From: Robiginitomaculum sp.
GTDB taxonomy: Bacteria; Pseudomonadota; Alphaproteobacteria; Caulobacterales; Maricaulaceae
Direction: 5' to 3'
Length of the DNA stretch: 64,000 bases
NCBI GenBank assembly: GCA_021776525.1
Contig: JAJFFT010000005.1
Span: forward strand, 1 to 64,000
The notes below the pieces were generated by a model. The model was given only the letters and a program-made list of their open reading frames with translations. It ran no database searches and was not told the DNA's origin. The translations under genes and the position numbers were made by a program. Each line of letters opens with the position of its first letter. Positions within the stretch are counted from its first letter, which is position 1. Shown piece by piece: positions 1 to 64,000 of the stretch.

Positions 1-21
1 CGAAAAACAATCAAGCATTAT

Positions 22-93
22 TTATCGTAAAACAATGAAATATACGTAATAAACGATAATGTTTGTGATGAAACATATCGTAACGCATTGAAA
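22..93. repeat. AT-rich upstream region with imperfect repeats
   Basis: The 229 bases before the first gene are very AT-rich and hold no convincing gene. An 18-base sequence starting TATCGTAA at 23-40 recurs at 76-93 with three mismatches. TTATCGT at 22-28 also forms an inverted repeat with ACGATAA at 53-59. This could be an operator region for the amidohydrolase gene downstream, but no regulator is adjacent and the function is inference only. Confidence 0.3.
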
Positions 94-229
94 ACAAGTT
101 ATATTCAGTTTTTCAAGAAATATGCAGTTTTTTTAAAAAAAATATCGCTGGAGAAGGGGAAAGCTGGCCTTACCGCTTGCCTTGACGTGAACGTAAAGGG
201 CTAAACTATGTCCGCAGGAGGAATAATGC

Positions 230-1987
230 ATGTTTGATTTAGCGATTCGCGGCGGGACCATCGTCGATGGTAATGGTGGAACGCCGTTTAGCGGCGATAT
301 AGCCATAAAAGATGGCAAGATAGCACAAATTGGCGAGGTTTCTGGCTCTGCCACGCGTGAAATTGATGCCCAGGGCGCGATTGTTACCCCCGGCGTGATT
401 GATGTGCATACCCATTATGACGGCCAGGCGATCTGGGACGCTGATCTGGCTCCATCGTCCTGGCACGGGGTGACCAGTGTTTTAATGGGCAATTGCGGGG
501 TTGGCTTTGCTCCTTTGCGTCCAGGTGATCAGGACCGCCTGGTCAGCCTGATGGAGGGGGTAGAGGAAATACCGGGCACCGCCTTACACGAAGGTCTGGA
601 TTGGCGCTGGGAAAGCTTTGGCGATTATATGGACCGGCTGGACGATATTCCTCACGCCATCAATGTCGCGGTGCAAATTCCCCACGACCCGGTACGTCTG
701 TTTGTTATGGGCGACCGCGCCGAGGCGCGCGAAACCGCAACAGACGAAGATGTAAAGGCCATGGCGGCCTTGGTACACGAAGGATTGAAAGCCGGGGCCT
801 TTGGATTTTCAACCGGGCGTACGGACACACACCGCACATCCGAAGGGCATGATACTCCGGCTTCTATTGCTGAACGGCGCGAGCTGGAAGGCCTGGCCTC
901 GGCGTTTCAGGGCCTGTCTTACCGTATCTTGTCGGCGGTTTCGGACTTTGACATGCATGATGGGCCAGAACGGTTTGACCCCGAATTTGATATTCTGGAA
1001 ACTATGGCCCGCATTGCCGGGCGTCCGATGACCTTATCGACCATGCAACGGTTTTTGTATCCCGAACAATGGGAACGCATTGCCGGACGTGTTGAGCAGG
1101 CCAATGCCAATGGTCTGGATATGCGTATGCAGGTTGCGCCGCGCGGGGTGGGTGTGTTGCAGGGACTGCGCACAACACTAAACGCGCTGGTCGGTAAACC
1201 CAGCTATCGTAAAATCATGGATCTGCCGTTCGAAGAAAAGCTGAAAGCCCTGCGCGATCCAGATATACGTGCAAAAATCCTTGGCGAAGAACGCATTCGG
1301 GTTTCCGATGTTGACCCGGCAGCACCCCCGCAAATTGATCAGGTGCTGGATAATCTAGATTTTCTGAGCGCCCGGATGTTCCCGCTGGGGGATCCACCTA
1401 ATTACGAGCCAGCCGAGGAAGATTCCATTCATGCCCGCGCACAGGCGCGCGGTGTCAGCGTGTTGGAAGAGCTGTATGATCAGATGTTGCAAGATGATGG
1501 CGAAGCCATCATTTACTTCCCGATTTTCAATTATAATGACGGCAATCTGGACACCGTACACCGTATGATTACGCACCCTGCCTCGCATTTGGGGCTGGGC
1601 GATGGCGGTGCGCATGTGGGCACCATTGTCGATAGCGCCTGGTCCAGTTTCTTTTTGTCCCATTGGACCCGCGATCGCAAACAGGGCAATGGGCTGCACA
1701 TCCCAATCGAGCGCGCCATACAGATGACCAGTGCCGATCAGGCAGACTTTTTGGGCATTAAAGACCGTGGCCGTTTACAAACGGGTCTGGTGGCGGACAT
1801 CAATATCATTGATATGGATCGTCTGTCCGTGCGCCGCCCGCACATGATCTATGATCTGCCGGCCGGTGGTCGTCGCCTGGTGCAAGAGGCCCAAGGCTAT
1901 ATTGCCACATTGGTGGCCGGTGTGCCGATACTTGAAAATGATAAATTGACCGGGGCAACGCCCGGCAAGTTGTTACGCGCCGTCTAA
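230..1987 (+). CDS. N-acyl-D-amino-acid deacylase family amidohydrolase
   Basis: A 585-residue metal-dependent amidohydrolase of the D-aminoacylase type (COG3653-like), expected to hydrolyse N-acyl-D-amino acids or related amides in the cytoplasm. The N-terminus has the family opening with a small beta-sandwich. It is followed by the metal-binding HTHYDGQ motif near residue 61, a GNCGVGFAP motif near residue 88, and GDGGAHVG near residue 461, which carries the probable catalytic Asp. A strong AGGAGG ribosome site lies 8 bases before this ATG and fixes the start; another ATG at 225 would be too close to it. The gene stands alone. Exact substrate cannot be read from sequence; many family members are broadly labelled D-aminoacylase or dihydroorotase-like. 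Confidence 0.88.
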   Translation: MFDLAIRGGTIVDGNGGTPFSGDIAIKDGKIAQIGEVSGSATREIDAQGAIVTPGVIDVHTHYDGQAIWDADLAPSSWHGVTSVLMGNCGVGFAPLRPGDQDRLVSLMEGVEEIPGTALHEGLDWRWESFGDYMDRLDDIPHAINVAVQIPHDPVRLFVMGDRAEARETATDEDVKAMAALVHEGLKAGAFGFSTGRTDTHRTSEGHDTPASIAERRELEGLASAFQGLSYRILSAVSDFDMHDGPERFDPEFDILETMARIAGRPMTLSTMQRFLYPEQWERIAGRVEQANANGLDMRMQVAPRGVGVLQGLRTTLNALVGKPSYRKIMDLPFEEKLKALRDPDIRAKILGEERIRVSDVDPAAPPQIDQVLDNLDFLSARMFPLGDPPNYEPAEEDSIHARAQARGVSVLEELYDQMLQDDGEAIIYFPIFNYNDGNLDTVHRMITHPASHLGLGDGGAHVGTIVDSAWSSFFLSHWTRDRKQGNGLHIPIERAIQMTSADQADFLGIKDRGRLQTGLVADINIIDMDRLSVRRPHMIYDLPAGGRRLVQEAQGYIATLVAGVPILENDKLTGATPGKLLRAV

Positions 1988-2056
1988 ACAAGACGGTCAG
2001 GTGCAATTTTCGTATATTTATGCTACGCTTTTTTATCTCGGGATAAGGTGACAATT

Positions 2057-2764
2057 ATGAAAAGGCGCAACTTTCTGGCTAATGTCTTAGCCATGTCAGC
2101 CTTGACCAGCCCTTCTGTGGTTTCAGCTCAAACATCTGTTGAGCGCTTGAAGCTGGTTATTGTTGGTGATGGTGCCGTTGGCAAAACCAGCGCCCTGATG
2201 TCTTATTCAACCAACGTTTTTCCAACAGAATATGTGCCTACGGTTTTCGATAATCGGAATGCTCATGTACAGGTTGATGGGGCGCCTGCCATTCTTGGGC
2301 TTTGGGATACGGCAGGCCAAGAGGACTATGACCGTTTACGCCCTTTGAGTTACCCGCAAACAGACGTGTTTATTATCGCATATTCCATTATGTCACGGTC
2401 CAGTTTTGACAATGTCACCAGTAAGTGGGTGCCAGAGATCCGTCGCCATGCTCCTCATACGCCGTTTCTTTTGGCGGGCTTGAAGAGTGACTTACGAAAA
2501 GCATCACTTAACGGGCCTGCTGACGTGCGTATCTCAACGGCAGAGGGGATACAAAAAGCCAAAGCCCTAGGAGGAACATACCGAGAGTGTTCTGCATTAA
2601 CACAAACGGGCTTAAAGACGATGTTTGATACAGCTGTTCGTATAGCGCGCGGCGTAAAAGTGTCGAACCCACCGATATACCAGTTCAAGGTGAAGCCGGT
2701 TTTGCCCAAACGCAAAATAAATATCAAAAAGCTGCCTACCCGGTATTCAATACCGGGTAGATAG
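2057..2764 (+). CDS. Rho/Rac-type small GTPase with Tat-like export signal
   Basis: A 235-residue Ras-superfamily GTPase that is clearly of the eukaryotic Rho/Rac branch. Seen: P-loop GDGAVGKT (37-44), switch I PTVFDN with the Mg-binding Thr62, switch [16 protein letters not shown] with catalytic Gln88, G4 LKSD (142-145) and G5 ECSAL (177-181). Numbering is offset by 27 from human Rac1 up to G4. The Rho insert is about six residues shorter than in Rac1, and Rac Tyr40 is Arg67 here. Residues 1-24 form a signal peptide with a twin-arginine KRRNFL motif and a likely VSA/Q cleavage site. The C-terminus is polybasic but lacks a CaaX cysteine. I chose ATG 2057 over GTG 2048 because AAGG at 2045-2048 is well spaced from it. 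ATG 2093 would drop the signal. Base composition is more AT-rich than its neighbours. Transfer from a eukaryote and export are inferences. Confidence 0.88.
2736..2760. terminator. Hairpin overlapping the GTPase C-terminal codons
   Basis: A 12-base stem (CTACCCGGTATT, 2736-2747) pairs perfectly with 2749-2760, and the stop codon follows at 2762. It lies between convergent genes. There is no strong T-tract on either side, so termination is plausible but not certain. The hairpin encodes the last residues of the GTPase. Confidence 0.5.
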
Positions 2765-2787
2765 TCTTATTAATCTACGATCTTGCT

Positions 2788-3201
2788 TCAATCACTGAAG
2801 AACGACCATATAGCTGCAACCAGCGCATAGCCAACGAGGGTATAGGCCCCATCAATGTAGGCCATACGTATTGGGTATGTGCCATAAATCCAGCCATAGG
2901 CGGTGGTGGTGAGTCCAAAACAAACCGCCGCGATAAGGCCATATTTAACAGCGGTCATGAGCGTGCTGACGTTTAACCATTTGAGCAGCAGGCCGATGCC
3001 GATGGAAACTATGGCGACATTCAGAACCCCAAGCCCCATAGCCATTGCGGGTTCAAAATTGCCTTGGCTTTCTTCTGTATAGCCCATTAGGGCCATCATT
3101 TGGTCCATAAACAAAACGCCGTACCACAGATAACCCAGCATAAAAAAGGCAACACTGGCAGCCAACAGGCCAAGTACATTCAATCCAAAAAGTTTGGGCA
3201 T
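2788..3201 (-). CDS. DUF1761 membrane protein
   Basis: A 137-residue integral membrane protein with four hydrophobic segments, matching the DUF1761 family in length and in the early GYLWYGVLF pattern. Its function is unknown in the family. The longer reading (start at 3216) adds five residues, but GGGGAGG lies just upstream of the ATG at 3201 and supports the shorter form. It is convergent with the Rho-type GTPase gene and separated from it by a hairpin, so the two are not cotranscribed. Confidence 0.75.
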   Translation of the reverse strand: MPKLFGLNVLGLLAASVAFFMLGYLWYGVLFMDQMMALMGYTEESQGNFEPAMAMGLGVLNVAIVSIGIGLLLKWLNVSTLMTAVKYGLIAAVCFGLTTTAYGWIYGTYPIRMAYIDGAYTLVGYALVAAIWSFFSD

Positions 3202-3331
3202 TGGTTTCCTCCCCATTATGTGGTGCGCGCCCTTGTCAGCGTCTCACCACCCCATTAGTCAGGTCAGCACATGGGCGTCCCCGATGCCTAAACTAGTACA
3301 ATGTGCGGTAATATCCTAATCGGAAAGACAA

Positions 3332-5041
3332 ATGAATCGTATCCTGATCACTTCGGCACTCCCATATATTAACGGAATCAAGCATTTGGGAAACCTGGCC
3401 GGTTCTATGCTTCCCGCCGATATTTATGCGCGCTTCTCGCGCATGAAGGGCCGCGATGTCTTGTATACTTGCGCCACTGATGAGCATGGGACACCGGCCG
3501 AGCTGGCCGCGGCCAGCGCCGGGCAAAGCGTCCGTGAATATTGTGATGAACAGTTTGAGGTACAACGCAAAGCCTGCGCAGGCTTTGATCTGTCCTTTGA
3601 TTATTTTGGCCGCTCGTCCAATGCCCCAAATGCACGCCTGACACAGCATTTTGCCGACGTGTTGGAAGATAATGGCCTGATCGAAGAGCGAGTTTCCGAA
3701 CAGGTTTATTCGATTGATGACAAGCGTTTTTTACCGGATCGTTATGTCGAGGGCACATGCCCGCATTGCGCCTATGAAAAAGCCCGTGGTGATCAATGTG
3801 ATGATTGCGGCCGGGTGCTGGACCCGGTCGAGCTGATCGAACCCTATTCAACAATTTCAGGCTCAAAAAACCTGGAAGTGCGCGAAACCCGGCATTTATT
3901 CCTGCGCCAGTCCAAAATGCAGGCCCGCGTGCGCGACTGGGTGGAAAGTGCAACGGACTGGCCGCCACTGGCCCGCTCGATCGCCTTGAAATGGCTGGAC
4001 GAGGGGTTGCTGGATCGTGCCATCACCCGCGATCTATCCTGGGGTATTCCGGTCTTGCGCAATGGCCAGCCACGGCCAGGTTTTGAAAACAAGGTGTTTT
4101 ACGTCTGGTTTGATGCGCCGATCGAATATATTGGCGCCAGTGTCGAGCGCGCCGAGGCCGGCGAGGGCGATTGGGAACATTGGTGGCGCACCGACAAGGG
4201 CGCAGATGATGTCACCTATGTGCAATTCATGGGCAAGGACAATGTGGCTTTTCACACGGTCAGCTTTCCGATCACTTTGCTGGGCTCAGGCGAGCCATGG
4301 AAAACCGTTGACAAGTTGAAGGCCTTTAACTGGGTCACCTGGTATGGTGGCAAGTTTTCGACCTCGCAAAAGCGCGGCATTTTTATGGATCAGGCACTGG
4401 AGCTGGCCCCCTCTGACCTGTGGCGCTGGCATTTGATGGCCAATGCCCCCGAAAGTGCAGATGCGGCCTTCACGCTGGAACACTTCCAGTCGGTGGTCAA
4501 CAAGGACCTGGCCGACGTGCTCGGCAATTTTGTCAATCGCATTACCCGCTTTGCAACCTCAAAAATGGATGGTGTGGTGCCCGCCGGTGGTACGCCCGGC
4601 GCATTGGAAACGGCACTGGCCGCACAACTAAAAACCCGCCTTGCAGCCCTGACCGGCTATTATGAGGCCATGGAGTTTCGCAAAGCCATGGCCGAAACCC
4701 GGGCCATTTGGGCCATGGGCAATGAATATCTGGCCGAGGCTGCGCCGTGGACCGCGCTGAAAACCGATGTGGATGCAGCGGCGCTCAGCGTGCGTACGGG
4801 GCTGAACCTTGTAGCCATTGCCGCCATAATTGCACAACCCGTTATTCCGCAGGCGGCGGCCAAAATTCTTGATGCGATGGGTGTTCCGGCGCAAAACCGC
4901 AAATGGCCAGACGCCAGTGATGATGGTCTGTTGAACGCTTTGCCGGTTGGCCTTGCTTTCACGCCGCCGGATGTCTTGTTTGCCAAGATCGCCGACGAGG
5001 AGATCGAGGAATGGGGTACACGTTTCGGCGCTGAAACATAA
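3332..5041 (+). CDS. metG: Methionine--tRNA ligase
   Basis: A 569-residue class I aminoacyl-tRNA synthetase that charges tRNA-Met in the cytoplasm. The HIGH-type signature appears as HLGN near residue 18. A zinc knuckle CPHC...CDDC lies near residues 145-160, and the KMSKS loop is present as FSTS within KFSTSQKRG near residue 341, as in the longer MetG form found in Rhodobacterales-like bacteria. An anticodon-binding helical domain fills the C-terminal third. There is no appended C-terminal tRNA-binding domain; the free-standing CsaA protein encoded at 61057-61428 resembles that domain. GGAAAG before ATG 3332 supports the start. Confidence 0.96.
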
Positions 5042-5073
5042 AAAAAACCGCGCCGGTTATAAGACCGGCGCGG
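5042..5073. terminator. Terminator between metG and the NTF2-like gene
   Basis: A perfect 10-base GC-rich stem (CCGCGCCGGT, 5048-5057, pairing with 5064-5073) with a six-base loop. A run of A at 5041-5047 gives a T-tract on the minus strand, so it is a strong terminator for the leftward NTF2-like gene. It probably also stops metG. Confidence 0.8.
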
Positions 5074-5099
5074 CTCAATTCTAATGATGCGGTACAGGT

Positions 5100-5642
5100 T
5101 TAACTGTCGCTTGCGGCATCGTCGGCATTGGCGTCATCCATCATCTCGCCGCCATCATCCATCATATCAACGGCCGGGGCTTCTTTGGTGTAGAAGGCAA
5201 CCGTTTGCTTGGCGATTTTACCATGCTCGACAATAAATGTGTCTGATCCGTACAACATAGAGCCATCAGCCATGGCCCAGGTCCATTCCACATAGACCAT
5301 TGGATCTGCGATTTGGGTTTTGGTCACGCTAAAGGGGGCTTCGGACTGGTCACCGCTTTGCATGGCTTCTTGCAGACGGGCGCGGACATTCTCTGCGCCG
5401 GAATAAACCCCATCGGGGGTGATCAGCACGGCATTTTCGGCATAATCGCTCATAACTGCGTCAATATCGCGTGCGATAAACGCATCCGCATGATGAGAGG
5501 TTACGGCCTCAGCACTGGCATAAGCACTCTGACTATCAACAGCCCCATAGGCGTTGCCTGCTTCGCTTGGCGCCAACTTCATATTCAGATAACCGGCACC
5601 CAAAGCCGCCAGCAATAATCCCATAATTCCACGTAACAGCAT
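5100..5642 (-). CDS. Anchored NTF2/SnoaL-like domain protein
   Basis: A 180-residue protein with an N-terminal hydrophobic anchor or signal (about residues 2-20), then an NTF2-like/SnoaL-like cone fold (about 45-155) and an acidic Asp/Met-rich tail. The segment around HADAFIARDIDAVMSDYAEN is typical of DUF4440/SnoaL-type proteins. These bind small ligands or act as simple enzymes; no catalytic residues can be assigned here. It probably works in the periplasm. The start at 5642 (MLLRG) is preferred to 5675 because a GGGGAAG ribosome site precedes it and it begins the signal cleanly. Confidence 0.7.
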   Translation of the reverse strand: MLLRGIMGLLLAALGAGYLNMKLAPSEAGNAYGAVDSQSAYASAEAVTSHHADAFIARDIDAVMSDYAENAVLITPDGVYSGAENVRARLQEAMQSGDQSEAPFSVTKTQIADPMVYVEWTWAMADGSMLYGSDTFIVEHGKIAKQTVAFYTKEAPAVDMMDDGGEMMDDANADDAASDS

Positions 5643-5860
5643 AATACTTCCCCTTTTAAGCCTTGGTTCTAACACAATTCAGCCATACGAAGCGAGAGAA
5701 TTAGCGCGGGAGGCGAAAAAAAACGTTACGCACTCGCCCGACGGGTCGTAATGTCTGGATCGTAACGAGGAAATTGTGCATGCTGGGGACGCGGCCTTGC
5801 GCATTTTGAACACAGATAGAGAAATGTTTTCACGGGCTGGATGAAAATGGGTGATGTATT

Positions 5861-7324
5861 ATGGCGTCAAAAGCATTGGGATCATGGAACGGTAAGTCCG
5901 GCGCGCCGGATATGAAGCGTGTGGGTCCGAAAAATCCAAACCTTCCTTTCCTGCCAGAGGTTTTCGGCAAAAAACTGCGCCGCGAGCTGAAGCTGGACAA
6001 GGTGGCCAAATCGGCCCGCCGTACGGGGCTGGCCACGTCTGATACCCAAGTGGGCGAAATCATCGAACAAAAAGTTTCAACCAGTTTGAACGGTATTCAC
6101 GAAAAGGGTCTGGGCAAGTTCGAGGGCCGCTTCAAGCATCTCAAAGGGATGGTGTCCCGATATGCCGGAGCCTTTGATACCGAACCTCTGGAAACTGCGC
6201 TGGAAGGCACTATCCACGAGATTGAGCAGGAAACCCTGCGCCACGGCGCAACATTGGAACGCCTGCGTGACGAGTTTGAAGAGGCCGACCGTCATTATCA
6301 GGAGTTTCGATCCACCCACGGCCTGACACGGCCGCCCAGCCTGTCTTCCGGTCTGGCCGGTGCCTTGCCGATCTTTATCGTGATGATGGTGATCGAAGCC
6401 GGGGCCAATATGTTCTTCTTCAGTCCTGGCAGTGATTTTGGTCTGTTGGGCGGATTTTTCTATTCATTGGTGATCAGCGTTTTGAACATTGGCGGAGCGG
6501 CCTTGTTTGGCTATGCGTTTTTCCGCTGGTTGAACAGCCGGTCATTGTTCCGTAAAACGCTGGGCGCTGTTATGGCGCTGGTGTTTGTGGCGTTTTTGCT
6601 GATCCTGAATGTGGTTGTCGGATTTTATCGTTCAGCCTTTGTGGCGTTTGGCGGCGAGGGGCACGAAAACCTGTTGCAAACCGCTATCGGCCAGATCATG
6701 GCGCTGGATTTCAGCCTGTTGGACGAATTTTCCATTGCCATGATGCTGATCGGGATCACACTGGGGGCGCTGGCGTGCTCCAAGGGGGCACGGGTTGGCG
6801 ATGCCTATCCCGGTTATCACCGGGTTTATAAGTTTCGCGAGGATTACCGCCGCCGTTTTGAAAACGAGGCTGATGTTCTGGCCGAGCATTTGGCTAATTT
6901 GCGCGATAAAGCCCTCAGCGATATTGAGGACTTTCAGACACAGGCGCGCGAATCTATTGCACCATACCGTGAGATTGGCAAGGAAATCAGCGAGCTGATG
7001 TCCAGATTTGATGCCTTTGAATCGCATCTGGAAAGCGTCGGTAACGACGTTCTTGGCTCGTATTACGATGCCAACGGGCTGGCCACGACCGATGGCAAAT
7101 CCGGGCATTTCAAGCATCAGTGGGTATTGCCGGGTAAATTGTTTGCTTTTGGCGAGCCGAATGCGCGCTTTATCAAGCTGGCTGGCGATTCTGTGCTGGG
7201 CGAGATTATGAATGAAGGCCGCATCCAAAGTGCCATGGACAAGGCCAAGTCCTTGCGGACCCGTGTTCTGGACACGCTGAACCGGATGGAGCACTTGTTT
7301 GTGTCCCAACAGGGTTCTTTGTAA
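5861..7324 (+). CDS. Coiled-coil four-helix membrane protein, unknown function
   Basis: A 487-residue protein I do not recognise. Residues 1-160 are soluble and basic, and end in a charged helical stretch likely to form a coiled coil (about 115-150). Four hydrophobic segments follow at about 164-187, 195-222, 230-258 and 283-303. Residues 310-487 are again soluble and largely helical, with heptad-like Glu/Arg content. The stop codon is followed immediately by the start of the VWA-like gene, so the two are one operon and probably one complex: this would be the inner membrane scaffold and the next the extracytoplasmic partner. No Walker motifs or MotA-type proton-channel motifs are visible. Confidence 0.72.
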   Translation: MASKALGSWNGKSGAPDMKRVGPKNPNLPFLPEVFGKKLRRELKLDKVAKSARRTGLATSDTQVGEIIEQKVSTSLNGIHEKGLGKFEGRFKHLKGMVSRYAGAFDTEPLETALEGTIHEIEQETLRHGATLERLRDEFEEADRHYQEFRSTHGLTRPPSLSSGLAGALPIFIVMMVIEAGANMFFFSPGSDFGLLGGFFYSLVISVLNIGGAALFGYAFFRWLNSRSLFRKTLGAVMALVFVAFLLILNVVVGFYRSAFVAFGGEGHENLLQTAIGQIMALDFSLLDEFSIAMMLIGITLGALACSKGARVGDAYPGYHRVYKFREDYRRRFENEADVLAEHLANLRDKALSDIEDFQTQARESIAPYREIGKEISELMSRFDAFESHLESVGNDVLGSYYDANGLATTDGKSGHFKHQWVLPGKLFAFGEPNARFIKLAGDSVLGEIMNEGRIQSAMDKAKSLRTRVLDTLNRMEHLFVSQQGSL

Positions 7325-8152
7325 ATGGCCATGAGACGCAGGCGTTCGCGTTCGTCTCTGCGGCTGGGTGTGGTGTTGTCCTGGGTCGGGGCGGTTGTGG
7401 CATTGTCCGCACTGGCTATGGCAGGGATCGGACTGGCAGGTTTGCGCGCCGATCGCGCAGGCCAGGATGCACAAACCATGTGTGCCGGTCACCAGCCACG
7501 TGAAATTGTCGCCTTGTTATTTGATTCCAGCGACCCGCTGAACGATTTGCAACGGATCAAGACCCGACAAATACTGGACGAGACATTAAGCGCGGTCCCC
7601 AAAGGGGCGCGGGTGGATGTTTATATGGCCACAGCCGAAGCAGGGCAGTTGGCACGCCCACTGTTCAGCCGGTGCAATCCAGCTAGTCCCGATGGCTCTG
7701 CCGGATGGAGTGAAAACCCTGGCCGCATGCAGGATTTGCGTCGCAGCCAGTTTTTAGAACCGCTGCAGCAGGCGCTGGCGACGGCTCTGCGGGCCAACCC
7801 GCGCAAAACCTCACCTATACTTGAAACCATTGCGGCGGCCAGCGTGCAATCCTTTGACCGTGCACGGCCAGGCGATACGACGCCTTCAACGCACTATACA
7901 ATGGTTATTGTGTCTGATTTTTTGCAAAACAGCGCCGTGCTGTCCCATTATCGGCATTATCCATCCATTGAAGAATTTGCAACAAAATCTGGTTGGGTGA
8001 GTACATTGCCAAGATTAGAGCAAGTTTATATCAAGATGATTTATATTAATCGGGCAAATTCACTGAAGCGGCAAAATAAAGCGCATAGAAACTGGTGGTG
8101 CGAATATTTCAGGGCGCGCGGCGCAGCGCAGTGCAATATAGAACAATTGTAA
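7325..8152 (+). CDS. Membrane-anchored VWA-like protein, unknown function
   Basis: A 275-residue protein with a basic N-terminus and one transmembrane helix (about 13-40), then a domain resembling von Willebrand factor A. LLFDSSDPLND near residue 63 takes the place of the DxSxS metal site, and MVIVSDFLQN near residue 193 forms the later strand. The expected location is periplasmic. The start codon abuts the stop of the coiled-coil membrane protein gene, implying coordinated expression. The C-terminal 40 residues are richer in Lys/Arg/Asn and lower in GC. No enzyme function can be assigned. Confidence 0.68.
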   Translation: MAMRRRRSRSSLRLGVVLSWVGAVVALSALAMAGIGLAGLRADRAGQDAQTMCAGHQPREIVALLFDSSDPLNDLQRIKTRQILDETLSAVPKGARVDVYMATAEAGQLARPLFSRCNPASPDGSAGWSENPGRMQDLRRSQFLEPLQQALATALRANPRKTSPILETIAAASVQSFDRARPGDTTPSTHYTMVIVSDFLQNSAVLSHYRHYPSIEEFATKSGWVSTLPRLEQVYIKMIYINRANSLKRQNKAHRNWWCEYFRARGAAQCNIEQL

Positions 8153-8160
8153 AATTGTTC
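8141..8160 (+). terminator. Hairpin at the end of the VWA-like gene
   Basis: GAACAATT (8141-8148) pairs with AATTGTTC (8153-8160) around a four-base loop that includes the stop codon. The sequence AAAATTGTTC recurs at 8205-8214. It lacks a good T-tract directly downstream, so termination is tentative. Confidence 0.35.
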
Positions 8161-8352
8161 GCCCAAAAGTTGTTCTTGGCACACGTCACACGGTTGTATT
8201 TTTTAAAATTGTTCTCATTTTTGGGGCATGCCATGGCCAAGCACAATTTATTCAGGTAATAGATAACTCTGGGCACCTCACTATAATCGCCTGGGGTATG
8301 TTATAACGACTTGCGTACGTTTTTTTTTGCGCGAACATTTAAGGGGGTAGTA

Positions 8353-8580
8353 ATGCGAGGGATTGGCATTATCCTGATTTTAATCGGGTTAGGCGCTATT
8401 GGTATTAAAGCCGCGGCGAGTTATGCAGGCGTTGATCTGTCACCATATTTTGGTATGGTTTTTGATCAGGCGCGAGGGTTGATTGCAAAGTATGGCGACT
8501 ATGCCGACTATGGTATCCGCGGCGCGGTTGTCCTGTTGGGTATTGTTTTCTTGCTTCTTAATTCTGGTGATGACGAATAG
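8353..8580 (+). CDS. Small membrane protein
   Basis: A 75-residue protein with two hydrophobic segments, residues 3-20 (GIGIILILIGLGAIGIKA) and about 51-67, joined by a loop with a Tyr/Asp-rich KYGDYADYG stretch, and an acidic C-terminus. A good AGGGGG ribosome site precedes ATG 8353. I use this start rather than 8311, which would put a Phe-rich extension in front of the membrane helix. A TATAAT-like box lies at 8282-8287. The function is unknown. Confidence 0.6.
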   Translation: MRGIGIILILIGLGAIGIKAAASYAGVDLSPYFGMVFDQARGLIAKYGDYADYGIRGAVVLLGIVFLLLNSGDDE

Positions 8581-8581
8581 G

Positions 8582-9763
8582 TCAGAGTGCCGCATGTAAG
8601 GCGCTTTGATTGCGTCTTATTGCATCACGATAATTATCGACCAGACCTCCTAAAATCGCATCCCAATCGAATGTATGTGCTGCGTTCACGGCCGCTTGGC
8701 CGAACGCAGCACGTCGTTCGGGGGATTGAATAAGCGCGCCCAGATGTTGGGTGAAGGCGTCATGGTCTCCAAAGGAGGCCATGAAACCGGTTTTGCCATG
8801 CAAGACCAGCGATCGGCTGCCTGTGGCTTCGGCACAAACACACGGCACGCCGCTGGCCATGGCCTCCAGCGTAACATTGCCGAACGTTTCAGAAATGCTG
8901 GGATTAAAGAAGATATCAGCCGAGGCATAGGCACGGGCCAGCGGCTCGTCAGATAAATGCCCGGTAAAGTGGGCCTTGGGCAGGCGTTTTTGCATGCGCG
9001 CCCGTTCCGGCCCTTCACCAACAATCAGGACTTTGTGGTCCAACCCCTGTTGTTCCAGCGCGCGGATAACTTCAACAAAGAAGTCCAGGCCCTTTTCCAG
9101 CACAACGCGACCCGTGAACGAGATCACCACATCATCATCGGCAAAGCCGATGCTGCGCCGCCATTCCAGATCACGCCGATCGGAGTTAAAGCGATTGCAA
9201 TCGACGCCGCGGCTCCAAATGCGCAGGTCTGATTTGATGTTTTCTTTTTGCAATTCCTCGATCATGGATTCAGAAGGCGCGTAAACCTGATCACACAGAC
9301 TGTAAAAATGGTGCAGGTATTTGTTCAGGGGCTTTTCCAAAAGCCCGATACCGTAATACCGCCCATAGGTGTCAAAACGCGTATGGAACGAGGCCACAAC
9401 AGGGATGTTCCAGCGTTTGGCCAACCGAATGGCCGACGAGCCGAGCGGGTCGGGGGACGCGACGTGAAAAATTGTTGGCGCAAAGGCTTTTAATTTGGCG
9501 CGCACGCCCGGCGTAATGCCCAGCCCCAGCCGATATTCAGACCGCATGGGAATGGGGACCGAGATCGCGGAAACCAGCGTTCCATTGTGTTCAAACGCAG
9601 CTTCTTTGGCGGTGGGTGCGACCACCATCACGGCAATGTTCTGGCGTTCCAGAAACGCCACAAGACGATTCAGGGCGCGCGCTGGCCCATCCATGGTATA
9701 ATTATAATTGCCGGCAAAGATGGCAATCCGTGGTTTTGTGGTCATGGAGTCATCTCGGCTCAT
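8582..9763 (-). CDS. GT4-family glycosyltransferase
   Basis: A 393-residue retaining glycosyltransferase with two Rossmann domains. The N-terminal domain contains AIFAGNYNYTMDGPAR and a HTRFDTYG stretch near residue 132. The C-terminal nucleotide-sugar domain has GRVVLEKG near 219, GEGPERARM, and the family EX7E pattern in SETFGNVTLEAM. It resembles MgtA/SqdX-type alpha-mannosyl or sulfoquinovosyl transferases that act on lipids at the inner membrane; the donor and acceptor cannot be fixed. Possible starts are TTG 9769, ATG 9763 and ATG 9745. GGGA at a fair distance favours 9763. It stands alone and converges on the small membrane protein gene. Confidence 0.85.
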   Translation of the reverse strand: MSRDDSMTTKPRIAIFAGNYNYTMDGPARALNRLVAFLERQNIAVMVVAPTAKEAAFEHNGTLVSAISVPIPMRSEYRLGLGITPGVRAKLKAFAPTIFHVASPDPLGSSAIRLAKRWNIPVVASFHTRFDTYGRYYGIGLLEKPLNKYLHHFYSLCDQVYAPSESMIEELQKENIKSDLRIWSRGVDCNRFNSDRRDLEWRRSIGFADDDVVISFTGRVVLEKGLDFFVEVIRALEQQGLDHKVLIVGEGPERARMQKRLPKAHFTGHLSDEPLARAYASADIFFNPSISETFGNVTLEAMASGVPCVCAEATGSRSLVLHGKTGFMASFGDHDAFTQHLGALIQSPERRAAFGQAAVNAAHTFDWDAILGGLVDNYRDAIRRNQSALHAAL

Positions 9764-9932
9764 ACGCAATGTTCCCAGCCTGATTTACAGAGAATTGTGG
9801 CAACAATAGTGCCGTTTCTATGGTTTGCGGAATATAAGTATTGTTGCCGGTTTATGCCAGAATATTGCTGCACTTGCTTTGCATGTGGGTTCTGGGCTTG
9901 AACCGGGCGGTATTCTTTTCCATATGGTGTGT

Positions 9933-10295
9933 ATGACCCAATCCAGACCCAAGCCTCAAATCGTTTCGCTCACAGATGCCGCCGCAACGCGCGTCAAAGA
10001 GATTATGAAAGAGCGCGGCAAAGGCTATTTGCGTGTCGGCGTTGCCAATGGCGGCTGTGCCGGCATGGAATATACGATGGATTATGCGGATGCCCCGGCA
10101 AGGCTGGATGAAGTGGTCAGCGACAAGGACGTCACCATACTGGTTGACGCCTCGGCGGTTCTGTTTTTGCTGGGTGCAAAGATTGATTACGAAACCACGG
10201 TATTGCATTCCAAATTTGTGTTTAACAATCCCAATGAAACTGATGCTTGTGGGTGCGGGATCAGCGTCACGATCGAGCCTGCGCAGGCCGTCTGA
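9933..10295 (+). CDS. A-type iron-sulfur cluster carrier (HesB/IscA/SufA family)
   Basis: A 120-residue A-type carrier that holds and transfers Fe-S clusters to apoproteins. The three conserved ligand cysteines are visible: one in NGGCAGMEY near residue 46, two in the C-terminal DACGCG. Length and motif order fit SufA/ErpA. No suf genes are adjacent, so SufA versus ErpA cannot be decided. The start at ATG 9933 (MTQSRPKP) gives the normal family length; ATG 9924 and farther upstream starts would add an unusual N-terminus. It converges on zapE with only seven bases between stops. Confidence 0.88.
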   Translation: MTQSRPKPQIVSLTDAAATRVKEIMKERGKGYLRVGVANGGCAGMEYTMDYADAPARLDEVVSDKDVTILVDASAVLFLLGAKIDYETTVLHSKFVFNNPNETDACGCGISVTIEPAQAV

Positions 10296-10302
10296 TTTTC
10301 AC

Positions 10303-11445
10303 CTAAACCGCCAACGCACTGCTGCCATGACCGGCAGCCAGATAGCCACTGCTTTGCATTTCATTCAGCCGGGATGCGGTGCGTTCAAACTCAAACCCGC
10401 CCGTGCCGGCCTGATATAGCGTCTCAGGTTTTGTCGCGGCGCTGATGATCAGTTTGACCTGCGCCTCGTATAAGGCGTCAATCAAAGCCACAAAACGCTT
10501 GGCGGCGCTTTGCTGGACATCATCCAATATCGGTACATTATCCAGAACGATGGTATGAAATTGCCGCGCCAGTTCCAGATAATCTGCGGCACCGCGGGCT
10601 TCGGTGCAGACCTCATCAAAAGACAGACGCGCCACGCCCCCAGCGGTCTTTTGCACATCCCAATGACGTCCTGCCAGACTGATCCGCCGGGCGTGGTGGG
10701 TTAAGCCGGCGGTTAACTGGGTAAAGCGTTCGTCCATATGGGTGCGGGTCTGGGCATTCAGTGGCGAGAAATAGGTTCTGTCCTCGCGCAATTTCCCCAA
10801 TCGAAAATCACGCGCCGATTCCAGTGCGTGAACGGCAAGGCGGGATTTTATCTGTTCGATAAACGGCACAAACCGCTGGCGGTTCAGACCATCTTTATAC
10901 AGATCATCTGGTGGGCGATTGGATGTGGTGACGACCACCACGCCGTGCGCAAATAATTGCTCAAATAACCGCCCCAACAACATCGCATCGGCAATATCGC
11001 CTACCTGCATTTCATCGAAACACAAAAGCCACGCATCGCGCGCGATGGCTTTGGCTATGGGGGCGATGGGGTCATCGCCGGCACCGCGCACATAATCAGG
11101 GTGCTGGCGTCTGGCGCGCTCGTTCAACGCCCGCCAATCGGCCAGTGCGGCATGGGTTTCGAGCATGAATTCGTGAAAATGCACGCGGCGTTTTTTGGTA
11201 AAGGGCACGGTGTCGAAAAACATGTCCATCAACATGGATTTGCCGCGCCCCACACCGCCATACAAATATACGCCTTCGGGTTCGGGCGCAGGGCGGCCAA
11301 ACAGGGCATGGCGTTTTTTGGGTTGCCAGTTTCGCAAACGGCCTTGCAGGACACTGAGCATTTGCGCGGCGCGTTCCTGCGCCGGATCGGGTTCCAAAAC
11401 CCCTTCGGCAACCAGTGCCCGCCATCTTGATATTGGTGTGTCCAT
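10303..11445 (-). CDS. zapE: ZapE/AFG1-family ATPase
   Basis: A 380-residue AAA-type ATPase of the AFG1/ZapE family, which in E. coli acts at the division ring and in mitochondria helps turn over respiratory complex subunits. Walker A is GGVGRGKS near residue 68, Walker B is LLCFDEM near 145, and the family TSNRPPDDLYKDGLNRQRF segment near 183 is intact. No signal sequence is present, so it is cytoplasmic. The ORF could begin at a GTG five codons earlier (11460); I prefer ATG 11445, though neither has a clear ribosome site. Confidence 0.9.
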   Translation of the reverse strand: MDTPISRWRALVAEGVLEPDPAQERAAQMLSVLQGRLRNWQPKKRHALFGRPAPEPEGVYLYGGVGRGKSMLMDMFFDTVPFTKKRRVHFHEFMLETHAALADWRALNERARRQHPDYVRGAGDDPIAPIAKAIARDAWLLCFDEMQVGDIADAMLLGRLFEQLFAHGVVVVTTSNRPPDDLYKDGLNRQRFVPFIEQIKSRLAVHALESARDFRLGKLREDRTYFSPLNAQTRTHMDERFTQLTAGLTHHARRISLAGRHWDVQKTAGGVARLSFDEVCTEARGAADYLELARQFHTIVLDNVPILDDVQQSAAKRFVALIDALYEAQVKLIISAATKPETLYQAGTGGFEFERTASRLNEMQSSGYLAAGHGSSALAV

Positions 11446-11495
11446 GAGAAAAGTATGCACGCAAATGGTGAAAAAGCGATTGCCGAGCTTGGTCG

Positions 11496-12152
11496 CTAGC
11501 GCAACGGCACGCCCAGTTCGCGGCGGATTAGGCGTTTGCCGCGTGGGTCATTGCCCAGAAAAAAGCGCCACTCGCCGGCTTTGTTTTTCCAGAACAGGGC
11601 TGGCACTTCCATATTCCAGCCATTACGCGCCATGATCTGGCCCAGTCGGTCGCGCACAATGCGCCCCCATTCCAGACAGGCACCGCGTTGTTGGTTGGTT
11701 TCGGGTGCTGGCGGCACGCCGTAATTAAAATAATAGGCCCCTTCGACGTCGGACATCCAACGTTCATAAATCGGCCACTCGCGGGTGCAGGCCAGATCGG
11801 CAATCACCGCCCGTTCGGGGGCCGATGACAGATTGCGCCGGGCATAAAGGATCACCCGCGTATCCACGCCGGCGGCATGCAGGTCGTCAAACTCGGAAAG
11901 CTCGTAGGCGATGCAATCGGGGCACGAGCGATACCCCACCTTATAGAGCACGGCGCCATCAAGGCCGGGCGAGACCCATGGGCCGTGTTCCAGTGTGTCG
12001 CTCAGCTGGTCCGCATCAATGCGCAAGGTCTGGGGTGTTTTGGGTAATAGCACCCCTGGCACCGGGGCGCGTTGGTATTTGGCCACATAGACCAAACCCA
12101 GCAAAAAGAGGGAAAATACGAAAACCAGTATCAGAGTTGGTGTGCGCAACAT
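11496..12152 (-). CDS. Membrane-anchored thioredoxin-fold protein with CPDC motif
   Basis: A 218-residue protein with an N-terminal transmembrane helix (about 6-25) and a periplasmic domain containing [13 protein letters not shown] near residue 76. A CxxC followed by helix is the redox site of thioredoxin/Dsb proteins, so a thiol-disulfide role in the envelope is likely. Two more Cys occur further on. It is not a standard DsbA, DsbE or DsbD. The start at ATG 12152 has AAGGAT upstream; 12191 would add a charged extension. It is divergent from hppA. Confidence 0.68.
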
Positions 12153-12362
12153 TCGTCTATCCTTTTGGCGTTTATCCCTCATTACATGCAAATTGTTGTC
12201 TGGCTAGGCCCTGTGTCCACCGGTTCTGGCCAAAAGTGCCGGATTTCGCACGGTAGGTGCTTGCACACAAAAAGCTTTAACGCTATGTCCGCGCTAGAAG
12301 TAGGGAAGTGCATTTGCATTTGGGGCCCTGCGGTTGTCAAACGACAAGATGGGATATTCATT

Positions 12363-14471
12363 ATGAGTATGGAACTAATGCTGGTCATTGCTGCCGGCTT
12401 TCTTGCGCTTATTTACAGCGCGGTACAAACACAGGTGCTTCTTAAAGCCAGTGCTGGCTCGGAAAAAATGCAGGAAATTGCCAAGGCTATTCAGGAAGGC
12501 GCCAATGCCTATCTGAAACGCCAATACACCACCATTGGTATGGTTGGTGTGGCTATTCTGGTCATCATTTTCTTCCTTTTGGGTTGGGAAGTGGCCTTGG
12601 GCTTTACCATCGGCGCAGTGCTTTCCGGTGCCGCCGGTTTTATCGGCATGCTGGTTTCTGTGCGTGCCAATGTTCGGACCGCCGAAGCGGCCCGTAACAG
12701 TTTGTCCAAAGGCCTGGACGTGGCATTTCGTGCCGGTGCCATTACGGGCATGCTGGTTGCCGGCTTTGCACTGATCGGTGTTGCCGGATATTACGCCATG
12801 CTGATTGGCCCTATGGGCTTTACCATTACCGACCGTACCGTTGTTGATGCGCTGGTGGCGCTTGGCTTTGGTGCTTCTTTGATTTCCATTTTTGCCCGTC
12901 TTGGCGGCGGCATCTTTACCAAAGGTGCAGACGTTGGCGGCGATATGGTTGGCAAGGTTGAAGCCGGTATTCCCGAAGATGATCCACGTAACCCGGCCAC
13001 CATCGCCGATAACGTTGGCGATAATGTCGGCGATTGCGCGGGCATGGCTGCTGACCTTTTTGAAACCTATGCGGTGACCATTGTGGCCACCATGGTTCTG
13101 GCTTCGATCTATTTTACCGGCTCTGCCGAAATGATGTTGTTGCCGCTGGCCATTGGCGGGGTCTGTATCGTGACCTCAATCATCGGCACCTTCTTTGTCA
13201 AACTTGGCAAATCAGGCAATGTCATGGGCGCGCTCTATAAAGGCATTATTGCTGCTGGCCTGTTGTCTGTTGGCGCGATCTATCTGGTTATCCAGAACGT
13301 TCTGCCCAATGGCTTTGGTGCCATTGAAGGCGCATCAATGACCGGTATGGACCTTTATAAGGCCGGTCTTGTTGGTCTGGTTGTGACCGCATTGATCATC
13401 TGGGTGACCGAATATTACACCGGCACCAACTATCGCCCGGTCCGTTCGATCGCCAAGGCATCAGAATCCGGTCACGGCACCAATGTCATTCAGGGTCTGG
13501 CTGTCTCGCTGGAATCAACGGCACTGCCTGCACTGATCATCATTGTTGGTATTATCGTCACCTATAATCTGGCTGGCCTGTTTGGCATTGCCATTTCCGT
13601 GACCACCATGCTGGCTCTGGCTGGTTTGATTGTGGCGCTCGACGCTTTTGGTCCGGTCACCGATAATGCCGGTGGCATTGCCGAAATGGCTGAACTGGAC
13701 GCTTCGGTTCGCGATACAACAGATACGCTGGACGCTGTGGGTAACACCACCAAAGCCGTCACCAAGGGCTATGCCATTGGGTCTGCTGGTCTGGGTGCTC
13801 TGGTGCTGTTTGCGGCCTACACCGAAGATCTGGCACATTTCTCGGCTGATGCAGACAAGTTCCCGTTCTTTGCGGGCGTTCATGTCGACTTCTCGCTGAC
13901 CAATCCATACGTGATTGTTGGCCTGCTCTTTGGTGGCCTGTTGCCTTACCTGTTTGGTGGCATGTCGATGATGGCTGTGGGCCGTGCGGCCACCGCCGTG
14001 GTTGCCGAAGTGCGCCGCCAGTTTCGCGAAATTCCGGGTATTATGGAATATAAAGCCAAGCCTGATTATGGCCGCGCTGTGGATCTTTTGACCAAAGCCG
14101 CCATCAAGGAAATGGTTGTTCCGTCCATGTTGCCTGTGCTGTCCCCGGTTGTGCTGTTCTTTGCGATCAGCATGTTTGCAGACAAATCAGCGGCGTTTAG
14201 CGCGCTGGGTGCAATGTTGCTGGGTGTGATCGTCAATGGTCTGTTCGTAGCCGTTTCCATGACCGTTGGCGGCGGTGCCTGGGACAATGCCAAAAAGTAC
14301 ATCGAAGACGGTGCACATGGCGGCAAAGGCTCCGAAGCTCATAAAGCTTCCGTGACCGGCGATACAGTTGGCGATCCTTACAAGGATACTGCCGGCCCGG
14401 CTGTGAACCCTATGATCAAAATCACCAACATTGTGGCTTTGCTGCTGTTGGCGGTTCTGGCGCATATGTGA
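12363..14471 (+). CDS. hppA: K+-independent membrane-bound proton pyrophosphatase
   Basis: A 702-residue, roughly 16-helix integral membrane pyrophosphatase that couples PPi hydrolysis to proton pumping. The family substrate site is seen in [20 protein letters not shown], near residue 188, and [19 protein letters not shown], near residue 217. [18 protein letters not shown] carries the Lys that marks the K+-independent subclass; the K+-dependent class has Ala there. The frame is open far upstream to 12072, but MSMELMLVI at 12363 starts at the first membrane helix and matches family length. A terminator follows at 14600. Confidence 0.95.
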
Positions 14472-14496
14472 TGGGATGAAGATTGTCTCTGCGCTG

Positions 14497-14570
14497 TCAT
14501 AGCCGGGCGTGTCCCGGCTATCCAGTTCTTTTCGTGTTGATCTGGATTACCCGAATAAATCGGGTCATGA
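14497..14570. repeat. REP-like nested palindromic element
   Basis: Two hairpins: ATAGCCGGG/CCCGGCTAT at 14499-14521, and ACCCGA/TCGGGT near 14549-14566. They are enclosed in a larger inverted symmetry (GTCAT...ATCCAG opposite CTGGAT...ATGAC). This layout resembles the common extragenic palindromes of alphaproteobacteria. It sits after hppA. Confidence 0.65.
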
Positions 14571-14599
14571 CAATTGAAGAGCTATTACGCAAAACTATT

Positions 14600-14629
14600 A
14601 AAACCCCGGTCCGATGGATCGGGGTTTTT
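14600..14629 (+). terminator. Rho-independent terminator after hppA
   Basis: A 13-base stem (AAAACCCCGGTCC, 14600-14612, with one G-T pair) closes over a GAT loop and ends in five T. It is a well-formed terminator for hppA. Confidence 0.85.
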
Positions 14630-14662
14630 AATGTAAAAATGAACAATAAAAATTGTAACTGC

Positions 14663-15403
14663 TCATAAATTATTCCTTAGCCAATACATTACAATAGCAA
14701 AAATAGTAGCACCAATAATGAAAATTCTAACTAATTTAGCATCTTTAGCTTTCCGTAAGTTCTTCTGAGCTTCGGCAGCTAACCGATTCTTTTCTTCCTG
14801 TTCAACTTTTACCAATGCAGCTTTCTTGCTTTTTTCAATTTGTTCAAGTCGTTCGGTTTCAAGAAGTTCAGATTTTTGAATTTCTTTATCTTTTACGATA
14901 AGGATTTCAAAAATTGCTTCCACTAAATTGTCGTTTATGTTTGTAAATTTCATATTTCGTAAATTACGAATTTCTTCGCACAATGTTTCGTTGTTATAAA
15001 CAACTTCAGAGTGATTTTTCTCTAGGCAATCGAAGGCACGGTAATCTAAATATGCATTTCTATAAGCGGTAGTATAATTACCTTCATTTCTGTAATCAGT
15101 ATGTTCAAAAATTATTTTGTGAAAAACAAAGCACAAGGTATTAGTATTTTTTATGGTTGCAAAAATTGCGTATGTTTTTTCTTCTCTAAATCTCGGGTAA
15201 CTTGGGCCATCGTGGTTGATAATAATAGATGATTCCATTTTTGTATTAATATTTGCGGTAGAAAATTTAACATCCAATTTGGTTGGTTGTGCCTCTAATA
15301 CGTCACGCAATTGGTCAATAACTTTCTTTTGACTAGGATCAGCAGAAGTCCCAATTGCTTCTTCTGTTTGTTGTTTAGTCTCAATTTTCTTTTCGATATC
15401 CAT
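14663..15403 (-). CDS. AT-rich orphan protein, coiled coil plus C-terminal membrane helix
   Basis: A 246-residue protein I do not recognise. The N-terminal 30 residues are polar. A mixed alpha/beta region spans about 40-175, with YAIFATIKNTNTLCFVFHKI near 78. Then a long Lys/Glu-rich helix likely to be a coiled coil runs over about 175-220. One transmembrane helix at 225-240 ends the protein, a tail-anchor topology that leaves the bulk in the cytoplasm. Its base composition is strikingly AT-rich compared with hppA and bamE on either side. It stands before the higBA pair and is probably acquired DNA. AGGG precedes the ATG. Confidence 0.6.
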   Translation of the reverse strand: MDIEKKIETKQQTEEAIGTSADPSQKKVIDQLRDVLEAQPTKLDVKFSTANINTKMESSIIINHDGPSYPRFREEKTYAIFATIKNTNTLCFVFHKIIFEHTDYRNEGNYTTAYRNAYLDYRAFDCLEKNHSEVVYNNETLCEEIRNLRNMKFTNINDNLVEAIFEILIVKDKEIQKSELLETERLEQIEKSKKAALVKVEQEEKNRLAAEAQKNLRKAKDAKLVRIFIIGATIFAIVMYWLRNNL

Positions 15404-15455
15404 GTGATATTAGCCCTATATTCAAGTTTGCAAATACAAAAAAAGAAGACGGTTT

Positions 15456-15743
15456 TTAAGCCGCCGCGAACCTTTGAACCTTGATCTTTTCCTTGCTCTG
15501 CCCGGCTTGCCACAAATCATATTGCATTTGTTGTTGCAGCCAGCTTTCGGGGCTGCCACCAAAACCTTGAGAAAGGCGGATGGCCATTTGCGGGGAGATG
15601 CCAAGGCGACCATTGAGCAACATAGAGAGGGTATTGCGCGACACGCCAAGACCCTGTGCGGCTCTGGTCACGGTGAGGTCCAGTGGCTCAAGGCATTGCC
15701 GCCGAATAATTTCGCCGGGGTGGGGTGGGTTGTGCATTAGCAT
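15456..15743 (-). CDS. higA: HigA-family antitoxin
   Basis: A 95-residue XRE-type helix-turn-helix protein with the HigA opening [18 protein letters not shown] and the recognition-helix region [13 protein letters not shown] near 35-47. It ends with the family pattern [14 protein letters not shown]. It should bind and neutralise the HigB toxin encoded just upstream, and repress their shared promoter. A 15-base gap separates it from higB, toxin first, as usual for hig loci. Either ATG 15743 or ATG 15737 could start it. Confidence 0.9.
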
Positions 15744-15758
15744 GGTTTGATTTTCTTT

Positions 15759-16037
15759 CTAATGGTAATCCAGATAGTCAACATCGAAGACGTGACCATC
15801 TTGTATACGAAAAATAATGCGCCAATTGGCGCGTACAGTTACGGCCCAAAAGACCGCATATTCGCCCTTCAGCTTGTGCAGTCTAAACCCGGGCAGGGCC
15901 ATGTCCTCCGGAGTCGTTGATGCATTCAGGCGGGCCAGAATATCGCGTATAATCACACGATGATCGGCGTGAATACGGCTTTCATCACCACGTTCGAATA
16001 AACGTCTCAACGCTCTATTTTTAAAACTGCATATCAC
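15759..16037 (-). CDS. higB: HigB-family mRNA interferase toxin
   Basis: A 92-residue RelE/ParE-fold toxin expected to cut mRNA on the ribosome. Family landmarks: SFKNRALRRLFERGD at the start, a central LHKLKGEYAVFWAVTVRANWRIIF with the catalytic-region basic residues, and a VDYLDYH end with the terminal His. The start is GTG at 16037, giving MICSFKN, which aligns with HigB proteins. The predicted -10 lies so close that the mRNA may begin at the start codon. It is intact, so the locus is probably functional. Confidence 0.9.
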   Translation of the reverse strand: MICSFKNRALRRLFERGDESRIHADHRVIIRDILARLNASTTPEDMALPGFRLHKLKGEYAVFWAVTVRANWRIIFRIQDGHVFDVDYLDYH

Positions 16038-16042
16038 AGTTG

Positions 16043-16071
16043 TATGTAATATGTATTATTACATTTGTCAA
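16043..16071 (-). promoter_or_regulatory. higBA promoter with palindromic operator
   Basis: On the minus strand TTGACA (16066-16071) lies 17 bases before TACATA (16043-16048). Between them sits the inverted repeat ATGTAAT (16044-16050) and ATTACAT (16058-16064) with a 7-base spacer, a good HigA operator that would block the polymerase. Confidence 0.65.
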
Positions 16072-16127
16072 TATAAGATTCAAAGAAGCACTTGTCGCAT
16101 TTCAATAACGGATCATGGAAAAGGGGG

Positions 16128-16619
16128 CTATTGCCGTCTTGGGCCGCCAGCCCCGCCCGGCAGGTTCTGATTGCCGTTGATTGTGCCCTGGGGCAGGCGT
16201 CCAACACCGCCCAGCAATTGCTGCATGATCGACAGTTCGCGGCCACGGGTCGGGGTTTTGCGTCCCACCATAGAGACCACGCGGCCATCTTTGATGGTAT
16301 AGACAGAGACGTCGTTAACGACACCGTCATCGGTAAAGGCCACGGCGGTGATGGTGCGGGTGGTGGTGCGCGGACGCAAATAGCCCAGCTGCTCGCGCAG
16401 CTCGGTCATGTAATACCATTTGCTCTTTTCAAAAACGCCAGTGGTCGACGGATTGCCGAATTTTGACAATACAGTGGTTTTGGTGTCCACCCCGGTTTCG
16501 ATGTCGCCCGGTGTTTCCTTGCTGGTCACATACCCATGATTGCGTGATACGGGTGTGCAGGCACTGGCCAGTGCAAGTGCACAGGTGGCCAACAGCAATT
16601 TGGATGGTGAAATTCGCAT
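16128..16619 (-). CDS. bamE: Outer membrane assembly lipoprotein BamE
   Basis: A 163-residue SmpA/OmlA-domain lipoprotein, part of the BAM complex that inserts beta-barrels. The signal peptide ends in a lipobox LASAC (Cys near residue 21). The conserved core includes KTTVLSKFGNPSTTGVFEKS and WYYMTE. The C-terminus after the domain is a Gly/Pro/Gln tail. The start at ATG 16619 has AAGGACAT upstream; the longer frame to 16688 would bury the signal peptide. It is divergent from the bc1 chaperone gene, a common alphaproteobacterial arrangement. Confidence 0.9.
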   Translation of the reverse strand: MRISPSKLLLATCALALASACTPVSRNHGYVTSKETPGDIETGVDTKTTVLSKFGNPSTTGVFEKSKWYYMTELREQLGYLRPRTTTRTITAVAFTDDGVVNDVSVYTIKDGRVVSMVGRKTPTRGRELSIMQQLLGGVGRLPQGTINGNQNLPGGAGGPRRQ

Positions 16620-16715
16620 GGATATGTCCTTGCCACTAGAATGCCCGGTTGACCTAAACGTCATCGTGCATAAGTTCAACCCTATCACGCAATCCGGGCA
16701 AGAATGTGACTGTAT

Positions 16716-17249
16716 ATGACCCTGTTTTCACGATTATTTTCGCGCAATAAAACCAAACCCAATGGCCAGAAACTGTATGAACAGGCGCTGGCGGCTGCGC
16801 GCCGGGTGGAATTTTACCAGTCCGGCGGGGTTCCCGATACGGTGGACGGGCGCTTTGATTTGCTGGTCATTCATGTCTGGCTGTTGATCCGCCGCTGCAA
16901 TGCACTGCAGGCACAAGCCCTGGGACAGGAGGTTTTTGACGCCATGTTTGATGATATGGACAATGCCCTGCGTGAATTAGGGACCAGTGATACAGCCGTG
17001 GGCAAGCGCATTAAGGACATGGCCAAGGTCTTTTATGGGCGCGTGAAAATGTACCATGATACGCTGGAAGGCAATGATTTAACGTCATTAGAACAAGCGC
17101 TTGCGCGTAATGTGTTCGAAGCGGCCGAACATCCAGAGGTGCACAGCGCACCCCTGGCCGCTTATGTGCAAAAGGCCGAACAGGCGCTGGGCACCCAGGA
17201 CGTTGAGGCGCTGTTGCATAATGGTCCCTGTTATCCGGCATTTGCATAG
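16716..17249 (+). CDS. Ubiquinol-cytochrome c chaperone (CBP3 family)
   Basis: A 177-residue protein of the CBP3/UQCC1-like family, which assists assembly of the cytochrome bc1 complex. It shows the characteristic FDLLVIHVWLLIRRC segment near residue 47 and the later DMDNALRELGTSDTAVGKRI pattern. No signal or membrane helix, so it is cytoplasmic and works at the inner membrane face. In many alphaproteobacteria a DUF177 gene and sometimes rpmF come next, before plsX; here plsX follows directly. Confidence 0.88.
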   Translation: MTLFSRLFSRNKTKPNGQKLYEQALAAARRVEFYQSGGVPDTVDGRFDLLVIHVWLLIRRCNALQAQALGQEVFDAMFDDMDNALRELGTSDTAVGKRIKDMAKVFYGRVKMYHDTLEGNDLTSLEQALARNVFEAAEHPEVHSAPLAAYVQKAEQALGTQDVEALLHNGPCYPAFA

Positions 17250-17318
17250 TCGGCCATGTCGGTTATCGTCGCGCGCGAAAGCGGGGCGCAGACCCGGCGA
17301 TTTATGTTTGGGACGGAC

Positions 17319-18395
17319 ATGCCAAAACGTGTAGTACTTTCCATTGATGCCATGGGCGGCGATGCGGCTCCGGCAATTGTCATAGACGGCGTACAAAGAC
17401 TGGCCAAAGCGCATGGCGATGGCACGGTCGGTGTAATGCTGCACGGCGATTCGGCGCAGATAGAGCCGTTATTGGCCAAAAACAAAGCTGCCGCACAGAT
17501 CAGCGAGCTGCGCCATACCGATACCTTCGTGGCCATGACCGACAAGCCCAGCCAGGCCATTCGCAAGGCCCGCGGCTCCAGCATGTGGAACGCCGTTGAA
17601 GCGGTTAAAACCGGGGAGGCCCATGCCTGTGTCTCGGCGGGCAATACCGGCGCGCTGATGGTGCTGTCTAAGGTATTGTTACATATGGCGCCCAACGCGC
17701 ATCGCCCGGTGATCGCAGCCAGCTGGCCAACCGTCAAAGGCACGTCGGTGGTGCTGGACGTGGGGGCCAATGTTGAATGTGCTGCATCACAACTGGTTGA
17801 ATTTGCCATTATGGGCGAGGCCTTTCATAACGCACTGCATGGCAGTGCATCGCCCAGCGTCGGCCTGCTCAACATTGGTACCGAGGATCTGAAGGGTAAT
17901 GGCGTTGTTCGCGAGGCCGATGCCTTGATCCGCCAGATCAATCTTGATTTGAATTATCTGGGCTTTATTGAAGGCGACGGCATATCGCTGGGCGCCGCCG
18001 ATGTGGTGGTTACGGACGGGTTTACCGGCAATGTTGCACTGAAAACCGCAGAAGGTACCGCCAAGCTGGCCGCTGAGTTTTTGAAACTGAGCCTGAAACG
18101 ATCGCCGCTTACCATGTTGGGGGCATTGTTATCACGCAGCGCCTTCGCCGAGCTGAAATCACGCATGGACCCGCGCAAGTTTAATGGCGGTGTTTTCTTG
18201 GGGTTGGGCGGCGTTGTTGTTAAAAGTCACGGTGGAACAGACGGTTACGGGTTTTTCAACGCCCTAGGGGTGGCGTTGAACATGGCGCGTTCTGATTATG
18301 CGGCGCGCATTGCCGTCAACCTTGAAAAGCTGGCCACAGGCATAACAAAAGCTAATGAGGCCGATACGCCCAGTCAGGAAAGTACCACGTCATGA
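17319..18395 (+). CDS. plsX: Phosphate acyltransferase PlsX
   Basis: A 358-residue enzyme that makes acyl-phosphate from acyl-ACP for phospholipid synthesis at the membrane. The family start [10 protein letters not shown] is near residue 6; [12 protein letters not shown] and the NTGA motif lie near 118. [12 protein letters not shown] near 234 and the GGVVVKSHG ending near 305 are intact. The frame is open to ATG 17256, which would add 21 residues not usual in the family; MPKRVVLS at 17319 gives normal length, but the ribosome site is not decisive. Its stop overlaps the fabH start by four bases (ATGA), so plsX and fabH are translationally coupled. Confidence 0.93.
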
Positions 18396-19369
18396 GCCGC
18401 TTTCGTTCCGTTATTGCCGGGATTGGGTCTTACCTGCCCGAAAACGTTATGACCAATGATGATCTGGCCAAAAAAGTCGATACATCGGACGAATGGATCA
18501 GGCAACGCACTGGTATCAAGCGCCGCCATATCGCCGCCAAGGGCGAAAATACATCTGATCTGGGGACCGAAGCGGCCAAACGCGCCCTTGCCGCCGCAGG
18601 CCTGGAGGCTGGCGATATGGATTTGCTCATCGTGGCCACGGCAACGCCTGATCTGACCTTTCCGGCCACTGCAACAATGATTCAGGCCAATATCGGCATG
18701 GTCCGCGGCTTTGCCTTTGATCTGAATGCCGTCTGTTCGGGTTTTTTATATGCCTTGGCCACGGCCGACAGCTTTATTGCACGTGGTCAGGCCCGCAATG
18801 CGCTGGTCATCGGGGCCGAGACGTTTTCCCGTATTCTGGATTGGGAAGATCGCACCACCTGTGTGCTGTTTGGCGATGGCGCCGGCGCCGTGGTGCTGAG
18901 CGGTGAGCCGGGCGCGCCGGGCATGGGTGAGCGAGGGATTATCCATACCCATTTGCGCTCTGATGGGCGCTTTGAAGACCTTCTTTATGTTGATGGGGGG
19001 CCATCAAGAACCCAGACCGTTGGTCATCTTCGGATGAGTGGCAATCAGGTGTTTCGCCACGCCATTACTAATATTTCGGCGGCCATTGCCAAAGTTCTGG
19101 ACGATGCCGGCCTGACCGTCAGCGACGTAGACTGGTTTGTCCCTCATCAGGCCAACCAGCGTATTTTAGAAGGCATATCGCGCCGTCTGGGTTTGCCAGA
19201 AGAGCGCGTGGTCTCAACAGTTGCGGAACAGGGCAATACATCTGCGGCCTCGATCCCGCTGGCATTGGATACGGCATCAAAGGATGGCCGCATTAAAAAA
19301 GGCGATCTGGTGCTGATGGAGGCTTTGGGTGGTGGTTTCACCTGGGGCGCCGCACTGGTCAGAATGTAG
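18392..19369 (+). CDS. fabH: Beta-ketoacyl-ACP synthase III
   Basis: A 325-residue condensing enzyme that starts fatty acid synthesis from acetyl-CoA and malonyl-ACP. The catalytic triad is complete: Cys in LNAVCSGF (about 113), His in VPHQANQRI (about 252) and Asn in EQGNTSAAS (about 282). The C-terminal [13 protein letters not shown] is typical. It is coupled to plsX by an ATGA overlap and followed after 94 bases by ihfA. Confidence 0.96.
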
Positions 19370-19411
19370 ATTAATCACAGACTTTATAGTTAATTCTTCT
19401 AAGATACTGTA

Positions 19412-19440
19412 TTGACGGCGTTTCCTTTGGCTCTTAGCCT
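19412..19440 (+). promoter_or_regulatory. Possible ihfA promoter
   Basis: TTGACG at 19412-19417 lies 17 bases upstream of TAGCCT at 19435-19440. The -35 is good and the -10 is weak. It would allow ihfA-merR to be transcribed apart from plsX-fabH. Confidence 0.4.
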
Positions 19441-19463
19441 AAGGATAAGGGAGAGCAGAACCA

Positions 19464-19781
19464 ATGCCAAAACAAAGAAATGATAAAACGCTGACCCGGG
19501 TTGATCTGGCCAGCGCGGTTGTCCGCGAAGTTGGTTTGTCACGACAGGATTCAGCGGAATTTGTTGATACGATTTTGAACAAGGTTGCCGACGCGCTGGT
19601 GCGCGGCGAAAGCGTCAAACTATCTTCATTCGGGGCTTTTCATGTGCGCGATAAAAATCAGCGCATGGGTCGTAACCCCAAGACCGGCGAAGAGGTACCT
19701 ATCTCTGCACGTCGGGTGGTGGTGTTTAAGGCATCGCAGGTCCTTAAAGACCGTGTGGATGCCCACAACAGCACACAATAG
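19464..19781 (+). CDS. ihfA: Integration host factor alpha subunit
   Basis: A 105-residue HU/IHF-family DNA-bending protein. It has the alpha-subunit start [18 protein letters not shown] and the DNA-arm motif [20 protein letters not shown], with Pro at the intercalation site. AGGGAGAG precedes the ATG. It is followed by merR, the conserved order in alphaproteobacteria. Confidence 0.95.
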
Positions 19782-19807
19782 AGGCTGTTAAAACGCAGGA
19801 GCCTACG

Positions 19808-20323
19808 CTGGTACATAAAAGCCCCAATGCCTATCGCACGATAAGTGAAGCCGCGCAGGAAGTTGGCGTACCGGCGCATGTGCTGAGGTTTTGGGAAAGC
19901 CGTTTCTCACAAATCAGCCCTATGAAAAAGGGTGGCGGGCGGCGTTATTACCGACCGGACGATATTGCTTTGTTATCCGGCATCCGGGCTTTGCTTTATG
20001 ATGACGGCTTGTCCATCAAAAAGGCTCAGGTTTATATCAAAAAGACTGGGCTGGCGGCCATTATGGCCCGTGCTCTCAAACCAGAGGCACAGGCGGCTGC
20101 GCCTATTGAAGACGCGGCGGAAACCATCGACGTTGAAGCCCCGGCCGAAACGGTCGCCGCTGAGGCGGCGCAAAACGTGGATGATGGGGCATGCGAGCCA
20201 GTGAACGCCCCTGATGATCAGGATAATGAAACCAAAGCAGAGACCCGAGAGCGCCTGACCAGTGCGTTGGACCGGCTGCTCAAAGCCCGCGCATCTCTCG
20301 ATGAAACGTTGGAAAAGCATTAG
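19808..20323 (+). CDS. MerR-family regulator with probable CTG start
   Basis: A 171-residue regulator with a winged HTH of the MerR type: [20 protein letters not shown], then [16 protein letters not shown] and [13 protein letters not shown]. An Ala/Glu-rich linker and a C-terminal helix that may dimerise complete it. Starting at the first usual start codon (GTG 19880) would cut off the first DNA-binding helix. In frame upstream there is no ATG, GTG or TTG, but CTG 19808 sits six bases after AGGAG (19797-19801) and gives the full domain beginning with [13 protein letters not shown] therefore call a CTG start. The family sits after ihfA in many alphaproteobacteria; its target is unknown. Confidence 0.82.
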
Positions 20324-20393
20324 ACGGCATTGCCTCGCGCAATAACCGCTCTTATAAAGCGGCCTTCGCGGAATTTCTATTCTGCGGGAATGT

Positions 20394-20471
20394 CGGAGCG
20401 TGGCGCAGCTCGGTTAGCGCACCGGTCTGGGGGACCGGGGGTCGTAGGTTCAAATCCTATCGCTCCGACCA
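20394..20471 (+). tRNA. tRNA-Pro (anticodon GGG)
   Basis: A full cloverleaf: acceptor CGGAGCG pairs with CGCTCCG, the anticodon loop CTGGGGG gives anticodon GGG, the T-loop is TTCAAAT, and CCA is encoded. It is the attachment site for the island that follows. Confidence 0.95.
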
Positions 20472-20499
20472 TTTTCCCTCATGTTTATATTGCACTGCA
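20425..20499 (+). repeat. Left direct repeat (att-like) in tRNA-Pro
   Basis: 75 bases from the anticodon arm of tRNA-Pro to 28 bases past its end. Repeated at 24649-24723 in the same orientation with two mismatches. Confidence 0.85.
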
Positions 20500-20586
20500 A
20501 TTTACATGGTACGTTTGTGTTGCGGAATATCAACTTCATACTCGAAATGCCGTGGATTTTATACTTTTGAGCCTAAGTCGTTCTTA

Positions 20587-20793
20587 ATGCGCGTGGATTC
20601 ACGGGCGATTATTGGCCTCGCCAAGTTGCGTTTTTTGTCAGCCCTCGTGGCTTTGTAACGGTAGCGGGTGTAAAGGTTCGCTCAGGCCTTTGGCGGCGTG
20701 GCCGTTGTGCTCGATATTCCTGAAGGTATGTGGAGCCAGCTTACCATGGGCCTTGGTGGCTATGTAGTCGGCCGCACGCTGGAAAAACAGGGT
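20587..20793 (+). pseudogene. Possible phage holin remnant
   Basis: The 321 bases between tRNA-Pro and the XRE gene hold no intact gene. A short reading from 20587 (MRVDSRAIIGLAKLRFLSAL) ends after 23 codons. A second frame from 20674 reads RFAQAFGG, VVLDIPEGMW and LGGYVVGRTLEKQ, which resembles the end of phage 3TM-type holins, but it has no proper start and runs into the antisense of the XRE gene. I read this as decayed phage DNA, with low certainty. Confidence 0.35.
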
Positions 20794-21197
20794 CAAGCAT
20801 CAATATCGGTGGGAAGAAATGATCCAAGAGTCGATATTAGGTCAATCATTAACCTGCGCTTCTCACCGGTTGTCTCATCAAGTGATTTAAGGACGGCGAG
20901 GGCATCGTTGGCTTTTAAATTTCTGAGTTCAGCTAAAGGTTCCAAAGGGTCATTCTTTCCCCCGTCTTCAGACGGGGGAAAGAAGAAATGTAAAGGCTGG
21001 TCAAGTTGCTCAGCAATATTCCAAAGGCTGCTTCCAGAAACCCTGTTTGCTCCGCGCTCATATTTCTGAACTTGCTGAAAGCTGACGCCAAGCGCTTCCC
21101 CTAATTGGGTTTGAGACATGCCCACAAGAGTGCGAGCCACTCTTATTCTTTTCCCAATCTCTTGGTCCAGGTCTCGTAGTTTCTGACTTCTCGCCAT
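20793..21197 (-). CDS. XRE-family transcriptional regulator
   Basis: A 134-residue protein with an N-terminal helix-turn-helix: GKRIRVARTLVGMSQTQLGE and then VSFQQVQKYERGANRV, about residues 14-55. A C-terminal half follows that includes a short PPSEDGGKNDP linker and a Leu-rich helix. This type is common in alphaproteobacteria. It is last in the leftward island operon, so it probably autoregulates it. I chose ATG 21197 (ACGAGAG upstream, 16 bases after the previous stop) over 21236, which would overlap the previous gene and has no ribosome site. Confidence 0.88.
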   Translation of the reverse strand: MARSQKLRDLDQEIGKRIRVARTLVGMSQTQLGEALGVSFQQVQKYERGANRVSGSSLWNIAEQLDQPLHFFFPPSEDGGKNDPLEPLAELRNLKANDALAVLKSLDETTGEKRRLMIDLISTLGSFLPTDIDA

Positions 21198-21213
21198 AAA
21201 ACTCTCGTTTTTG

Positions 21214-21651
21214 TCAGGTGTGTTCTTGGTCGCCATTATCGACTACGGGGTCATTAGTAGCTAATTCACCGGTAGCAACGTTCCGCATTACAATTTGGTA
21301 CCTGTGCGAATAAAGCTTATTGCAGGCATCGTTTAGGATTACTGCACGTCTTGATTGGTCTGAGAAAGCTACTGTAAAGTCACCGTCCTTCGGATAAATA
21401 GATATTCCTTCCCAAGTGATGCCATCCATCTCAAACTCGTGAAACACCCAACCCTCATCCATAGATGCAAAAATAAAATTTGTTTCGTTTCCTGCATGAA
21501 AATCACCAGACCCTTCGCCAGTGTATACCCGATGTGCTTTGACTAACTTTCCGTTCAGCACCTCTGCATAAGGGTAAACTCGAACAGCAATATGCCGAAT
21601 GTCAGTTCCCGTAAAACCAAGGTTTTTGAACGTGTTTATATTACCTGTCAT
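21214..21651 (-). CDS. Unknown island operon protein (145 aa)
   Basis: A 145-residue soluble protein with no signal or membrane helix and no motif I recognise. It looks beta-rich: HIAVRVYPYAEVLNG, VFHEFEMDGITWEGISIYP and YQIVMRNVATGEL suggest strands. Its start overlaps the stop of the TIR-like/TPR gene by four bases (ATGA), which means coupled translation and probably a shared function with it. The XRE regulator gene follows 16 bases later. Confidence 0.65.
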   Translation of the reverse strand: MTGNINTFKNLGFTGTDIRHIAVRVYPYAEVLNGKLVKAHRVYTGEGSGDFHAGNETNFIFASMDEGWVFHEFEMDGITWEGISIYPKDGDFTVAFSDQSRRAVILNDACNKLYSHRYQIVMRNVATGELATNDPVVDNGDQEHT

Positions 21652-23687
21652 AGCTTATTTCCTTTGCTGATGCTACTGATGATATTGTTTGAATCTTGCT
21701 GTTGCTTCCAGAAAGCAACAAATCCCGGATGCTTGTATGAAGATGCAATTAGCTCTTTTTGAAGCGCTATCGCAGCCTCTTTATATCCCAATTTCCACAA
21801 GCACCTGCTGAGTAGGTCTTTGGCGTTCCTGCGCTTTTTGCCTTTAGTACCCTCAAGGACTGTAGCTGCGGACCGCCACGATGCCATAGCCTCGCCATAT
21901 TGGCCCAACTGTTCTAGAGCCAGCCCCCTTAGGAAGTGAGCCTTGCCCTTTAATAGGGTATTTTCTCTGTTGGACCCGTTAGCTTTTGCCATTTCAATGT
22001 CAAGCAGTGCGGAAGATACCTCAGCAAGGGCGTGTTCTGGAGAATTTCCCTTTAATGCTGTGGTGGCCGACAGCAGCTTCATTGAAGCGGCCTCTCTATA
22101 ACGAATGTCATTTGCACCATTATCATCGTTGTTTGCTCGGAACCTTCTGGCCTCGTCGATAAGGAGTTTCGCAGTAATATAATTCCCGTTAAGGATTTTT
22201 ATTTCGGCTATTTTTTGGACTACAGAAACGTAAATTGCTCTGTATCTCAGGTTTCTAGGGTCGTTTTCATATACTTCTTTCATCATGTCAGAAGCATAGT
22301 AGAGGCGATCTAGTGCCTGTGTTGTATTCCCGTTATCGATTTCAATTTTTGACAACTTGAGCAACGAATTGGCTAGATATTTTTTTCTTAAAGAATTGGT
22401 TGGTTGTTCTTTAATAAGTTTTTCGAAAATCTCGATTTGCTGTTGATTTGAATGTTTTGCTTCAGAAAACTCCCCAAGTTCAAGGTATGCATCAGCCTCC
22501 CAGCCAAGAAATTGTGCTTTATCCTTATAAGTGGCAAACCCTGAGGTTATGGTTTTTATGTCCAAAATTTTGAGGGCATCTTGTATGTCGCTCAGAGCGG
22601 TTTTGGGATCTCCAGATTCGAGCTTTACAATCCCATAATTGACAAGGGCATAGGCGACTTCAACTTTATATTTTATGCTCGTTTTATCGCGAGCTGCCAA
22701 CTCTGCGCTATAGGCTTTATATGCTGAAAATGCCTTCTCTGCCTGTTTCAGATCCCCTTTACGATAAGCTGCATTTCCAAGCCAAAAAGCAGATTGAGAA
22801 TGTTCGAATATCACCTGGCTATCGCTTGGGTGGCGCTGAACAAGTTCATTTGTAAACGTGTTTGCCAGCTGAAATGAAGTGATGGCCTTGTCAGGATTCC
22901 CAACTTGATCATGGGCATTTCCGATGACATGCAGTAGTTTTGCTCGGCGAGATAGCTCACTATCTGTAAGTGAATTTGGGGGTGCTGATGAAAGCGCTAT
23001 GAGGGCGCTTTCACCCAACTTGGCGATGTGTTCTGAGCGCACGTTTTTTGGCAACTCTTTTGACATCTCAGAAAGGACGGCCTGAGCAAATAGGTTGGCA
23101 TTCTGGGCCTCAATTTTGTGTTCTTGAGCGGATTTGTTGAGCGAATAGCTTGCGCCTATAAATACAACAGCAAGCGATGCTGCGATGGCCGTGAACATGG
23201 TTTTTACTGCTGAGAAGGGAGGTGGAGTCTTTAGCCCAGTGGCTTGCAATATTCTTCTAGCGGCACGTATATAACTATCGTCTGTACCGGATAGGTCGCA
23301 AATATATGAAGGTGTAGGGGCCTTTTTAAGGCGGCCATTTTCTCCCATGGAGGTTAATAATGCAGCTGGTAAAGCATTTTTATTCGGCGCTTCATTCTGA
23401 CACGTAACCCGGATAGGAAGTATATTGGTTCTGGGGCTTTTTTTAAGGAAGCCTTCGATGTTGAGGCTTACTGCAATAGATTTGACACTTGAGTGTGAGC
23501 ACAAAACAACAAGATGGGTTATGTTTTCAGGTATAACCTGATTGCGTTCTTTAAAGTCTAAATCGGAGGACGCCAGTTGAACAAAATTTTTATCTGGAGC
23601 CATAGACACCATTTGCGCATACAGCCTGTGGGCTAGCCTCACATTCTCTGATGAAAATGTAATGAGTATTTTTGATTGCATGTTCAT
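21648..23687 (-). CDS. TIR-like domain, membrane helix and TPR protein
   Basis: A 679-residue protein in three parts. Residues 5-150 resemble a TIR/SEFIR-type domain: KILITFSSENVRLAHRLY, then THLVVLCSHSSVKS near 57-70, then NILPIRV near 88-94. One transmembrane helix lies at about 162-181. From about 240 to 645 there are tetratricopeptide-like helical repeats, for example ANTFTNELVQRHPSD and FLRGLALEQLGQYGEAMASW. This architecture is known in bacterial TIR-TPR membrane proteins. The usual WVNEEI segment holding the TIR catalytic Glu appears as AVSLNIEGF, so NADase activity is doubtful. The start overlaps the stop of the preceding gene (TAATG). The cytoplasmic TIR-like and periplasmic TPR placement is inferred. 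Confidence 0.75.
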   Translation of the reverse strand: MNMQSKILITFSSENVRLAHRLYAQMVSMAPDKNFVQLASSDLDFKERNQVIPENITHLVVLCSHSSVKSIAVSLNIEGFLKKSPRTNILPIRVTCQNEAPNKNALPAALLTSMGENGRLKKAPTPSYICDLSGTDDSYIRAARRILQATGLKTPPPFSAVKTMFTAIAASLAVVFIGASYSLNKSAQEHKIEAQNANLFAQAVLSEMSKELPKNVRSEHIAKLGESALIALSSAPPNSLTDSELSRRAKLLHVIGNAHDQVGNPDKAITSFQLANTFTNELVQRHPSDSQVIFEHSQSAFWLGNAAYRKGDLKQAEKAFSAYKAYSAELAARDKTSIKYKVEVAYALVNYGIVKLESGDPKTALSDIQDALKILDIKTITSGFATYKDKAQFLGWEADAYLELGEFSEAKHSNQQQIEIFEKLIKEQPTNSLRKKYLANSLLKLSKIEIDNGNTTQALDRLYYASDMMKEVYENDPRNLRYRAIYVSVVQKIAEIKILNGNYITAKLLIDEARRFRANNDDNGANDIRYREAASMKLLSATTALKGNSPEHALAEVSSALLDIEMAKANGSNRENTLLKGKAHFLRGLALEQLGQYGEAMASWRSAATVLEGTKGKKRRNAKDLLSRCLWKLGYKEAAIALQKELIASSYKHPGFVAFWKQQQDSNNIISSISKGNKL

Positions 23688-24112
23688 TACGAATTACTTC
23701 CATTCTTCTGAACGGGTATTTTTTCTGGAACAATATGGTGAAGCGAGCCGTTTTCAGCTCTGACTGAAACGAGCTGAAGCATTTTTCTGGCCAAATCAGC
23801 TCGTTCTTCAGAGTTTAGGGTATGGGCGGTATAGAGGATTTCTGCGTATGCAATATCGAAGTCAGCAAAATCCCCTGGATGCCTAATTTGAAAAGAGGAA
23901 AGCGGTAAGGACGGTATGTCAGAGATGGCCAACAGTTCGGCAAAGCTTGGCTCGCCTTTATTGAGCATATCCGTTAACCGCTTCTCACCGAAGTGGTTAA
24001 GAAGTTCACGTTCGGCTTTGACGCCGCGAAACAAGATCATGCTCGCTAAAGTTTTCGCAAAGTGGTGGTTCAACGAAAATTGAAATTCTGACCCATTTTC
24101 CCCGATAATCAT
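23687..24112 (-). CDS. Unknown first gene of the island operon (141 aa)
   Basis: A 141-residue soluble, helix-rich protein I do not recognise. It has no signal, membrane segment or catalytic motif I can see; the sequence includes FSLNHHFAKTLASMILFRG and a His/Pro-containing tail. Its stop overlaps the start of the TIR-like/TPR gene (TAATG), so the two are coupled. A GGGGGAG lies directly against the ATG with no spacer, which is unusual for a ribosome site. It heads the operon, so the operon promoter should lie in 24113-24241. Confidence 0.6.
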   Translation of the reverse strand: MIIGENGSEFQFSLNHHFAKTLASMILFRGVKAERELLNHFGEKRLTDMLNKGEPSFAELLAISDIPSLPLSSFQIRHPGDFADFDIAYAEILYTAHTLNSEERADLARKMLQLVSVRAENGSLHHIVPEKIPVQKNGSNS

Positions 24113-24241
24113 CTCCCCCGAGAGTGCCTATTGAGCTAATAACGTACATTTAGCCCAGTACTCTTTTTACAGGGTGTTTGAAAAAATACAACCATAAAGA
24201 GAATTTTATGGCCATCACGGTCAAAAGCTAACGGTGTAAGC

Positions 24242-24517
24242 CTAGAGGGATATTCCCCACAGTAAGAGGGCCAGTGGCAACAGGATAAAAGCACCATAAA
24301 CCAGCAGCATTGTCACAATGGCCGCGCGGTCTACGGCCGTCATTATGGCGCCGGCTTGTTCCAGTGTGTCGCCTGGGTGAATGATGACCGGAGCGGTTTT
24401 AGACGTGGTACAAATGACCACATCCACGCCCATGCGTTCAGCTTTGGCAATGGCGCGCAGGCTGACCGCTTTACGGTCTTTGTTCCGGCGTCTGTAAACC
24501 TCTATTCCGATTTCCAT
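24242..24517 (-). CDS. Small membrane protein in the island
   Basis: A 91-residue protein: a basic N-terminal half with IEVYRRRNKDRKAVSLRAIA, a middle stretch VDVVICTTSKTAPVIIHPGD, and one long hydrophobic segment near residues 66-90 (AIVTMLLVYGAFILLPLALL). It is probably an inner membrane protein with the N-terminus in the cytoplasm. It lies upstream of the four-gene operon on the same strand, 129 bases away. I cannot assign a function; its composition is closer to the chromosome than that of the operon genes. Confidence 0.5.
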   Translation of the reverse strand: MEIGIEVYRRRNKDRKAVSLRAIAKAERMGVDVVICTTSKTAPVIIHPGDTLEQAGAIMTAVDRAAIVTMLLVYGAFILLPLALLLWGISL

Positions 24518-24648
24518 AACGGTATCATATCATAACCCAAAGGGGCGGGGATAAGTCCGTAAAAAATTTCACACTTTGGCTCAAAATCGCGTGTTTTTGA
24601 AGCCGGAAAAGTATGAATTACATGTTGTTTTCATTGGTTAAACTACGT

Positions 24649-24723
24649 GTCTGGGGGACCGGGGGTCGTAGGTTCAAATCCTATCGCTCCGACCATTTTC
24701 CCCCATGTTTATATTACACTGCA
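24649..24723 (+). repeat. Right direct repeat (att-like), tRNA-Pro 3' fragment
   Basis: A copy of the last 47 bases of tRNA-Pro(GGG) and 28 following bases, matching 20425-20499 with two mismatches. It lacks the acceptor 5' half, D-arm and most of the 5' anticodon stem, so it is not a working tRNA. Confidence 0.88.
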
Positions 24724-24821
24724 TAAACGACTTAATGTATTTATAGCTTTCAGGCTTTACCCGCTTAGACGCCGTGGACCTGATCGGTTCAGCACAAGGC
24801 TTCTTGTGGGTTTGTGTTTTT

Positions 24822-24919
24822 CATCCTTCGAGACTCTCTGCGTTCGCACCTCAGGATGAGGCGGAGTTAATAATATAGACCTCATGCTGAGGTGGCGCGT
24901 AAGCGCCCTCGAAGTATGG
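24822..24919. repeat. Extragenic palindromic element
   Basis: A nested palindrome: CATCCTTCGAG near 24822 faces CTCGAAGTATGG (24908-24919), and the inner CCTCAGGATGAGG (24849-24861) faces CCTCATGCTGAGG (24880-24892). It looks like widespread alphaproteobacterial intergenic repeats. It belongs to the 671-base gene-free stretch 24724-25394. Confidence 0.7.
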
Positions 24920-24979
24920 AGAAACTATACCCCAACCCGCCCGGTGTGGGATAAGGTCGCACAACCCACATCCGCGGCG

Positions 24980-25062
24980 CCCTCCGGTTTAACCGGAGGG
25001 TCCATAGCGAATCGCTACGACAATGGCTTTGCTATATGGGTCCTCTGGTCAAGCCAGAGGAC
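24980..25062. repeat. Second extragenic palindromic element
   Basis: A perfect hairpin CCCTCCGGTT/AACCGGAGGG at 24980-25000 and another, GTCCTCTGG/CCAGAGGAC, at 25040-25062. They flank a weaker inverted repeat (CCATAGC and GCTATATGG). The rest of the gap to 25394 has only a short GACCCT/AGGGTC palindrome near 25128 and C-rich stretches; I see no gene in it. Confidence 0.65.
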
Positions 25063-25394
25063 GACGAAGAGAGGGGGCAGGCTGGATGAAACGCCAAAGG
25101 TCTTATCCCGGGGATAGACCCTCAAGGGTCAAATTGACCCTGTTTTACCCCTCGTGCTTTCCCTTGTTTCCCCATAAATGGTCCCTTATTGCCCCTAAAT
25201 TACCCCTTAAAATGCGGCTTATGACCCTTTTTGCCCCTGCCAGAAACGGGGATAAACCGTGCTTATCCGCGCCGCCGGTCAAGGCCTTAGACTGGTGCAA
25301 TTTCAAAGGCCGTTCGACAAGTTGGCCTTGCCTGCGCCGCTAGAATAATTGAGATTACGCACCTTCGTTGGCTATCACAAAGTGCAGTTCCGCC

Positions 25395-26435
25395 ATGTCT
25401 CATACCCGTTCGCAAAACCCAATGCCTGCAAGGCGTTCTATTGCGCTGTGGCTTTTTATTGTCACCGCGTTTCTGGTCGCCATGATTGTGGTTGGCGGGG
25501 CAACACGGTTGACTGATTCTGGTCTTTCCATAACGGAATGGAAGCCGGTGACCGGGGCCATTCCGCCGTTAAACGCCGCGGCGTGGCAGGCCGAGTTCGA
25601 AAAATATAAGCAGATACCCGAGTATAAGCTGCAAAACAGCACGATGAGCCTGGCTGATTTCAAAAATATTTACCGGTGGGAATGGGGCCACCGCCTGTTG
25701 GGGCGCCTGATCGGCTTTGTGGTGTTGATCCCGATGCTGGTGTTTGGGGCGCGGCGGCAAATCCCATCATGGTTATGGGGGCGTTTATTGCTGTTGCTTG
25801 GCCTTGGGGGCGTGCAGGGCGCGCTGGGTTGGTGGATGGTGTCCAGTGGCCTTGGCGGGCTAGAGGACCGCATCGACGTCAGTGCCTATCGGCTGGCTGT
25901 GCATATGGGCATGGCGTTGATTATTCTGGGCATCGCCTTTTGGACGGCGCTGGATGCGCATGGCGGGCCGGGGCGCAATGTTGCCGCATCACCAATACGC
26001 AAGCTGGCCTTTGGCTTTGTGGGCCTGATCTGGGTTCAGGCTTTGCTGGGGGCTTTTGTGGCCGGGACCGATGGCGGTTATATCAATAACACCTGGCCGT
26101 TAATGGATGGCGGGTTTGTGCCTGATGCCTATGCGGCGTTGTCGCCATTGTGGCGCAATATATTTGAAAACCCGGCGGCGGCACAGTTTGATCACCGGCT
26201 GGGGGCCTATCTGGTCTTGGGTTTTGTCGGCTTTATGGCGCACCGGGCGGTTAAAACCGGCGATGCGGCCATACGCGGCGCTGTACGGTTGGTGGCGGCA
26301 TTGGTTGGTGCACAGGTGTTGTTGGGCATCTGGACCTTGTTGATGGTCACACCTGTGCCTTTGGGTATCGCGCACCAGGCGCTTGGGGCGCTGGTCTTTC
26401 TTGGTGCTGTGCGTCTGGCCTATATCAGCCGCTAG
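25395..26435 (+). CDS. ctaA: Heme A synthase (COX15/CtaA)
   Basis: A 346-residue, eight-helix membrane enzyme that oxidises heme O to heme A for cytochrome aa3-type oxidase. The haem-ligand histidines are in place: EWGHRLLGR near 106, AVHMGMAL near 174, FDHRLGAYL near 273 and IAHQALGAL near 333. The N-terminal VGGATRLTDSGLSITEW stretch is diagnostic. It is the longer alphaproteobacterial/mitochondrial type. I chose ATG 25395; TTG 25368 adds nine residues. It converges on the lipoprotein gene, and the two stop codons share the bases CTAG. Confidence 0.95.
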   Translation: MSHTRSQNPMPARRSIALWLFIVTAFLVAMIVVGGATRLTDSGLSITEWKPVTGAIPPLNAAAWQAEFEKYKQIPEYKLQNSTMSLADFKNIYRWEWGHRLLGRLIGFVVLIPMLVFGARRQIPSWLWGRLLLLLGLGGVQGALGWWMVSSGLGGLEDRIDVSAYRLAVHMGMALIILGIAFWTALDAHGGPGRNVAASPIRKLAFGFVGLIWVQALLGAFVAGTDGGYINNTWPLMDGGFVPDAYAALSPLWRNIFENPAAAQFDHRLGAYLVLGFVGFMAHRAVKTGDAAIRGAVRLVAALVGAQVLLGIWTLLMVTPVPLGIAHQALGALVFLGAVRLAYISR

Positions 26436-27445
26436 GGCGCACTGGCGTCGGCTTTGGCCGGGATAGTATCCAGAACCACCAGGGCGATGCGGTTTGTGCT
26501 GTCATCAGCCACGGCAATCAAGCCAGCGGAAAACCCGGCTCCACCAAAAGAGCGAGCAGACAGCGCCAAAGCGCCCGGATTGGCGGCCCCGGGTGTGCTT
26601 AGCGCCTTGGGCGTTAGAAGATCATAAAGCGGCAGCAGGTTTTCATCATAAGCGTGCAAATTGCCCGCAGCAGGGTCTGAAACCAGGATCACTTTGGTGC
26701 CGGCATTGTCGGCGACAATTACCTGTCCCGGGGCGCTTTCAACGCCTGAAACCATGCTGATGCCATTATCCACTGACAGGCGGAACAACCCGCCTTTGGC
26801 ACCGGTGGCCATGGCATTTGTGCTCGACGCGGCACAGTTGGAAATGGCAACAGCCAGTTTGCCGCTTTGCAGTTTTTGCGCGCTGAGCTGTGCGTTGCCG
26901 TTATCGCTGAGGCTCCAGACGTCCAGCGTTTTATCGGCATTGCCGATCAGAAAGGCCGGAGCCTTGTCGCCGGTCTTAACCGTACAAACAGTAGTAATAT
27001 TGCCGTCTGGCAGGCCAGAAACAGGCAATTCAATCAATTGCCCACGGGCATCATCAACGATAAAGGACAACAGGCCGCCATCATCTTTGAGGGCCAAAAC
27101 AACGCTGGTTTCAAGTCCGCGCAGGTTAAACCCCGGATGCGCGGCCAGTGCGGTAATTGTCGCGCCGGACCAATTGCTGTCTTCCTTGCCTTCAATATCG
27201 ACAACTTTCAGGCCCCCGGCCTGTGCGGCGATGATCAGGCGGCCTTCCCATGGCACAGTGGTCACCGGAACAAACGTGATGGCGTTGACATGATCATCAA
27301 ACGGGCCAAGTGAGGCCGAAGCAAAGACCTGTGCCCCCGGCCGTACGGCGGTGTCGTCTGTTGGTGTGGTTTGCGGCTCGCACGCGGCGAGGGCCAGAAC
27401 ACCAAGGCCAAGGGCCAGGCTTTTTACGAGCGCGCCGTGTCCCAC
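26432..27445 (-). CDS. Periplasmic lipoprotein, probable beta-propeller
   Basis: A 337-residue lipoprotein. The signal peptide LALGLGVLALAAC ends in a lipobox. The rest shows repeating beta-strand units (for example LIIAAQAGGLKVVDIEG, FLIGNADKTLDVWSL, GGLFRLSVDNGI), suggesting a phytase-like or WD-like propeller. Catalytic residues are not evident. No ATG fits; I use GTG 27445, which overlaps the end of the PhoX-like gene by 22 bases. The upstream ORF to 27529 would put the signal peptide inside. It forms an operon with the PhoX-like gene, so a role near phosphate scavenging is possible but only inferred. Confidence 0.65.
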   Translation of the reverse strand: MGHGALVKSLALGLGVLALAACEPQTTPTDDTAVRPGAQVFASASLGPFDDHVNAITFVPVTTVPWEGRLIIAAQAGGLKVVDIEGKEDSNWSGATITALAAHPGFNLRGLETSVVLALKDDGGLLSFIVDDARGQLIELPVSGLPDGNITTVCTVKTGDKAPAFLIGNADKTLDVWSLSDNGNAQLSAQKLQSGKLAVAISNCAASSTNAMATGAKGGLFRLSVDNGISMVSGVESAPGQVIVADNAGTKVILVSDPAAGNLHAYDENLLPLYDLLTPKALSTPGAANPGALALSARSFGGAGFSAGLIAVADDSTNRIALVVLDTIPAKADASAP

Positions 27446-28863
27446 GGGCCGCGCACCGCCAGCGTCAGGCCGCTTTGTTGCAGATTGAGATACAGGGTTT
27501 TTCCATCGGGTCCGAAACATGTTCCACAAAACTCATTATGTTGTTTCAGCGCAGAGCGCGCCAAAGTGTAAATGCGACCATCAGGGGTGATGCCGCGGAT
27601 GTAGTTATCGCCTTTGCCGTCTTCACAGGCAATCAGATCTCCCCATGGGGCGATGGTCAAATTGTCAATGTATTCCATCACAGATGGGTCGGGCGATTCA
27701 ACAAAAAGCTGCAGCCGTCCTGGTTGGCGGCTTTCCAGAGGTGTGCCTTCGACGGGTGAGGGCACATAGCGCCAGACCTGCCCGACCTTGGCTGGGCCGC
27801 CATTGGTGCAGGTGAAATACATCTCGTTTTGCCCAAACCAAATGCCTTCACCGCGTGTGAAACGTGCCGCGCCGTCATCGAGGCCACGCACTTCAATATC
27901 ATTGTCGGGGTTGTCGACCGCGTCCAGATCAACCCATTCGGTATACATCCATTGGCCAGAGGCAATTTTGGCACCCTGACTTTCCGGCCAATTACGTAAA
28001 TCTCTGGAAGGCTCGCCAACAATAGCCAGCGCCTGTAATTTTCCGCCTTCGTGCAATTTGCCAGGCACATCAGGTAGAAACCGGTACAAAAGGCTGGGCT
28101 TGGGGCCGCTGTCCTGGGTCATATAAACAATCGACGAGCGCGGATCGACACAGGCGGCTTCGTGCGAGAAACGCCCCATGGTATGTAGCGGCACAGCCTT
28201 TTGCAAGCCAGAATCAGGATCGGCCTGTACCTCGAAGGCATAGCCATGGTCTTGGGCGCGCCCGGCTTTTTGATCGGCCAGCAAGGTGGTTTCCTCGCAG
28301 GTGATCCAACTGCCCCATGGGGTCAAACCACCAGCGCAATTGTTATATGTGCCACCAAGCGCCAGATATTGCTGTTCCACTCGCATGCTGCCTTCGTCAA
28401 TAACAAGGCCGGTCACGCCGCCCGCCAATTGTCGCCCTGATCCGCCATGGTCATAAAGTTTGTCCTGATCAACAAGGCCAAGGCGTTTGTCGCCACGGCC
28501 AAACGGGCTGATCGCCTGATTGACCGGCGGCAGTTCGCGCAGCAGATCGGCGCGGGCAATTTCATGATTGCGCAAGAGCAGCGTCTTGCCGTCTTTTGTG
28601 GCGAAGGCGGCCATGCCATCAGGGTCAGCGGGGACCAAAAGGCCATCGCTCATTTCATCGCCCATGCGCGACAGGATTTTGTATTCAAAACCTTTGGGTA
28701 AATCCAAAACGCTGTTTGGGTCGCTTTTTAAGGGGCCATACTGGTCCGTTGTCATTGCAAAGGACTTTACCGCTTTGGGCGAACAAGCCGCCAAAGCAGC
28801 ATAACCGGCAAAGGCGCTGGTGACACTGGCGCGGGACAGAAAGGAACGGCGGGAGATTTTCAT
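27424..28863 (-). CDS. PhoX-family (DUF839) Tat-exported protein
   Basis: A 479-residue secreted protein with a clear twin-arginine signal SRRSFLSRASV followed by a hydrophobic stretch and ALAACS, where a Cys near residue 27 may allow lipidation. The mature part has the PhoX/DUF839 features: LLLRNHEIARAD near 96, GGLTPWGSWITCEETTLL near 178, MGRFSHEAA near 229 and the closing GPWDTAR. PhoX proteins are Ca/Fe-dependent alkaline phosphatases in the periplasm. Activity on phosphate esters is inferred from family only. Confidence 0.85.
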   Translation of the reverse strand: MKISRRSFLSRASVTSAFAGYAALAACSPKAVKSFAMTTDQYGPLKSDPNSVLDLPKGFEYKILSRMGDEMSDGLLVPADPDGMAAFATKDGKTLLLRNHEIARADLLRELPPVNQAISPFGRGDKRLGLVDQDKLYDHGGSGRQLAGGVTGLVIDEGSMRVEQQYLALGGTYNNCAGGLTPWGSWITCEETTLLADQKAGRAQDHGYAFEVQADPDSGLQKAVPLHTMGRFSHEAACVDPRSSIVYMTQDSGPKPSLLYRFLPDVPGKLHEGGKLQALAIVGEPSRDLRNWPESQGAKIASGQWMYTEWVDLDAVDNPDNDIEVRGLDDGAARFTRGEGIWFGQNEMYFTCTNGGPAKVGQVWRYVPSPVEGTPLESRQPGRLQLFVESPDPSVMEYIDNLTIAPWGDLIACEDGKGDNYIRGITPDGRIYTLARSALKQHNEFCGTCFGPDGKTLYLNLQQSGLTLAVRGPWDTARS

Positions 28864-29042
28864 TGTGCGACTCGCAAGAAAGATGGGGCTTGGCCTAATA
28901 TTGGTTTGTATTGTGACAGCATTATGTACGCCATATTCGAAAGGCAGGCAAAACAGAATTTAGTTGTGAAAATCAATTATCGCACTAGGGTCATGCAACC
29001 ACTTGGGTCTTAGCGTCGCAGGGTAAAACGAGGAACATCACA

Positions 29043-30584
29043 ATGAAAATCACGGCTCGCCACATGATCATTGTCGCATTCAGTGCGCTCATCTTTGGGC
29101 AGGGGACCATGGCGGCTGAGCCAGAGAAGGACAAGGCCGAAAAAGAGGACGCAATTCCCAAACCGACAAGCTTTGTAACCAAACACAAAGCGCGTTTTAA
29201 CGGCCAGTCGGTTGAATATACAGCTACGGCAGGTGAGACATATTTGCGCGATAAAAAGGGTGAGCCAAAGGCCAGCATTTTCACCTTTGCCTATACCAAG
29301 ACCAATCTGGCCGCTGGCGAAGTGCGCCCCGTGACATTTTTGTGGAATGGCGGGCCGGGATCGGCCTCAACCTGGCTGCATATGGGAACATTCGGGCCAA
29401 AACGGGTTTCGGTGCCCAGCAATGCTAAACACGCCGGACCGCCGCCATATCCCGTGCTGGATGCCCCTAAAACCATACTGGATGTGACTGACCTGGTGTT
29501 TATTGACCCGGTTGGTACCGGGTTTTCGCGGGCATTGGGCGAACATAAAGGCAAAGAATTCTGGGGTCTTAACGAAGATGCGCGCTCGATGGCGGAATTT
29601 ATTCGCACCTGGGTGACGCAGAACGGACGTTGGAATTCACCGCGCTTTTTGCTGGGCGAAAGCTATGGCACCACCCGCGCCGCAGCCGTTTCCAAATTGC
29701 TGGAAGGCGAGTTTATGATGAGCCTGAACGGCATTGTGTTTGTTTCGCAAGCGCTTGATTACCAGGGGTCATCGCCCTATGTGGACAACAATTTGATCGC
29801 CCATGTGACGTATTTGCCGACCATGGCTGCGGCGGCCTGGTATCATGGCAAGGTTAGCCCCAAACCAGAAAGCCTGGAAAGTTTTCTGGTCGATGCACGG
29901 GCCTTTGCCACGGACGAACTGTTGCCAGCACTCTTTAAGGGTACGGCGCTGGACGATGAAACCCATGCCCGCATTCGTGACCGTTTGGCCTATTTTACAG
30001 GGCTTTCTCCGGCCTATATCGAGCGCGCCAAATTGCGCGTTAACGGCTTTCGTTTTGCCAAGGAATTATTTCGCGACGAAGGTTTGGCTGTTGGCCTTTT
30101 GGATGCACGCTACACCACGGACGAGATCGACGATCTGTCCGCTGACATAGATGGAGATGCGGCCAGTATTGCCGTATCCAGTGCTTTTAAATCTGCTTTG
30201 ATGGACTATATGCATGATGATCTGAAGGTTGATTGGGACCGTATCTATCTGGCCCCGGCTGATGATGAACTAAACAGCCAATGGCGGTTCCGCGACGTAC
30301 CCGATGGCCAGTCTTATGAGCCAATGTATGTCAATACGGCCCATGACCTGTCGGTAGCACTGCGCCATAATCCGAGCCTTAAAGTGCTCGTAAATTCAGG
30401 ATATTATGATCTGGTGACGCCGTTTTTTGATGCCGAATACACCTTGAACCGCCACGGTATCAAGGCCGACCAAATTATCTATAAATACTTTGGTGGCGGG
30501 CATATGATGTACGTTAACGAGCCGTCGCGTGCGCAATTGTTAGGCGATACACGAGAGTTTATTATGGCACAGATTGTGAAATAA
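29043..30584 (+). CDS. Secreted serine carboxypeptidase (S10 family)
   Basis: A 513-residue peptidase with a signal peptide ending in TMAA, then a charged linker and an alpha/beta-hydrolase domain. The S10 landmarks are complete: oxyanion-hole region WNGGPGSAS near 100, nucleophile Ser in GESYGTTR near 200, Asp in NSGYYDLVTPF near 460 and His in GGGHMMYVNEP near 484. It should trim C-terminal residues from peptides in the periplasm or outside. It is divergent from the PhoX-like gene. Bacterial S10 proteins of this length are usually uncharacterised. Confidence 0.9.
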   Translation: MKITARHMIIVAFSALIFGQGTMAAEPEKDKAEKEDAIPKPTSFVTKHKARFNGQSVEYTATAGETYLRDKKGEPKASIFTFAYTKTNLAAGEVRPVTFLWNGGPGSASTWLHMGTFGPKRVSVPSNAKHAGPPPYPVLDAPKTILDVTDLVFIDPVGTGFSRALGEHKGKEFWGLNEDARSMAEFIRTWVTQNGRWNSPRFLLGESYGTTRAAAVSKLLEGEFMMSLNGIVFVSQALDYQGSSPYVDNNLIAHVTYLPTMAAAAWYHGKVSPKPESLESFLVDARAFATDELLPALFKGTALDDETHARIRDRLAYFTGLSPAYIERAKLRVNGFRFAKELFRDEGLAVGLLDARYTTDEIDDLSADIDGDAASIAVSSAFKSALMDYMHDDLKVDWDRIYLAPADDELNSQWRFRDVPDGQSYEPMYVNTAHDLSVALRHNPSLKVLVNSGYYDLVTPFFDAEYTLNRHGIKADQIIYKYFGGGHMMYVNEPSRAQLLGDTREFIMAQIVK

Positions 30585-30601
30585 GTCGCAATAACAGGGT
30601 G

Positions 30602-30946
30602 TTAGGTGGTATTGGAAAACTGATCAAAGGCAGCCATGGCTTCGACACTGGTAATCACGGCCGGGCCACCGCCCATGGATGCGGCAACCATGACGGCCTC
30701 CAGCACTTCTTCGCGGCTTGCACCCAGCTCATTCAGATTACGCGCATGTGCGGCAAGGCAGCCATCACAGCGGACAGCAACGGCAATACTAAAGGTGATC
30801 AGTTCTTTGGTCTTTTGATCCAAAGCTCCCGGCTTAAGGGCATTGCCCATGAATTGGGAAAAACCCCTCATGGTTTCCGGCGCGTCTTTGCGCAAAGCAC
30901 CAATACCGAGGCGCATCTCCTGAGCCATTTTTTTATAATCTTTCAT
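30602..30946 (-). CDS. Carboxymuconolactone decarboxylase-like protein (AhpD fold)
   Basis: A 114-residue all-helical protein of the CMD/AhpD family with a CxxC-His site, CDGCLAAHARN near residue 60. In related proteins this cysteine pair acts in peroxide reduction or thiol exchange; true decarboxylases lack it. The start overlaps the RND pump stop by four bases (ATGA), so it is the third gene of the efflux operon. The link to efflux is unexplained. Confidence 0.88.
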   Translation of the reverse strand: MKDYKKMAQEMRLGIGALRKDAPETMRGFSQFMGNALKPGALDQKTKELITFSIAVAVRCDGCLAAHARNLNELGASREEVLEAVMVAASMGGGPAVITSVEAMAAFDQFSNTT

Positions 30947-33900
30947 GATGTTTCCTTATCGAGCAACATCCCATCATCTTTCATCACCACATAAATGGCC
31001 GGGATAACCAAAACCGTCAGCAGCGTTGAGGACGCCAAACCAAACAAGAGCGATATCGCCAGCCCTTGAAAGATTGGGTCAAACAAAATTACCACAGCGC
31101 CGATCATTGCGGCCACGGCGGTCAAAAGAATGGGCTTAAAGCGTATGGCCCCGGCCATCAGCAGGGTTTGGCGCAAAGGCTGGCCAGGTTCGTGTTTGTG
31201 ACGAATGAAATCAACCAGCAGGATGGAATTGCGTACAATAATGCCGGCCAGCGCGATAAACCCGATCATCGAGGTGGCCGAAAACGGCGCCCCGAACATC
31301 CAGTGGCCCAACATGATGCCGATAAAGGTCAGCGGCACTGGCGAGAGTACCACCAAGGGCACGCGGAAGGACCCAAACTGGGCCACCACCAGAAAATATA
31401 TCCCCATCAATGCGACCATGAATGCCGCGCCCATATCGCGAAACGTGACGTAGGTCACCTCCCATTCGCCATCCCACAAGATGGAAATTTTGCTTTCATC
31501 TTCGGGCTGGCCATAAAGGCTGACCTCTGGCACTTCACCATGATTGATGGTGCTCCAGTCATAGTCCTTGACCCGCTGGCCAATGGCGGCCATGCCGTAA
31601 ATCGGCGCTTCGAACTGGCCGGCCAATTCGCCCAAAACCATTTCCGCAAAGCGGCCATCGCGGCGGAAAATTGGATAACTGCCCAGCTCTTCGCGCATAC
31701 GGACCACATCACCCAGCTCAGCAATACCGCGCTCGCCGGGAATGGCGTTCGAAGGCACCGGCGTGGATAATATCCGCTCGGACGGGGTCAGGTCATGACG
31801 GGGCAGGGCGATGGTGATCTCGGCCGGGTCGCGCCCTTCACCGCGATAGGAATACCCCACCGTGCGGCCATTCAGCAATAATCCAATGGTGTCGTATACG
31901 TCGCGTTCACTGACCTTAAAAAATTCCAGATTATCTTCATCAATGCGCACTTGCATACGGGGCGCACGCTGGCCCATGGAAACGTCGACATCGACAATAT
32001 AGGGCACATCACGATACATTTGCGCGATCGCTTCTGCGGCCTCTCGCCGGGCCTTTGCCGTTGGTCCGTAAACTTCGGCCAACAGGGTTGATATGACCGG
32101 GGGACCAGGCGGAATTTCCACGACTTTCAGAGATGATCCCGGTGGCAAGTCTATGGACTCTAGCTTCTGGCGGGCTTCCAGTGCGATGTCGTGGCTTTCG
32201 CGTTTGCGCATCCCCTTGGGGGTGAGGTTGATTTGTAAATCGCCCAGTTCTGCACTTTGGCGCAGATAATAATGGCGCACCAGACCGTTAAAATTAAAGG
32301 GGGCCGCCGTGCCGCCATAGGCCTGCATGGAGGTCAGCTCTGGGATGTTTTTCAGGCGTTCTGCGGCGGCAAATAACACCCGCTCGGTACGCTCCAATGA
32401 GGTGCCTTCAGGCAGATCTACGATGACCTGAAATTCGGACTTATTATCAAATGGCAGTAGTTTGACGGTGACTGATTTAGTGGCAAACAACATCAGTGAG
32501 GACAGGGTCAGAACGCCGACAATAATCAGGAAGATCACGGATATGCGCCGTGGTCCCATCAGCGGGCGGGCGACACGCATATATAGCTCGCCCAACGGTC
32601 CGATCCCCACATCATGGGCCAGCTGGGCGGCGCTTTCGCGGCTGGCCACTTTGCGCATCAACCACGGCGTTATGGTCATGGCCACAAAGAACGAAAAAAT
32701 CATCGCCGCCGATGCCACCGCCGGAATAGGGGCCATATAAGGCCCCATCAGGCCAGAAACAAACAGCATGGGAAGAAGCGCTGCAACCACGGTCAGGGTG
32801 GCAATAATGGTCGGGTTGCCAACTTCGGCCACCGCCTCAATGGCCGCATCAACTCGGCTGCGCTTGTCTTTCATGGCCCAATGCCGGGCGATGTTTTCAA
32901 TAACCACGATGGCATCATCGACCAGAATGCCGATCGAGAATATCAACGCAAACAGGCTGACCCGGTTAATGGTATAGCCCAGCATTTTTGCGGCAAACAA
33001 GGTCAGCAAAATGGTCGTTGGAATGACCACAAAGACCACCACGCCTTCACGCCAGCCAATAACTATGGTCACCAGAATAACGATGGAAATCGTTGCCAGC
33101 GCCAGGTGAAATAACAGCTCGTTGGCTTTTTCGTTGGCGGTTTCACCATAATCGCGGGTGATGCTGGCCTGTACCCCTTCGGGGATCAGGCGTCCTCGTA
33201 AATTCTCCAATCTGTGACGCACATGTTCGGCAACCACAACCGCATTGGCGCCCTTGCGCTTGGCTATGGCGATTGAAACGGCTGGCCGGGGGGCAAAGTC
33301 GTTGGCGCGCTCAAAAGTCCAGACGCGCTGGTCTTTGATCTGGCCACCAACTACGATTGTCGCCACGTCCTGCACATAGACGGGGCGGCCGTCGCGGGCC
33401 GTCATCAATAAAAGGCCGATATCGGGAATGCCTTGTAAAGACTGCCCAACCTCGACCGTCAGGCTGCGATCATTCTGGCGCACTGTGCCAGCCATAAACG
33501 AGCGGTTGGCGCCTTCGATTTTGGCAATCAATTGTTGCAAGGTGATGCCATAAAGCGACAGTTTTTCCGGGTCAGGCTCGATGCGGACCTGATCGGCCCG
33601 CCCACCGGTGATAAAGCTGAGGCCCACATCATCGGTTTTGACCAATTGCGCCCGTAATTCATCGGCGATTTTATAAAGTGCGTTGTCGTCCCATTTATCC
33701 TCTTCGCCGGGTTTGGCAAAAAGATTGATCACCACAATCGGAACATCGTTGATGCCGCGCCCGATAATCAGTGGCTCAGGGATCGAGACCGGGATTTGAT
33801 TGATATTGGCACGGATTTTTTCGTGTACACGGACAATGGCATCATCGGCATCGGTGCCGGTCAGAAACCGCGCCGTGACCAGCACACCGTTATCACGGGA

Positions 33901-34176
33901 GCTGGAATAGACGTGCTCGACGCCTTCAATCCCCTTGAGAATTGTTTCCAGTGGCTTGGTAACCAGCTCAACCGCATCCGGGGCTTTGAGGCCCGCAACA
34001 TCGATATGCACATCCACCAGCGGGACGCTGATCTGTGGCTCTTCTTCGCGGGCAATGGTCGCAAGCGCGATCAGCCCCAGTATGACAGAGGCAAAGAGAA
34101 TAAGCGGTGTTAAGGGCGAGCGGATAAACTGTGCGGTCAGCGCACCGGATATGCCTTTTTTGAAAGGCGTGCTCAT
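30943..34176 (-). CDS. RND efflux pump inner membrane subunit
   Basis: A 1077-residue AcrB/MexB-superfamily transporter, expected to use proton flow to export substrates. It has about 12 transmembrane helices in two groups of six, split by two large periplasmic loops. The conserved GILVDDAIVVIENI near 420 holds the proton-relay aspartates, and GIIVRNSILLVDFI near 985 is its counterpart. The N-terminal IRSPLTPLILFASVILGLIA begins helix 1. It is coupled at both ends by ATGA overlaps, to the membrane fusion gene and to the CMD-like gene. No outer membrane channel gene is present. Substrate unknown. Confidence 0.94.
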   Translation of the reverse strand: MSTPFKKGISGALTAQFIRSPLTPLILFASVILGLIALATIAREEEPQISVPLVDVHIDVAGLKAPDAVELVTKPLETILKGIEGVEHVYSSSRDNGVLVTARFLTGTDADDAIVRVHEKIRANINQIPVSIPEPLIIGRGINDVPIVVINLFAKPGEEDKWDDNALYKIADELRAQLVKTDDVGLSFITGGRADQVRIEPDPEKLSLYGITLQQLIAKIEGANRSFMAGTVRQNDRSLTVEVGQSLQGIPDIGLLLMTARDGRPVYVQDVATIVVGGQIKDQRVWTFERANDFAPRPAVSIAIAKRKGANAVVVAEHVRHRLENLRGRLIPEGVQASITRDYGETANEKANELLFHLALATISIVILVTIVIGWREGVVVFVVIPTTILLTLFAAKMLGYTINRVSLFALIFSIGILVDDAIVVIENIARHWAMKDKRSRVDAAIEAVAEVGNPTIIATLTVVAALLPMLFVSGLMGPYMAPIPAVASAAMIFSFFVAMTITPWLMRKVASRESAAQLAHDVGIGPLGELYMRVARPLMGPRRISVIFLIIVGVLTLSSLMLFATKSVTVKLLPFDNKSEFQVIVDLPEGTSLERTERVLFAAAERLKNIPELTSMQAYGGTAAPFNFNGLVRHYYLRQSAELGDLQINLTPKGMRKRESHDIALEARQKLESIDLPPGSSLKVVEIPPGPPVISTLLAEVYGPTAKARREAAEAIAQMYRDVPYIVDVDVSMGQRAPRMQVRIDEDNLEFFKVSERDVYDTIGLLLNGRTVGYSYRGEGRDPAEITIALPRHDLTPSERILSTPVPSNAIPGERGIAELGDVVRMREELGSYPIFRRDGRFAEMVLGELAGQFEAPIYGMAAIGQRVKDYDWSTINHGEVPEVSLYGQPEDESKISILWDGEWEVTYVTFRDMGAAFMVALMGIYFLVVAQFGSFRVPLVVLSPVPLTFIGIMLGHWMFGAPFSATSMIGFIALAGIIVRNSILLVDFIRHKHEPGQPLRQTLLMAGAIRFKPILLTAVAAMIGAVVILFDPIFQGLAISLLFGLASSTLLTVLVIPAIYVVMKDDGMLLDKETS

Positions 34177-35180
34177 GGGGCGACCAATTGATCGCCATCG
34201 GAAAGCCCGGTGAGGATTTCCAGCGCAGGAACCAAATTATCATTATGCTCAAGCGTGGTGCCGATGCCCCGTTGAACCACCACATCCTTGGCATCGCCTC
34301 CCTTTTTGACGCGCACATAATCCACACCAAAACGGGTCGAGACAAAGTTTGATGGAACCAGTATGCGCTCGCGCTTCACGGTGGACACCCAGACACGGAC
34401 CCGTTCGCCAACGAAATAGTCGCCAAGGCCTTCGACTTGCGCATCAGCCAACACCCGGCCATCTTTGATCTGTGGATAGACCTTGATGATAGTGCCGGTA
34501 CGGCTGGCCGCGTCATCAACCAGCGAGGCATCGACGCGCACTGTATCACCCTTGTGCATAAACCGCGCGTGACGTTCGGGCAGGGCCAGACGCAGGATGT
34601 AATTCTCGGCGGCAATCATAACCAGCGGCTCGCCAGGTAAAATGACTTCTCCGGTCGCAACCGGCACCGAAAGTACCCGCCCGGAAACCGGGGCCAGCAC
34701 CTGACCCTCGCGCACCTGTTGCGAGAGCACATTGCGGTCGGCACGGGCTGATTTAAGCTGGTTAGAAAGCACATTGGCTGCTGTGGTGGCTGTATCAAGG
34801 CGCGATTTGGGAATGATCCCGCGGGCAAACAAATCCTTGGCCCGGTTCAATTCTGTATCGGCATTGGTTTTTTGCGCGGTCAGTGCGCGCATGCGGGCGT
34901 TAATCGACTGGATCCGCAAGGCCAGCTTGCCATCGGTGATGACCGCGACGACCTGTCCTTCTTCAACGGGATCGCCTTCGGTCAGCACCAGTTCAGCCAG
35001 CGTTCCGGCCAGGCGGGCGCGGGCCGGGGTGACCTTTTGGCTTTCCACTGTGCCAAACACCGCTTTTTGATCGGCTATCTGGGAAAGGCTAACCGTGTAG
35101 GTTTCGCTGGCCTGTGATTGTTCCGCAGCGGCCAGCAGAGGTAAACACAATAGAGAAAAGATCATAATCGAGCGCAACAT
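34173..35180 (-). CDS. RND efflux membrane fusion protein
   Basis: A 335-residue HlyD-type periplasmic adaptor. The signal peptide is MLRSIMIFSLLCLPLLAAAE. Then come a lipoyl-like half with LAELVLTEGDPVEEGQVVAVI, a helical hairpin (about 90-155) and the second lipoyl half with LAPVSGRVLSVPVATGEVI, followed by a beta-barrel domain. It is the first gene of the efflux operon. The start ATG 35180 has AAAGG upstream; 35195 has no ribosome site. Confidence 0.92.
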   Translation of the reverse strand: MLRSIMIFSLLCLPLLAAAEQSQASETYTVSLSQIADQKAVFGTVESQKVTPARARLAGTLAELVLTEGDPVEEGQVVAVITDGKLALRIQSINARMRALTAQKTNADTELNRAKDLFARGIIPKSRLDTATTAANVLSNQLKSARADRNVLSQQVREGQVLAPVSGRVLSVPVATGEVILPGEPLVMIAAENYILRLALPERHARFMHKGDTVRVDASLVDDAASRTGTIIKVYPQIKDGRVLADAQVEGLGDYFVGERVRVWVSTVKRERILVPSNFVSTRFGVDYVRVKKGGDAKDVVVQRGIGTTLEHNDNLVPALEILTGLSDGDQLVAP

Positions 35181-35235
35181 TGTGGTGCCTTTCATCGAAT
35201 CTGAGGTCTAGGATAAGGGGATTCGCGCCTCACCG

Positions 35236-35269
35236 CTTGTATATTAGTAATGACTAATATGAACACAAG
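35236..35269. promoter_or_regulatory. Palindromic operator candidate before the RND operon
   Basis: ATATTAGT (35241-35248) and ACTAATAT (35253-35260) form a perfect inverted repeat with a 4-base centre. It is flanked by CTTGT (35236-35240) and its complement ACAAG (35265-35269). On the minus strand it would sit between a weak -35 (TTGTGT) and an AATATA/TAATAT -10. A TetR- or MarR-type repressor is likely, but none is encoded nearby. Confidence 0.55.
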
Positions 35270-35353
35270 GTTTGGAGCTGCGCAATGAAATGCGGTATTA
35301 TAATACCCAAGTGTAATTAGCTGGTTTTTATAGCATAATTCCAGAATTATGGT

Positions 35354-35382
35354 TTGACGCATGGCGTAGCTGCGGCTATACG
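35354..35382 (+). promoter_or_regulatory. rplM-rpsI promoter
   Basis: TTGACG (35354-35359), 17-base spacer, TATACG (35377-35382). It gives a leader of about 85 bases before rplM. Confidence 0.65.
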
Positions 35383-35473
35383 GCCCACTCGTTCACACAG
35401 ACCAATATGGGTTTGTGTCAAAGTCATGCATGGCATTGCGCTGATACTTGTATGGCAAAGTAAGGAATACATT

Positions 35474-35941
35474 ATGAAAACCTTTTCCGCAAAGCCCGCG
35501 GAAGTCGAAAAAAAGTGGATCCTGATTGATGCAGAAAACGCCGTAGTTGGTCGTTTGGCATCTTTTGTGGCCGCCCGACTTCGCGGCAAGCACCGCCCGG
35601 ATTACACACCCCATGTAGATTGTGGCGACAACGTCATTGTTATCAATGCCGATAAAGTTGTGTTCACCGGCCGTAAGCTGGATGACAAAAAATATTACTG
35701 GCACACCGGTCACCCGGGCGGCATTAAAGAACGCACGGCGTCTGCCATCCTGAACGGTCGTTTCCCGGAACGTATTGTCAAAAAGGCTGTGCAGCGCATG
35801 TTGCCCAAAGAAAGCCCACTGGCCCGTCAACAATTGTCCAACCTGAAAGTTTACACAGGTGCAGCGCATCCTCATGAAGCGCAAAAGCCTGAAACCGTAA
35901 ACTTTGCCGCGTTGAATTCAAAAAACAGCAGGAGCGCCTGA
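35474..35941 (+). CDS. rplM: 50S ribosomal protein L13
   Basis: A 155-residue L13. Family patterns: [19 protein letters not shown] near 16, [22 protein letters not shown] near 41 and [16 protein letters not shown] near 131. ATG 35474 follows AAGGAA; the frame is open upstream to 35354 but that extension is not L13. It is followed one base later by rpsI, the usual L13-S9 operon. Confidence 0.97.
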
Positions 35942-35942
35942 T

Positions 35943-36464
35943 ATGGCTGATGAAATCCGTTCGCTGGAAGACCTCAAAGCGGGCATGGCCGACGCCGGCG
36001 TAGAAGCCAGCACCGATGCCGGTGATGATGTCGCCGAAGTCGTTGAAGTGGTTTTGCCCGATCCGAAAATTGATGATCTTGGCCGGGCCTATGCCACGGG
36101 CAAGCGTAAAGACGCCGTTGCCCGTGTGTGGATCAAGCCTGGTTCAGGCAAGATCACCATCAATGGCCGCGAACAAGAAACCTATTTCGCTCGTCCGGTT
36201 CTGCGCATGATGTTGCAACAGCCTTTCGAGGCCGCTGAACGTAAAGACCAATATGACGTCATTGCCACGGCAAAAGGCGGTGGTCTTTCTGGTCAGGCTG
36301 GCGCTGTGCGTCACGGTATTTCCAAGGCCTTGGTGTTCTATGAACCGGCTTTGCGTCCACCACTGAAAAAAGGTGGATTCCTGACCCGCGATTCGCGTGT
36401 TGTGGAACGGAAAAAATACGGTCGTGCAAAAGCCCGCCGGAGCTTCCAGTTCTCCAAACGCTAA
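35943..36464 (+). CDS. rpsI: 30S ribosomal protein S9
   Basis: A 173-residue S9. The core starts at [21 protein letters not shown] and ends with the universal [11 protein letters not shown] tail that reaches the P-site tRNA. The first 45 residues are an acidic extension seen in many alphaproteobacterial S9 proteins. It is one base after rplM. Confidence 0.97.
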
Positions 36465-36485
36465 ACGCAATCTCTGTTTATTACG

Positions 36486-36518
36486 AAAAACGGGCACCCG
36501 ATGGGTGTCCGTTTTTTT
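36486..36518. terminator. Terminator between rpsI and phaC
   Basis: Stem CGGGCACCC (36491-36499) pairs with GGGTGTCCG (36503-36511, one G-T). A-tract on the left, seven T on the right, so it can serve both convergent genes. Confidence 0.88.
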
Positions 36519-36523
36519 ATGGC

Positions 36524-38383
36524 CTAACTTTTAACTTTTACATAGCGGCCGGGCGCGTCTTCGATCACCGGCAAATCACCATCGCCGGGGGTTCGCGCCG
36601 GAATTTTTTTGCCGGACTTTGTCTTCAACCAGCTGTGCCAGTCCGGCCACCACGAACCCTTATGCTCGACGGCCCCATCCATCCACTCTTCCACTGTGTC
36701 GGGCAAAGCGGTGTTGGTCCAGTGCTGGTATTTTTTAGCCACGGGCGGGTTAATCACCCCGGCAATATGGCCAGAGCCGGACATCATAAAGCGCACCTTG
36801 CCACCATAGAGCTTGGCGCCGCGATAGACCGATTCATAGGGGGCAATATGGTCATCGCGCGACGATTGCACATACATGGGAACGGAAATTGATCCAGGGT
36901 CCAGTTTAACACTATCCAGCACCATCTGACCCTTGGCGAAGGCGTTTTGGTTGTAAAATGTGCGCAAATAATAAAGATGCAGGGCCTTTGGCATGCGGGT
37001 TGAATCGGCATTCCAAAACAGCAGATCAAAGGCCTTGGGGCTTTTGCCCAGCATGTAATTGGAAATGACGTTTGACCAGATCAGGTCATTGGCGCGCAGC
37101 ATGTTAAACGTCTCGGCCATGGCAGCCCCGTCCAGCACACCGTCGGCCTCGTCCATGCGTTTTTCAACCAGCGCCAGTCCGGCTTCGTCGCAAAACACCA
37201 ATAAATCACCGGCTTTTTTAAAATCAGATTGCGCCGCAAAAAACGTTGCCGAAGCAATGCGTGTGTCTTTTTTGGCGGCCATATAAGCCAAGGTCGAGGC
37301 CAGCAATGTACCCCCAATGCAGTAACCGACGGTATTGATTTTGGTTTCACCGGTGGCGGCGGTTATGGCCTCCAGCGACGCAAAAATACCGCCCTGCATA
37401 TAATCTTCAAAGCCTTTGTCCTTTAAGGATTTATCGGGGTTTACCCAGGAGGCCAGAAACACCGTATAGCCCTTGTCCGTAAGCCAGCGGATCATGGATT
37501 GTTCAGGGCGCAGGTCTAAAATGTAATATTTATTGATCCACGGCGGGAAGATCACCAATGGTCGTGTGTAAACGGTTTTGGTGCTGGGCGAGAATTGCAA
37601 AAGCTGCATAATCTCGTTCTCATAAACAACTTTGCCCGGGGCGGTGGCGACGTTTTTACCGATTTCAAAGGCTTCGGTGTCGGTTTGGCTAATTTTCAGG
37701 GACCCATCCCCCTTTTTCATATCGCGGGCCAGATTCTCCATGCCTTTTTTCAGGTTTTCGCCTTTACTGTACATGGTTTCGCGCAATACATCGGGATTGG
37801 TCATGGCAAAGTTTGTGGGCGCGAAGGCATCGGTCATTTGCTGGGTGAAAAAGGCCACTTTTTTGCGCGTTGCGGGGTCAACATCTTCGGCACCGGCGAC
37901 CAGACCGTTCAGCCAGTTGGCGTTCAACAGATAGGTTTGCTTGATCAGGTCAAAGACCAGATTTTCTGACCAGTCTGCCGAGCGCCACCGCCGGTCACCC
38001 GGTGCAGGCTTTACAGTATCTTCACTGGGCTGGCCTGCGGCACGTTTTAACGTGTTGGCCCACAACGTACTATAACCCTGCCACAGCGCGCCTTGGGCTT
38101 TGAGAATTTGTTCGGGGTTGCTGGCGATTTTGCCAAACACTTCGGTAAAATCCGGGGTCAGGCCAAAAGGGTCTGGATCCGGCGGGTCTTGCGGGGCCGC
38201 CAAACCCGAAAGCGCACCGCTCATGGCGTCTTGTGCCTGGGTGCCGGCGGCCATCATGGTTTTTGAGAAGGCTTCAAAGGCTGCCAGACCTTCGGCCATC
38301 ATGTCATCGGCGTCTGACGCGTCTTTCTCATCGGCTTTTGTGTTTGAGGTTTCTTTTTGGTGTTTGTCTTTTTTTGATACCAT
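36524..38383 (-). CDS. phaC: Class I polyhydroxyalkanoate synthase
   Basis: A 619-residue enzyme that polymerises 3-hydroxyacyl-CoA into storage polyester on granule surfaces. The lipase-like box GYCIGG near residue 331 holds the catalytic Cys. Asp lies in SRDDHIAPYES near 490 and His in GSGHIAGVINPP near 519. The N-terminal 100 residues are the usual variable part, here with a Lys/Glu-rich opening. ATG 38383 (MVSKKDKH) has AGAGGG upstream; the ORF reaches 38464 but that would overlap the probable promoter. No phaA, phaB or phasin gene is nearby. Confidence 0.95.
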   Translation of the reverse strand: MVSKKDKHQKETSNTKADEKDASDADDMMAEGLAAFEAFSKTMMAAGTQAQDAMSGALSGLAAPQDPPDPDPFGLTPDFTEVFGKIASNPEQILKAQGALWQGYSTLWANTLKRAAGQPSEDTVKPAPGDRRWRSADWSENLVFDLIKQTYLLNANWLNGLVAGAEDVDPATRKKVAFFTQQMTDAFAPTNFAMTNPDVLRETMYSKGENLKKGMENLARDMKKGDGSLKISQTDTEAFEIGKNVATAPGKVVYENEIMQLLQFSPSTKTVYTRPLVIFPPWINKYYILDLRPEQSMIRWLTDKGYTVFLASWVNPDKSLKDKGFEDYMQGGIFASLEAITAATGETKINTVGYCIGGTLLASTLAYMAAKKDTRIASATFFAAQSDFKKAGDLLVFCDEAGLALVEKRMDEADGVLDGAAMAETFNMLRANDLIWSNVISNYMLGKSPKAFDLLFWNADSTRMPKALHLYYLRTFYNQNAFAKGQMVLDSVKLDPGSISVPMYVQSSRDDHIAPYESVYRGAKLYGGKVRFMMSGSGHIAGVINPPVAKKYQHWTNTALPDTVEEWMDGAVEHKGSWWPDWHSWLKTKSGKKIPARTPGDGDLPVIEDAPGRYVKVKS

Positions 38384-38481
38384 GAGACCCTCTAATCGCT
38401 GTTTCAATGGTGGCATATCCGGACCGTCGAGTGTAGTAAGAAACCAAATGTTTTTTCGACTCAAGCAGCGAAGCCTAGCCC

Positions 38482-38841
38482 ATGAACGCTCGTGTCCTTT
38501 TTCCCGCTCTTGTCGTGCTGGTTTCGGCCTGCCAATCCTCCATTCCCTTTTATACGAAATCGGCTGAGGACCCGGAATGGTTCAAGGCCAAGGCCGCCGA
38601 GGCCGATGCCAAAGGGTATCCGGCCACCCGCGCTGTACCACAGCGTCCAACAGGACTGACCACGCCGCAAGACCGGGATGCACAAATCGAAGCCTTGGAA
38701 AAAGCCGGTGCAGAGGTACAGTCCAGTCCACGCGCTGCCTTGGACAGTGATGACCAGCTTAACCCCGAAAGTTTTTCGCGCGACGCGCAAAACGAAACAA
38801 TAGTGCCGCCATTGGTTGATGATACGGCGCGCCCTCAATAG
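38482..38841 (+). CDS. Small lipoprotein
   Basis: A 119-residue predicted lipoprotein with signal LFPALVVLVSAC (lipobox Cys at residue 17). The rest is polar and Pro/Ala-rich, including AEDPEWFKAKAAEADAKGYP near 28, a pattern seen in small alphaproteobacterial envelope lipoproteins of unknown role. It lies just ahead of the aminotransferase gene and may be cotranscribed. Confidence 0.72.
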   Translation: MNARVLFPALVVLVSACQSSIPFYTKSAEDPEWFKAKAAEADAKGYPATRAVPQRPTGLTTPQDRDAQIEALEKAGAEVQSSPRAALDSDDQLNPESFSRDAQNETIVPPLVDDTARPQ

Positions 38842-38853
38842 GTTGGATTGGTT

Positions 38854-40047
38854 ATGAATACCCAGTTTCACCGCATACGCCGACTGCCCCCTTATGTGTT
38901 TGAAACGGTCAACGCATTGAAGGCTAAATTAAGGGCCGACGGGGTTGATATTATTGATTTTGGTTTTGGCAATCCGGATATGGAAACGCCAGAACATATT
39001 ATTGAAAAACTGGTGGAAACGGCGCGCAAGCCACGCACCAACCGGTATTCGGCCTCGCGGGGTATTCCGGGCCTTCGTGCCGCACAGGCGCGTTATTACG
39101 AACGTCGCTTTGGGGTTAAGCTGGACCCGGATACTCAGGTCATTGCCACATTGGGGTCCAAGGAAGGCTTTGCCAATCTGGCTCAGGCGATATCTGCGCC
39201 GGGTGATGTGATTTTGTCGCCCAATCCGTCTTATCCCATTCATCCGTTCGGGTTTTTAATCGCCGGGGCCAGTATTCGCCATATTGATGCCACTGATGCT
39301 GAAGGGTATTTGCGGGCCATAGATGCGGCGGCGCGCCATAGTGTGCCACGGCCGTTGGCGGTGGTGACTTGTTTTCCATCCAATCCGACGGCACAGACCT
39401 GTGATCTGAAATTCTATGAAGAGGTGGTCAGACTGGCGCGACGTTACGAGATGTTTGTGCTCTCCGATCTGGCCTATGCCGAAATATATTTTGGCGACCC
39501 GCCGCCATCGGTGCTTCAGGTTGATGGGGCAATGGACATTTGTATAGAGATGACCTCGCTCTCAAAAACCTATGCCATGGCCGGATGGCGCATGGGGTTT
39601 GCCGTGGGTGCGCCGCGGCTTATTTCGGCCTTAACGAGGGTTAAGTCCTATCTGGACTACGGGGCTTATACGCCGATACAGGTTGCGGCCTGTGCCGCAT
39701 TGGACGGGCCGCAAGATTGCGTTGCACAAATGCGCATCACCTATCACAAGCGCCGCGATGTGATGGTGCAGAGTTTTTCCCGCGCCGGATGGGATATTCC
39801 ACCGCCCGATGCATCGATGTTTGCCTGGGCGCCGTTGCCCGAAAAATTTGCAGCCCTTGGGTCGCTGGAGTTTTCAAAACGCCTGATGCAAGAGGCCGGT
39901 GTTGCGGTGGCTCCGGGTGTGGGCTTTGGCGAATATGGTGAAGGCTATGTGCGTTTGGCCCTGGTGGAAAACGAACAAAGGATCAGACAAGCAGCACGAA
40001 AACTAAAAATTTTCCTGGATGATGCGCAAAACGCACATCCGTCATAA
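38854..40047 (+). CDS. PLP-dependent aminotransferase (AlaC/LL-DAP type)
   Basis: A 397-residue class I/II aminotransferase. The PLP lysine is in TSLSKTYAMAGWRMGF near 228-243, the phosphate-binding Arg is in GWRMGF, and FGNPDMETPEHI near 35 is typical. It resembles glutamate-pyruvate/LL-diaminopimelate aminotransferase-like enzymes. In many alphaproteobacteria this gene is followed by hom, then glpX and recJ; here hom is absent and glpX comes 12 bases after the stop. ATG 38854 is preferred to TTG 38848. Confidence 0.9.
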   Translation: MNTQFHRIRRLPPYVFETVNALKAKLRADGVDIIDFGFGNPDMETPEHIIEKLVETARKPRTNRYSASRGIPGLRAAQARYYERRFGVKLDPDTQVIATLGSKEGFANLAQAISAPGDVILSPNPSYPIHPFGFLIAGASIRHIDATDAEGYLRAIDAAARHSVPRPLAVVTCFPSNPTAQTCDLKFYEEVVRLARRYEMFVLSDLAYAEIYFGDPPPSVLQVDGAMDICIEMTSLSKTYAMAGWRMGFAVGAPRLISALTRVKSYLDYGAYTPIQVAACAALDGPQDCVAQMRITYHKRRDVMVQSFSRAGWDIPPPDASMFAWAPLPEKFAALGSLEFSKRLMQEAGVAVAPGVGFGEYGEGYVRLALVENEQRIRQAARKLKIFLDDAQNAHPS

Positions 40048-40059
40048 AGGTTGGGGACA

Positions 40060-41022
40060 ATGAGCACATCACAAAACAGACTGGACCGCAGCATGGTTTT
40101 TGCGGCCGCCAATGTGGCGGAAAAGGCGGCCATTGCCGCCTATGACTGGATTGGGCGCGGCGATAAGGAAGCCGCCGATCAGGCCGCAGTGGATGCCATG
40201 CGTACGGCGCTAAATGCTCTGACTATGCGCGGCCGCATTGTGATCGGCGAGGGCGAGCGCGATGAAGCACCCATGCTTTATATTGGCGAGGAAGTCGGCA
40301 ACGGCAAAGGCCCGGAAATTGATATTGCTCTGGACCCGTTGGAAGGCACAACACCCACCGCCAATGGCATGACCAATTCATTGGCCGTGTTGGCCATGGC
40401 ACCTCGCGGTGGGTTGTTGCACGCCCCCGATACTTATATGGAAAAAATCGCCGTGGGGCCGAACTTGCCCAAAGGTGTCGTCGATCTGGATAAATCTATC
40501 GAGGATAATCTGACCGCACTGGCTCGTGCCAAGGGAATGCCGGTCTGTGACCTGGCCGTTTGCGTTCTGTTGCGTCCGCGTCACGAGGAGGTTGTGGCGC
40601 GCATTCGCAATGTCGGGGCGCGGATTTCCTTTATTACTGATGGCGATGTGGCCGGGGTGATCAGCACCACAGACCCAATGACCGGTATTGACCTGTATGT
40701 CGGCTCCGGCGGCGCCCCGGAAGGTGTGCTGGCCGCGGCGGCTTTGCGTTGTGTCGGCGGACAGATGCAGGGGCGTCTGGTGTTTCGCAATGATGACGAA
40801 CGTGGCCGCGCAGAACGTACCGGGATTACCAACTTTGATCGTAAATACGACCTGCATGACCTTGCCGGTGGACAAGACATTGTCTTTACCGCAACCGGCG
40901 TAACCTCGGGCACATTGGTTGATGGCGTGCGCAAGGAGAACGGGATTGCCCAGACCCACACATTGTTGCTCAGCACCATGGAAGACGCCTGGCGGCGCAT
41001 GCGCGGCCGGTTCACGGTGTAA
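40060..41022 (+). CDS. glpX: Class II fructose-1,6-bisphosphatase
   Basis: A 320-residue GlpX that removes the 1-phosphate in gluconeogenesis. Metal and substrate motifs GEGERDEAPMLYIG near 68, ALDPLEGTTPTANG near 93 and DGDVAGVI near 194 are all intact. ATG 40060 follows AAAGG; the ORF's TTG at 40051 is unnecessary. recJ begins three bases after its stop. Confidence 0.96.
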   Translation: MSTSQNRLDRSMVFAAANVAEKAAIAAYDWIGRGDKEAADQAAVDAMRTALNALTMRGRIVIGEGERDEAPMLYIGEEVGNGKGPEIDIALDPLEGTTPTANGMTNSLAVLAMAPRGGLLHAPDTYMEKIAVGPNLPKGVVDLDKSIEDNLTALARAKGMPVCDLAVCVLLRPRHEEVVARIRNVGARISFITDGDVAGVISTTDPMTGIDLYVGSGGAPEGVLAAAALRCVGGQMQGRLVFRNDDERGRAERTGITNFDRKYDLHDLAGGQDIVFTATGVTSGTLVDGVRKENGIAQTHTLLLSTMEDAWRRMRGRFTV

Positions 41023-41025
41023 TGC

Positions 41026-42846
41026 ATGGGTGACAACCCCATAACGCCATTTCTGGGCGTCACACGCTCGCTTAGCGGCAAGGTCTGGCGTGCGCGCTCC
41101 AAAGATGCGGACGAGGCTCTGGCCCGTCGGTTCTGCCAGCATCTAGACGTCCCAGAGGCTTTGGGGCAGGTTTTGGCATCCCGCGGTGTTCAAATCGAAG
41201 ATGGCGCACAATTTTTAAACCCAAAATTACGGGACAGCTTTCCCGATCCATCTTCGTTTAAGGACATGGACAAGGCGGCGGGCCTTATTCTGGATGCGGT
41301 GTCCGAGGGGCAAAGCATCAGCGTATTTGCAGATTATGATGTCGATGGTGCAACCTCGTCATCCATGTTGCGCCGCTGGTTACGCGATATGGGTTGCGAG
41401 GCTGGTCTTTATGTGCCGGACCGCATCAAAGAGGGCTATGGGCCGACGGTTGGCGCGTTTGAGACACTAAAAAGCCAAGGCGTTGATCTGGTTATTACGG
41501 TGGATTGTGGTGCGGTTTCCACCGAGCCATTGAGCGCCGCGCAGGGTATGGGCCTTCGCGTGATCGTGCTGGATCATCATCTTATGCCCGCCGACACCCC
41601 CATGCCGCCAACGGCCGCTTTGGTTAATCCTAATCGCCCGGATGACACATCAGGGCAGGGCATATTGGCTGCGGCCGGGGTGGTCTTTGTTTTGCTGGCC
41701 GCGTTAAACCGCGAAGGCCGGGCGCGGGGGTTGTTTGCAAACCGTGATGAGCCAGACCTGATGGCGCTGGCCGATATTGCCGCATTGGGTACGATTTGTG
41801 ATGTGGCGTCTTTAACCGGGTTTAACCGGGCACTGGTGGCGCAGGGGCTGAAGGTGATGTCCGGAACCCGTCATGCCGGGATCCTGGCGCTGGCCGAGGC
41901 CGCCAATGCTGAGCCGCCCTATGGCACCTATCATGCGGGTTTTGTGCTGGGTCCACGGATCAATGCTGGTGGCCGTGTGGGCGAGGCCGATCTGGGTGCT
42001 CGCTTGCTCTATAGTGATGATCCGGCCGAGTGCATCGCTATATCCGCCTCGCTGGACCGTTATAACGCCGAAAGACGCGACATTGAACAAGCGGTGCAGG
42101 AAGAGGCGCTGCGCGCCATAGAGGCCCGTGGGGCAGGGGATGCTGTGATCGTTGTGGCGGGCAAGGGCTGGCACCCTGGCGTTATCGGGATTGTTTCTGG
42201 ACGGATTAAAGAGCGATATGGGGTTCCTTCCATTGTGATTGCCCTTGATCCCAAAACCGGTGAGGGCAAGGGGTCGGGTCGTTCGATCACCGGGGTCAAT
42301 CTGGGCGAAGCCATTGGCGCGGCGGCGCGCGCCGGCGTTATTGAAAAGGGTGGTGGTCATGCCATGGCTGGTGGTTTGTCCTTGCATGCCGAACAGGTGG
42401 ATGGTTTTCGCTCGTATTTAATCAAGACCATAGGCGAAGACGCTAAACAGGCCGCCGCCGGCCGGGCGCTGAAAATTGATGCACTGATGAGCGCACGCGG
42501 CGCTGACCGCGCTTTTGTGGACGAGCTGCAACAGGCGGCCCCGTTTGGTATGGGTAATCCGGAACCATTATTTGCCTTTGGTCATATGCGGGTGCGCTGG
42601 GCCCAGGCGCTAAAGGGCGGGCATGTGCGATGTACGCTGGAAGATGCCAATGGCGGTGCCAGTATTAGCGGGATTGCTTTTCGTGCAGAAGACAATGGCT
42701 TCGCACAAACATTGTTGGCTCAGGATGGCCGTATGGTTCATATTGCAGGCAAGTTGAAAGCCGATAATTATCGTGGCCGTAACAGCGTGGATTTGCGCAT
42801 TGAAGATGTAGCCATCACCGATGAAGCCGAAAACGATGGTATGTGA
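41026..42846 (+). CDS. recJ: Single-stranded-DNA exonuclease RecJ
   Basis: A 606-residue 5'-3' exonuclease for recombination and mismatch repair. DHH-phosphoesterase motifs are complete: ADYDVDGATSSSMLRRW near 104, TVDCGAVS near 158 and VLDHHLMP near 180. The DHHA1 signature GGGHAMAGG is near 442, followed by an OB-fold C-terminus (MVHIAGKLKADNYRG). It sits next to glpX, a conserved alphaproteobacterial pairing. Confidence 0.96.
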   Translation: MGDNPITPFLGVTRSLSGKVWRARSKDADEALARRFCQHLDVPEALGQVLASRGVQIEDGAQFLNPKLRDSFPDPSSFKDMDKAAGLILDAVSEGQSISVFADYDVDGATSSSMLRRWLRDMGCEAGLYVPDRIKEGYGPTVGAFETLKSQGVDLVITVDCGAVSTEPLSAAQGMGLRVIVLDHHLMPADTPMPPTAALVNPNRPDDTSGQGILAAAGVVFVLLAALNREGRARGLFANRDEPDLMALADIAALGTICDVASLTGFNRALVAQGLKVMSGTRHAGILALAEAANAEPPYGTYHAGFVLGPRINAGGRVGEADLGARLLYSDDPAECIAISASLDRYNAERRDIEQAVQEEALRAIEARGAGDAVIVVAGKGWHPGVIGIVSGRIKERYGVPSIVIALDPKTGEGKGSGRSITGVNLGEAIGAAARAGVIEKGGGHAMAGGLSLHAEQVDGFRSYLIKTIGEDAKQAAAGRALKIDALMSARGADRAFVDELQQAAPFGMGNPEPLFAFGHMRVRWAQALKGGHVRCTLEDANGGASISGIAFRAEDNGFAQTLLAQDGRMVHIAGKLKADNYRGRNSVDLRIEDVAITDEAENDGM

Positions 42847-42922
42847 AAAAAAACATCAAAAGCGTGCGAACTGGTCTTGCGAAAATGAGCCTGCGCCGAT
42901 ATAGCTCGCGCCTCGAACATGT

Positions 42923-42997
42923 GGGCCCTTCGTCTATCGGTTAGGACGCCAGGTTTTCAACCTGGAAAGAGGGGTTCGATTCCCCTAGGGCCTACCA
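42923..42997 (+). tRNA. tRNA-Glu (anticodon TTC)
   Basis: Cloverleaf with anticodon loop TTTTCAA (anticodon TTC), T-loop TTCGATT and encoded CCA. The acceptor stem GGGCCCT/AGGGCCT closes with a G-U pair at position 1-72. Confidence 0.93.
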
Positions 42998-43158
42998 TGT
43001 TCGGTATTATTCCTTTAAAATCAAATAACTACATGGCACGCGATTATTATATCGCGGGGTGTCGGTCTGACGGTTCGTCTGCTCTGGGCCACATGATTTT
43101 TGGATGATCTGAATGAACAGGTCACGTTTTATAAAAATGCGTGAAATTAAAGCCAGAG

Positions 43159-43182
43159 GTGCAGTAAAATACTGCACTTTTT
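43159..43182 (+). terminator. Terminator downstream of tRNA-Glu
   Basis: GTGCAGTA (43159-43166), loop AAA, TACTGCAC (43170-43177), then five T. It probably ends the tRNA-Glu transcript. I see no gene in the 301 bases 42998-43298. Confidence 0.75.
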
Positions 43183-43240
43183 ACATGGCAGATGAGCCGT
43201 AATCCTGCAAAAGTACGGCGTAATGCAAAGCTAAGACACA

Positions 43241-43266
43241 AAAAAGCCGGAGATAACTCCGGCTTT
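43241..43266 (-). terminator. Terminator for the small lipoprotein gene
   Basis: AAAGCCGGAG (43243-43252) pairs with CTCCGGCTTT (43257-43266). A-rich bases on the left give the T-tract for minus-strand transcription. Confidence 0.8.
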
Positions 43267-43298
43267 CTCATGATCAAAATATTGGCCAGATACGGGTC

Positions 43299-43667
43299 TT
43301 AGTTTGACCGTGGCTGATTGGTACGGCCACCGCGGTTTTGAAGGTCGCTAGCGGTTTTCTTGGCGAGAGCTTGTTGCTCTCTCCAGCGTGCCTGGCTGAG
43401 GCAGATTTTTTTAGCAAAGCGAGAACCGGTGACGTGGGTGCGTTTACAGATAAGACGGTCGCCATCAATTTCGACGACTTGTGTATTCGCAGATTTGGAA
43501 GAAGCCACTTTATTGCTTGCTGGCACGACCGTGCTGGTCGCAACGCCAACTTCAGCAGACGACGGCAGGACGATAGCCGCATCGCTGGATTGGGTGTTTT
43601 GGGGCGTGGCGCATGCTGCAAGCAAACCGATCGTGCCAAGCATCAAAGGCAGGTGGAAAATTTTCAT
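43299..43667 (-). CDS. Small lipoprotein with paired-cysteine motif
   Basis: A 122-residue predicted lipoprotein: signal MKIFHLPLMLGTIGLLAAC, a Ser/Ala-rich linker, then a compact C-terminal motif DRLICKRTHVTGSRFAKKIC followed by SQARWREQQ. The pattern of two Cys around a basic TGSR core and a Trp recurs in small alphaproteobacterial secreted proteins of unknown function; the two Cys probably form a disulfide. ATG 43667 has GGAG upstream; the ORF to 43763 crosses a terminator and is not used. Confidence 0.75.
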   Translation of the reverse strand: MKIFHLPLMLGTIGLLAACATPQNTQSSDAAIVLPSSAEVGVATSTVVPASNKVASSKSANTQVVEIDGDRLICKRTHVTGSRFAKKICLSQARWREQQALAKKTASDLQNRGGRTNQPRSN

Positions 43668-43744
43668 TATCGTAACTCCGACAATTAAGTAAAAAAAAGA
43701 ACATTTCCCGCAACTACCTTGGAGAAAATGGCGCTGAGGGCGCG

Positions 43745-43792
43745 CAAAAAAAAGAGACGCCACAAGTTATACTTGTAGCGCCTCAATTTTTT
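43745..43792. terminator. Terminator after the TonB receptor gene
   Basis: A stem of about 14 bases (near GAGACGCCACAAGT, 43752-43765, pairing with ACTTGTAGCGCCTC with a mismatch) with a short loop. A run of A precedes it and a run of T follows it, so it works for leftward transcription of the receptor gene. Confidence 0.75.
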
Positions 43793-43851
43793 TATGTAAA
43801 TGCTCGCCCTTCACGATAGCGACGAGCTACCGTGAAGATGCGATAAACGAC

Positions 43852-46785
43852 CTATAAAGAGACGTTAACACCCATAAAGAGGAGACGACCAACGGAGTCG
43901 TAAACACCTGGGAAGGTATTACCGTTGCCGAAGCCTGCACCAACTGAGGAGCTCAGAGGTGGATCAACATCAAACAAATTGTTGATACCAGCACGGAACG
44001 CCACGTTTTCTTTCATGCGCCATGTAGCCGCAAGATCGATATAGCTTTTTGAGCTAAAGTGATCGTTGATCGTGTTGGTGATGCCGGCGTCCTGGTTAAC
44101 AGAACCGAAATAACGCCATGTGGTGGTCACATCGACATCAAACGGAGACTGCCAAGTACCCATCAAACGGTGACGGTATTCTGGGTTAGGAGTCCCGCAA
44201 TCGCCGCCATAAAGGCCCTTACAAGCAATAATGCCACTACCTGGGAATGACTCGGTGTCGAGTTTATCCAGAATGGTAGAAACATAGTTGAATGTCATGG
44301 AACCAGCATTGCCAAGGTCGACATTGTAGGTTGCAGCAATATCAATACCTGACGTTTTCAGGGTTGCGATATTCACTGATGTTGCAGTGATGCCACCAGT
44401 GCTGCTGTCGATCCACAAGGAACCAGCAACGTCACGTTGGATCAGGTTACAGAATGCTGCATCACCAGTGTTCAGGCAACGCTCAAACGATTCTGTAGGA
44501 GCAATGCTTGAAATGGTCTGGTTCACTTTGATGTCAAAGTAATCAACCGAGATTGACAGACCTGGGACCATGCTTGGCGTCAGGATAACACCCAAAGTGT
44601 AGGTATCTGCAACTTCTGGGTTCAGATTTGGGTTACCACCTGTGATCTGATTGAACTGACCAGCGGCATTATCAGGGATATTGCCGTACTGTGCAGCGGT
44701 AACGCCTGTGTTGGCACATTCAGCCAATGAGCGGAACGGGTTGGTCCCGGCGCAATCATCAAATGAACCATCAGGGTTTTGTGCCAGGTCAAACAGACCT
44801 GTGTTTTGTGCAGAGAACAGCTCGATGATGTTCGGTGCACGCACAGCGCGCTGATACTGACCACGGAAACGGATGTCGTCGATCGGAACCCATGAAATGC
44901 CAGCGGCATAAGTATCGGAAGTAAATCCGTTTTTCACGCCATTGCCGTTCACAGTGTAATCCGAGTAACGATACGCACCGTTAAAGCTCAACTCTTGAGC
45001 CAATGGTGAGTCTGTAACCAGCGGGATTTGTGTTTCAGCATAAAGCTCAAACAAGCGGGTTACGCCAGCAACAGGAAGCGTTGCGCCGCCCACACCGGAC
45101 AAACCACCACCTGGTGTTGCAGAAATCGCATCAGGTTTTCTGGCCAACTCGTCTTTGCGGAATTCGTAACCAACCAACAGTTGGGCACCAGAATCTGCAA
45201 ACGGGCTTTTGACGCCATAGTCGGTCAAATCACCCTGGACGTTACCACCCAGAACTTTTTGCTCGGTAAAGCCATTCACGAAAGCATCCTGTTGGATGAA
45301 GTTAATGGCTTCTTGGGTCACAGCACCTGGAGTAAAGATGTTGTACGGTACGCAACCAGCATTACCAGATTCGCAAACCGGGTTACCATTGCCATCAAGA
45401 ACAACGTTAAGAGCATCGTCAAGATTTGCAATTGAGAAGTCATTTTGCGAAATGCTTGTCAGGTTGGTACGTGAGAATTGACCAAACACATCATAGCTGA
45501 AGTTATCGCCAAGATCGCCGCGGAAACCACCAACCATGCGCCATGTTGTCAGCTCAATGTTGGAATTCCGGCCGCCACCTTCAACGTTACGTTTCAGGAT
45601 CAGGACGTTCGCATCATCTGTAGGACCAGAGCAGTCCAGCACATCAAAGAATGAGCCAGGACCAGAACCCAGGAATGGGTTGTCACAGTTGACAGGACCG
45701 TTGACAGCAAATGTACCCGTAGGGGCGATTTGTGCATCGGTCTTGTTGTTAGCGAATGTAAAGTCAAGATAAGCTTCAACATTGTTGCTTACGTCATAAC
45801 GCGCCAGCGTTGTGAAGTTAAAACGCTCATTCGGACGTTGGAAGAAGTTGAATGGGTTAAAGTTGAAGGTTTGCTCAGGTGCGCCAGTAAACGGAACAAG
45901 CTGACCGCTTGGTGTTTGGAACGTATCTGAAAAGTTATCCAACGAGAAGAAACGACCGGTTGGGGTGGTTGAAGAACCAACACAAGCGATGCCTTCAAAA
46001 GCCGCAGCATTGCCGGAAAGACCAAAGGCACAACCGGAAACGTCCCGTGTGCCTTGTTCAATAGCGTTTTGGTTTTGATAGCTAAGATTAGCAGTTACAT
46101 TGCCACGGCCATCAGCAGAGTTTGCACCCATTGTGACAGACAGTGAAACGTTGCGGCCGTCAAATTGGCTGCCACCTGGGACAGGTTGCAAAGAGCCTTT
46201 AAGAACGTTTTGGGCAAAGCTGTTACTGTTGCTGTCCTGATTGTAGCTGACTTGTGCATCAACTTCGATGCCTTCAAAATCACGCTTCAGGATAAAGTTT
46301 GCAACACCGCCGATGGCATCAGAACCATACACAGCAGATTGACCACCGGTCACCACATCAACGCGCTCAACCAGAGCAGCAGGGATAAGGTCAAGGTTAG
46401 CCGGTGAAGAGTTTGGCGAACCAATAGGAAGACGTTTGCCGTCGATCATCACCAAAGTCCGGATTGAACCCAGACCACGAAGATTGATGTTTGACGTACC
46501 AGAAGCGCCGTTTGAAACTTCACTGGTTTGACCAGCAAAAGCCTGTGGCAGAATGTTCAGCATGTCTTCGATGCGAACCGTACCACGGATCTTGAGTTCT
46601 TCTGATGTGACTTGAGTAATCGGGCTGATGGCAACCAGATTGGACTGTTTCAGGCGCGAACCTGTAACGATGATCGCTTCTTCTGTTGCGCTCTCATCGT
46701 CTGATTGTGCTAGTGCCGGGCTCGCGAGAGCGCCTGCAATAAACGTGGACGCCAGTAGCGCCCCCCGCAATGTATGTGATTTCAC
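43852..46785 (-). CDS. TonB-dependent outer membrane receptor
   Basis: A 977-residue beta-barrel receptor for energised uptake. The signal peptide ends ALAQ. The TonB box region is near EEAIIVTGSRLKQSNL. The plug domain carries RVEDMLNILPQ-like (here RIEDMLNILPQAFAGQ), NINLRGLGSIRTLVMIDGKR and VERVDVVTGGQSAVYGSDAI. A large barrel follows to the C-terminal LFMGVNVSL. It belongs to the long sugar/peptide-type receptors abundant in Caulobacter and sphingomonads, but the ligand is unknown. The start is GTG 46785 with GGAGG six bases upstream. No adjacent transporter or FecR-like gene is present. Confidence 0.95.
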   Translation of the reverse strand: MKSHTLRGALLASTFIAGALASPALAQSDDESATEEAIIVTGSRLKQSNLVAISPITQVTSEELKIRGTVRIEDMLNILPQAFAGQTSEVSNGASGTSNINLRGLGSIRTLVMIDGKRLPIGSPNSSPANLDLIPAALVERVDVVTGGQSAVYGSDAIGGVANFILKRDFEGIEVDAQVSYNQDSNSNSFAQNVLKGSLQPVPGGSQFDGRNVSLSVTMGANSADGRGNVTANLSYQNQNAIEQGTRDVSGCAFGLSGNAAAFEGIACVGSSTTPTGRFFSLDNFSDTFQTPSGQLVPFTGAPEQTFNFNPFNFFQRPNERFNFTTLARYDVSNNVEAYLDFTFANNKTDAQIAPTGTFAVNGPVNCDNPFLGSGPGSFFDVLDCSGPTDDANVLILKRNVEGGGRNSNIELTTWRMVGGFRGDLGDNFSYDVFGQFSRTNLTSISQNDFSIANLDDALNVVLDGNGNPVCESGNAGCVPYNIFTPGAVTQEAINFIQQDAFVNGFTEQKVLGGNVQGDLTDYGVKSPFADSGAQLLVGYEFRKDELARKPDAISATPGGGLSGVGGATLPVAGVTRLFELYAETQIPLVTDSPLAQELSFNGAYRYSDYTVNGNGVKNGFTSDTYAAGISWVPIDDIRFRGQYQRAVRAPNIIELFSAQNTGLFDLAQNPDGSFDDCAGTNPFRSLAECANTGVTAAQYGNIPDNAAGQFNQITGGNPNLNPEVADTYTLGVILTPSMVPGLSISVDYFDIKVNQTISSIAPTESFERCLNTGDAAFCNLIQRDVAGSLWIDSSTGGITATSVNIATLKTSGIDIAATYNVDLGNAGSMTFNYVSTILDKLDTESFPGSGIIACKGLYGGDCGTPNPEYRHRLMGTWQSPFDVDVTTTWRYFGSVNQDAGITNTINDHFSSKSYIDLAATWRMKENVAFRAGINNLFDVDPPLSSSVGAGFGNGNTFPGVYDSVGRLLFMGVNVSL

Positions 46786-46928
46786 TTTAAACCTCCAAAA
46801 ATGTTGAGGGCTGTACCCCTTCCACCGGCCATATCTGAGTCACCCCAAATGCAGACGCAGCAAGAAACGCGGCTCCCCTTTCCTTCCCAGTCAAAATCGT
46901 TACCGGATTTTAACCTGAGATTGGGCGA

Positions 46929-46957
46929 CTAATACGCACGACAAGACCAACCGTCAA
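46929..46957 (-). promoter_or_regulatory. TonB receptor gene promoter
   Basis: On the minus strand TTGACG (46952-46957), a 17-base spacer, TATTAG (46929-46934). It gives a leader of about 135 bases. The rest of the 458-base gap 46786-47243 shows no gene or other clear site. Confidence 0.65.
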
Positions 46958-47243
46958 CAAGTGCGCATGAATGGCATGAAGAAACGTACAAGCCGTTGCA
47001 AAAATGACGCAATCCGACGAGGCGTACCATTTTTGGGTTAGGTTTTAAGGCGGGAATCCCCTATAGGGCGATGACGGTGCTACAATGACGTGTATGACCC
47101 GTTGTCAAATGTGTTTGGTTTGCGGCGGTGGGCTGTATTTACGATGAAGCACGTATTAAAATGTACTTTTCTGCATCCGTTTCCCGCCCTGGTGCATCTT
47201 ATATCTGACGGCACCGAAGCCGCATAAAAATGGAGAATAAAAA

Positions 47244-47627
47244 ATGGAGTTAGGATTACTGGTACCGCTGTCGCCGTTTATTATGGTAATCGCAATTGTA
47301 TGGTTCGTCTCTCAGGCACGTGCCAGATCGAATGAGGCTGTTCAGAAAACAGTGCAAAAAGCGATTGAAAAAGGCGTTGAGCTGACCCCTGACACAATCA
47401 AGGCGATGGGTGTGCAGCCCAATCGGGAACCCAACAGTGACTTGCGTCGTGGTTTGATTCTTATTGCAACAGCACTTGGTCTTGTGGTTTTAGGCTATGG
47501 AATAGGTATTGCTGACGGTGATGAAGAAGCGACGGCTATTTTGTCCAGTATTGCGGCTATTCCAGGCTTTATCGGCCTTGCATTGATCGGCATGCACATC
47601 TTTGCCAATAAAAAGCCGTCAGACTAA
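47244..47627 (+). CDS. DUF6249-type membrane protein
   Basis: A 127-residue membrane protein with helices at about 5-23, 70-90 and 100-120 and a charged cytoplasmic loop (KTVQKAIEKGVELTPDTIKAMG). This fits the DUF6249 pattern found beside ECF sigma factors in alphaproteobacteria and others. It lies 21 bases before the sigma gene and is probably part of the same operon, maybe as a sensor partner; this role is inferred. Confidence 0.75.
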   Translation: MELGLLVPLSPFIMVIAIVWFVSQARARSNEAVQKTVQKAIEKGVELTPDTIKAMGVQPNREPNSDLRRGLILIATALGLVVLGYGIGIADGDEEATAILSSIAAIPGFIGLALIGMHIFANKKPSD

Positions 47628-47648
47628 CGATCGCTTGGGGCACGCAAG

Positions 47649-48197
47649 ATGGCTGCAAATGATATGGAACTGGCCGGACTTGTCGCGGCAACGGGGGACC
47701 GGCGTGCTTTTAGCCAGCTGGTCGTCCGTCACCAAACACTGGTCCGCGCGATGTTGACCCGTATGACAGGCAATCATGCACTGGCTGATGATCTGGCACA
47801 GGATGCGTTTATCAAGGCCTATCGCAAAATTGCCACGTTTAGCGGCAAAGGTAGCTTTAAAAGCTGGTTGTGTCGCATAGCCTATACGGAGTTTTTGCAA
47901 TCGGCACGCAAACGTAAGGCTGCTGCTGCAGCACTGGAGCGATATAAGGCGCACCAGGACATTGAAGAGCGGCAACAAAATTGGGATGCTGGTGATGCAA
48001 TGGATCTTGACCGGGCCTTATCGCATCTCAGCGAGGTGGAGCGTACAGTGATTGTGTTGTGTTTTTCCTCGGGGATGAGCCATAGTGAGGCGGCCGAGGT
48101 GACCGGATTGCCCTTGGGCACGGTTAAGTCGCATATTAACAGAGGTAAGGCCAAAATGCGTGCCTTGCTCGAAGAAAAGGAGGCTGTGCAGGTATGA
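47649..48197 (+). CDS. ECF-type RNA polymerase sigma factor
   Basis: A 182-residue sigma-70 family protein with only regions 2 and 4. Region 2 has HALADDLAQDAFIKAYRKI near 41 and SFKSWLCRIAYTEF near 70. Region 4 has RTVIVLCFSSGMSHSEAAEV and GLPLGTVKSHINRGKAKMR near 155. It should direct polymerase to a small stress or envelope regulon. Its stop overlaps the next gene's start (ATGA), the usual sigma/anti-sigma arrangement. Confidence 0.92.
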   Translation: MAANDMELAGLVAATGDRRAFSQLVVRHQTLVRAMLTRMTGNHALADDLAQDAFIKAYRKIATFSGKGSFKSWLCRIAYTEFLQSARKRKAAAAALERYKAHQDIEERQQNWDAGDAMDLDRALSHLSEVERTVIVLCFSSGMSHSEAAEVTGLPLGTVKSHINRGKAKMRALLEEKEAVQV

Positions 48198-48526
48198 TGA
48201 CCCCTGAAGATGGATTTGACGCTCGACTTAGTGCTGCCTTTGATCGGGCGGATGCTGAAATTACGCCGGATGAGAGCTTTACCAGACATGTTGAGACACG
48301 CCTGGGGCTGGCTTTGAACCCACGAACTATGGTGTTGGGCGGGGCCGGGGCCAGTGGTTCGGCTTTGGCGGCAAGCCAGATGGAGCGTCTGGCTGATGGT
48401 TTGCAGTTTGACAACGCATTGCTGACACAATTTTTTGATCTGGTTGGCACGCAAAGCATAGTTGCTGTGGTGTTTGCCCTGGTGGCTGCTACTTTTATCT
48501 ATGTTTTGCCCAGCAGGCGCGTTTGA
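48194..48526 (+). CDS. Putative anti-sigma factor, membrane-anchored
   Basis: A 110-residue protein: a soluble, acidic N-terminal part (EDGFDARLSAAFDRADAEIT), a small Gly/Ala-rich middle, and one C-terminal transmembrane helix near 88-106 (IVAVVFALVAATFIYVL). Coupled translation with the sigma gene suggests an anti-sigma role, but no ZAS zinc motif is present. Confidence 0.6.
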   Translation: MMTPEDGFDARLSAAFDRADAEITPDESFTRHVETRLGLALNPRTMVLGGAGASGSALAASQMERLADGLQFDNALLTQFFDLVGTQSIVAVVFALVAATFIYVLPSRRV

Positions 48527-48626
48527 CCGTTATTACGTGGTTGCCGTTCGGGAAATGTGAGGATAGGTTCAGCCGCCAGCAAAAAGGGCGCAATTGGCGC
48601 CATAAACAGCCACAGGTTCATACGCA

Positions 48627-49322
48627 GTGTCAGATGTTTTTAATGAAGTTGATGAGGAGCTGCGTCGCGACAAGACGCAGGAGCTTTTCACCCGTTATCG
48701 CCCGCTTATGATTGCGGTCACACTGGCCATTGTGTTGGGGGTTAGCGGTTATAAAGGCTTGGAATATTATCAGGCACAGGAACAGTCACGCGCCGCCGAG
48801 GGCTTTAATCATGCGGCAACCCTGCTTCAGGTTGGTGATGTTGCTGCGGCCGAGGCGGCTTATGCGCAATTTTCCAAAGATGGCCCCAAAGGGTATGCGG
48901 CACTGGCCTTGATGGAACAGGCGGCGATTAAGGCGCAAACCGGCAAGCCTGCCGAGGCGGCACAACTCTATTCACAGGCGGCTGATGCATTCAGCGACCC
49001 TCTGTACAAGGACCTGGCAACTTTGCGGGCGGTTCTGGTTGTCGCAGATTCGCTCGAACTGGCGGATTTGGAAGCCAAGCTGTCTTTGCTGACCGGACCA
49101 GGGCGACCCTTCCGCTTTACGGCACGGGAATTACTGGCGGCTAAAGCCTTTGAAGAGGGCAATCTGAACCGCGCGCGTGAAGACTACACTTATCTCTCTA
49201 TGGCGTTAGATGCGCCAAGCGGGGCGCGTAACCGTGCCGCACAGGCGTTGGCTGTTCTTGGCCCGGCACCAAAAGAGGCCCAGCCGCAAGCCGTTCAAGC
49301 TGATGAGGAAAGCACACAATGA
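48627..49322 (+). CDS. YfgM-like TPR membrane protein
   Basis: A 231-residue protein with an N-terminal membrane helix (about 27-44, LMIAVTLAIVLGVSGYKGL) and a periplasmic tetratricopeptide domain (EGFNHAATLLQVGDVAAAEAA and later repeats). This is the YfgM/ancillary SecYEG translocon family, which in proteobacteria lies directly before bamB and der, as here. It overlaps bamB by four bases (ATGA). Confidence 0.85.
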   Translation: MSDVFNEVDEELRRDKTQELFTRYRPLMIAVTLAIVLGVSGYKGLEYYQAQEQSRAAEGFNHAATLLQVGDVAAAEAAYAQFSKDGPKGYAALALMEQAAIKAQTGKPAEAAQLYSQAADAFSDPLYKDLATLRAVLVVADSLELADLEAKLSLLTGPGRPFRFTARELLAAKAFEEGNLNRAREDYTYLSMALDAPSGARNRAAQALAVLGPAPKEAQPQAVQADEESTQ

Positions 49323-50752
49323 AACGCATTGTTTTGGGGTTTTGCACCCTGATGCTCTTGGTTGGCGGCTGTTCAACCGTTAGCAAGGTCATTCCTTTTG
49401 TTGGCGGTAATGATGACAAGGACAAGGCCAAACAGGGCGCTTTGCCTGATGAAGAACAACGCATATCTATCCTGACGTTCGAACAGGCTTTACAGGTTGA
49501 TGACGGCGCGGCGGATACGCCTATTGTGCTGCCTCAGGCCTATATCAATGCGGACTGGTCACAATCGGGCGCGTTTCCCAGCCACGCCCCACAACATCTC
49601 AGCGCCGGCGACGGGCTTGAAAAGGTCTGGAAGCACAGTATCGGCAAGTCCAGCTATACCAAAGGGCGAATAGTCGCCCCACCAGTGATCGCAGGTGGTG
49701 TGCTCTATGTGCTTGATGCTAAGGGGATAATTCGCGCAATTGATACGGAAAGCGGCCAGACAAAATGGCGCACGACTGTGCTGCCAGAACGAAAAGTTCT
49801 GCCCAAGGAAGATCGCCGTGGGCGTTTTGGTGCCGGGTGGCGCGGTGTTTTCAAACTGGGCTTCAATAGTGGCCGCGAGGGCTATGGCGGCGGTTTGGCT
49901 GTTTCTGGCGGGCGTTTGTATATGGTTTCAGGCTATGGTCTGGCCGCGGCGCTGGATGTTAAAACCGGTGATGAAATATGGCGGACTGAAACGCCTACAC
50001 CGATTCACAGCGCCCCCAGCCTGGCCGAAGGGCGGATGTTTGCCGTCACCCAGGACGATGAACTTTATGCCTTTGATAGTGATACGGGCGAAGTGCTATG
50101 GACGTTTCAGGGCATTTCAGAACCAGCTCGTATTCTAGCGGCATCAAGCCCATCTGTGTATGGCGAAGTTGTTGTTGCGCCGTTTGCCTCTGGTGAGCTT
50201 GTTGCGCTGCGGGTACAAAACGGCCGCAATATGTGGTCCGAATCTCTGACCCGTCAGGCGGGCATGACGGCTTTGGCGTCCTTGAACGATATTGCCGGCG
50301 CCCCTGTGATCTTTGACCGTACCGTTTATGCCATCAGTCATTCAGGGCTTCTGGCCGCTGTGGATATGCGTTCTGGTACACGTTTGTGGAGCCGACAGGT
50401 CGGCGGCATAAACATGCCTTGGCTTGCTGGTGATCATTTGTTTGTTGTCACCAATGAGGGACAGGTTTCTGCCTTGTCCCGTCATGATGGCCGGGTGCGC
50501 TGGGTGCGTGATCTGCCGCGTTATCGCAAAGTCAAAAAGCAAAAAGGACGGATCAGCTGGGCCGGACCGGTTCTGGCTGGTGGTAAGCTGGTTCTGGTGT
50601 CCTCGCGGGGTAATATTTTGCATCTTTCGCCACAAACAGGTGAAACCGTTGCCGAAGCCCGCTTTAATGACGCGTTTTTTATCGCCCCCATTGTCGCGAA
50701 CGAGAACATTTACCTGCTTTCCGATAATGCAATGCTGTACAAGCTGCGCTAG
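49319..50752 (+). CDS. bamB: Outer membrane assembly lipoprotein BamB
   Basis: A 477-residue lipoprotein of the BAM complex: signal ending LLVGGC, then an eight-bladed PQQ-like beta-propeller with repeated patterns such as YVLDAKGIIRAIDTESGQTKW, YAFDSDTGEVLWTF and VDMRSGTRLWSRQ. It is longer than E. coli BamB (about 390), as usual in alphaproteobacteria. It is coupled to the yfgM-like gene and followed by der. Confidence 0.93.
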   Translation: MKRIVLGFCTLMLLVGGCSTVSKVIPFVGGNDDKDKAKQGALPDEEQRISILTFEQALQVDDGAADTPIVLPQAYINADWSQSGAFPSHAPQHLSAGDGLEKVWKHSIGKSSYTKGRIVAPPVIAGGVLYVLDAKGIIRAIDTESGQTKWRTTVLPERKVLPKEDRRGRFGAGWRGVFKLGFNSGREGYGGGLAVSGGRLYMVSGYGLAAALDVKTGDEIWRTETPTPIHSAPSLAEGRMFAVTQDDELYAFDSDTGEVLWTFQGISEPARILAASSPSVYGEVVVAPFASGELVALRVQNGRNMWSESLTRQAGMTALASLNDIAGAPVIFDRTVYAISHSGLLAAVDMRSGTRLWSRQVGGINMPWLAGDHLFVVTNEGQVSALSRHDGRVRWVRDLPRYRKVKKQKGRISWAGPVLAGGKLVLVSSRGNILHLSPQTGETVAEARFNDAFFIAPIVANENIYLLSDNAMLYKLR

Positions 50753-50787
50753 GTGATGCTGGCGCATGTTGCGCTGTGGAATTTAAG

Positions 50788-52149
50788 ATGTCTTTGAAAC
50801 TGGTTATCACCGGGCGCCCGAATGTGGGCAAATCGACACTGTTCAATCGTTTGGCCGGGCGCAAACTTGCGCTTGTCCATGACCGGCCCGGTGTGACACG
50901 GGATCGCCGTGAAGGTTTTGGCCGGTTTGGCGATATGGATTTGACTCTGGTGGATACCGCTGGGCTGGAAACCGCCAAAATCGGTCTTGAGGCCGATATG
51001 CGTACCCAGACCTTGCACGCGGTTGGTGATGCCGATATTTGCCTGTTTCTGGTTGATGCCCGCACCGGTATTACACCTCTGGATCAGGTTTTTGCCGAAA
51101 TCTTGCGCAAGTCCGGTTGTCCTGTTGTTCTGGTGGCCAACAAGACCGAAGGCCGGGCCGGTCGCGACGGCATGTTGGATGCGTATTCGCTGGGCCTTGG
51201 TGAGCCAGTGGCCGTATCCGCTGAGCATAATGAGGGCATGGGCGAATTGTTTGTCGCCATTGTGGACGCGGCCAAGGTGGCCGGTCTGGATAGCGAAGAA
51301 CAGGTCGACGAAGACGATGAGGCCGGAAAGCCATTGCGCATAGCCGTTATCGGTCGCCCTAATGCCGGTAAATCGACGCTGATCAATGGGTTAGTTGGCG
51401 AGGAAAGGTTGATCACCGGGCCGGAAGCCGGCGTAACACGGGATTCGATTGCCGTGGACTGGTCATGGGATGGGCGCCCGGTGCGCCTTGCCGATACGGC
51501 GGGAATGCGCAAGCGGGCCAAGATCACCGATCATCTGGAAAAAATGGCTGTGAGTGACAGTCTGAAATCCATCGTTTTTGCCGAAGTCGTTGTGGTCGTT
51601 ATGGATGCCCTGTCGCCGTTGGATAAGCAGGATTTGCAATTGGCCGATCTGGCTGAACGCGAGGGCCGGGCCGTGGTCTTCGCAGTGACCAAATGGGATT
51701 TGGTGCGCGATAAGGCCGAGCTGTTGGCGCACCTCAAAGAGCGTCTGGCGCGTCTGTTGCCACAATTGCGCGGCGCACCACTGGTCACGTTGTCGGGGTT
51801 GACCGGGCGGGGGCTGAAACGCCTGATGCCTGCTATCGAAAGCATTCACAAAGACTGGAATGCGAAGATCAAAACCCGTGACCTGAATGACTGGCTGAAA
51901 TCCATGACCCAGCGTCACCCGCCGCCCGCCGTCCAGGGGCGACGCATCAAGCCGCGTTATATCAGCCAAACCAAAAGCCGCCCGCCAACCTTTGTATTGA
52001 TGTGTTCGCGTGCCAAGTATTTGCCTTCGGCATATAAACGCTATCTTATCAATGGGTTGCGCGATGATTTTGATCTGCTTGGCGTGCCGATTCGGTTGAT
52101 CGTCAAAGCGGGTAAAAACCCTTATGAAGATAAAAAGGACGACGGATAA
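50788..52149 (+). CDS. der: Ribosome biogenesis GTPase Der
   Basis: A 453-residue double-GTPase that matures the 50S subunit. First G domain: GRPNVGKST near 9, DTAGLE near 57, and NKTE in place of the usual NKxD. Second G domain: GRPNAGKST near 191, DTAGMR near 239 and TKWD near 304. The KH-like C-terminal domain ends in YEDKK. ATG 50788 is chosen; GTG 50776 adds four residues. Confidence 0.96.
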   Translation: MSLKLVITGRPNVGKSTLFNRLAGRKLALVHDRPGVTRDRREGFGRFGDMDLTLVDTAGLETAKIGLEADMRTQTLHAVGDADICLFLVDARTGITPLDQVFAEILRKSGCPVVLVANKTEGRAGRDGMLDAYSLGLGEPVAVSAEHNEGMGELFVAIVDAAKVAGLDSEEQVDEDDEAGKPLRIAVIGRPNAGKSTLINGLVGEERLITGPEAGVTRDSIAVDWSWDGRPVRLADTAGMRKRAKITDHLEKMAVSDSLKSIVFAEVVVVVMDALSPLDKQDLQLADLAEREGRAVVFAVTKWDLVRDKAELLAHLKERLARLLPQLRGAPLVTLSGLTGRGLKRLMPAIESIHKDWNAKIKTRDLNDWLKSMTQRHPPPAVQGRRIKPRYISQTKSRPPTFVLMCSRAKYLPSAYKRYLINGLRDDFDLLGVPIRLIVKAGKNPYEDKKDDG

Positions 52150-52211
52150 AACCGCCTGGCCGGTCAAAACGTCGCATTGGCATTTACGGTAATATAGAGC
52201 ACAAGCGCGCT

Positions 52212-53564
52212 ATGGACCCTGCACACAAAAAATACGCTCTGGCCGAGGTGCCACGCTATACCAGCTACCCGACGGCCGTACAGTTTACGGACGCTATTGG
52301 CGAGGCCGATTACCGTTTGTGGTTGTCGCAAATTGTACCGGGTGAGCCGCTCTCGCTTTATGTCCATGTCCCGTTTTGCCAAAAAATGTGCTGGTATTGC
52401 GGGTGTCACACCACGGTGGCCCATACCTATGACCGAGTTGGTGTATATGCGACTGATCTGATCGCCGAAATCGACCTGTTGGCGGCGGCTTTGCCCGTCC
52501 ATCATGGTGGTCTGGCCCATGTGCATTTTGGCGGTGGCAGTCCAACATTGCTCAGCGATGGGGACTTTGCCGCCATAACGGCCAAAATTATCGCGGCCTT
52601 TGGGGCGCGCGATGACATGGAACTGGCGGTGGAAATTGACCCGCGCACCATGAATGCACAAAAAGCGGCGGCGCTGGCCAATGCCGGTGTAACGCGGGCC
52701 TCGCTGGGTGTGCAGGATTTTAACAAACATGTGCAGGAAAAAATCAACCGCATACAACCGTTTTCCCTTGTCAAACAAACCGTTGAATGGTTGCGTGATG
52801 CGGGCATTGGCGCCATCAATTTTGACCTGATTTACGGCTTGCCCGGGCAAAGCGTTGACGATGTCCGCCGCAGTACAGAACTGGCATTGTCTTTGCGCCC
52901 TGATCGCCTGGCGGTGTTTGGTTATGCCCATGTGCCCTGGTTCAAAAAACATCAGGAAATGATCAAACAGGAAGACCTGCCAGGCATGGAGGAGCGTTTT
53001 GCCGAGGCCCATACGGTGGGGCAGGTTTTGCAAAATGCCGGATATGTGGCGGTTGGGTTTGATCATTATGCTCACCCGGATGATGCCATGGCCAAGGCCG
53101 TGGGTTCTGGCGCGTTGCGCCGTAATTTTCAGGGCTATACCACCGATACGGCGGATACGCTGCTGGGCCTTGGTGCGTCCTCAATCGGGGCCTTGGGGCC
53201 GGGTTATGTGCAAAATGCCCCGGCAATGGATGCATGGCGTAATGCCATACACGCCGGGCAGTTGCCGGTTATCCGGGGCGTTAAACTGGACGGTGAAGAC
53301 GCTATGCGCCGGGCCGCAATTATGACGATGATGAGCGCGCTGGAACTTGATCTTGCCGCCCATGCAGAGGCTTTTAACGCGCCGATAAATGCCATGGATG
53401 ATGCGCTGGAAAAACTACTACCGCTGGCCGAAGATGGTCTGGTGACCCTCTATGACCGTCGTGTCACGGTAACCGAAGCGGGACGGGTGTTTGTGCGCAA
53501 TATTGCGGCGTGTTTTGATACCCACTGGCAACCCAGTGCCAAGCGGCATTCGCGTGCTGTTTAA
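52212..53564 (+). CDS. hemN: Oxygen-independent coproporphyrinogen III oxidase
   Basis: A 450-residue radical SAM enzyme of heme synthesis for low-oxygen growth. The cluster motif CQKMCWYCGC (CxxxCxxCxC) is near 59, the HemN opening KYALAEVPRYTSYPTA is intact, and VHFGGGSPTLL and INFDLIYGLPGQ follow. Its length and HemN-type C-terminal domain distinguish it from HemW. It converges on the SDR gene; the two stop codons share the bases TTAA. Confidence 0.95.
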   Translation: MDPAHKKYALAEVPRYTSYPTAVQFTDAIGEADYRLWLSQIVPGEPLSLYVHVPFCQKMCWYCGCHTTVAHTYDRVGVYATDLIAEIDLLAAALPVHHGGLAHVHFGGGSPTLLSDGDFAAITAKIIAAFGARDDMELAVEIDPRTMNAQKAAALANAGVTRASLGVQDFNKHVQEKINRIQPFSLVKQTVEWLRDAGIGAINFDLIYGLPGQSVDDVRRSTELALSLRPDRLAVFGYAHVPWFKKHQEMIKQEDLPGMEERFAEAHTVGQVLQNAGYVAVGFDHYAHPDDAMAKAVGSGALRRNFQGYTTDTADTLLGLGASSIGALGPGYVQNAPAMDAWRNAIHAGQLPVIRGVKLDGEDAMRRAAIMTMMSALELDLAAHAEAFNAPINAMDDALEKLLPLAEDGLVTLYDRRVTVTEAGRVFVRNIAACFDTHWQPSAKRHSRAV

Positions 53565-54298
53565 CCCTGTTCCGCTTTCCAGTCGGTAAAACTGATCCAT
53601 GCGCCATTTTGGCTGCACTCCGGGCTGCACAGATCGACGACCAATGGGACAATCTCTTCCGGGGCGGGGATGGTTTGAGGGTCTTCGCCGGGCATGAATT
53701 TGCGCCGCATGGCAGTGCGCATGGGGCCGGGGTTGATGATATTGACCTTTAAAGGCAGCTTTTCCACCTCTTTGGCGTAACAGGTCACCAGCGCGTCCAA
53801 CGCCGCCTTTGAGGCGCTGTAGAGCGCGAAAAAAGGCCGAAAATTTTGCGATGCCCCGGATGAGATAAACATTGCTCGCCCTGCTGGCGCGGCGCGCAGC
53901 AATGGGTCCATAGCCCGGATCAGGCGCCAGTTGGAGGTGGTGTTGACGCGCATAACCTCGTCCCAGATCTTCGGGTCCACATGGGCTGTGGGGCCAACCA
54001 TGCCCAAAAGGCCGGCATTGCCGACCAGAATATCCAGATGCCCCCAGCGTTCGGCAACAATGCCGCCTAAGGTATCTATGCTGTCCAGATCATTAAGGTC
54101 AGCAGGCACGCATGTGGCGCTGCCCCCGGCTGCCGTGATTTCATCATACAGCTCTTCCAATGCCCCCTGTGTGCGCCCAAGGGCGATGACATGGGCCCCA
54201 CGGGCCGCAAGGCCAAGCGCAATGGCGCGGCCGATACCCCGTGTTGCACCGGTGACCAGGGCAATTTTGCCCTCGAAATTCTGCTCGTGTGACGTCAT
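53561..54298 (-). CDS. Short-chain dehydrogenase/reductase downstream of purF
   Basis: A 245-residue NAD(P)-dependent oxidoreductase. The Rossmann motif TGATRGIGRAI is near 17. The NAG motif is in GNAGLLG near 92, and the catalytic Ser is near 144 in SSGASQ. The YxxxK is in YSASKAALDAL near 158. An SDR gene commonly follows purF in alphaproteobacteria. Substrate unknown. It starts 12 bases after purF, with AAGG before its ATG. Confidence 0.9.
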   Translation of the reverse strand: MTSHEQNFEGKIALVTGATRGIGRAIALGLAARGAHVIALGRTQGALEELYDEITAAGGSATCVPADLNDLDSIDTLGGIVAERWGHLDILVGNAGLLGMVGPTAHVDPKIWDEVMRVNTTSNWRLIRAMDPLLRAAPAGRAMFISSGASQNFRPFFALYSASKAALDALVTCYAKEVEKLPLKVNIINPGPMRTAMRRKFMPGEDPQTIPAPEEIVPLVVDLCSPECSQNGAWISFTDWKAEQG

Positions 54299-54310
54299 GA
54301 AATGTGGACC

Positions 54311-55798
54311 TTATGCAACCTCGGATAACAGCGACAGCTGTTTGGCCTTGTCGGCGTTGTGGTGTTCATAATCAGATAAAGCGGTGGGGTATTCCCCGGT
54401 GAAATAATGATCGGCATAGCTGGGTGCCTCGCCCCGGCGACGCTCTTCTCCCATAGCCCAATAGAGGCCGTCAACGGATAAAAAACCAAGGCTGTCGACT
54501 TCAAGCATCTCAACCATTTTTGCGTGCGAATGCTTGGCTGCCAACAGGCGTTCGGCATCGGGCATGTCTATGCCATAAAAATCAGGGAAGCGGATGGGCG
54601 GGCTGGCCGAGCGAAAATGAACCTCACTGGCCCCGGCTTCGCGGACCATACGTACAATTTTTAGCGACGTCGTGCCGCGCACAATAGAATCATCGACCAG
54701 TAATACCCGTTTGCCCTTGAGCACGGCACGGTTGGCGGCATGTTTCAGACGCACGCCCATATCGCGGATTGACTGGCTGGGCTGGATAAATGTCCGCCCA
54801 ACATAGTGGTTGCGGATAATCCCAAGCTCGAACGGAATATTGGCCCCTTGGGCAAAACCCAGTGCCGCCGGTACGCCGCTATCGGGGATCGGGACAATCA
54901 CATCAACGTCGGCCGGATGTTCGATGGCCAGGCGCTGACCCATGCGCTTGCGCACCTCATAGACGCTCTTGCCGTCAACGATGGAATCGGGACGGGCAAA
55001 ATAAACAAACTCAAACAGGCATGGTCGGGGGCGCACTTTGGCAAACGGGAAATAGCTTTTAATCCCATCTTTGGTCATCACCACAACTTCGCCGGGTTCG
55101 ATGTTGCGCTCGAACTGTGCACCGATCATATCCAGCGCACAGGTTTCCGAGGCCAAAATTGGTGCGCCGTCCAGACGGCCCAACACCAGTGGGCGAATGC
55201 CATAAGGGTCACGGGCGCCGATCAGTTTTTTATTGGTCAGGGCAACCAGTGCATAGGCGCCCTCGATTTTCTTTAACGCATCAATAAAGCGGTCGACCAA
55301 GTGGGTGCGCCGAGACCGGGCCACCAATTGCAACACCACTTCGGTGTCCGAGGTTGATTGGAAAATGGCTCCGTCGGTGACCAAAACCTCGCGCAATGCC
55401 CGCGCATTGGTCAGATTGCCGTTATGGGCCACCGCAAAACCGCCGGATTTCAGATCAGCATAGAGCGGTTGCACATTGCGCAGCGCCGTTTCGCCTTGCG
55501 TGGAATAACGCACATGTCCAATGGCTGCGTTGCCGGGCAGGCGTTTGGCGACGTCCGTGCCGCCGAAATTGTCGCTGACCAGTCCCATATGCCGTTCGGA
55601 ATGAAAATGCGTGCCGTCATAGGCCGCGATGCCGCAAGCCTCCTGACCACGGTGTTGCAAGCCATGCAGACCCAGCACCGTCAGAGGCGCGGCATCTTCC
55701 AGACCATAGACACCAAAAACCCCGCATTCCTCGCGGGGCTTGTCGTCAATGGGGTCGATCAATAATGAAGGCCAATTTTGAGGCTCATCCCGGATCAT
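54311..55798 (-). CDS. purF: Amidophosphoribosyltransferase
   Basis: A 495-residue enzyme for the first committed step of purine synthesis. The N-terminal glutaminase nucleophile is Cys25 in REECGVFG, exposed after propeptide removal. The PRPP site is VLLVDDSIVRGTTS near 357. The glutaminase loop HVRYSTQGE near 92 is intact. ATG 55798 lies four bases after the cvpA stop with GGGGA upstream; the ORF start at 55831 overlaps cvpA. Confidence 0.96.
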   Translation of the reverse strand: MIRDEPQNWPSLLIDPIDDKPREECGVFGVYGLEDAAPLTVLGLHGLQHRGQEACGIAAYDGTHFHSERHMGLVSDNFGGTDVAKRLPGNAAIGHVRYSTQGETALRNVQPLYADLKSGGFAVAHNGNLTNARALREVLVTDGAIFQSTSDTEVVLQLVARSRRTHLVDRFIDALKKIEGAYALVALTNKKLIGARDPYGIRPLVLGRLDGAPILASETCALDMIGAQFERNIEPGEVVVMTKDGIKSYFPFAKVRPRPCLFEFVYFARPDSIVDGKSVYEVRKRMGQRLAIEHPADVDVIVPIPDSGVPAALGFAQGANIPFELGIIRNHYVGRTFIQPSQSIRDMGVRLKHAANRAVLKGKRVLLVDDSIVRGTTSLKIVRMVREAGASEVHFRSASPPIRFPDFYGIDMPDAERLLAAKHSHAKMVEMLEVDSLGFLSVDGLYWAMGEERRRGEAPSYADHYFTGEYPTALSDYEHHNADKAKQLSLLSEVA

Positions 55799-55802
55799 GA
55801 CG

Positions 55803-56474
55803 TTAGTCCCCGTTGCCTTTGCGCGAATCATTGGAAGTGTTTTCTGTCGATGTTGATATCAGCTGGTCCAGACTTTGGCGCTCGCCGCGTGCATAACCCT
55901 GGTCGGCATCCTTGGTCCCGGTCTTGCGGGCCGGCTTTGGCGTAGGCCCGGATGTAGCGTTTATCCGGTGCTCGTTCACTGGGGCGGATGCGGGGGCCAG
56001 AGCCTGCAAAGCCCGCGCCGTGGCGTTGATGGCCGGATAGAGGCGGGCATTAACCAGCCAGCTGGGCATACGATCCCGCGGGGTCAATTGATTAAACAGG
56101 ATCAGTGCCAAGCCAAGCAAGGCAATGCCGCGCACTACGCCGAAAATAAACCCGGCGCTGCGGTCCAGCGCCCCAACGTCTGATCCACCACGCAGGCGTG
56201 CTGTGAAATGATGTGTGACCAGGGTCACGGCCATATAAACCAGAATAAACACCCCGGCGATGGTAAAGGCATCGGCCGCCCATCCGGGGGTGATCAGACT
56301 GCGCATGGGAATTTTAAAGACTGGATATGTGAAAATGGTGGCCATGGCCGCCAGAACAAAAGCCGTAACGGACAGGGCCTCGCGCATAAAGCCACGGGTC
56401 AGCGCCAGAATGCCGGACAAGAATAACAGGCCAAGCGCAAAAGCATCAAAAGCGGTTACTGCGGTGCCGTCCAA
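55803..56474 (-). CDS. cvpA: CvpA family membrane protein
   Basis: A 223-residue protein with four or five hydrophobic helices in the first 150 residues and a polar tail. The pattern TRGFMREALSVTAFVLAA near 27 and RSAGFIFGVVRGI near 105 match CvpA (colicin V production). It sits between radA and purF, its usual place. Starting at TTG 56474 puts the ribosome site GGAG seven bases upstream and avoids a 26-base overlap with radA; GTG 56504 is the alternative. Confidence 0.85.
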   Translation of the reverse strand: MDGTAVTAFDAFALGLLFLSGILALTRGFMREALSVTAFVLAAMATIFTYPVFKIPMRSLITPGWAADAFTIAGVFILVYMAVTLVTHHFTARLRGGSDVGALDRSAGFIFGVVRGIALLGLALILFNQLTPRDRMPSWLVNARLYPAINATARALQALAPASAPVNEHRINATSGPTPKPARKTGTKDADQGYARGERQSLDQLISTSTENTSNDSRKGNGD

Positions 56475-56478
56475 ACCC

Positions 56479-57876
56479 TTACTCCCGGGCTGCAACCGAT
56501 TCACGTGTATCGATCAAGTCTATAAGATCGCTTAATTTGACCATTTTCGCAATGGTGCAACCAAGATTACGTTCAGCTTTTTCTGTATTACGGCCAAGTG
56601 GGCCAACGGCGTGCTTGAAGCCCAGCTTGTTGGCCTCCTTCAAACGGGCCCCAATACGCGAGACCGGGCGGATCTCTCCGGAGAGAGCAATTTCCCCATA
56701 AACTACGGCTTTAGGGGGCAGTGGCAGGTCCAGCGCCGAGGAGATAAGCGCCGCCGCCACGGCCAGATCAGCGGCAGGTTCAGAAACCTTCAAGCCCCCG
56801 GCAACGTTTAAATAAACGTCCTTGCCGCCAAAACTAAACCCGCAACGGGTCTCTAAAACCGCCAGAACCATGGCCAGACGGCTGCTGTCCCAACCAATAA
56901 CCGCACGGCGGGCCGTGCCAAAAGCGGCTGGGGCTACCAGAGCCTGAATTTCGGTCAGTACCGGGCGTGTGCCTTCGATCCCGGCAAAAACCGCAGTTCC
57001 GGTGGCGCAATCCTCGCGCCCGTCCAAAAACAGGGCCGAAGGATTGGTAACCTCACGCAGGCCGGCATCTGACATTTCAAACACGCCGATTTCATCGGTC
57101 GGGCCAAAGCGGTTTTTCACCGCGCGCAGGATACGGAACTGATGGCCGCGCTCACCCTCGAAATAGAGCACGCTGTCGACCATGTGTTCGATCACCCGCG
57201 GTCCGGCGATCTGTCCATCCTTGGTGACATGCCCGACCAGTACCACGGCGCAATTTCGTTTTTTGGCAAAGCGGGTCAGTTCCTGCGCACAGGCGCGAAC
57301 CTGGCTGACTGAGCCCGGGGCCGCACCCAGCGCATCGCTCCACAGGGTCTGGATAGAATCAATCACCACAAAGTCAGGTTTTTCGTGTTTAAGAGAATCC
57401 AGGATCGGCCCCAACGCGGTTTCGGTGGCCAACATCACATGGGCCCCTTCAAGGCCCAGTCGCCGGGCCCGGCTGCGCACCTGATCTATGGCCTCTTCGC
57501 CTGAGACATAGGCGACTTTGGCACCATTTTTCGACAGTGCCGCTGCGGCTTGCAATAAAAGCGTGGATTTGCCGATGCCGGGATCGCCGCCGATCAACAG
57601 TGCAGAACCTGGAACAATGCCGCCGCCGCAAACCCGGTCAAACTCGGCAATGTTTGTTTGCATGCGCGGCAAAGGCGGCTCGGTGCTTTGCAGGTCGTGA
57701 AAGGCAATGCCGCGCGAAGATCTGGGCCGAGCTTTGGGTTTAGTGGATACAGGCCCGCTATCCGCACTTTCCTCAACCAGAGAGTTCCATCCGCCGCACG
57801 CCTCGCAACGTCCGGCCCATTTGCCGTGGCTGGTGCCGCAAGATTGACAGACGAAAAGCGTGGCAAGTTTGACCAT
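56479..57876 (-). CDS. radA: DNA repair protein RadA
   Basis: A 465-residue RecA-like ATPase that processes branched recombination intermediates. It has an N-terminal zinc finger CQSC...CEAC (residues 10-29), Walker A GGDPGIGKST near 93, the RadA-specific KNRFG motif in AVKNRFGPTDEIG near 250, and a Lon-like C-terminal domain with LNVAGGLKVSEPAADLA near 355. It is in the radA-cvpA-purF order. Confidence 0.96.
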   Translation of the reverse strand: MVKLATLFVCQSCGTSHGKWAGRCEACGGWNSLVEESADSGPVSTKPKARPRSSRGIAFHDLQSTEPPLPRMQTNIAEFDRVCGGGIVPGSALLIGGDPGIGKSTLLLQAAAALSKNGAKVAYVSGEEAIDQVRSRARRLGLEGAHVMLATETALGPILDSLKHEKPDFVVIDSIQTLWSDALGAAPGSVSQVRACAQELTRFAKKRNCAVVLVGHVTKDGQIAGPRVIEHMVDSVLYFEGERGHQFRILRAVKNRFGPTDEIGVFEMSDAGLREVTNPSALFLDGREDCATGTAVFAGIEGTRPVLTEIQALVAPAAFGTARRAVIGWDSSRLAMVLAVLETRCGFSFGGKDVYLNVAGGLKVSEPAADLAVAAALISSALDLPLPPKAVVYGEIALSGEIRPVSRIGARLKEANKLGFKHAVGPLGRNTEKAERNLGCTIAKMVKLSDLIDLIDTRESVAARE

Positions 57877-57947
57877 AGTGACTCACATTCATAATGTTCA
57901 CTATATGTTCTAATTTATTCTGACCCGTTATGCAAGGCCTTTTAGGA

Positions 57948-58727
57948 CTAGCGCGCCAGAACCTTGATCGGGCCGTTTTCGCTGCCCGTCACGAATTGTT
58001 CGACATAAGGGTTGCCGGAATTGTCGACATCTTTGGCTACGCCGCGCCAGATAATCTTGCCTTCATAAATCATTGCCACATCATCGGCGATTTTGCGTAC
58101 GGAATTCATGTCATGGGTGATGGATACGGCGGTGGCTCCAAGGGCCGTGACCTGACGGCGGATCAGATTGTCAATCACATCTGCGGTGATCGGATCGAGG
58201 CCGGTTGTCGGTTCGTCAAAAAATAAAATCTCAGGCTTGGCGACGATGGCTCTGGCCAGACCGACGCGTTTTTGCATGCCACCGGACAGCTCGGCCGGGC
58301 TTAACCCCATGACATCGGCACCCAAATTGACCTGGTTAAGCGCGGCCTCTGCGCGTTCTTTTGCAGGCTTGCGCGCCACGCCATCCGCATAGAGCAGGCG
58401 AAAGGCGACATTTTCCCAGACACTGAGCGAATCAAACAACGCACCGCCCTGGAACAACATGCCAAACTTGGACATGACTTTGGCGCGTTTGCGCGCCGAC
58501 AGGCGGGTGACGGATTTACCATCAATGCAGATCGAGCCGCTGTCCGGACTGATCAGCCCCAATATACACTTCAACAGTACAGATTTACCGGTACCCGAGC
58601 CGCCAATGACAACCATGGAACGGCCGGGCATGACGTCCAGATCAACCCCGCGCAGCACATGGTTGCTGCCAAAGGATTTGTGTAGGTCGCGAATAGATAT
58701 TTTGAGCGGTTCAGCGAGATCAGTCAT
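57948..58727 (-). CDS. mlaF: Mla-type ABC transporter ATP-binding protein
   Basis: A 259-residue ATPase of the MlaF/Ttg2A family that powers phospholipid transport between the membranes. Walker A GGSGTGKS near 42, the Mla-type Q-loop in FGMLFQGGALFDSLSVWENV, signature LSGGMQKR near 148, Walker B ILFFDEPTTGLDP near 172 and the switch His in SITHDMNS. ATG 58727 comes one base after the mlaE stop. mlaD, mlaC and mlaB are not next to it. Confidence 0.93.
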   Translation of the reverse strand: MTDLAEPLKISIRDLHKSFGSNHVLRGVDLDVMPGRSMVVIGGSGTGKSVLLKCILGLISPDSGSICIDGKSVTRLSARKRAKVMSKFGMLFQGGALFDSLSVWENVAFRLLYADGVARKPAKERAEAALNQVNLGADVMGLSPAELSGGMQKRVGLARAIVAKPEILFFDEPTTGLDPITADVIDNLIRRQVTALGATAVSITHDMNSVRKIADDVAMIYEGKIIWRGVAKDVDNSGNPYVEQFVTGSENGPIKVLAR

Positions 58728-58728
58728 G

Positions 58729-59496
58729 TTAAACAAACAATGTGGTGAGAACGTAATTGGCGGCAAAGATCAATATGGCGGCGCTGACCACGGCATTTGT
58801 GGTGGCCCGGCCAACCCCCTGGGCGCCGCGTTTCGAACGATAGCCGTGATAACAGCCCATCAGTGCGATAATAAACCCGAATACGGCGGCCTTGATCAGG
58901 CCCGACACCACATCCCACTGGGTCACAAAATCAACGCTGTTGCGAATATAGGTGGCACCATTGAAGCCCAAAATCTGTGTGGAGACAGCCCAGCCGCCCA
59001 TAACCCCGATTATATCCGCAACCAGCACCAGTATGGGCACCGTTATGATGGCGGCCAATATGCGCGGCCCAACCAGAAAACGAAATGGATCGGTGGACAG
59101 GGTTTCCAGCGCGTCGATTTGTTCGGTGACCCGCATGGCACCAATTTCTGCGGCCATGGCGGCGCTGACCCGGCCCGCCAGCATCAAGGATGCCAGTACC
59201 GGTCCCAGCTCGCGGGTGATGCCCAGCACCACGATGTTGGGCACAAATTGTTCGGCGTTAAAGCGCGCCCCGCCCGTATAGATATTAAGGGCCAGTGCCG
59301 CGCCGGTAAACACTGCGGTCAGGCCGACGACGGGCAAGGAAAAATAGCCAATACGCAAAAGCTGTGCGCCTAACTGGCTCCAATACCAGGGCGGCATCAA
59401 TGCAGCCACCACCCCGCGGCGGGTGAACAGGGCAATCGCCCCGGCTTCACGGGTGAGGGCCAAAACAGCGTGACCAAGTATTGCCAGCGGGTTCAT
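58729..59496 (-). CDS. mlaE: Mla-type ABC transporter permease
   Basis: A 255-residue, five-helix permease of the MlaE family. The conserved ELGPVLASLMLAGRVSAAMAAEIG segment near 115 and TEQIDALETLSTDPFRFLV near 144 are diagnostic. ATG 59496 overlaps the alr stop (ATGA) and has AAAGGA eight bases upstream; the ORF's earlier Met at 59505 lacks this. Together with mlaF it forms the membrane and ATPase part of the transporter. Confidence 0.93.
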   Translation of the reverse strand: MNPLAILGHAVLALTREAGAIALFTRRGVVAALMPPWYWSQLGAQLLRIGYFSLPVVGLTAVFTGAALALNIYTGGARFNAEQFVPNIVVLGITRELGPVLASLMLAGRVSAAMAAEIGAMRVTEQIDALETLSTDPFRFLVGPRILAAIITVPILVLVADIIGVMGGWAVSTQILGFNGATYIRNSVDFVTQWDVVSGLIKAAVFGFIIALMGCYHGYRSKRGAQGVGRATTNAVVSAAILIFAANYVLTTLFV

Positions 59497-60572
59497 GCAC
59501 CCCATCCTTTGTATTCGCGCACAAAACGGGGCCCAAGCCCGGTGAGAAGCGCATAGGACAAGGTATCGCTGGCCAATGCAAGCGCTTCGAGGTCATCTCC
59601 CAGCAGGCAAAGCATATCGCCGGGATTGGGTGGTTGGGGCAGGGCGCTGATGTCAAATACGCTCAGATCCATGGAAACCCGGCCAATAACCGGGACTTTG
59701 TGGCCATCGATACGCCCAAACCCGCCAGATTGCGCCGAAACAGGCAAGCCATCGGCATATCCGATGGCAGTGGTTGCAATAGCCATATCGCGCGGGGCAA
59801 TAAAGCTTGCGTCATAGCCGACACAATCACCTTTGCGCAGAGTGCTGACCTGCAAAATCGGGGCTTCGATACGGGCAACAGAGGCCAGTTGCGGCCCGCT
59901 GTGAACCAGAGGGGCGCCGCCATAAAGCGCGATCCCTGGCCGGGTCAGGTCAAAATGAAAATCCGGGCCGTGCAATATGCCAGCCGAACTGGCAAAGGAT
60001 GCGCGAACATCGGCAAAGGCATCACGGATTGCCGTAAAACGGTTAAGCTGTGTCCGGTTCATCGCATGGTGCGGATCGGCGGCGCAGGCCAGATGGCTCA
60101 TGACCAGGGTAAGGTTTAATCCCTTTGCCATGGCCACGACATCGTCTTGCCATCCAAGGCCCAGACGGTTCATGCCTGTATCGATATGCAAGGCCGCCGG
60201 ATCGCTTCCCCCGGCCTCGTGCCACAAGCTGACCTGTTCAGGTGTGCTGAGGATCGGGATCAGGCGTTTTTGGCGCAAAAGCGGTGCTTCGCCATATTGC
60301 ACACCATTCAAAATGAATATTTCGGCATCATGACCCAGAACCTGACGGGCCATCATGCCTTCGCTGACATGGGCGCAAAAAAAGCTGGTACAGCCAGCCT
60401 TTTCCAGCACTGGCGCTATGCGTTCCAACCCCAATCCATAGGCATCGGCCTTGATTGCCGCCCCGGTTTTTGCGGCACCCGAACGCTCTGCCATCAGCAG
60501 ATAATTCGACCGCACAGCATCCAGATCAACAATCAGGCGCGGCAACGAGGGCAGGGGCGCATCAACATTCAT
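59493..60572 (-). CDS. alr: Alanine racemase
   Basis: A 359-residue PLP enzyme that makes D-alanine for peptidoglycan. The PLP Lys is in AAIKADAYGLGLE near 40, HIDTGMNRLGL near 131 carries the conserved Arg, and the catalytic Tyr is in CVGYDASF near 251. Placement between dnaB/csaA and radA is common in alphaproteobacteria. The stop overlaps the mlaE start. Confidence 0.95.
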   Translation of the reverse strand: MNVDAPLPSLPRLIVDLDAVRSNYLLMAERSGAAKTGAAIKADAYGLGLERIAPVLEKAGCTSFFCAHVSEGMMARQVLGHDAEIFILNGVQYGEAPLLRQKRLIPILSTPEQVSLWHEAGGSDPAALHIDTGMNRLGLGWQDDVVAMAKGLNLTLVMSHLACAADPHHAMNRTQLNRFTAIRDAFADVRASFASSAGILHGPDFHFDLTRPGIALYGGAPLVHSGPQLASVARIEAPILQVSTLRKGDCVGYDASFIAPRDMAIATTAIGYADGLPVSAQSGGFGRIDGHKVPVIGRVSMDLSVFDISALPQPPNPGDMLCLLGDDLEALALASDTLSYALLTGLGPRFVREYKGWGA

Positions 60573-60627
60573 AGGCGACTATAACAACCGCCCTGTGGTC
60601 TTGCCAAACGCCGCCCTGTAAAAAGGG

Positions 60628-60957
60628 TCAATAATCGTTATACGGGCACAAGCCTTCACCGACGCCTACACTGTAATCGCCTTTGGAAAAGCGATAGGTT
60701 TTCCGGCCTTCGCTATTGCCTTCTTCGAAGGCTTGTCTCCAGCCCTTCAGGCCACATTTGAACCGTGTGGTTTCGGCCATGGGGTGGTTGGCCGGTGTCA
60801 TGTTATAGGTGCCAAACTGATAGGCCTTTTCGTAACACTCGCAGGCAGATTTTGGCCCGCCGCCTTCCAATTGTGTGTATTGGGCGAAGGCCGTGCCACT
60901 GGTCATCACAAACAAGGCTGCACTGCTGGCCAGCGTTAATACAAAACTCTTTTTCAT
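60628..60957 (-). CDS. Small secreted protein with four cysteines
   Basis: A 109-residue exported protein: signal MKKSFVLTLASSAALFVMTS ending in AFA/Q. The mature part has four Cys (ACECYEKAYQ, FKCGLKGW, GLCPYNDY), likely two disulfides, and is rich in Tyr and Gly. I do not recognise the family. ATG 60957 has GGAG upstream; the 60978 start would place residues before the signal. It lies between csaA and alr on the same strand. Confidence 0.68.
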   Translation of the reverse strand: MKKSFVLTLASSAALFVMTSGTAFAQYTQLEGGGPKSACECYEKAYQFGTYNMTPANHPMAETTRFKCGLKGWRQAFEEGNSEGRKTYRFSKGDYSVGVGEGLCPYNDY

Positions 60958-61056
60958 CACAGGCTCCATAATACTCAAACCGATAGTATTGGCGTTCCGG
61001 GTCTAAAACAAGGCGACAAATTGACCAATGCTGGGCCTGTATCGTCGGTTCTGTTT

Positions 61057-61428
61057 TTAGGCCAGACGCGCCCCATTGGGCATGGCCTGATCAGGTGAAA
61101 ACAATACGATATGCCCCTGATCATCGGGGTATCCCAGCGTGAGCACTTCGGACATGAATTTACCGATCTGGCGCGGCGGAAAATTGACCACAGCGGAAAC
61201 CTGTCGCCCAACCAGATCGGCACAGCTGTAATGTTCGGTGATCTGGGCCGAGGATTTTTTAACCCCCACGCCGGCACCAAAATCAATCACCAGCTTGTAT
61301 GCGGGCTTGCGCGCCTCTGGGAAGGCATCGGCTCTGATGATTGTGCCCACACGAATATCAACGGCCAGAAAGTCATCAAATGTTATGGCCGTTGCGGGCG
61401 GTGTATCTGGGTCGTGGGTCAGGTGCAT
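61057..61428 (-). CDS. csaA: tRNA-binding protein CsaA
   Basis: A 123-residue OB-fold protein of the CsaA/Trbp111 family, with FLAVDIRVGTIIRADAFPEA near 20 and a central VGRQVSAVVNFPPRQIGKFMSEVLTLG. It binds the tRNA elbow region and has been called a protein-export chaperone. It begins nine bases after dnaB with AGGAACG upstream, so it is probably read from the dnaB transcript. metG in this window lacks this domain. Confidence 0.92.
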   Translation of the reverse strand: MHLTHDPDTPPATAITFDDFLAVDIRVGTIIRADAFPEARKPAYKLVIDFGAGVGVKKSSAQITEHYSCADLVGRQVSAVVNFPPRQIGKFMSEVLTLGYPDDQGHIVLFSPDQAMPNGARLA

Positions 61429-61437
61429 TGAACGTTC

Positions 61438-62922
61438 CTAATGCGTACTGTCATCATAGCGGCCATCGGGGGCCAGATTGCCAAACTTGGTCAACGAGTC
61501 ATGGAATGACAGATCTACATTACCAATCGGACCATGGCGTTGTTTACCAATGATCACTTCGGCCCGGCGGCGAATTTCTTCCATTTTGACTTTCCATTCG
61601 TCATGCTCCGGGGTGTTATAGGATGGCTCGGTCCGGCCCAAATAATAGGCCTCGCGATACACAAACATCACCACATCGGCGTCCTGCTCGATGGAACCCG
61701 ATTCTCGCAAATCCGAAAGTTGCGGTTTTTTATCTTCGCGCTGCTCGACCTGCCTGGAGAGCTGTGACAGCGCAATCACTGGCACGTCCAGCTCTTTGGC
61801 AAGAGATTTAAGGCGCTGGGTGATCTCGCTGACCTCTTGCACGCGCCCATCCGAGCGGCGTGATTCGGCGGTTACCAATTGCAGGTAATCCACGACAATC
61901 AGGTCCAGACCTTTTGAGGTGCGTTTCAAACGCCGCGCCCGCGCCGCCAAAGCCCCAACAGGCAGGCCGCCAGTGTCATCAATATGCAGCGGAATGGCAT
62001 TTAACGCCGCTGCGCCGTCCAGCAGCTTGTCAAAATCACCCTCGCCAAGTTCGCCCCGGCGAATGGTCGATGACGATATACCCGTGTGTTCGGCAATCAG
62101 GCGCGTGGCCAATTGTTCGGCTGACATCTCCAGGCTGAAAAACGCCACCACACCGCCATCGGTGGTATGGCGCATACCGTCCTTGACTTCATACTTGTAA
62201 TTTTTGGCCACATGAAAGGCGATATTGGTGGCCAAAGCGGTTTTACCCATGGATGGACGCCCGGCAATGATGATCAGGTCGGATTTGTGCATGCCACCCA
62301 ATTTGTGATCCAGATCAGTCAGGCCAGTGGACACCCCAGACATGCCCCCATCGCGCTTGTGCGCAGCGGCGGCCATGTCCATGCTTTCTTTCAAAGCTTC
62401 ATTGAAAGGGCGAAAACCGCGCGAAATACCCCCGGTTTCGGCCAGGCTGAACAGCAATTGTTCGGCATCTTCGATCAGTTCGGGGCCAGATTTCGGCTCC
62501 ACCGGGTCAACCGCTTCCTTCAAAATGCTATCGCCAATGCGCATCAGGTCACGGCGCAAGGCCAGATCATAAACCAGACGCGCATATTCCGGGGCATTGG
62601 CCGAGCTGGCGGCTTCGCCCAGAAGCCGCGCCAGATATTCAATGCCGCCGATTTGCGCCAGCCCTTCATGGTGTTCCAGCGTGGTTTTCAGGCTGATGGC
62701 ATCAGCCAGCAGGCCCTTGCCAATGGTTTTGGCGATGGCGTCAAAGATTTGCCCATGCACCGGATCATAAAAATGATCGACCTTCAGATAGTCGGCGGCC
62801 CGAAAATAAATCTCGTTATCAATCAGCAAGGCACCCAACAGCGCCTGTTCGGCCTCGATATTGTGCGGGGCAGAACTGGTACCATCGGGTTCGTTCGGAG
62901 GTGTTTGGTGATCTATGGCCAT
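61438..62922 (-). CDS. dnaB: Replicative DNA helicase DnaB
   Basis: A 494-residue hexameric helicase that unwinds DNA at the fork. It has the N-terminal PHNIEAEQALLGALL domain, Walker A GRPSMGKTA near 220, Walker B DLIVVDYLQL near 325 and the later SQLSRQVEQREDKKPQLSDL segment. I saw no intein. ATG 62922 (MAIDHQTPP) is chosen; the ORF extends to 62988, but that would overlap the hairpin region. rpsR/rplI, which often precede it, are not in view. Confidence 0.96.
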   Translation of the reverse strand: MAIDHQTPPNEPDGTSSAPHNIEAEQALLGALLIDNEIYFRAADYLKVDHFYDPVHGQIFDAIAKTIGKGLLADAISLKTTLEHHEGLAQIGGIEYLARLLGEAASSANAPEYARLVYDLALRRDLMRIGDSILKEAVDPVEPKSGPELIEDAEQLLFSLAETGGISRGFRPFNEALKESMDMAAAAHKRDGGMSGVSTGLTDLDHKLGGMHKSDLIIIAGRPSMGKTALATNIAFHVAKNYKYEVKDGMRHTTDGGVVAFFSLEMSAEQLATRLIAEHTGISSSTIRRGELGEGDFDKLLDGAAALNAIPLHIDDTGGLPVGALAARARRLKRTSKGLDLIVVDYLQLVTAESRRSDGRVQEVSEITQRLKSLAKELDVPVIALSQLSRQVEQREDKKPQLSDLRESGSIEQDADVVMFVYREAYYLGRTEPSYNTPEHDEWKVKMEEIRRRAEVIIGKQRHGPIGNVDLSFHDSLTKFGNLAPDGRYDDSTH

Positions 62923-62980
62923 AGGCTTATGTAGCCTAACCACGCAGGCACGGCGAGGGGGAAACACCTTGCCTTTGTTG

Positions 62981-63068
62981 TTTTTCACAGATCATTTTAT
63001 GCTGTGAAAAAGTACTGTGGCGTGCCGCTTGATAAGCTATTGGTAACGTGTGGAAAAGTTGTTGATAA
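62981..63068. promoter_or_regulatory. Cluster of DnaA-box-like 9-mers upstream of dnaB
   Basis: Matches to TTWTNCACA: TTTTTCACA at 62981-62989 on plus, TTTTTCACA on minus at 63003-63011, TTTTCCACA on minus at 63049-63057; and TTATCAACA (one mismatch) on minus at 63060-63068. The first two form a 10-base inverted repeat. This could be DnaA control of dnaB; it is not in a typical oriC context. Confidence 0.5.
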
Positions 63069-63109
63069 AGTGCGACGTCCTGTGAATGAATCCAATGCAA
63101 GCCTGGACA

Positions 63110-64000
63110 CTAATTGTTTAATGACACATGGCGGCTGTTATCATTTGCCGTTTTGACGGACCGTAAAATTTGATCAAGATCGTTTCTTGATAACATACGG
63201 CCGTTTACGATAACCATTTCAATTGATTTTGTTGCGCTGATATTTTCCAAAGGGTTGTCTCTTAATAACACCAGGTTTGCTTTGAAGTCTGGACTGATCT
63301 CACCGGTGTTTGTGTGCATCCATTTCGACGGAATTGTTGTGGCAGAAGCGAGCACGTGTGAAGGTTGCATCCCTGCCGTGTTGAGTGCTTTCATTTCGTC
63401 GTGAATAGAAAACCCGGGGACGATGACCGGAACATTGGTGTCTGTTCCGACCATAATTGGAACGCCTTTTTTCAATAGGGCATCGAGTACAATATGCTGT
63501 GCTTTGCTATAAGCGTTCCAATAGACCACACTTTTATGGCGTTTTGTCTCGTCCCATTCATTGGGCCACCGATAGATATTGACATCAGGCAACCAACCAA
63601 TGCCCCTTGATGTAATAATTGTTCCCTCGGTTATTCCCGGGTTTGCATATTGAAGCTCACTCTCGCGAAGTACCTTGTGCAAATCTATTTTTTGTTCTGG
63701 AAAGCTATCGATCAGCATCAAAGTTGATGTGACGTATTTTTTATTTTGGAGGAGCCGTTCTGCAACATCATCACTTCGACTGGCAACAAACTCTAAGAAT
63801 GCCTCAGTAGTCAGGTTTGTATACCCCCCGAACTCTCGATCAAGGGCTTTCATTAACTCTTCAATATGCGCGGTTCCGATCTGATTGGAGTCATAAAATT
63901 CATTCAGGCCTACAGCCATTGGAATATGGCCAACCATTGTAATTGACTTTTCTTTTGCCGCATGACTGACATTGAAATAGCTCTCTTTATCAAGAAAGCT
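63110..64000 (-). CDS. Amidohydrolase family protein, 5' end cut by the window edge
   Basis: The C-terminal 296 residues of an imidazolonepropionase-like amidohydrolase; the frame is open to base 64000, so the gene continues outside. Visible features: GHIPMAVGL near the start of the ORF-track Met, a metal-site region PIMVGTDTNVPVIVPGFSIHDEM, and the closing GEISPDFKANLVLLRDNPLE typical of this family. Substrate unknown. DNA is more AT-rich than dnaB next door. Do not take the Met at 63937 as the start. Confidence 0.8.
   Translation of the reverse strand, partial: SFLDKESYFNVSHAAKEKSITMVGHIPMAVGLNEFYDSNQIGTAHIEELMKALDREFGGYTNLTTEAFLEFVASRSDDVAERLLQNKKYVTSTLMLIDSFPEQKIDLHKVLRESELQYANPGITEGTIITSRGIGWLPDVNIYRWPNEWDETKRHKSVVYWNAYSKAQHIVLDALLKKGVPIMVGTDTNVPVIVPGFSIHDEMKALNTAGMQPSHVLASATTIPSKWMHTNTGEISPDFKANLVLLRDNPLENISATKSIEMVIVNGRMLSRNDLDQILRSVKTANDNSRHVSLNN

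Follow-up and report, generated by a model that had tools for sequence, protein, structure and literature searches.

A Rac-like small GTPase of eukaryotic origin with a conserved Tat-type signal peptide in marine Alphaproteobacteria

RESULTS AND DISCUSSION

The window, that is, the whole 64,000-nucleotide stretch of Robiginitomaculum sp. DNA analyzed here, contains a gene encoding a Rac-like small GTPase whose product opens with a Tat-type signal, and this pairing is conserved in marine bacteria of one alphaproteobacterial order. The protein groups within the Rho family in trees, its G4 nucleotide-binding motif is altered in every copy, and substitution ratios and comparisons of loci indicate that the gene is under purifying selection and changes site among its carriers. 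On balance, we lean toward the explanation that a Rac derived from a eukaryote has been converted into a Rac mimic that is exported, probably needs no GEF, and is directed at eukaryotic partners.

The Rac-like gene and its bacterial setting

The open reading frame begins with an ATG at 2057, ends with a TAG stop at 2762-2764, and encodes a product of 235 amino acids in which a Rac-like G domain lies behind a Tat-type signal, exactly as an earlier note on this DNA had claimed. The gene and the elements at its start are as follows, with the basis of each assignment in parentheses.

2037..2056, plus strand: Shine-Dalgarno-like AAGG, 8 nt ahead of the ATG (upstream bases)
2057..2764, plus strand: putatively exported Rac-like GTPase gene, 235 amino acids plus stop (open reading frame, Pfam, PDB matches, relatives)
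2057..2128, plus strand: Tat-type signal peptide, likely cleavage after VSA at residue 24 (sequence; motif in the copies)

Sequences resembling AGGAGG or GGGAG/GGAGG stand ahead of the start in the 12 other signal-bearing copies, all of which have the same twin-arginine start position. Translation from 2093, which would yield a protein without a signal and which the earlier note had named as grounds for giving up its reading, is rejected because no Shine-Dalgarno-like motif occurs within the 25 bases ahead of 2093, AAGG lies ahead of 2057, and the starts of the relatives agree.

The host contig is 414 kb long within a genome of 2.96 Mb, and the neighbors of the gene are bacterial, with an amidohydrolase gene before it and genes for a DUF1761 protein and methionyl-tRNA synthetase (metG) after it. 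Third-position GC is 0.47 in the Rac-like gene of the window and 0.58 and 0.62 in two neighboring genes; over all of the copies it spans 0.47 to 0.74 and tends to track the locus. A perfect 12-base inverted repeat occupies positions 2736-2760 and ends one base ahead of the GTPase stop codon. Elsewhere in the window, the minus strand encodes a 679-amino-acid TPR protein (21648-23687) in a low-GC stretch (42-45%), the N terminus of which looks SEFIR/TIR-like by eye, without confirmation from Pfam, and a 246-amino-acid open reading frame (14663-15403), also in low-GC DNA, which had no Pfam match at 0.01.

Distribution of the gene

A search for the same gene in related genomes, one of the checks proposed at the outset, recovered 13 copies in 13 genomes of the order, one in each, of which 12 are intact and one has an internal stop. 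The carriers belong to the window's genus (six), to another genus of the family, in which all named members are Maricaulis (five), to Marinicaulis (one), and to a further family (one). Sampling of 398 genomes from the order yielded 12 carriers, and the thirteenth was added by the search of the genus, where 6 of 18 genomes carry the gene and the remaining 12 gave no match. A sample of 385 genomes from the class returned the window's own gene and four weak matches (E values from 1.3e-7 to 8.4e-4), three of which (L040, L041, and L042) are other small GTPases, the fourth being L043. The three are stand-alone, Ras/Rab-like proteins in other alphaproteobacterial genomes, unrelated to the Rac-like clade, and L042 is nearest to Rab23 among PDB matches; all three were first labeled MglA-like by eye, a label that was dropped on inspection.

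Outside the class, 2 of 78 genomes of Zetaproteobacteria contain a shorter Rac-like relative. A pattern-based scan of one genome per species, covering 84,980 species, yielded 33 loci: 8 alphaproteobacterial, 2 zetaproteobacterial, 20 archaeal, 2 suspected to be eukaryotic contaminants, and 1 encoding a nitronate monooxygenase. The Rac-like protein had no match at an E value of 1e-5 in phages and plasmids and none among viral contigs in the pattern scan, and carriage by phages, plasmids, or viruses is rejected on these grounds. Two Rac-like matches from other bacteria appear by eye to be eukaryotic contamination, namely, L016 (1-798) from a Deltaproteobacteria MAG, which has a Gly-rich start and a CaaX-like CCAIQ end, and L030 (7992-8831) from a Verrucomicrobiaceae MAG, which has eight stops and an intron-like structure.

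No conserved partner gene was found when open reading frames of at least 120 amino acids within 6 kb were compared among 15 loci, several of them short; neighbors were common to close relatives only, with the exception of one neighbor family several kilobases off in L008 and L013. Directly upstream of one of the Zetaproteobacterial Rac-like genes, on the same strand, is a gene for a phage-type lysozyme (PF00959; L015, 379-888). The isolate name of the carrier with locus L011 suggests an origin in the Favne vent iron mat. According to the available text of one report, this mat was studied for its Zetaproteobacteria, and a Robiginitomaculum MAG accounted for about 2% of the MAGs (PMC10734525).

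Descent from the Rho family

The Pfam Ras family (PF00071) matches residues 32-195 of the window copy with an E value of 1.6e-45, and human Rac3 and Rac1 head its matches among PDB sequences (best, 5.5e-65). The window copy is 62% identical to human Rac1; identity to that protein is 60-70% in 11 of the 12 intact copies and 41% in the other, and human RhoA stands at 60%. The trees were built on the G domain only and contained seven eukaryotic-type Rho rows, one of them L016, itself a suspected contaminant. All 12 intact copies fall into a single clade (98/91) within the Rho clade (100/98), separate from Ras, from archaeal small GTPases, and from those of other bacteria. This bears out the placement in the Rho branch that the earlier note had read from motifs in switch I, switch II, and the G5 ECSALT, all of which are present. 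The Zetaproteobacterial pair is sister to the signal-bearing clade (86/85), a placement that is not firm and is lost once long rows are left out; the long branches flagged were those of HRAS, L042, L054, and some archaeal rows. The stopped copy (L013 = L051) was left out of the trees, as it was from the pair counts, the tails, and the Cys counts, and L030 and L039 were unused.

A clade of eukaryotic Rho proteins that excludes the bacterial rows was rejected by the AU test (p = 0.023; p = 0.035 without the long rows). The groups compared were chosen with a first tree already in view, so p values near 0.03 carry less weight. Grouping of the bacterial Rac-like rows with the three other alphaproteobacterial small GTPases (L040 to L042) was rejected as well (p = 4e-5) in trees that contain no true MglA. 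A group of the signal-bearing clade with human Rac alone was weakly rejected (p = 0.04), and the same group enlarged by the Zetaproteobacterial pair was not (p = 0.30). The position within the Rho clade, the AU tests, and the identity to Rac1 together show that the gene is of eukaryotic origin, in support of the transfer from a eukaryote that had been proposed for it.

Changes of site and purifying selection

Eight loci were compared whose amidohydrolase shares about 80% identity or more with that of the window; at one of them, the available stretch showed no neighbor. In seven genomes of the same genus, the amidohydrolase, DUF1761, and metG genes stand together without the GTPase, and the matches to the first two are separated by 50-70 bases. 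A different GC-rich, hairpin-like sequence lies in the empty sites at the junction where the window has the inverted repeat. Four of these seven genomes hold the GTPase at another place, so comparison of the loci indicates that the gene changes site among its carriers. The window amidohydrolase is 89-91% identical to those of genomes G007, G002, and G012, with which the GTPase shares only 57-61% identity. In the GTPase tree, a single clade for the window's genus was not rejected (p = 0.054), and transfer between genera therefore rests on the site changes and on the 57-61% against 89-91% identity.

The ratio dN/dS, calculated with our own Nei-Gojobori script, was 0.15-0.32 in six of eight pairs, some of the six having dS above 1 and the other two pairs being saturated. 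These ratios indicate purifying selection on the Rac-like gene. The internal stop in a Maricaulis copy (L013/L051) implies that decay of the gene is under way in at least one species.

Signal peptide and candidate export routes

The twin-arginine signal first noticed in the window copy recurs throughout the family: all 13 copies, including the stopped one, open with [KQR]RR, after which comes a stretch of weak hydrophobicity. The 12 intact copies all combine the twin-arginine motif, a short and weakly hydrophobic core, and candidate AxA-type cleavage sites, for which at most four candidates were printed per copy and sites at residues 23-27 were also picked by eye. Among 10 members scanned, eight of which carry the signal, five matched the Pfam TAT_signal model (best E value, 1.9e-4) and two matched the NCBIfam Tat model (best, 0.035); the window copy matched neither of these two models. 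The two Zetaproteobacterial copies have no signal. A conserved Tat-type signal on a Rac-like protein is thus evident from comparison of the copies. A PhoX-family phosphatase encoded elsewhere in the window (27424-28863, minus strand) has by eye a classical Tat signal (MKISRRSFLSRAS...) and is likely a second Tat substrate.

TatC was detected in all 14 carrier genomes searched, that is, the 12 with intact signal-bearing copies and the two Zetaproteobacteria, with G607, the genome of the stopped copy, left out. GspD exceeded the cut-off in 13 of these 14. The same protein was found in 10 of the 12 noncarriers of the genus at 1e-60 and in 8 of the 12 over the cut-off (14 of 18 in the genus as a whole); because GspD is general in the genus, it does not discriminate carriers from noncarriers and is no special pointer to type II export. 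A VirB4-like match, in a family that takes in conjugation ATPases too, exceeded the cut-off in four carriers, including the window's genome. The other 10 had no match, so a type IV system as the common route is rejected, and type IV transport is possible in those four.

Cysteine content differs between the forms. Rac Cys81 is gone from all 12 intact signal-bearing copies and present in both signal-less Zetaproteobacterial copies, and Cys105 is gone from both groups alike. The G domain contains one to four Cys residues in the signal-bearing copies, five in Rac1, Cdc42, and RhoA, and five and four in the Zetaproteobacterial pair (Mann-Whitney p = 0.0013 for 12 versus 7 rows, which are related and hence nonindependent); plant ROP and L016 have only three, within the range of the signal-bearing copies. 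The loss of Cys would fit an oxidizing compartment and is no proof of export. From the conserved signal, we infer that the marine carriers probably secrete the Rac-like protein.

A Rho-derived G domain that departs from the Rho pattern

The elements of the G domain and tail in the window copy are listed below.

2147..2653, plus strand: Rac-like G domain, residues 31-199 (Pfam, PDB, trees, model)
2165..2188, plus strand: G1 P-loop GDGAVGKT (comparison with Rac)
2237..2254, plus strand: switch I PTVFDN, then Arg where Rac has Tyr40 (comparison with Rac)
2303..2341, plus strand: G3 and switch, catalytic Gln retained in the window copy (comparison with Rac)
2480..2491, plus strand: altered G4 LKSD, Leu replacing Asn/Thr (comparison with Rac)
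2492..2533, plus strand: shortened Rho insert region, 14 residues versus 19 in Rac1 (comparison with Rac; model)
2588..2602, plus strand: G5 CSALT (comparison with Rac)
2669..2761, plus strand: basic C-terminal tail, 31 residues, net charge +9, 6 Pro, no CaaX box

The window copy has G1, Thr35 of switch I, the DTAG of G3, and the CSA of G5; L054, a divergent copy, reads DTSG. All 12 intact copies retain Lys-Thr in the P-loop, Lys and Asp in G4, and Asp in G3. The earlier note had described all nucleotide-binding elements as present, which fails at G4, where every one of the 13 copies has Leu, Tyr, Phe, or Met at the first place (the Asn/Thr of [NT]KxD), with the Lys and Asp retained. The catalytic Gln (Rac Gln61) is indeed kept in the window copy, as that note had it, and is absent from 7 of the 13 copies: the position holds Gln in six, Asp in four, Ala in two, and Thr in one, and the tree of intact copies requires the Gln to have switched between present and absent at least three times. 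With G4 altered in every copy and the Gln lost in more than half, an ordinary regulated GTPase cycle is, on sequence grounds, unlikely as the conserved function, and the suggestion of an active GTPase does not stand in the form in which it was made.

Conservation relative to Rac1 is uneven. Over 12 copies, the P-loop is 95% identical, switch I 86%, and switch II 91%; beta4, alpha4, alpha5, and the insert are 18-47% identical (18-45% without beta4), and the remainder is 50-66%. As a control, Cdc42 is 81% identical to Rac1 in switch I and 100% in switch II, and RhoA is 56% and 95% identical, so conserved switches are a Rho rule and no special sign of eukaryotic partners. The Arg in switch I of the window copy replaces Tyr40, which we take to be a residue that effectors use, and the Marinicaulis copy is also altered in switch I.

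The insert region has 10-14 residues in the copies and 19 in Rac1. An AlphaFold model of the window protein (mean pLDDT, 67; pTM, 0.64; low confidence in the signal and tail) has the G-domain order of elements and places a four-residue helix in the insert region. Sequence and model together suggest the fold of a small-GTPase G domain. The CaaX prenylation box is absent from all 12 intact copies, and in its place is a basic tail of 19-32 residues with a net charge of +3 to +9 and two to six Pro residues; the Zetaproteobacterial copies end ahead of this tail. The protein is thus Rho derived, yet G4, the insert, and the missing CaaX box set it apart from a canonical Rho GTPase.

Proposed function and alternatives

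In the explanation that we favor, a eukaryotic Rac-type gene entered bacteria, acquired a Tat signal, and spread among marine members of one alphaproteobacterial order (Robiginitomaculum-like, Maricaulis, and Marinicaulis), where purifying selection has maintained it. Folding of the protein around guanine nucleotide probably takes place in the cytoplasm; it would then leave in folded form via the Tat machinery, lose its signal at an AxA site, and cross the outer membrane by type II secretion or in vesicles. Outside, it would be a Rac mimic acting on eukaryotic cells of mats and particles, such as grazing protists, with the Rac surface for effectors and regulators (switch I and switch II) retained. 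Action of the exported GTPase in a eukaryotic host or prey, the simplest idea in the earlier note, would be in line with this. Without the G4 Asn/Thr, nucleotide exchange should be faster, and the repeated loss of Gln61, a residue that affects GTP hydrolysis, should block hydrolysis; the two losses point to a GTPase that would take up GTP of the host unaided and remain on, or that would sequester Rac partners. In the available portions of the literature on Ras, changes at Asn116 raise nucleotide dissociation (PMC3000849), and Asn116 is one of the positions at which substitutions activate Ras in a way that depends on stability (PMC8916776). What speaks against the explanation is that the protein has no known domain for translocation and no known path into eukaryotic cells, that its gene has no neighbor in common beyond close relatives, that Arg replaces Tyr40 in the window copy, that Gln61 is kept in 6 of the 13 copies, that 12 of the 18 genomes of the genus lack a match, and that neither Tat model matches the window copy.

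The missing entry domain would be expected if no eukaryote were involved and the Rac fold had been reused as a binding module for a bacterial job in the periplasm or on the cell surface. We regard this as rather unlikely. In its favor, G4 is altered and the Gln often lost, GTP is not supplied outside the cytoplasm, and the carriers named so far are environmental bins. What is retained, however, is the surface recognized by the regulators and effectors of eukaryotic Rac (86% in switch I and 91% in switch II), and we know of no bacterial partner of Rho proteins. The gene is also patchy and changes site, as would an interaction factor rather than a housekeeping gene.

The same departures in G4 (13 of 13 copies) and at Gln61 (7 of 13) would be shared by a pseudo-GTPase decoy, an exported protein that soaks up the Rac GEFs, GAPs, or GDI of the host and so blocks Rac-driven uptake by grazers. 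Weakly nucleotide-binding GTPase variants are classical dominant negatives. The available text of one Ras study describes altered Asn116 as impairing nucleotide binding or speeding release (PMC3000849). Against a decoy, the invariance of the P-loop Lys-Thr, the G4 Lys and Asp, and the G3 Asp in the 12 intact copies suggests that guanine nucleotide is still bound, and we consider such a role improbable.

It is very unlikely that the N terminus is only a membrane anchor and the protein a cytoplasmic polarity switch of the bacterium that works in the manner of MglA. MglA offers a precedent for Ras-like switches in bacteria, in the available part of a survey (PMC4316618), but all 12 intact copies combine a twin-arginine motif with a core of weak hydrophobicity and candidate AxA sites, and the gene is Rac by descent, stand-alone, and patchy. 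Eukaryotic contamination or misassembly, a danger noted from the start and made conceivable by the strong conservation of Rac and by the contaminant-like L016 and L030, is rejected, because the gene lies at base 2057 of a 414-kb contig among bacterial genes, 13 diverged copies in 13 genomes have bacterial start regions and no introns, sites without the gene exist, third-position GC (0.47-0.74) tends to track the locus, and the 12 intact copies have no CaaX box.

Relation to known GTPases

The bacterial copies resemble eukaryotic Rac/Rho proteins in sequence (62% identity of the window copy to human Rac1), in the P-loop, the switches, and G5, and in their position within the Rho family. They differ in having a Tat-type signal, a basic tail rather than a CaaX end, no G4 Asn/Thr, a shortened insert, and, in 7 of 13, no Gln61.

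Small-GTPase effectors of Legionella are sent out through type IV secretion. The eukaryotic-type small GTPases of Legionella are the nearest known kind in the available text of two reports (PMC9757750, PMC7542358), one of which counts about 180 proteins with a small-GTPase domain, some classed as Rho- and Rab-like (PMC9757750). Likened by description rather than by sequence comparison, both sets are eukaryotic-type GTPases of bacteria thought to act in eukaryotic cells; those of Legionella are effectors of an intracellular pathogen, whereas the Rac-like copies have a Tat-type signal and belong to environmental bacteria. The MglA and Rup families, covered in the available part of a survey of prokaryotic Ras-superfamily proteins (PMC4316618), likewise have a Ras-superfamily G domain in bacteria and are set beside the present family by description, true MglA being absent from the trees. 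Fast-cycling or persistently active Rho variants (Rac1 P29S and atypical RHO), as described in the portions of the literature available, share the predicted GEF-free loading and GAP resistance. In contrast to these variants, the bacterial changes are natural, lie at G4 and Gln61, and occur in a protein with an export signal; their kinetics are predicted from sequence.

Literature mostly outside subscription journals contained no Rac/Rho protein with a Tat signal among the matches listed. To our knowledge, no other Ras-superfamily switch leaves a bacterium folded through Tat, and if the favored explanation is true, the Rac-like protein would be the first one known to do so. The signal-less Zetaproteobacterial form and the signal-bearing alphaproteobacterial form may represent a eukaryotic signaling gene on its way to becoming a secreted bacterial protein, and natural selection would have remodeled a GTPase switch for surroundings that lack GTP. 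These predictions lend themselves to simple tests on purified protein and on Maricaulis in culture.

In eukaryotes, Rac is a switch for control of the cytoskeleton and for engulfment of particles, and the carriers may use the Rac-like protein on surrounding eukaryotic cells. More tentatively, the copies may constitute a family of natural exported Rac mimics, with a Tat signal, GEF free and GAP resistant, that control the cytoskeleton or engulfment of protists. If so, free-living bacteria would manipulate their grazers with a Rac of their own, with no injection machine known to carry it.
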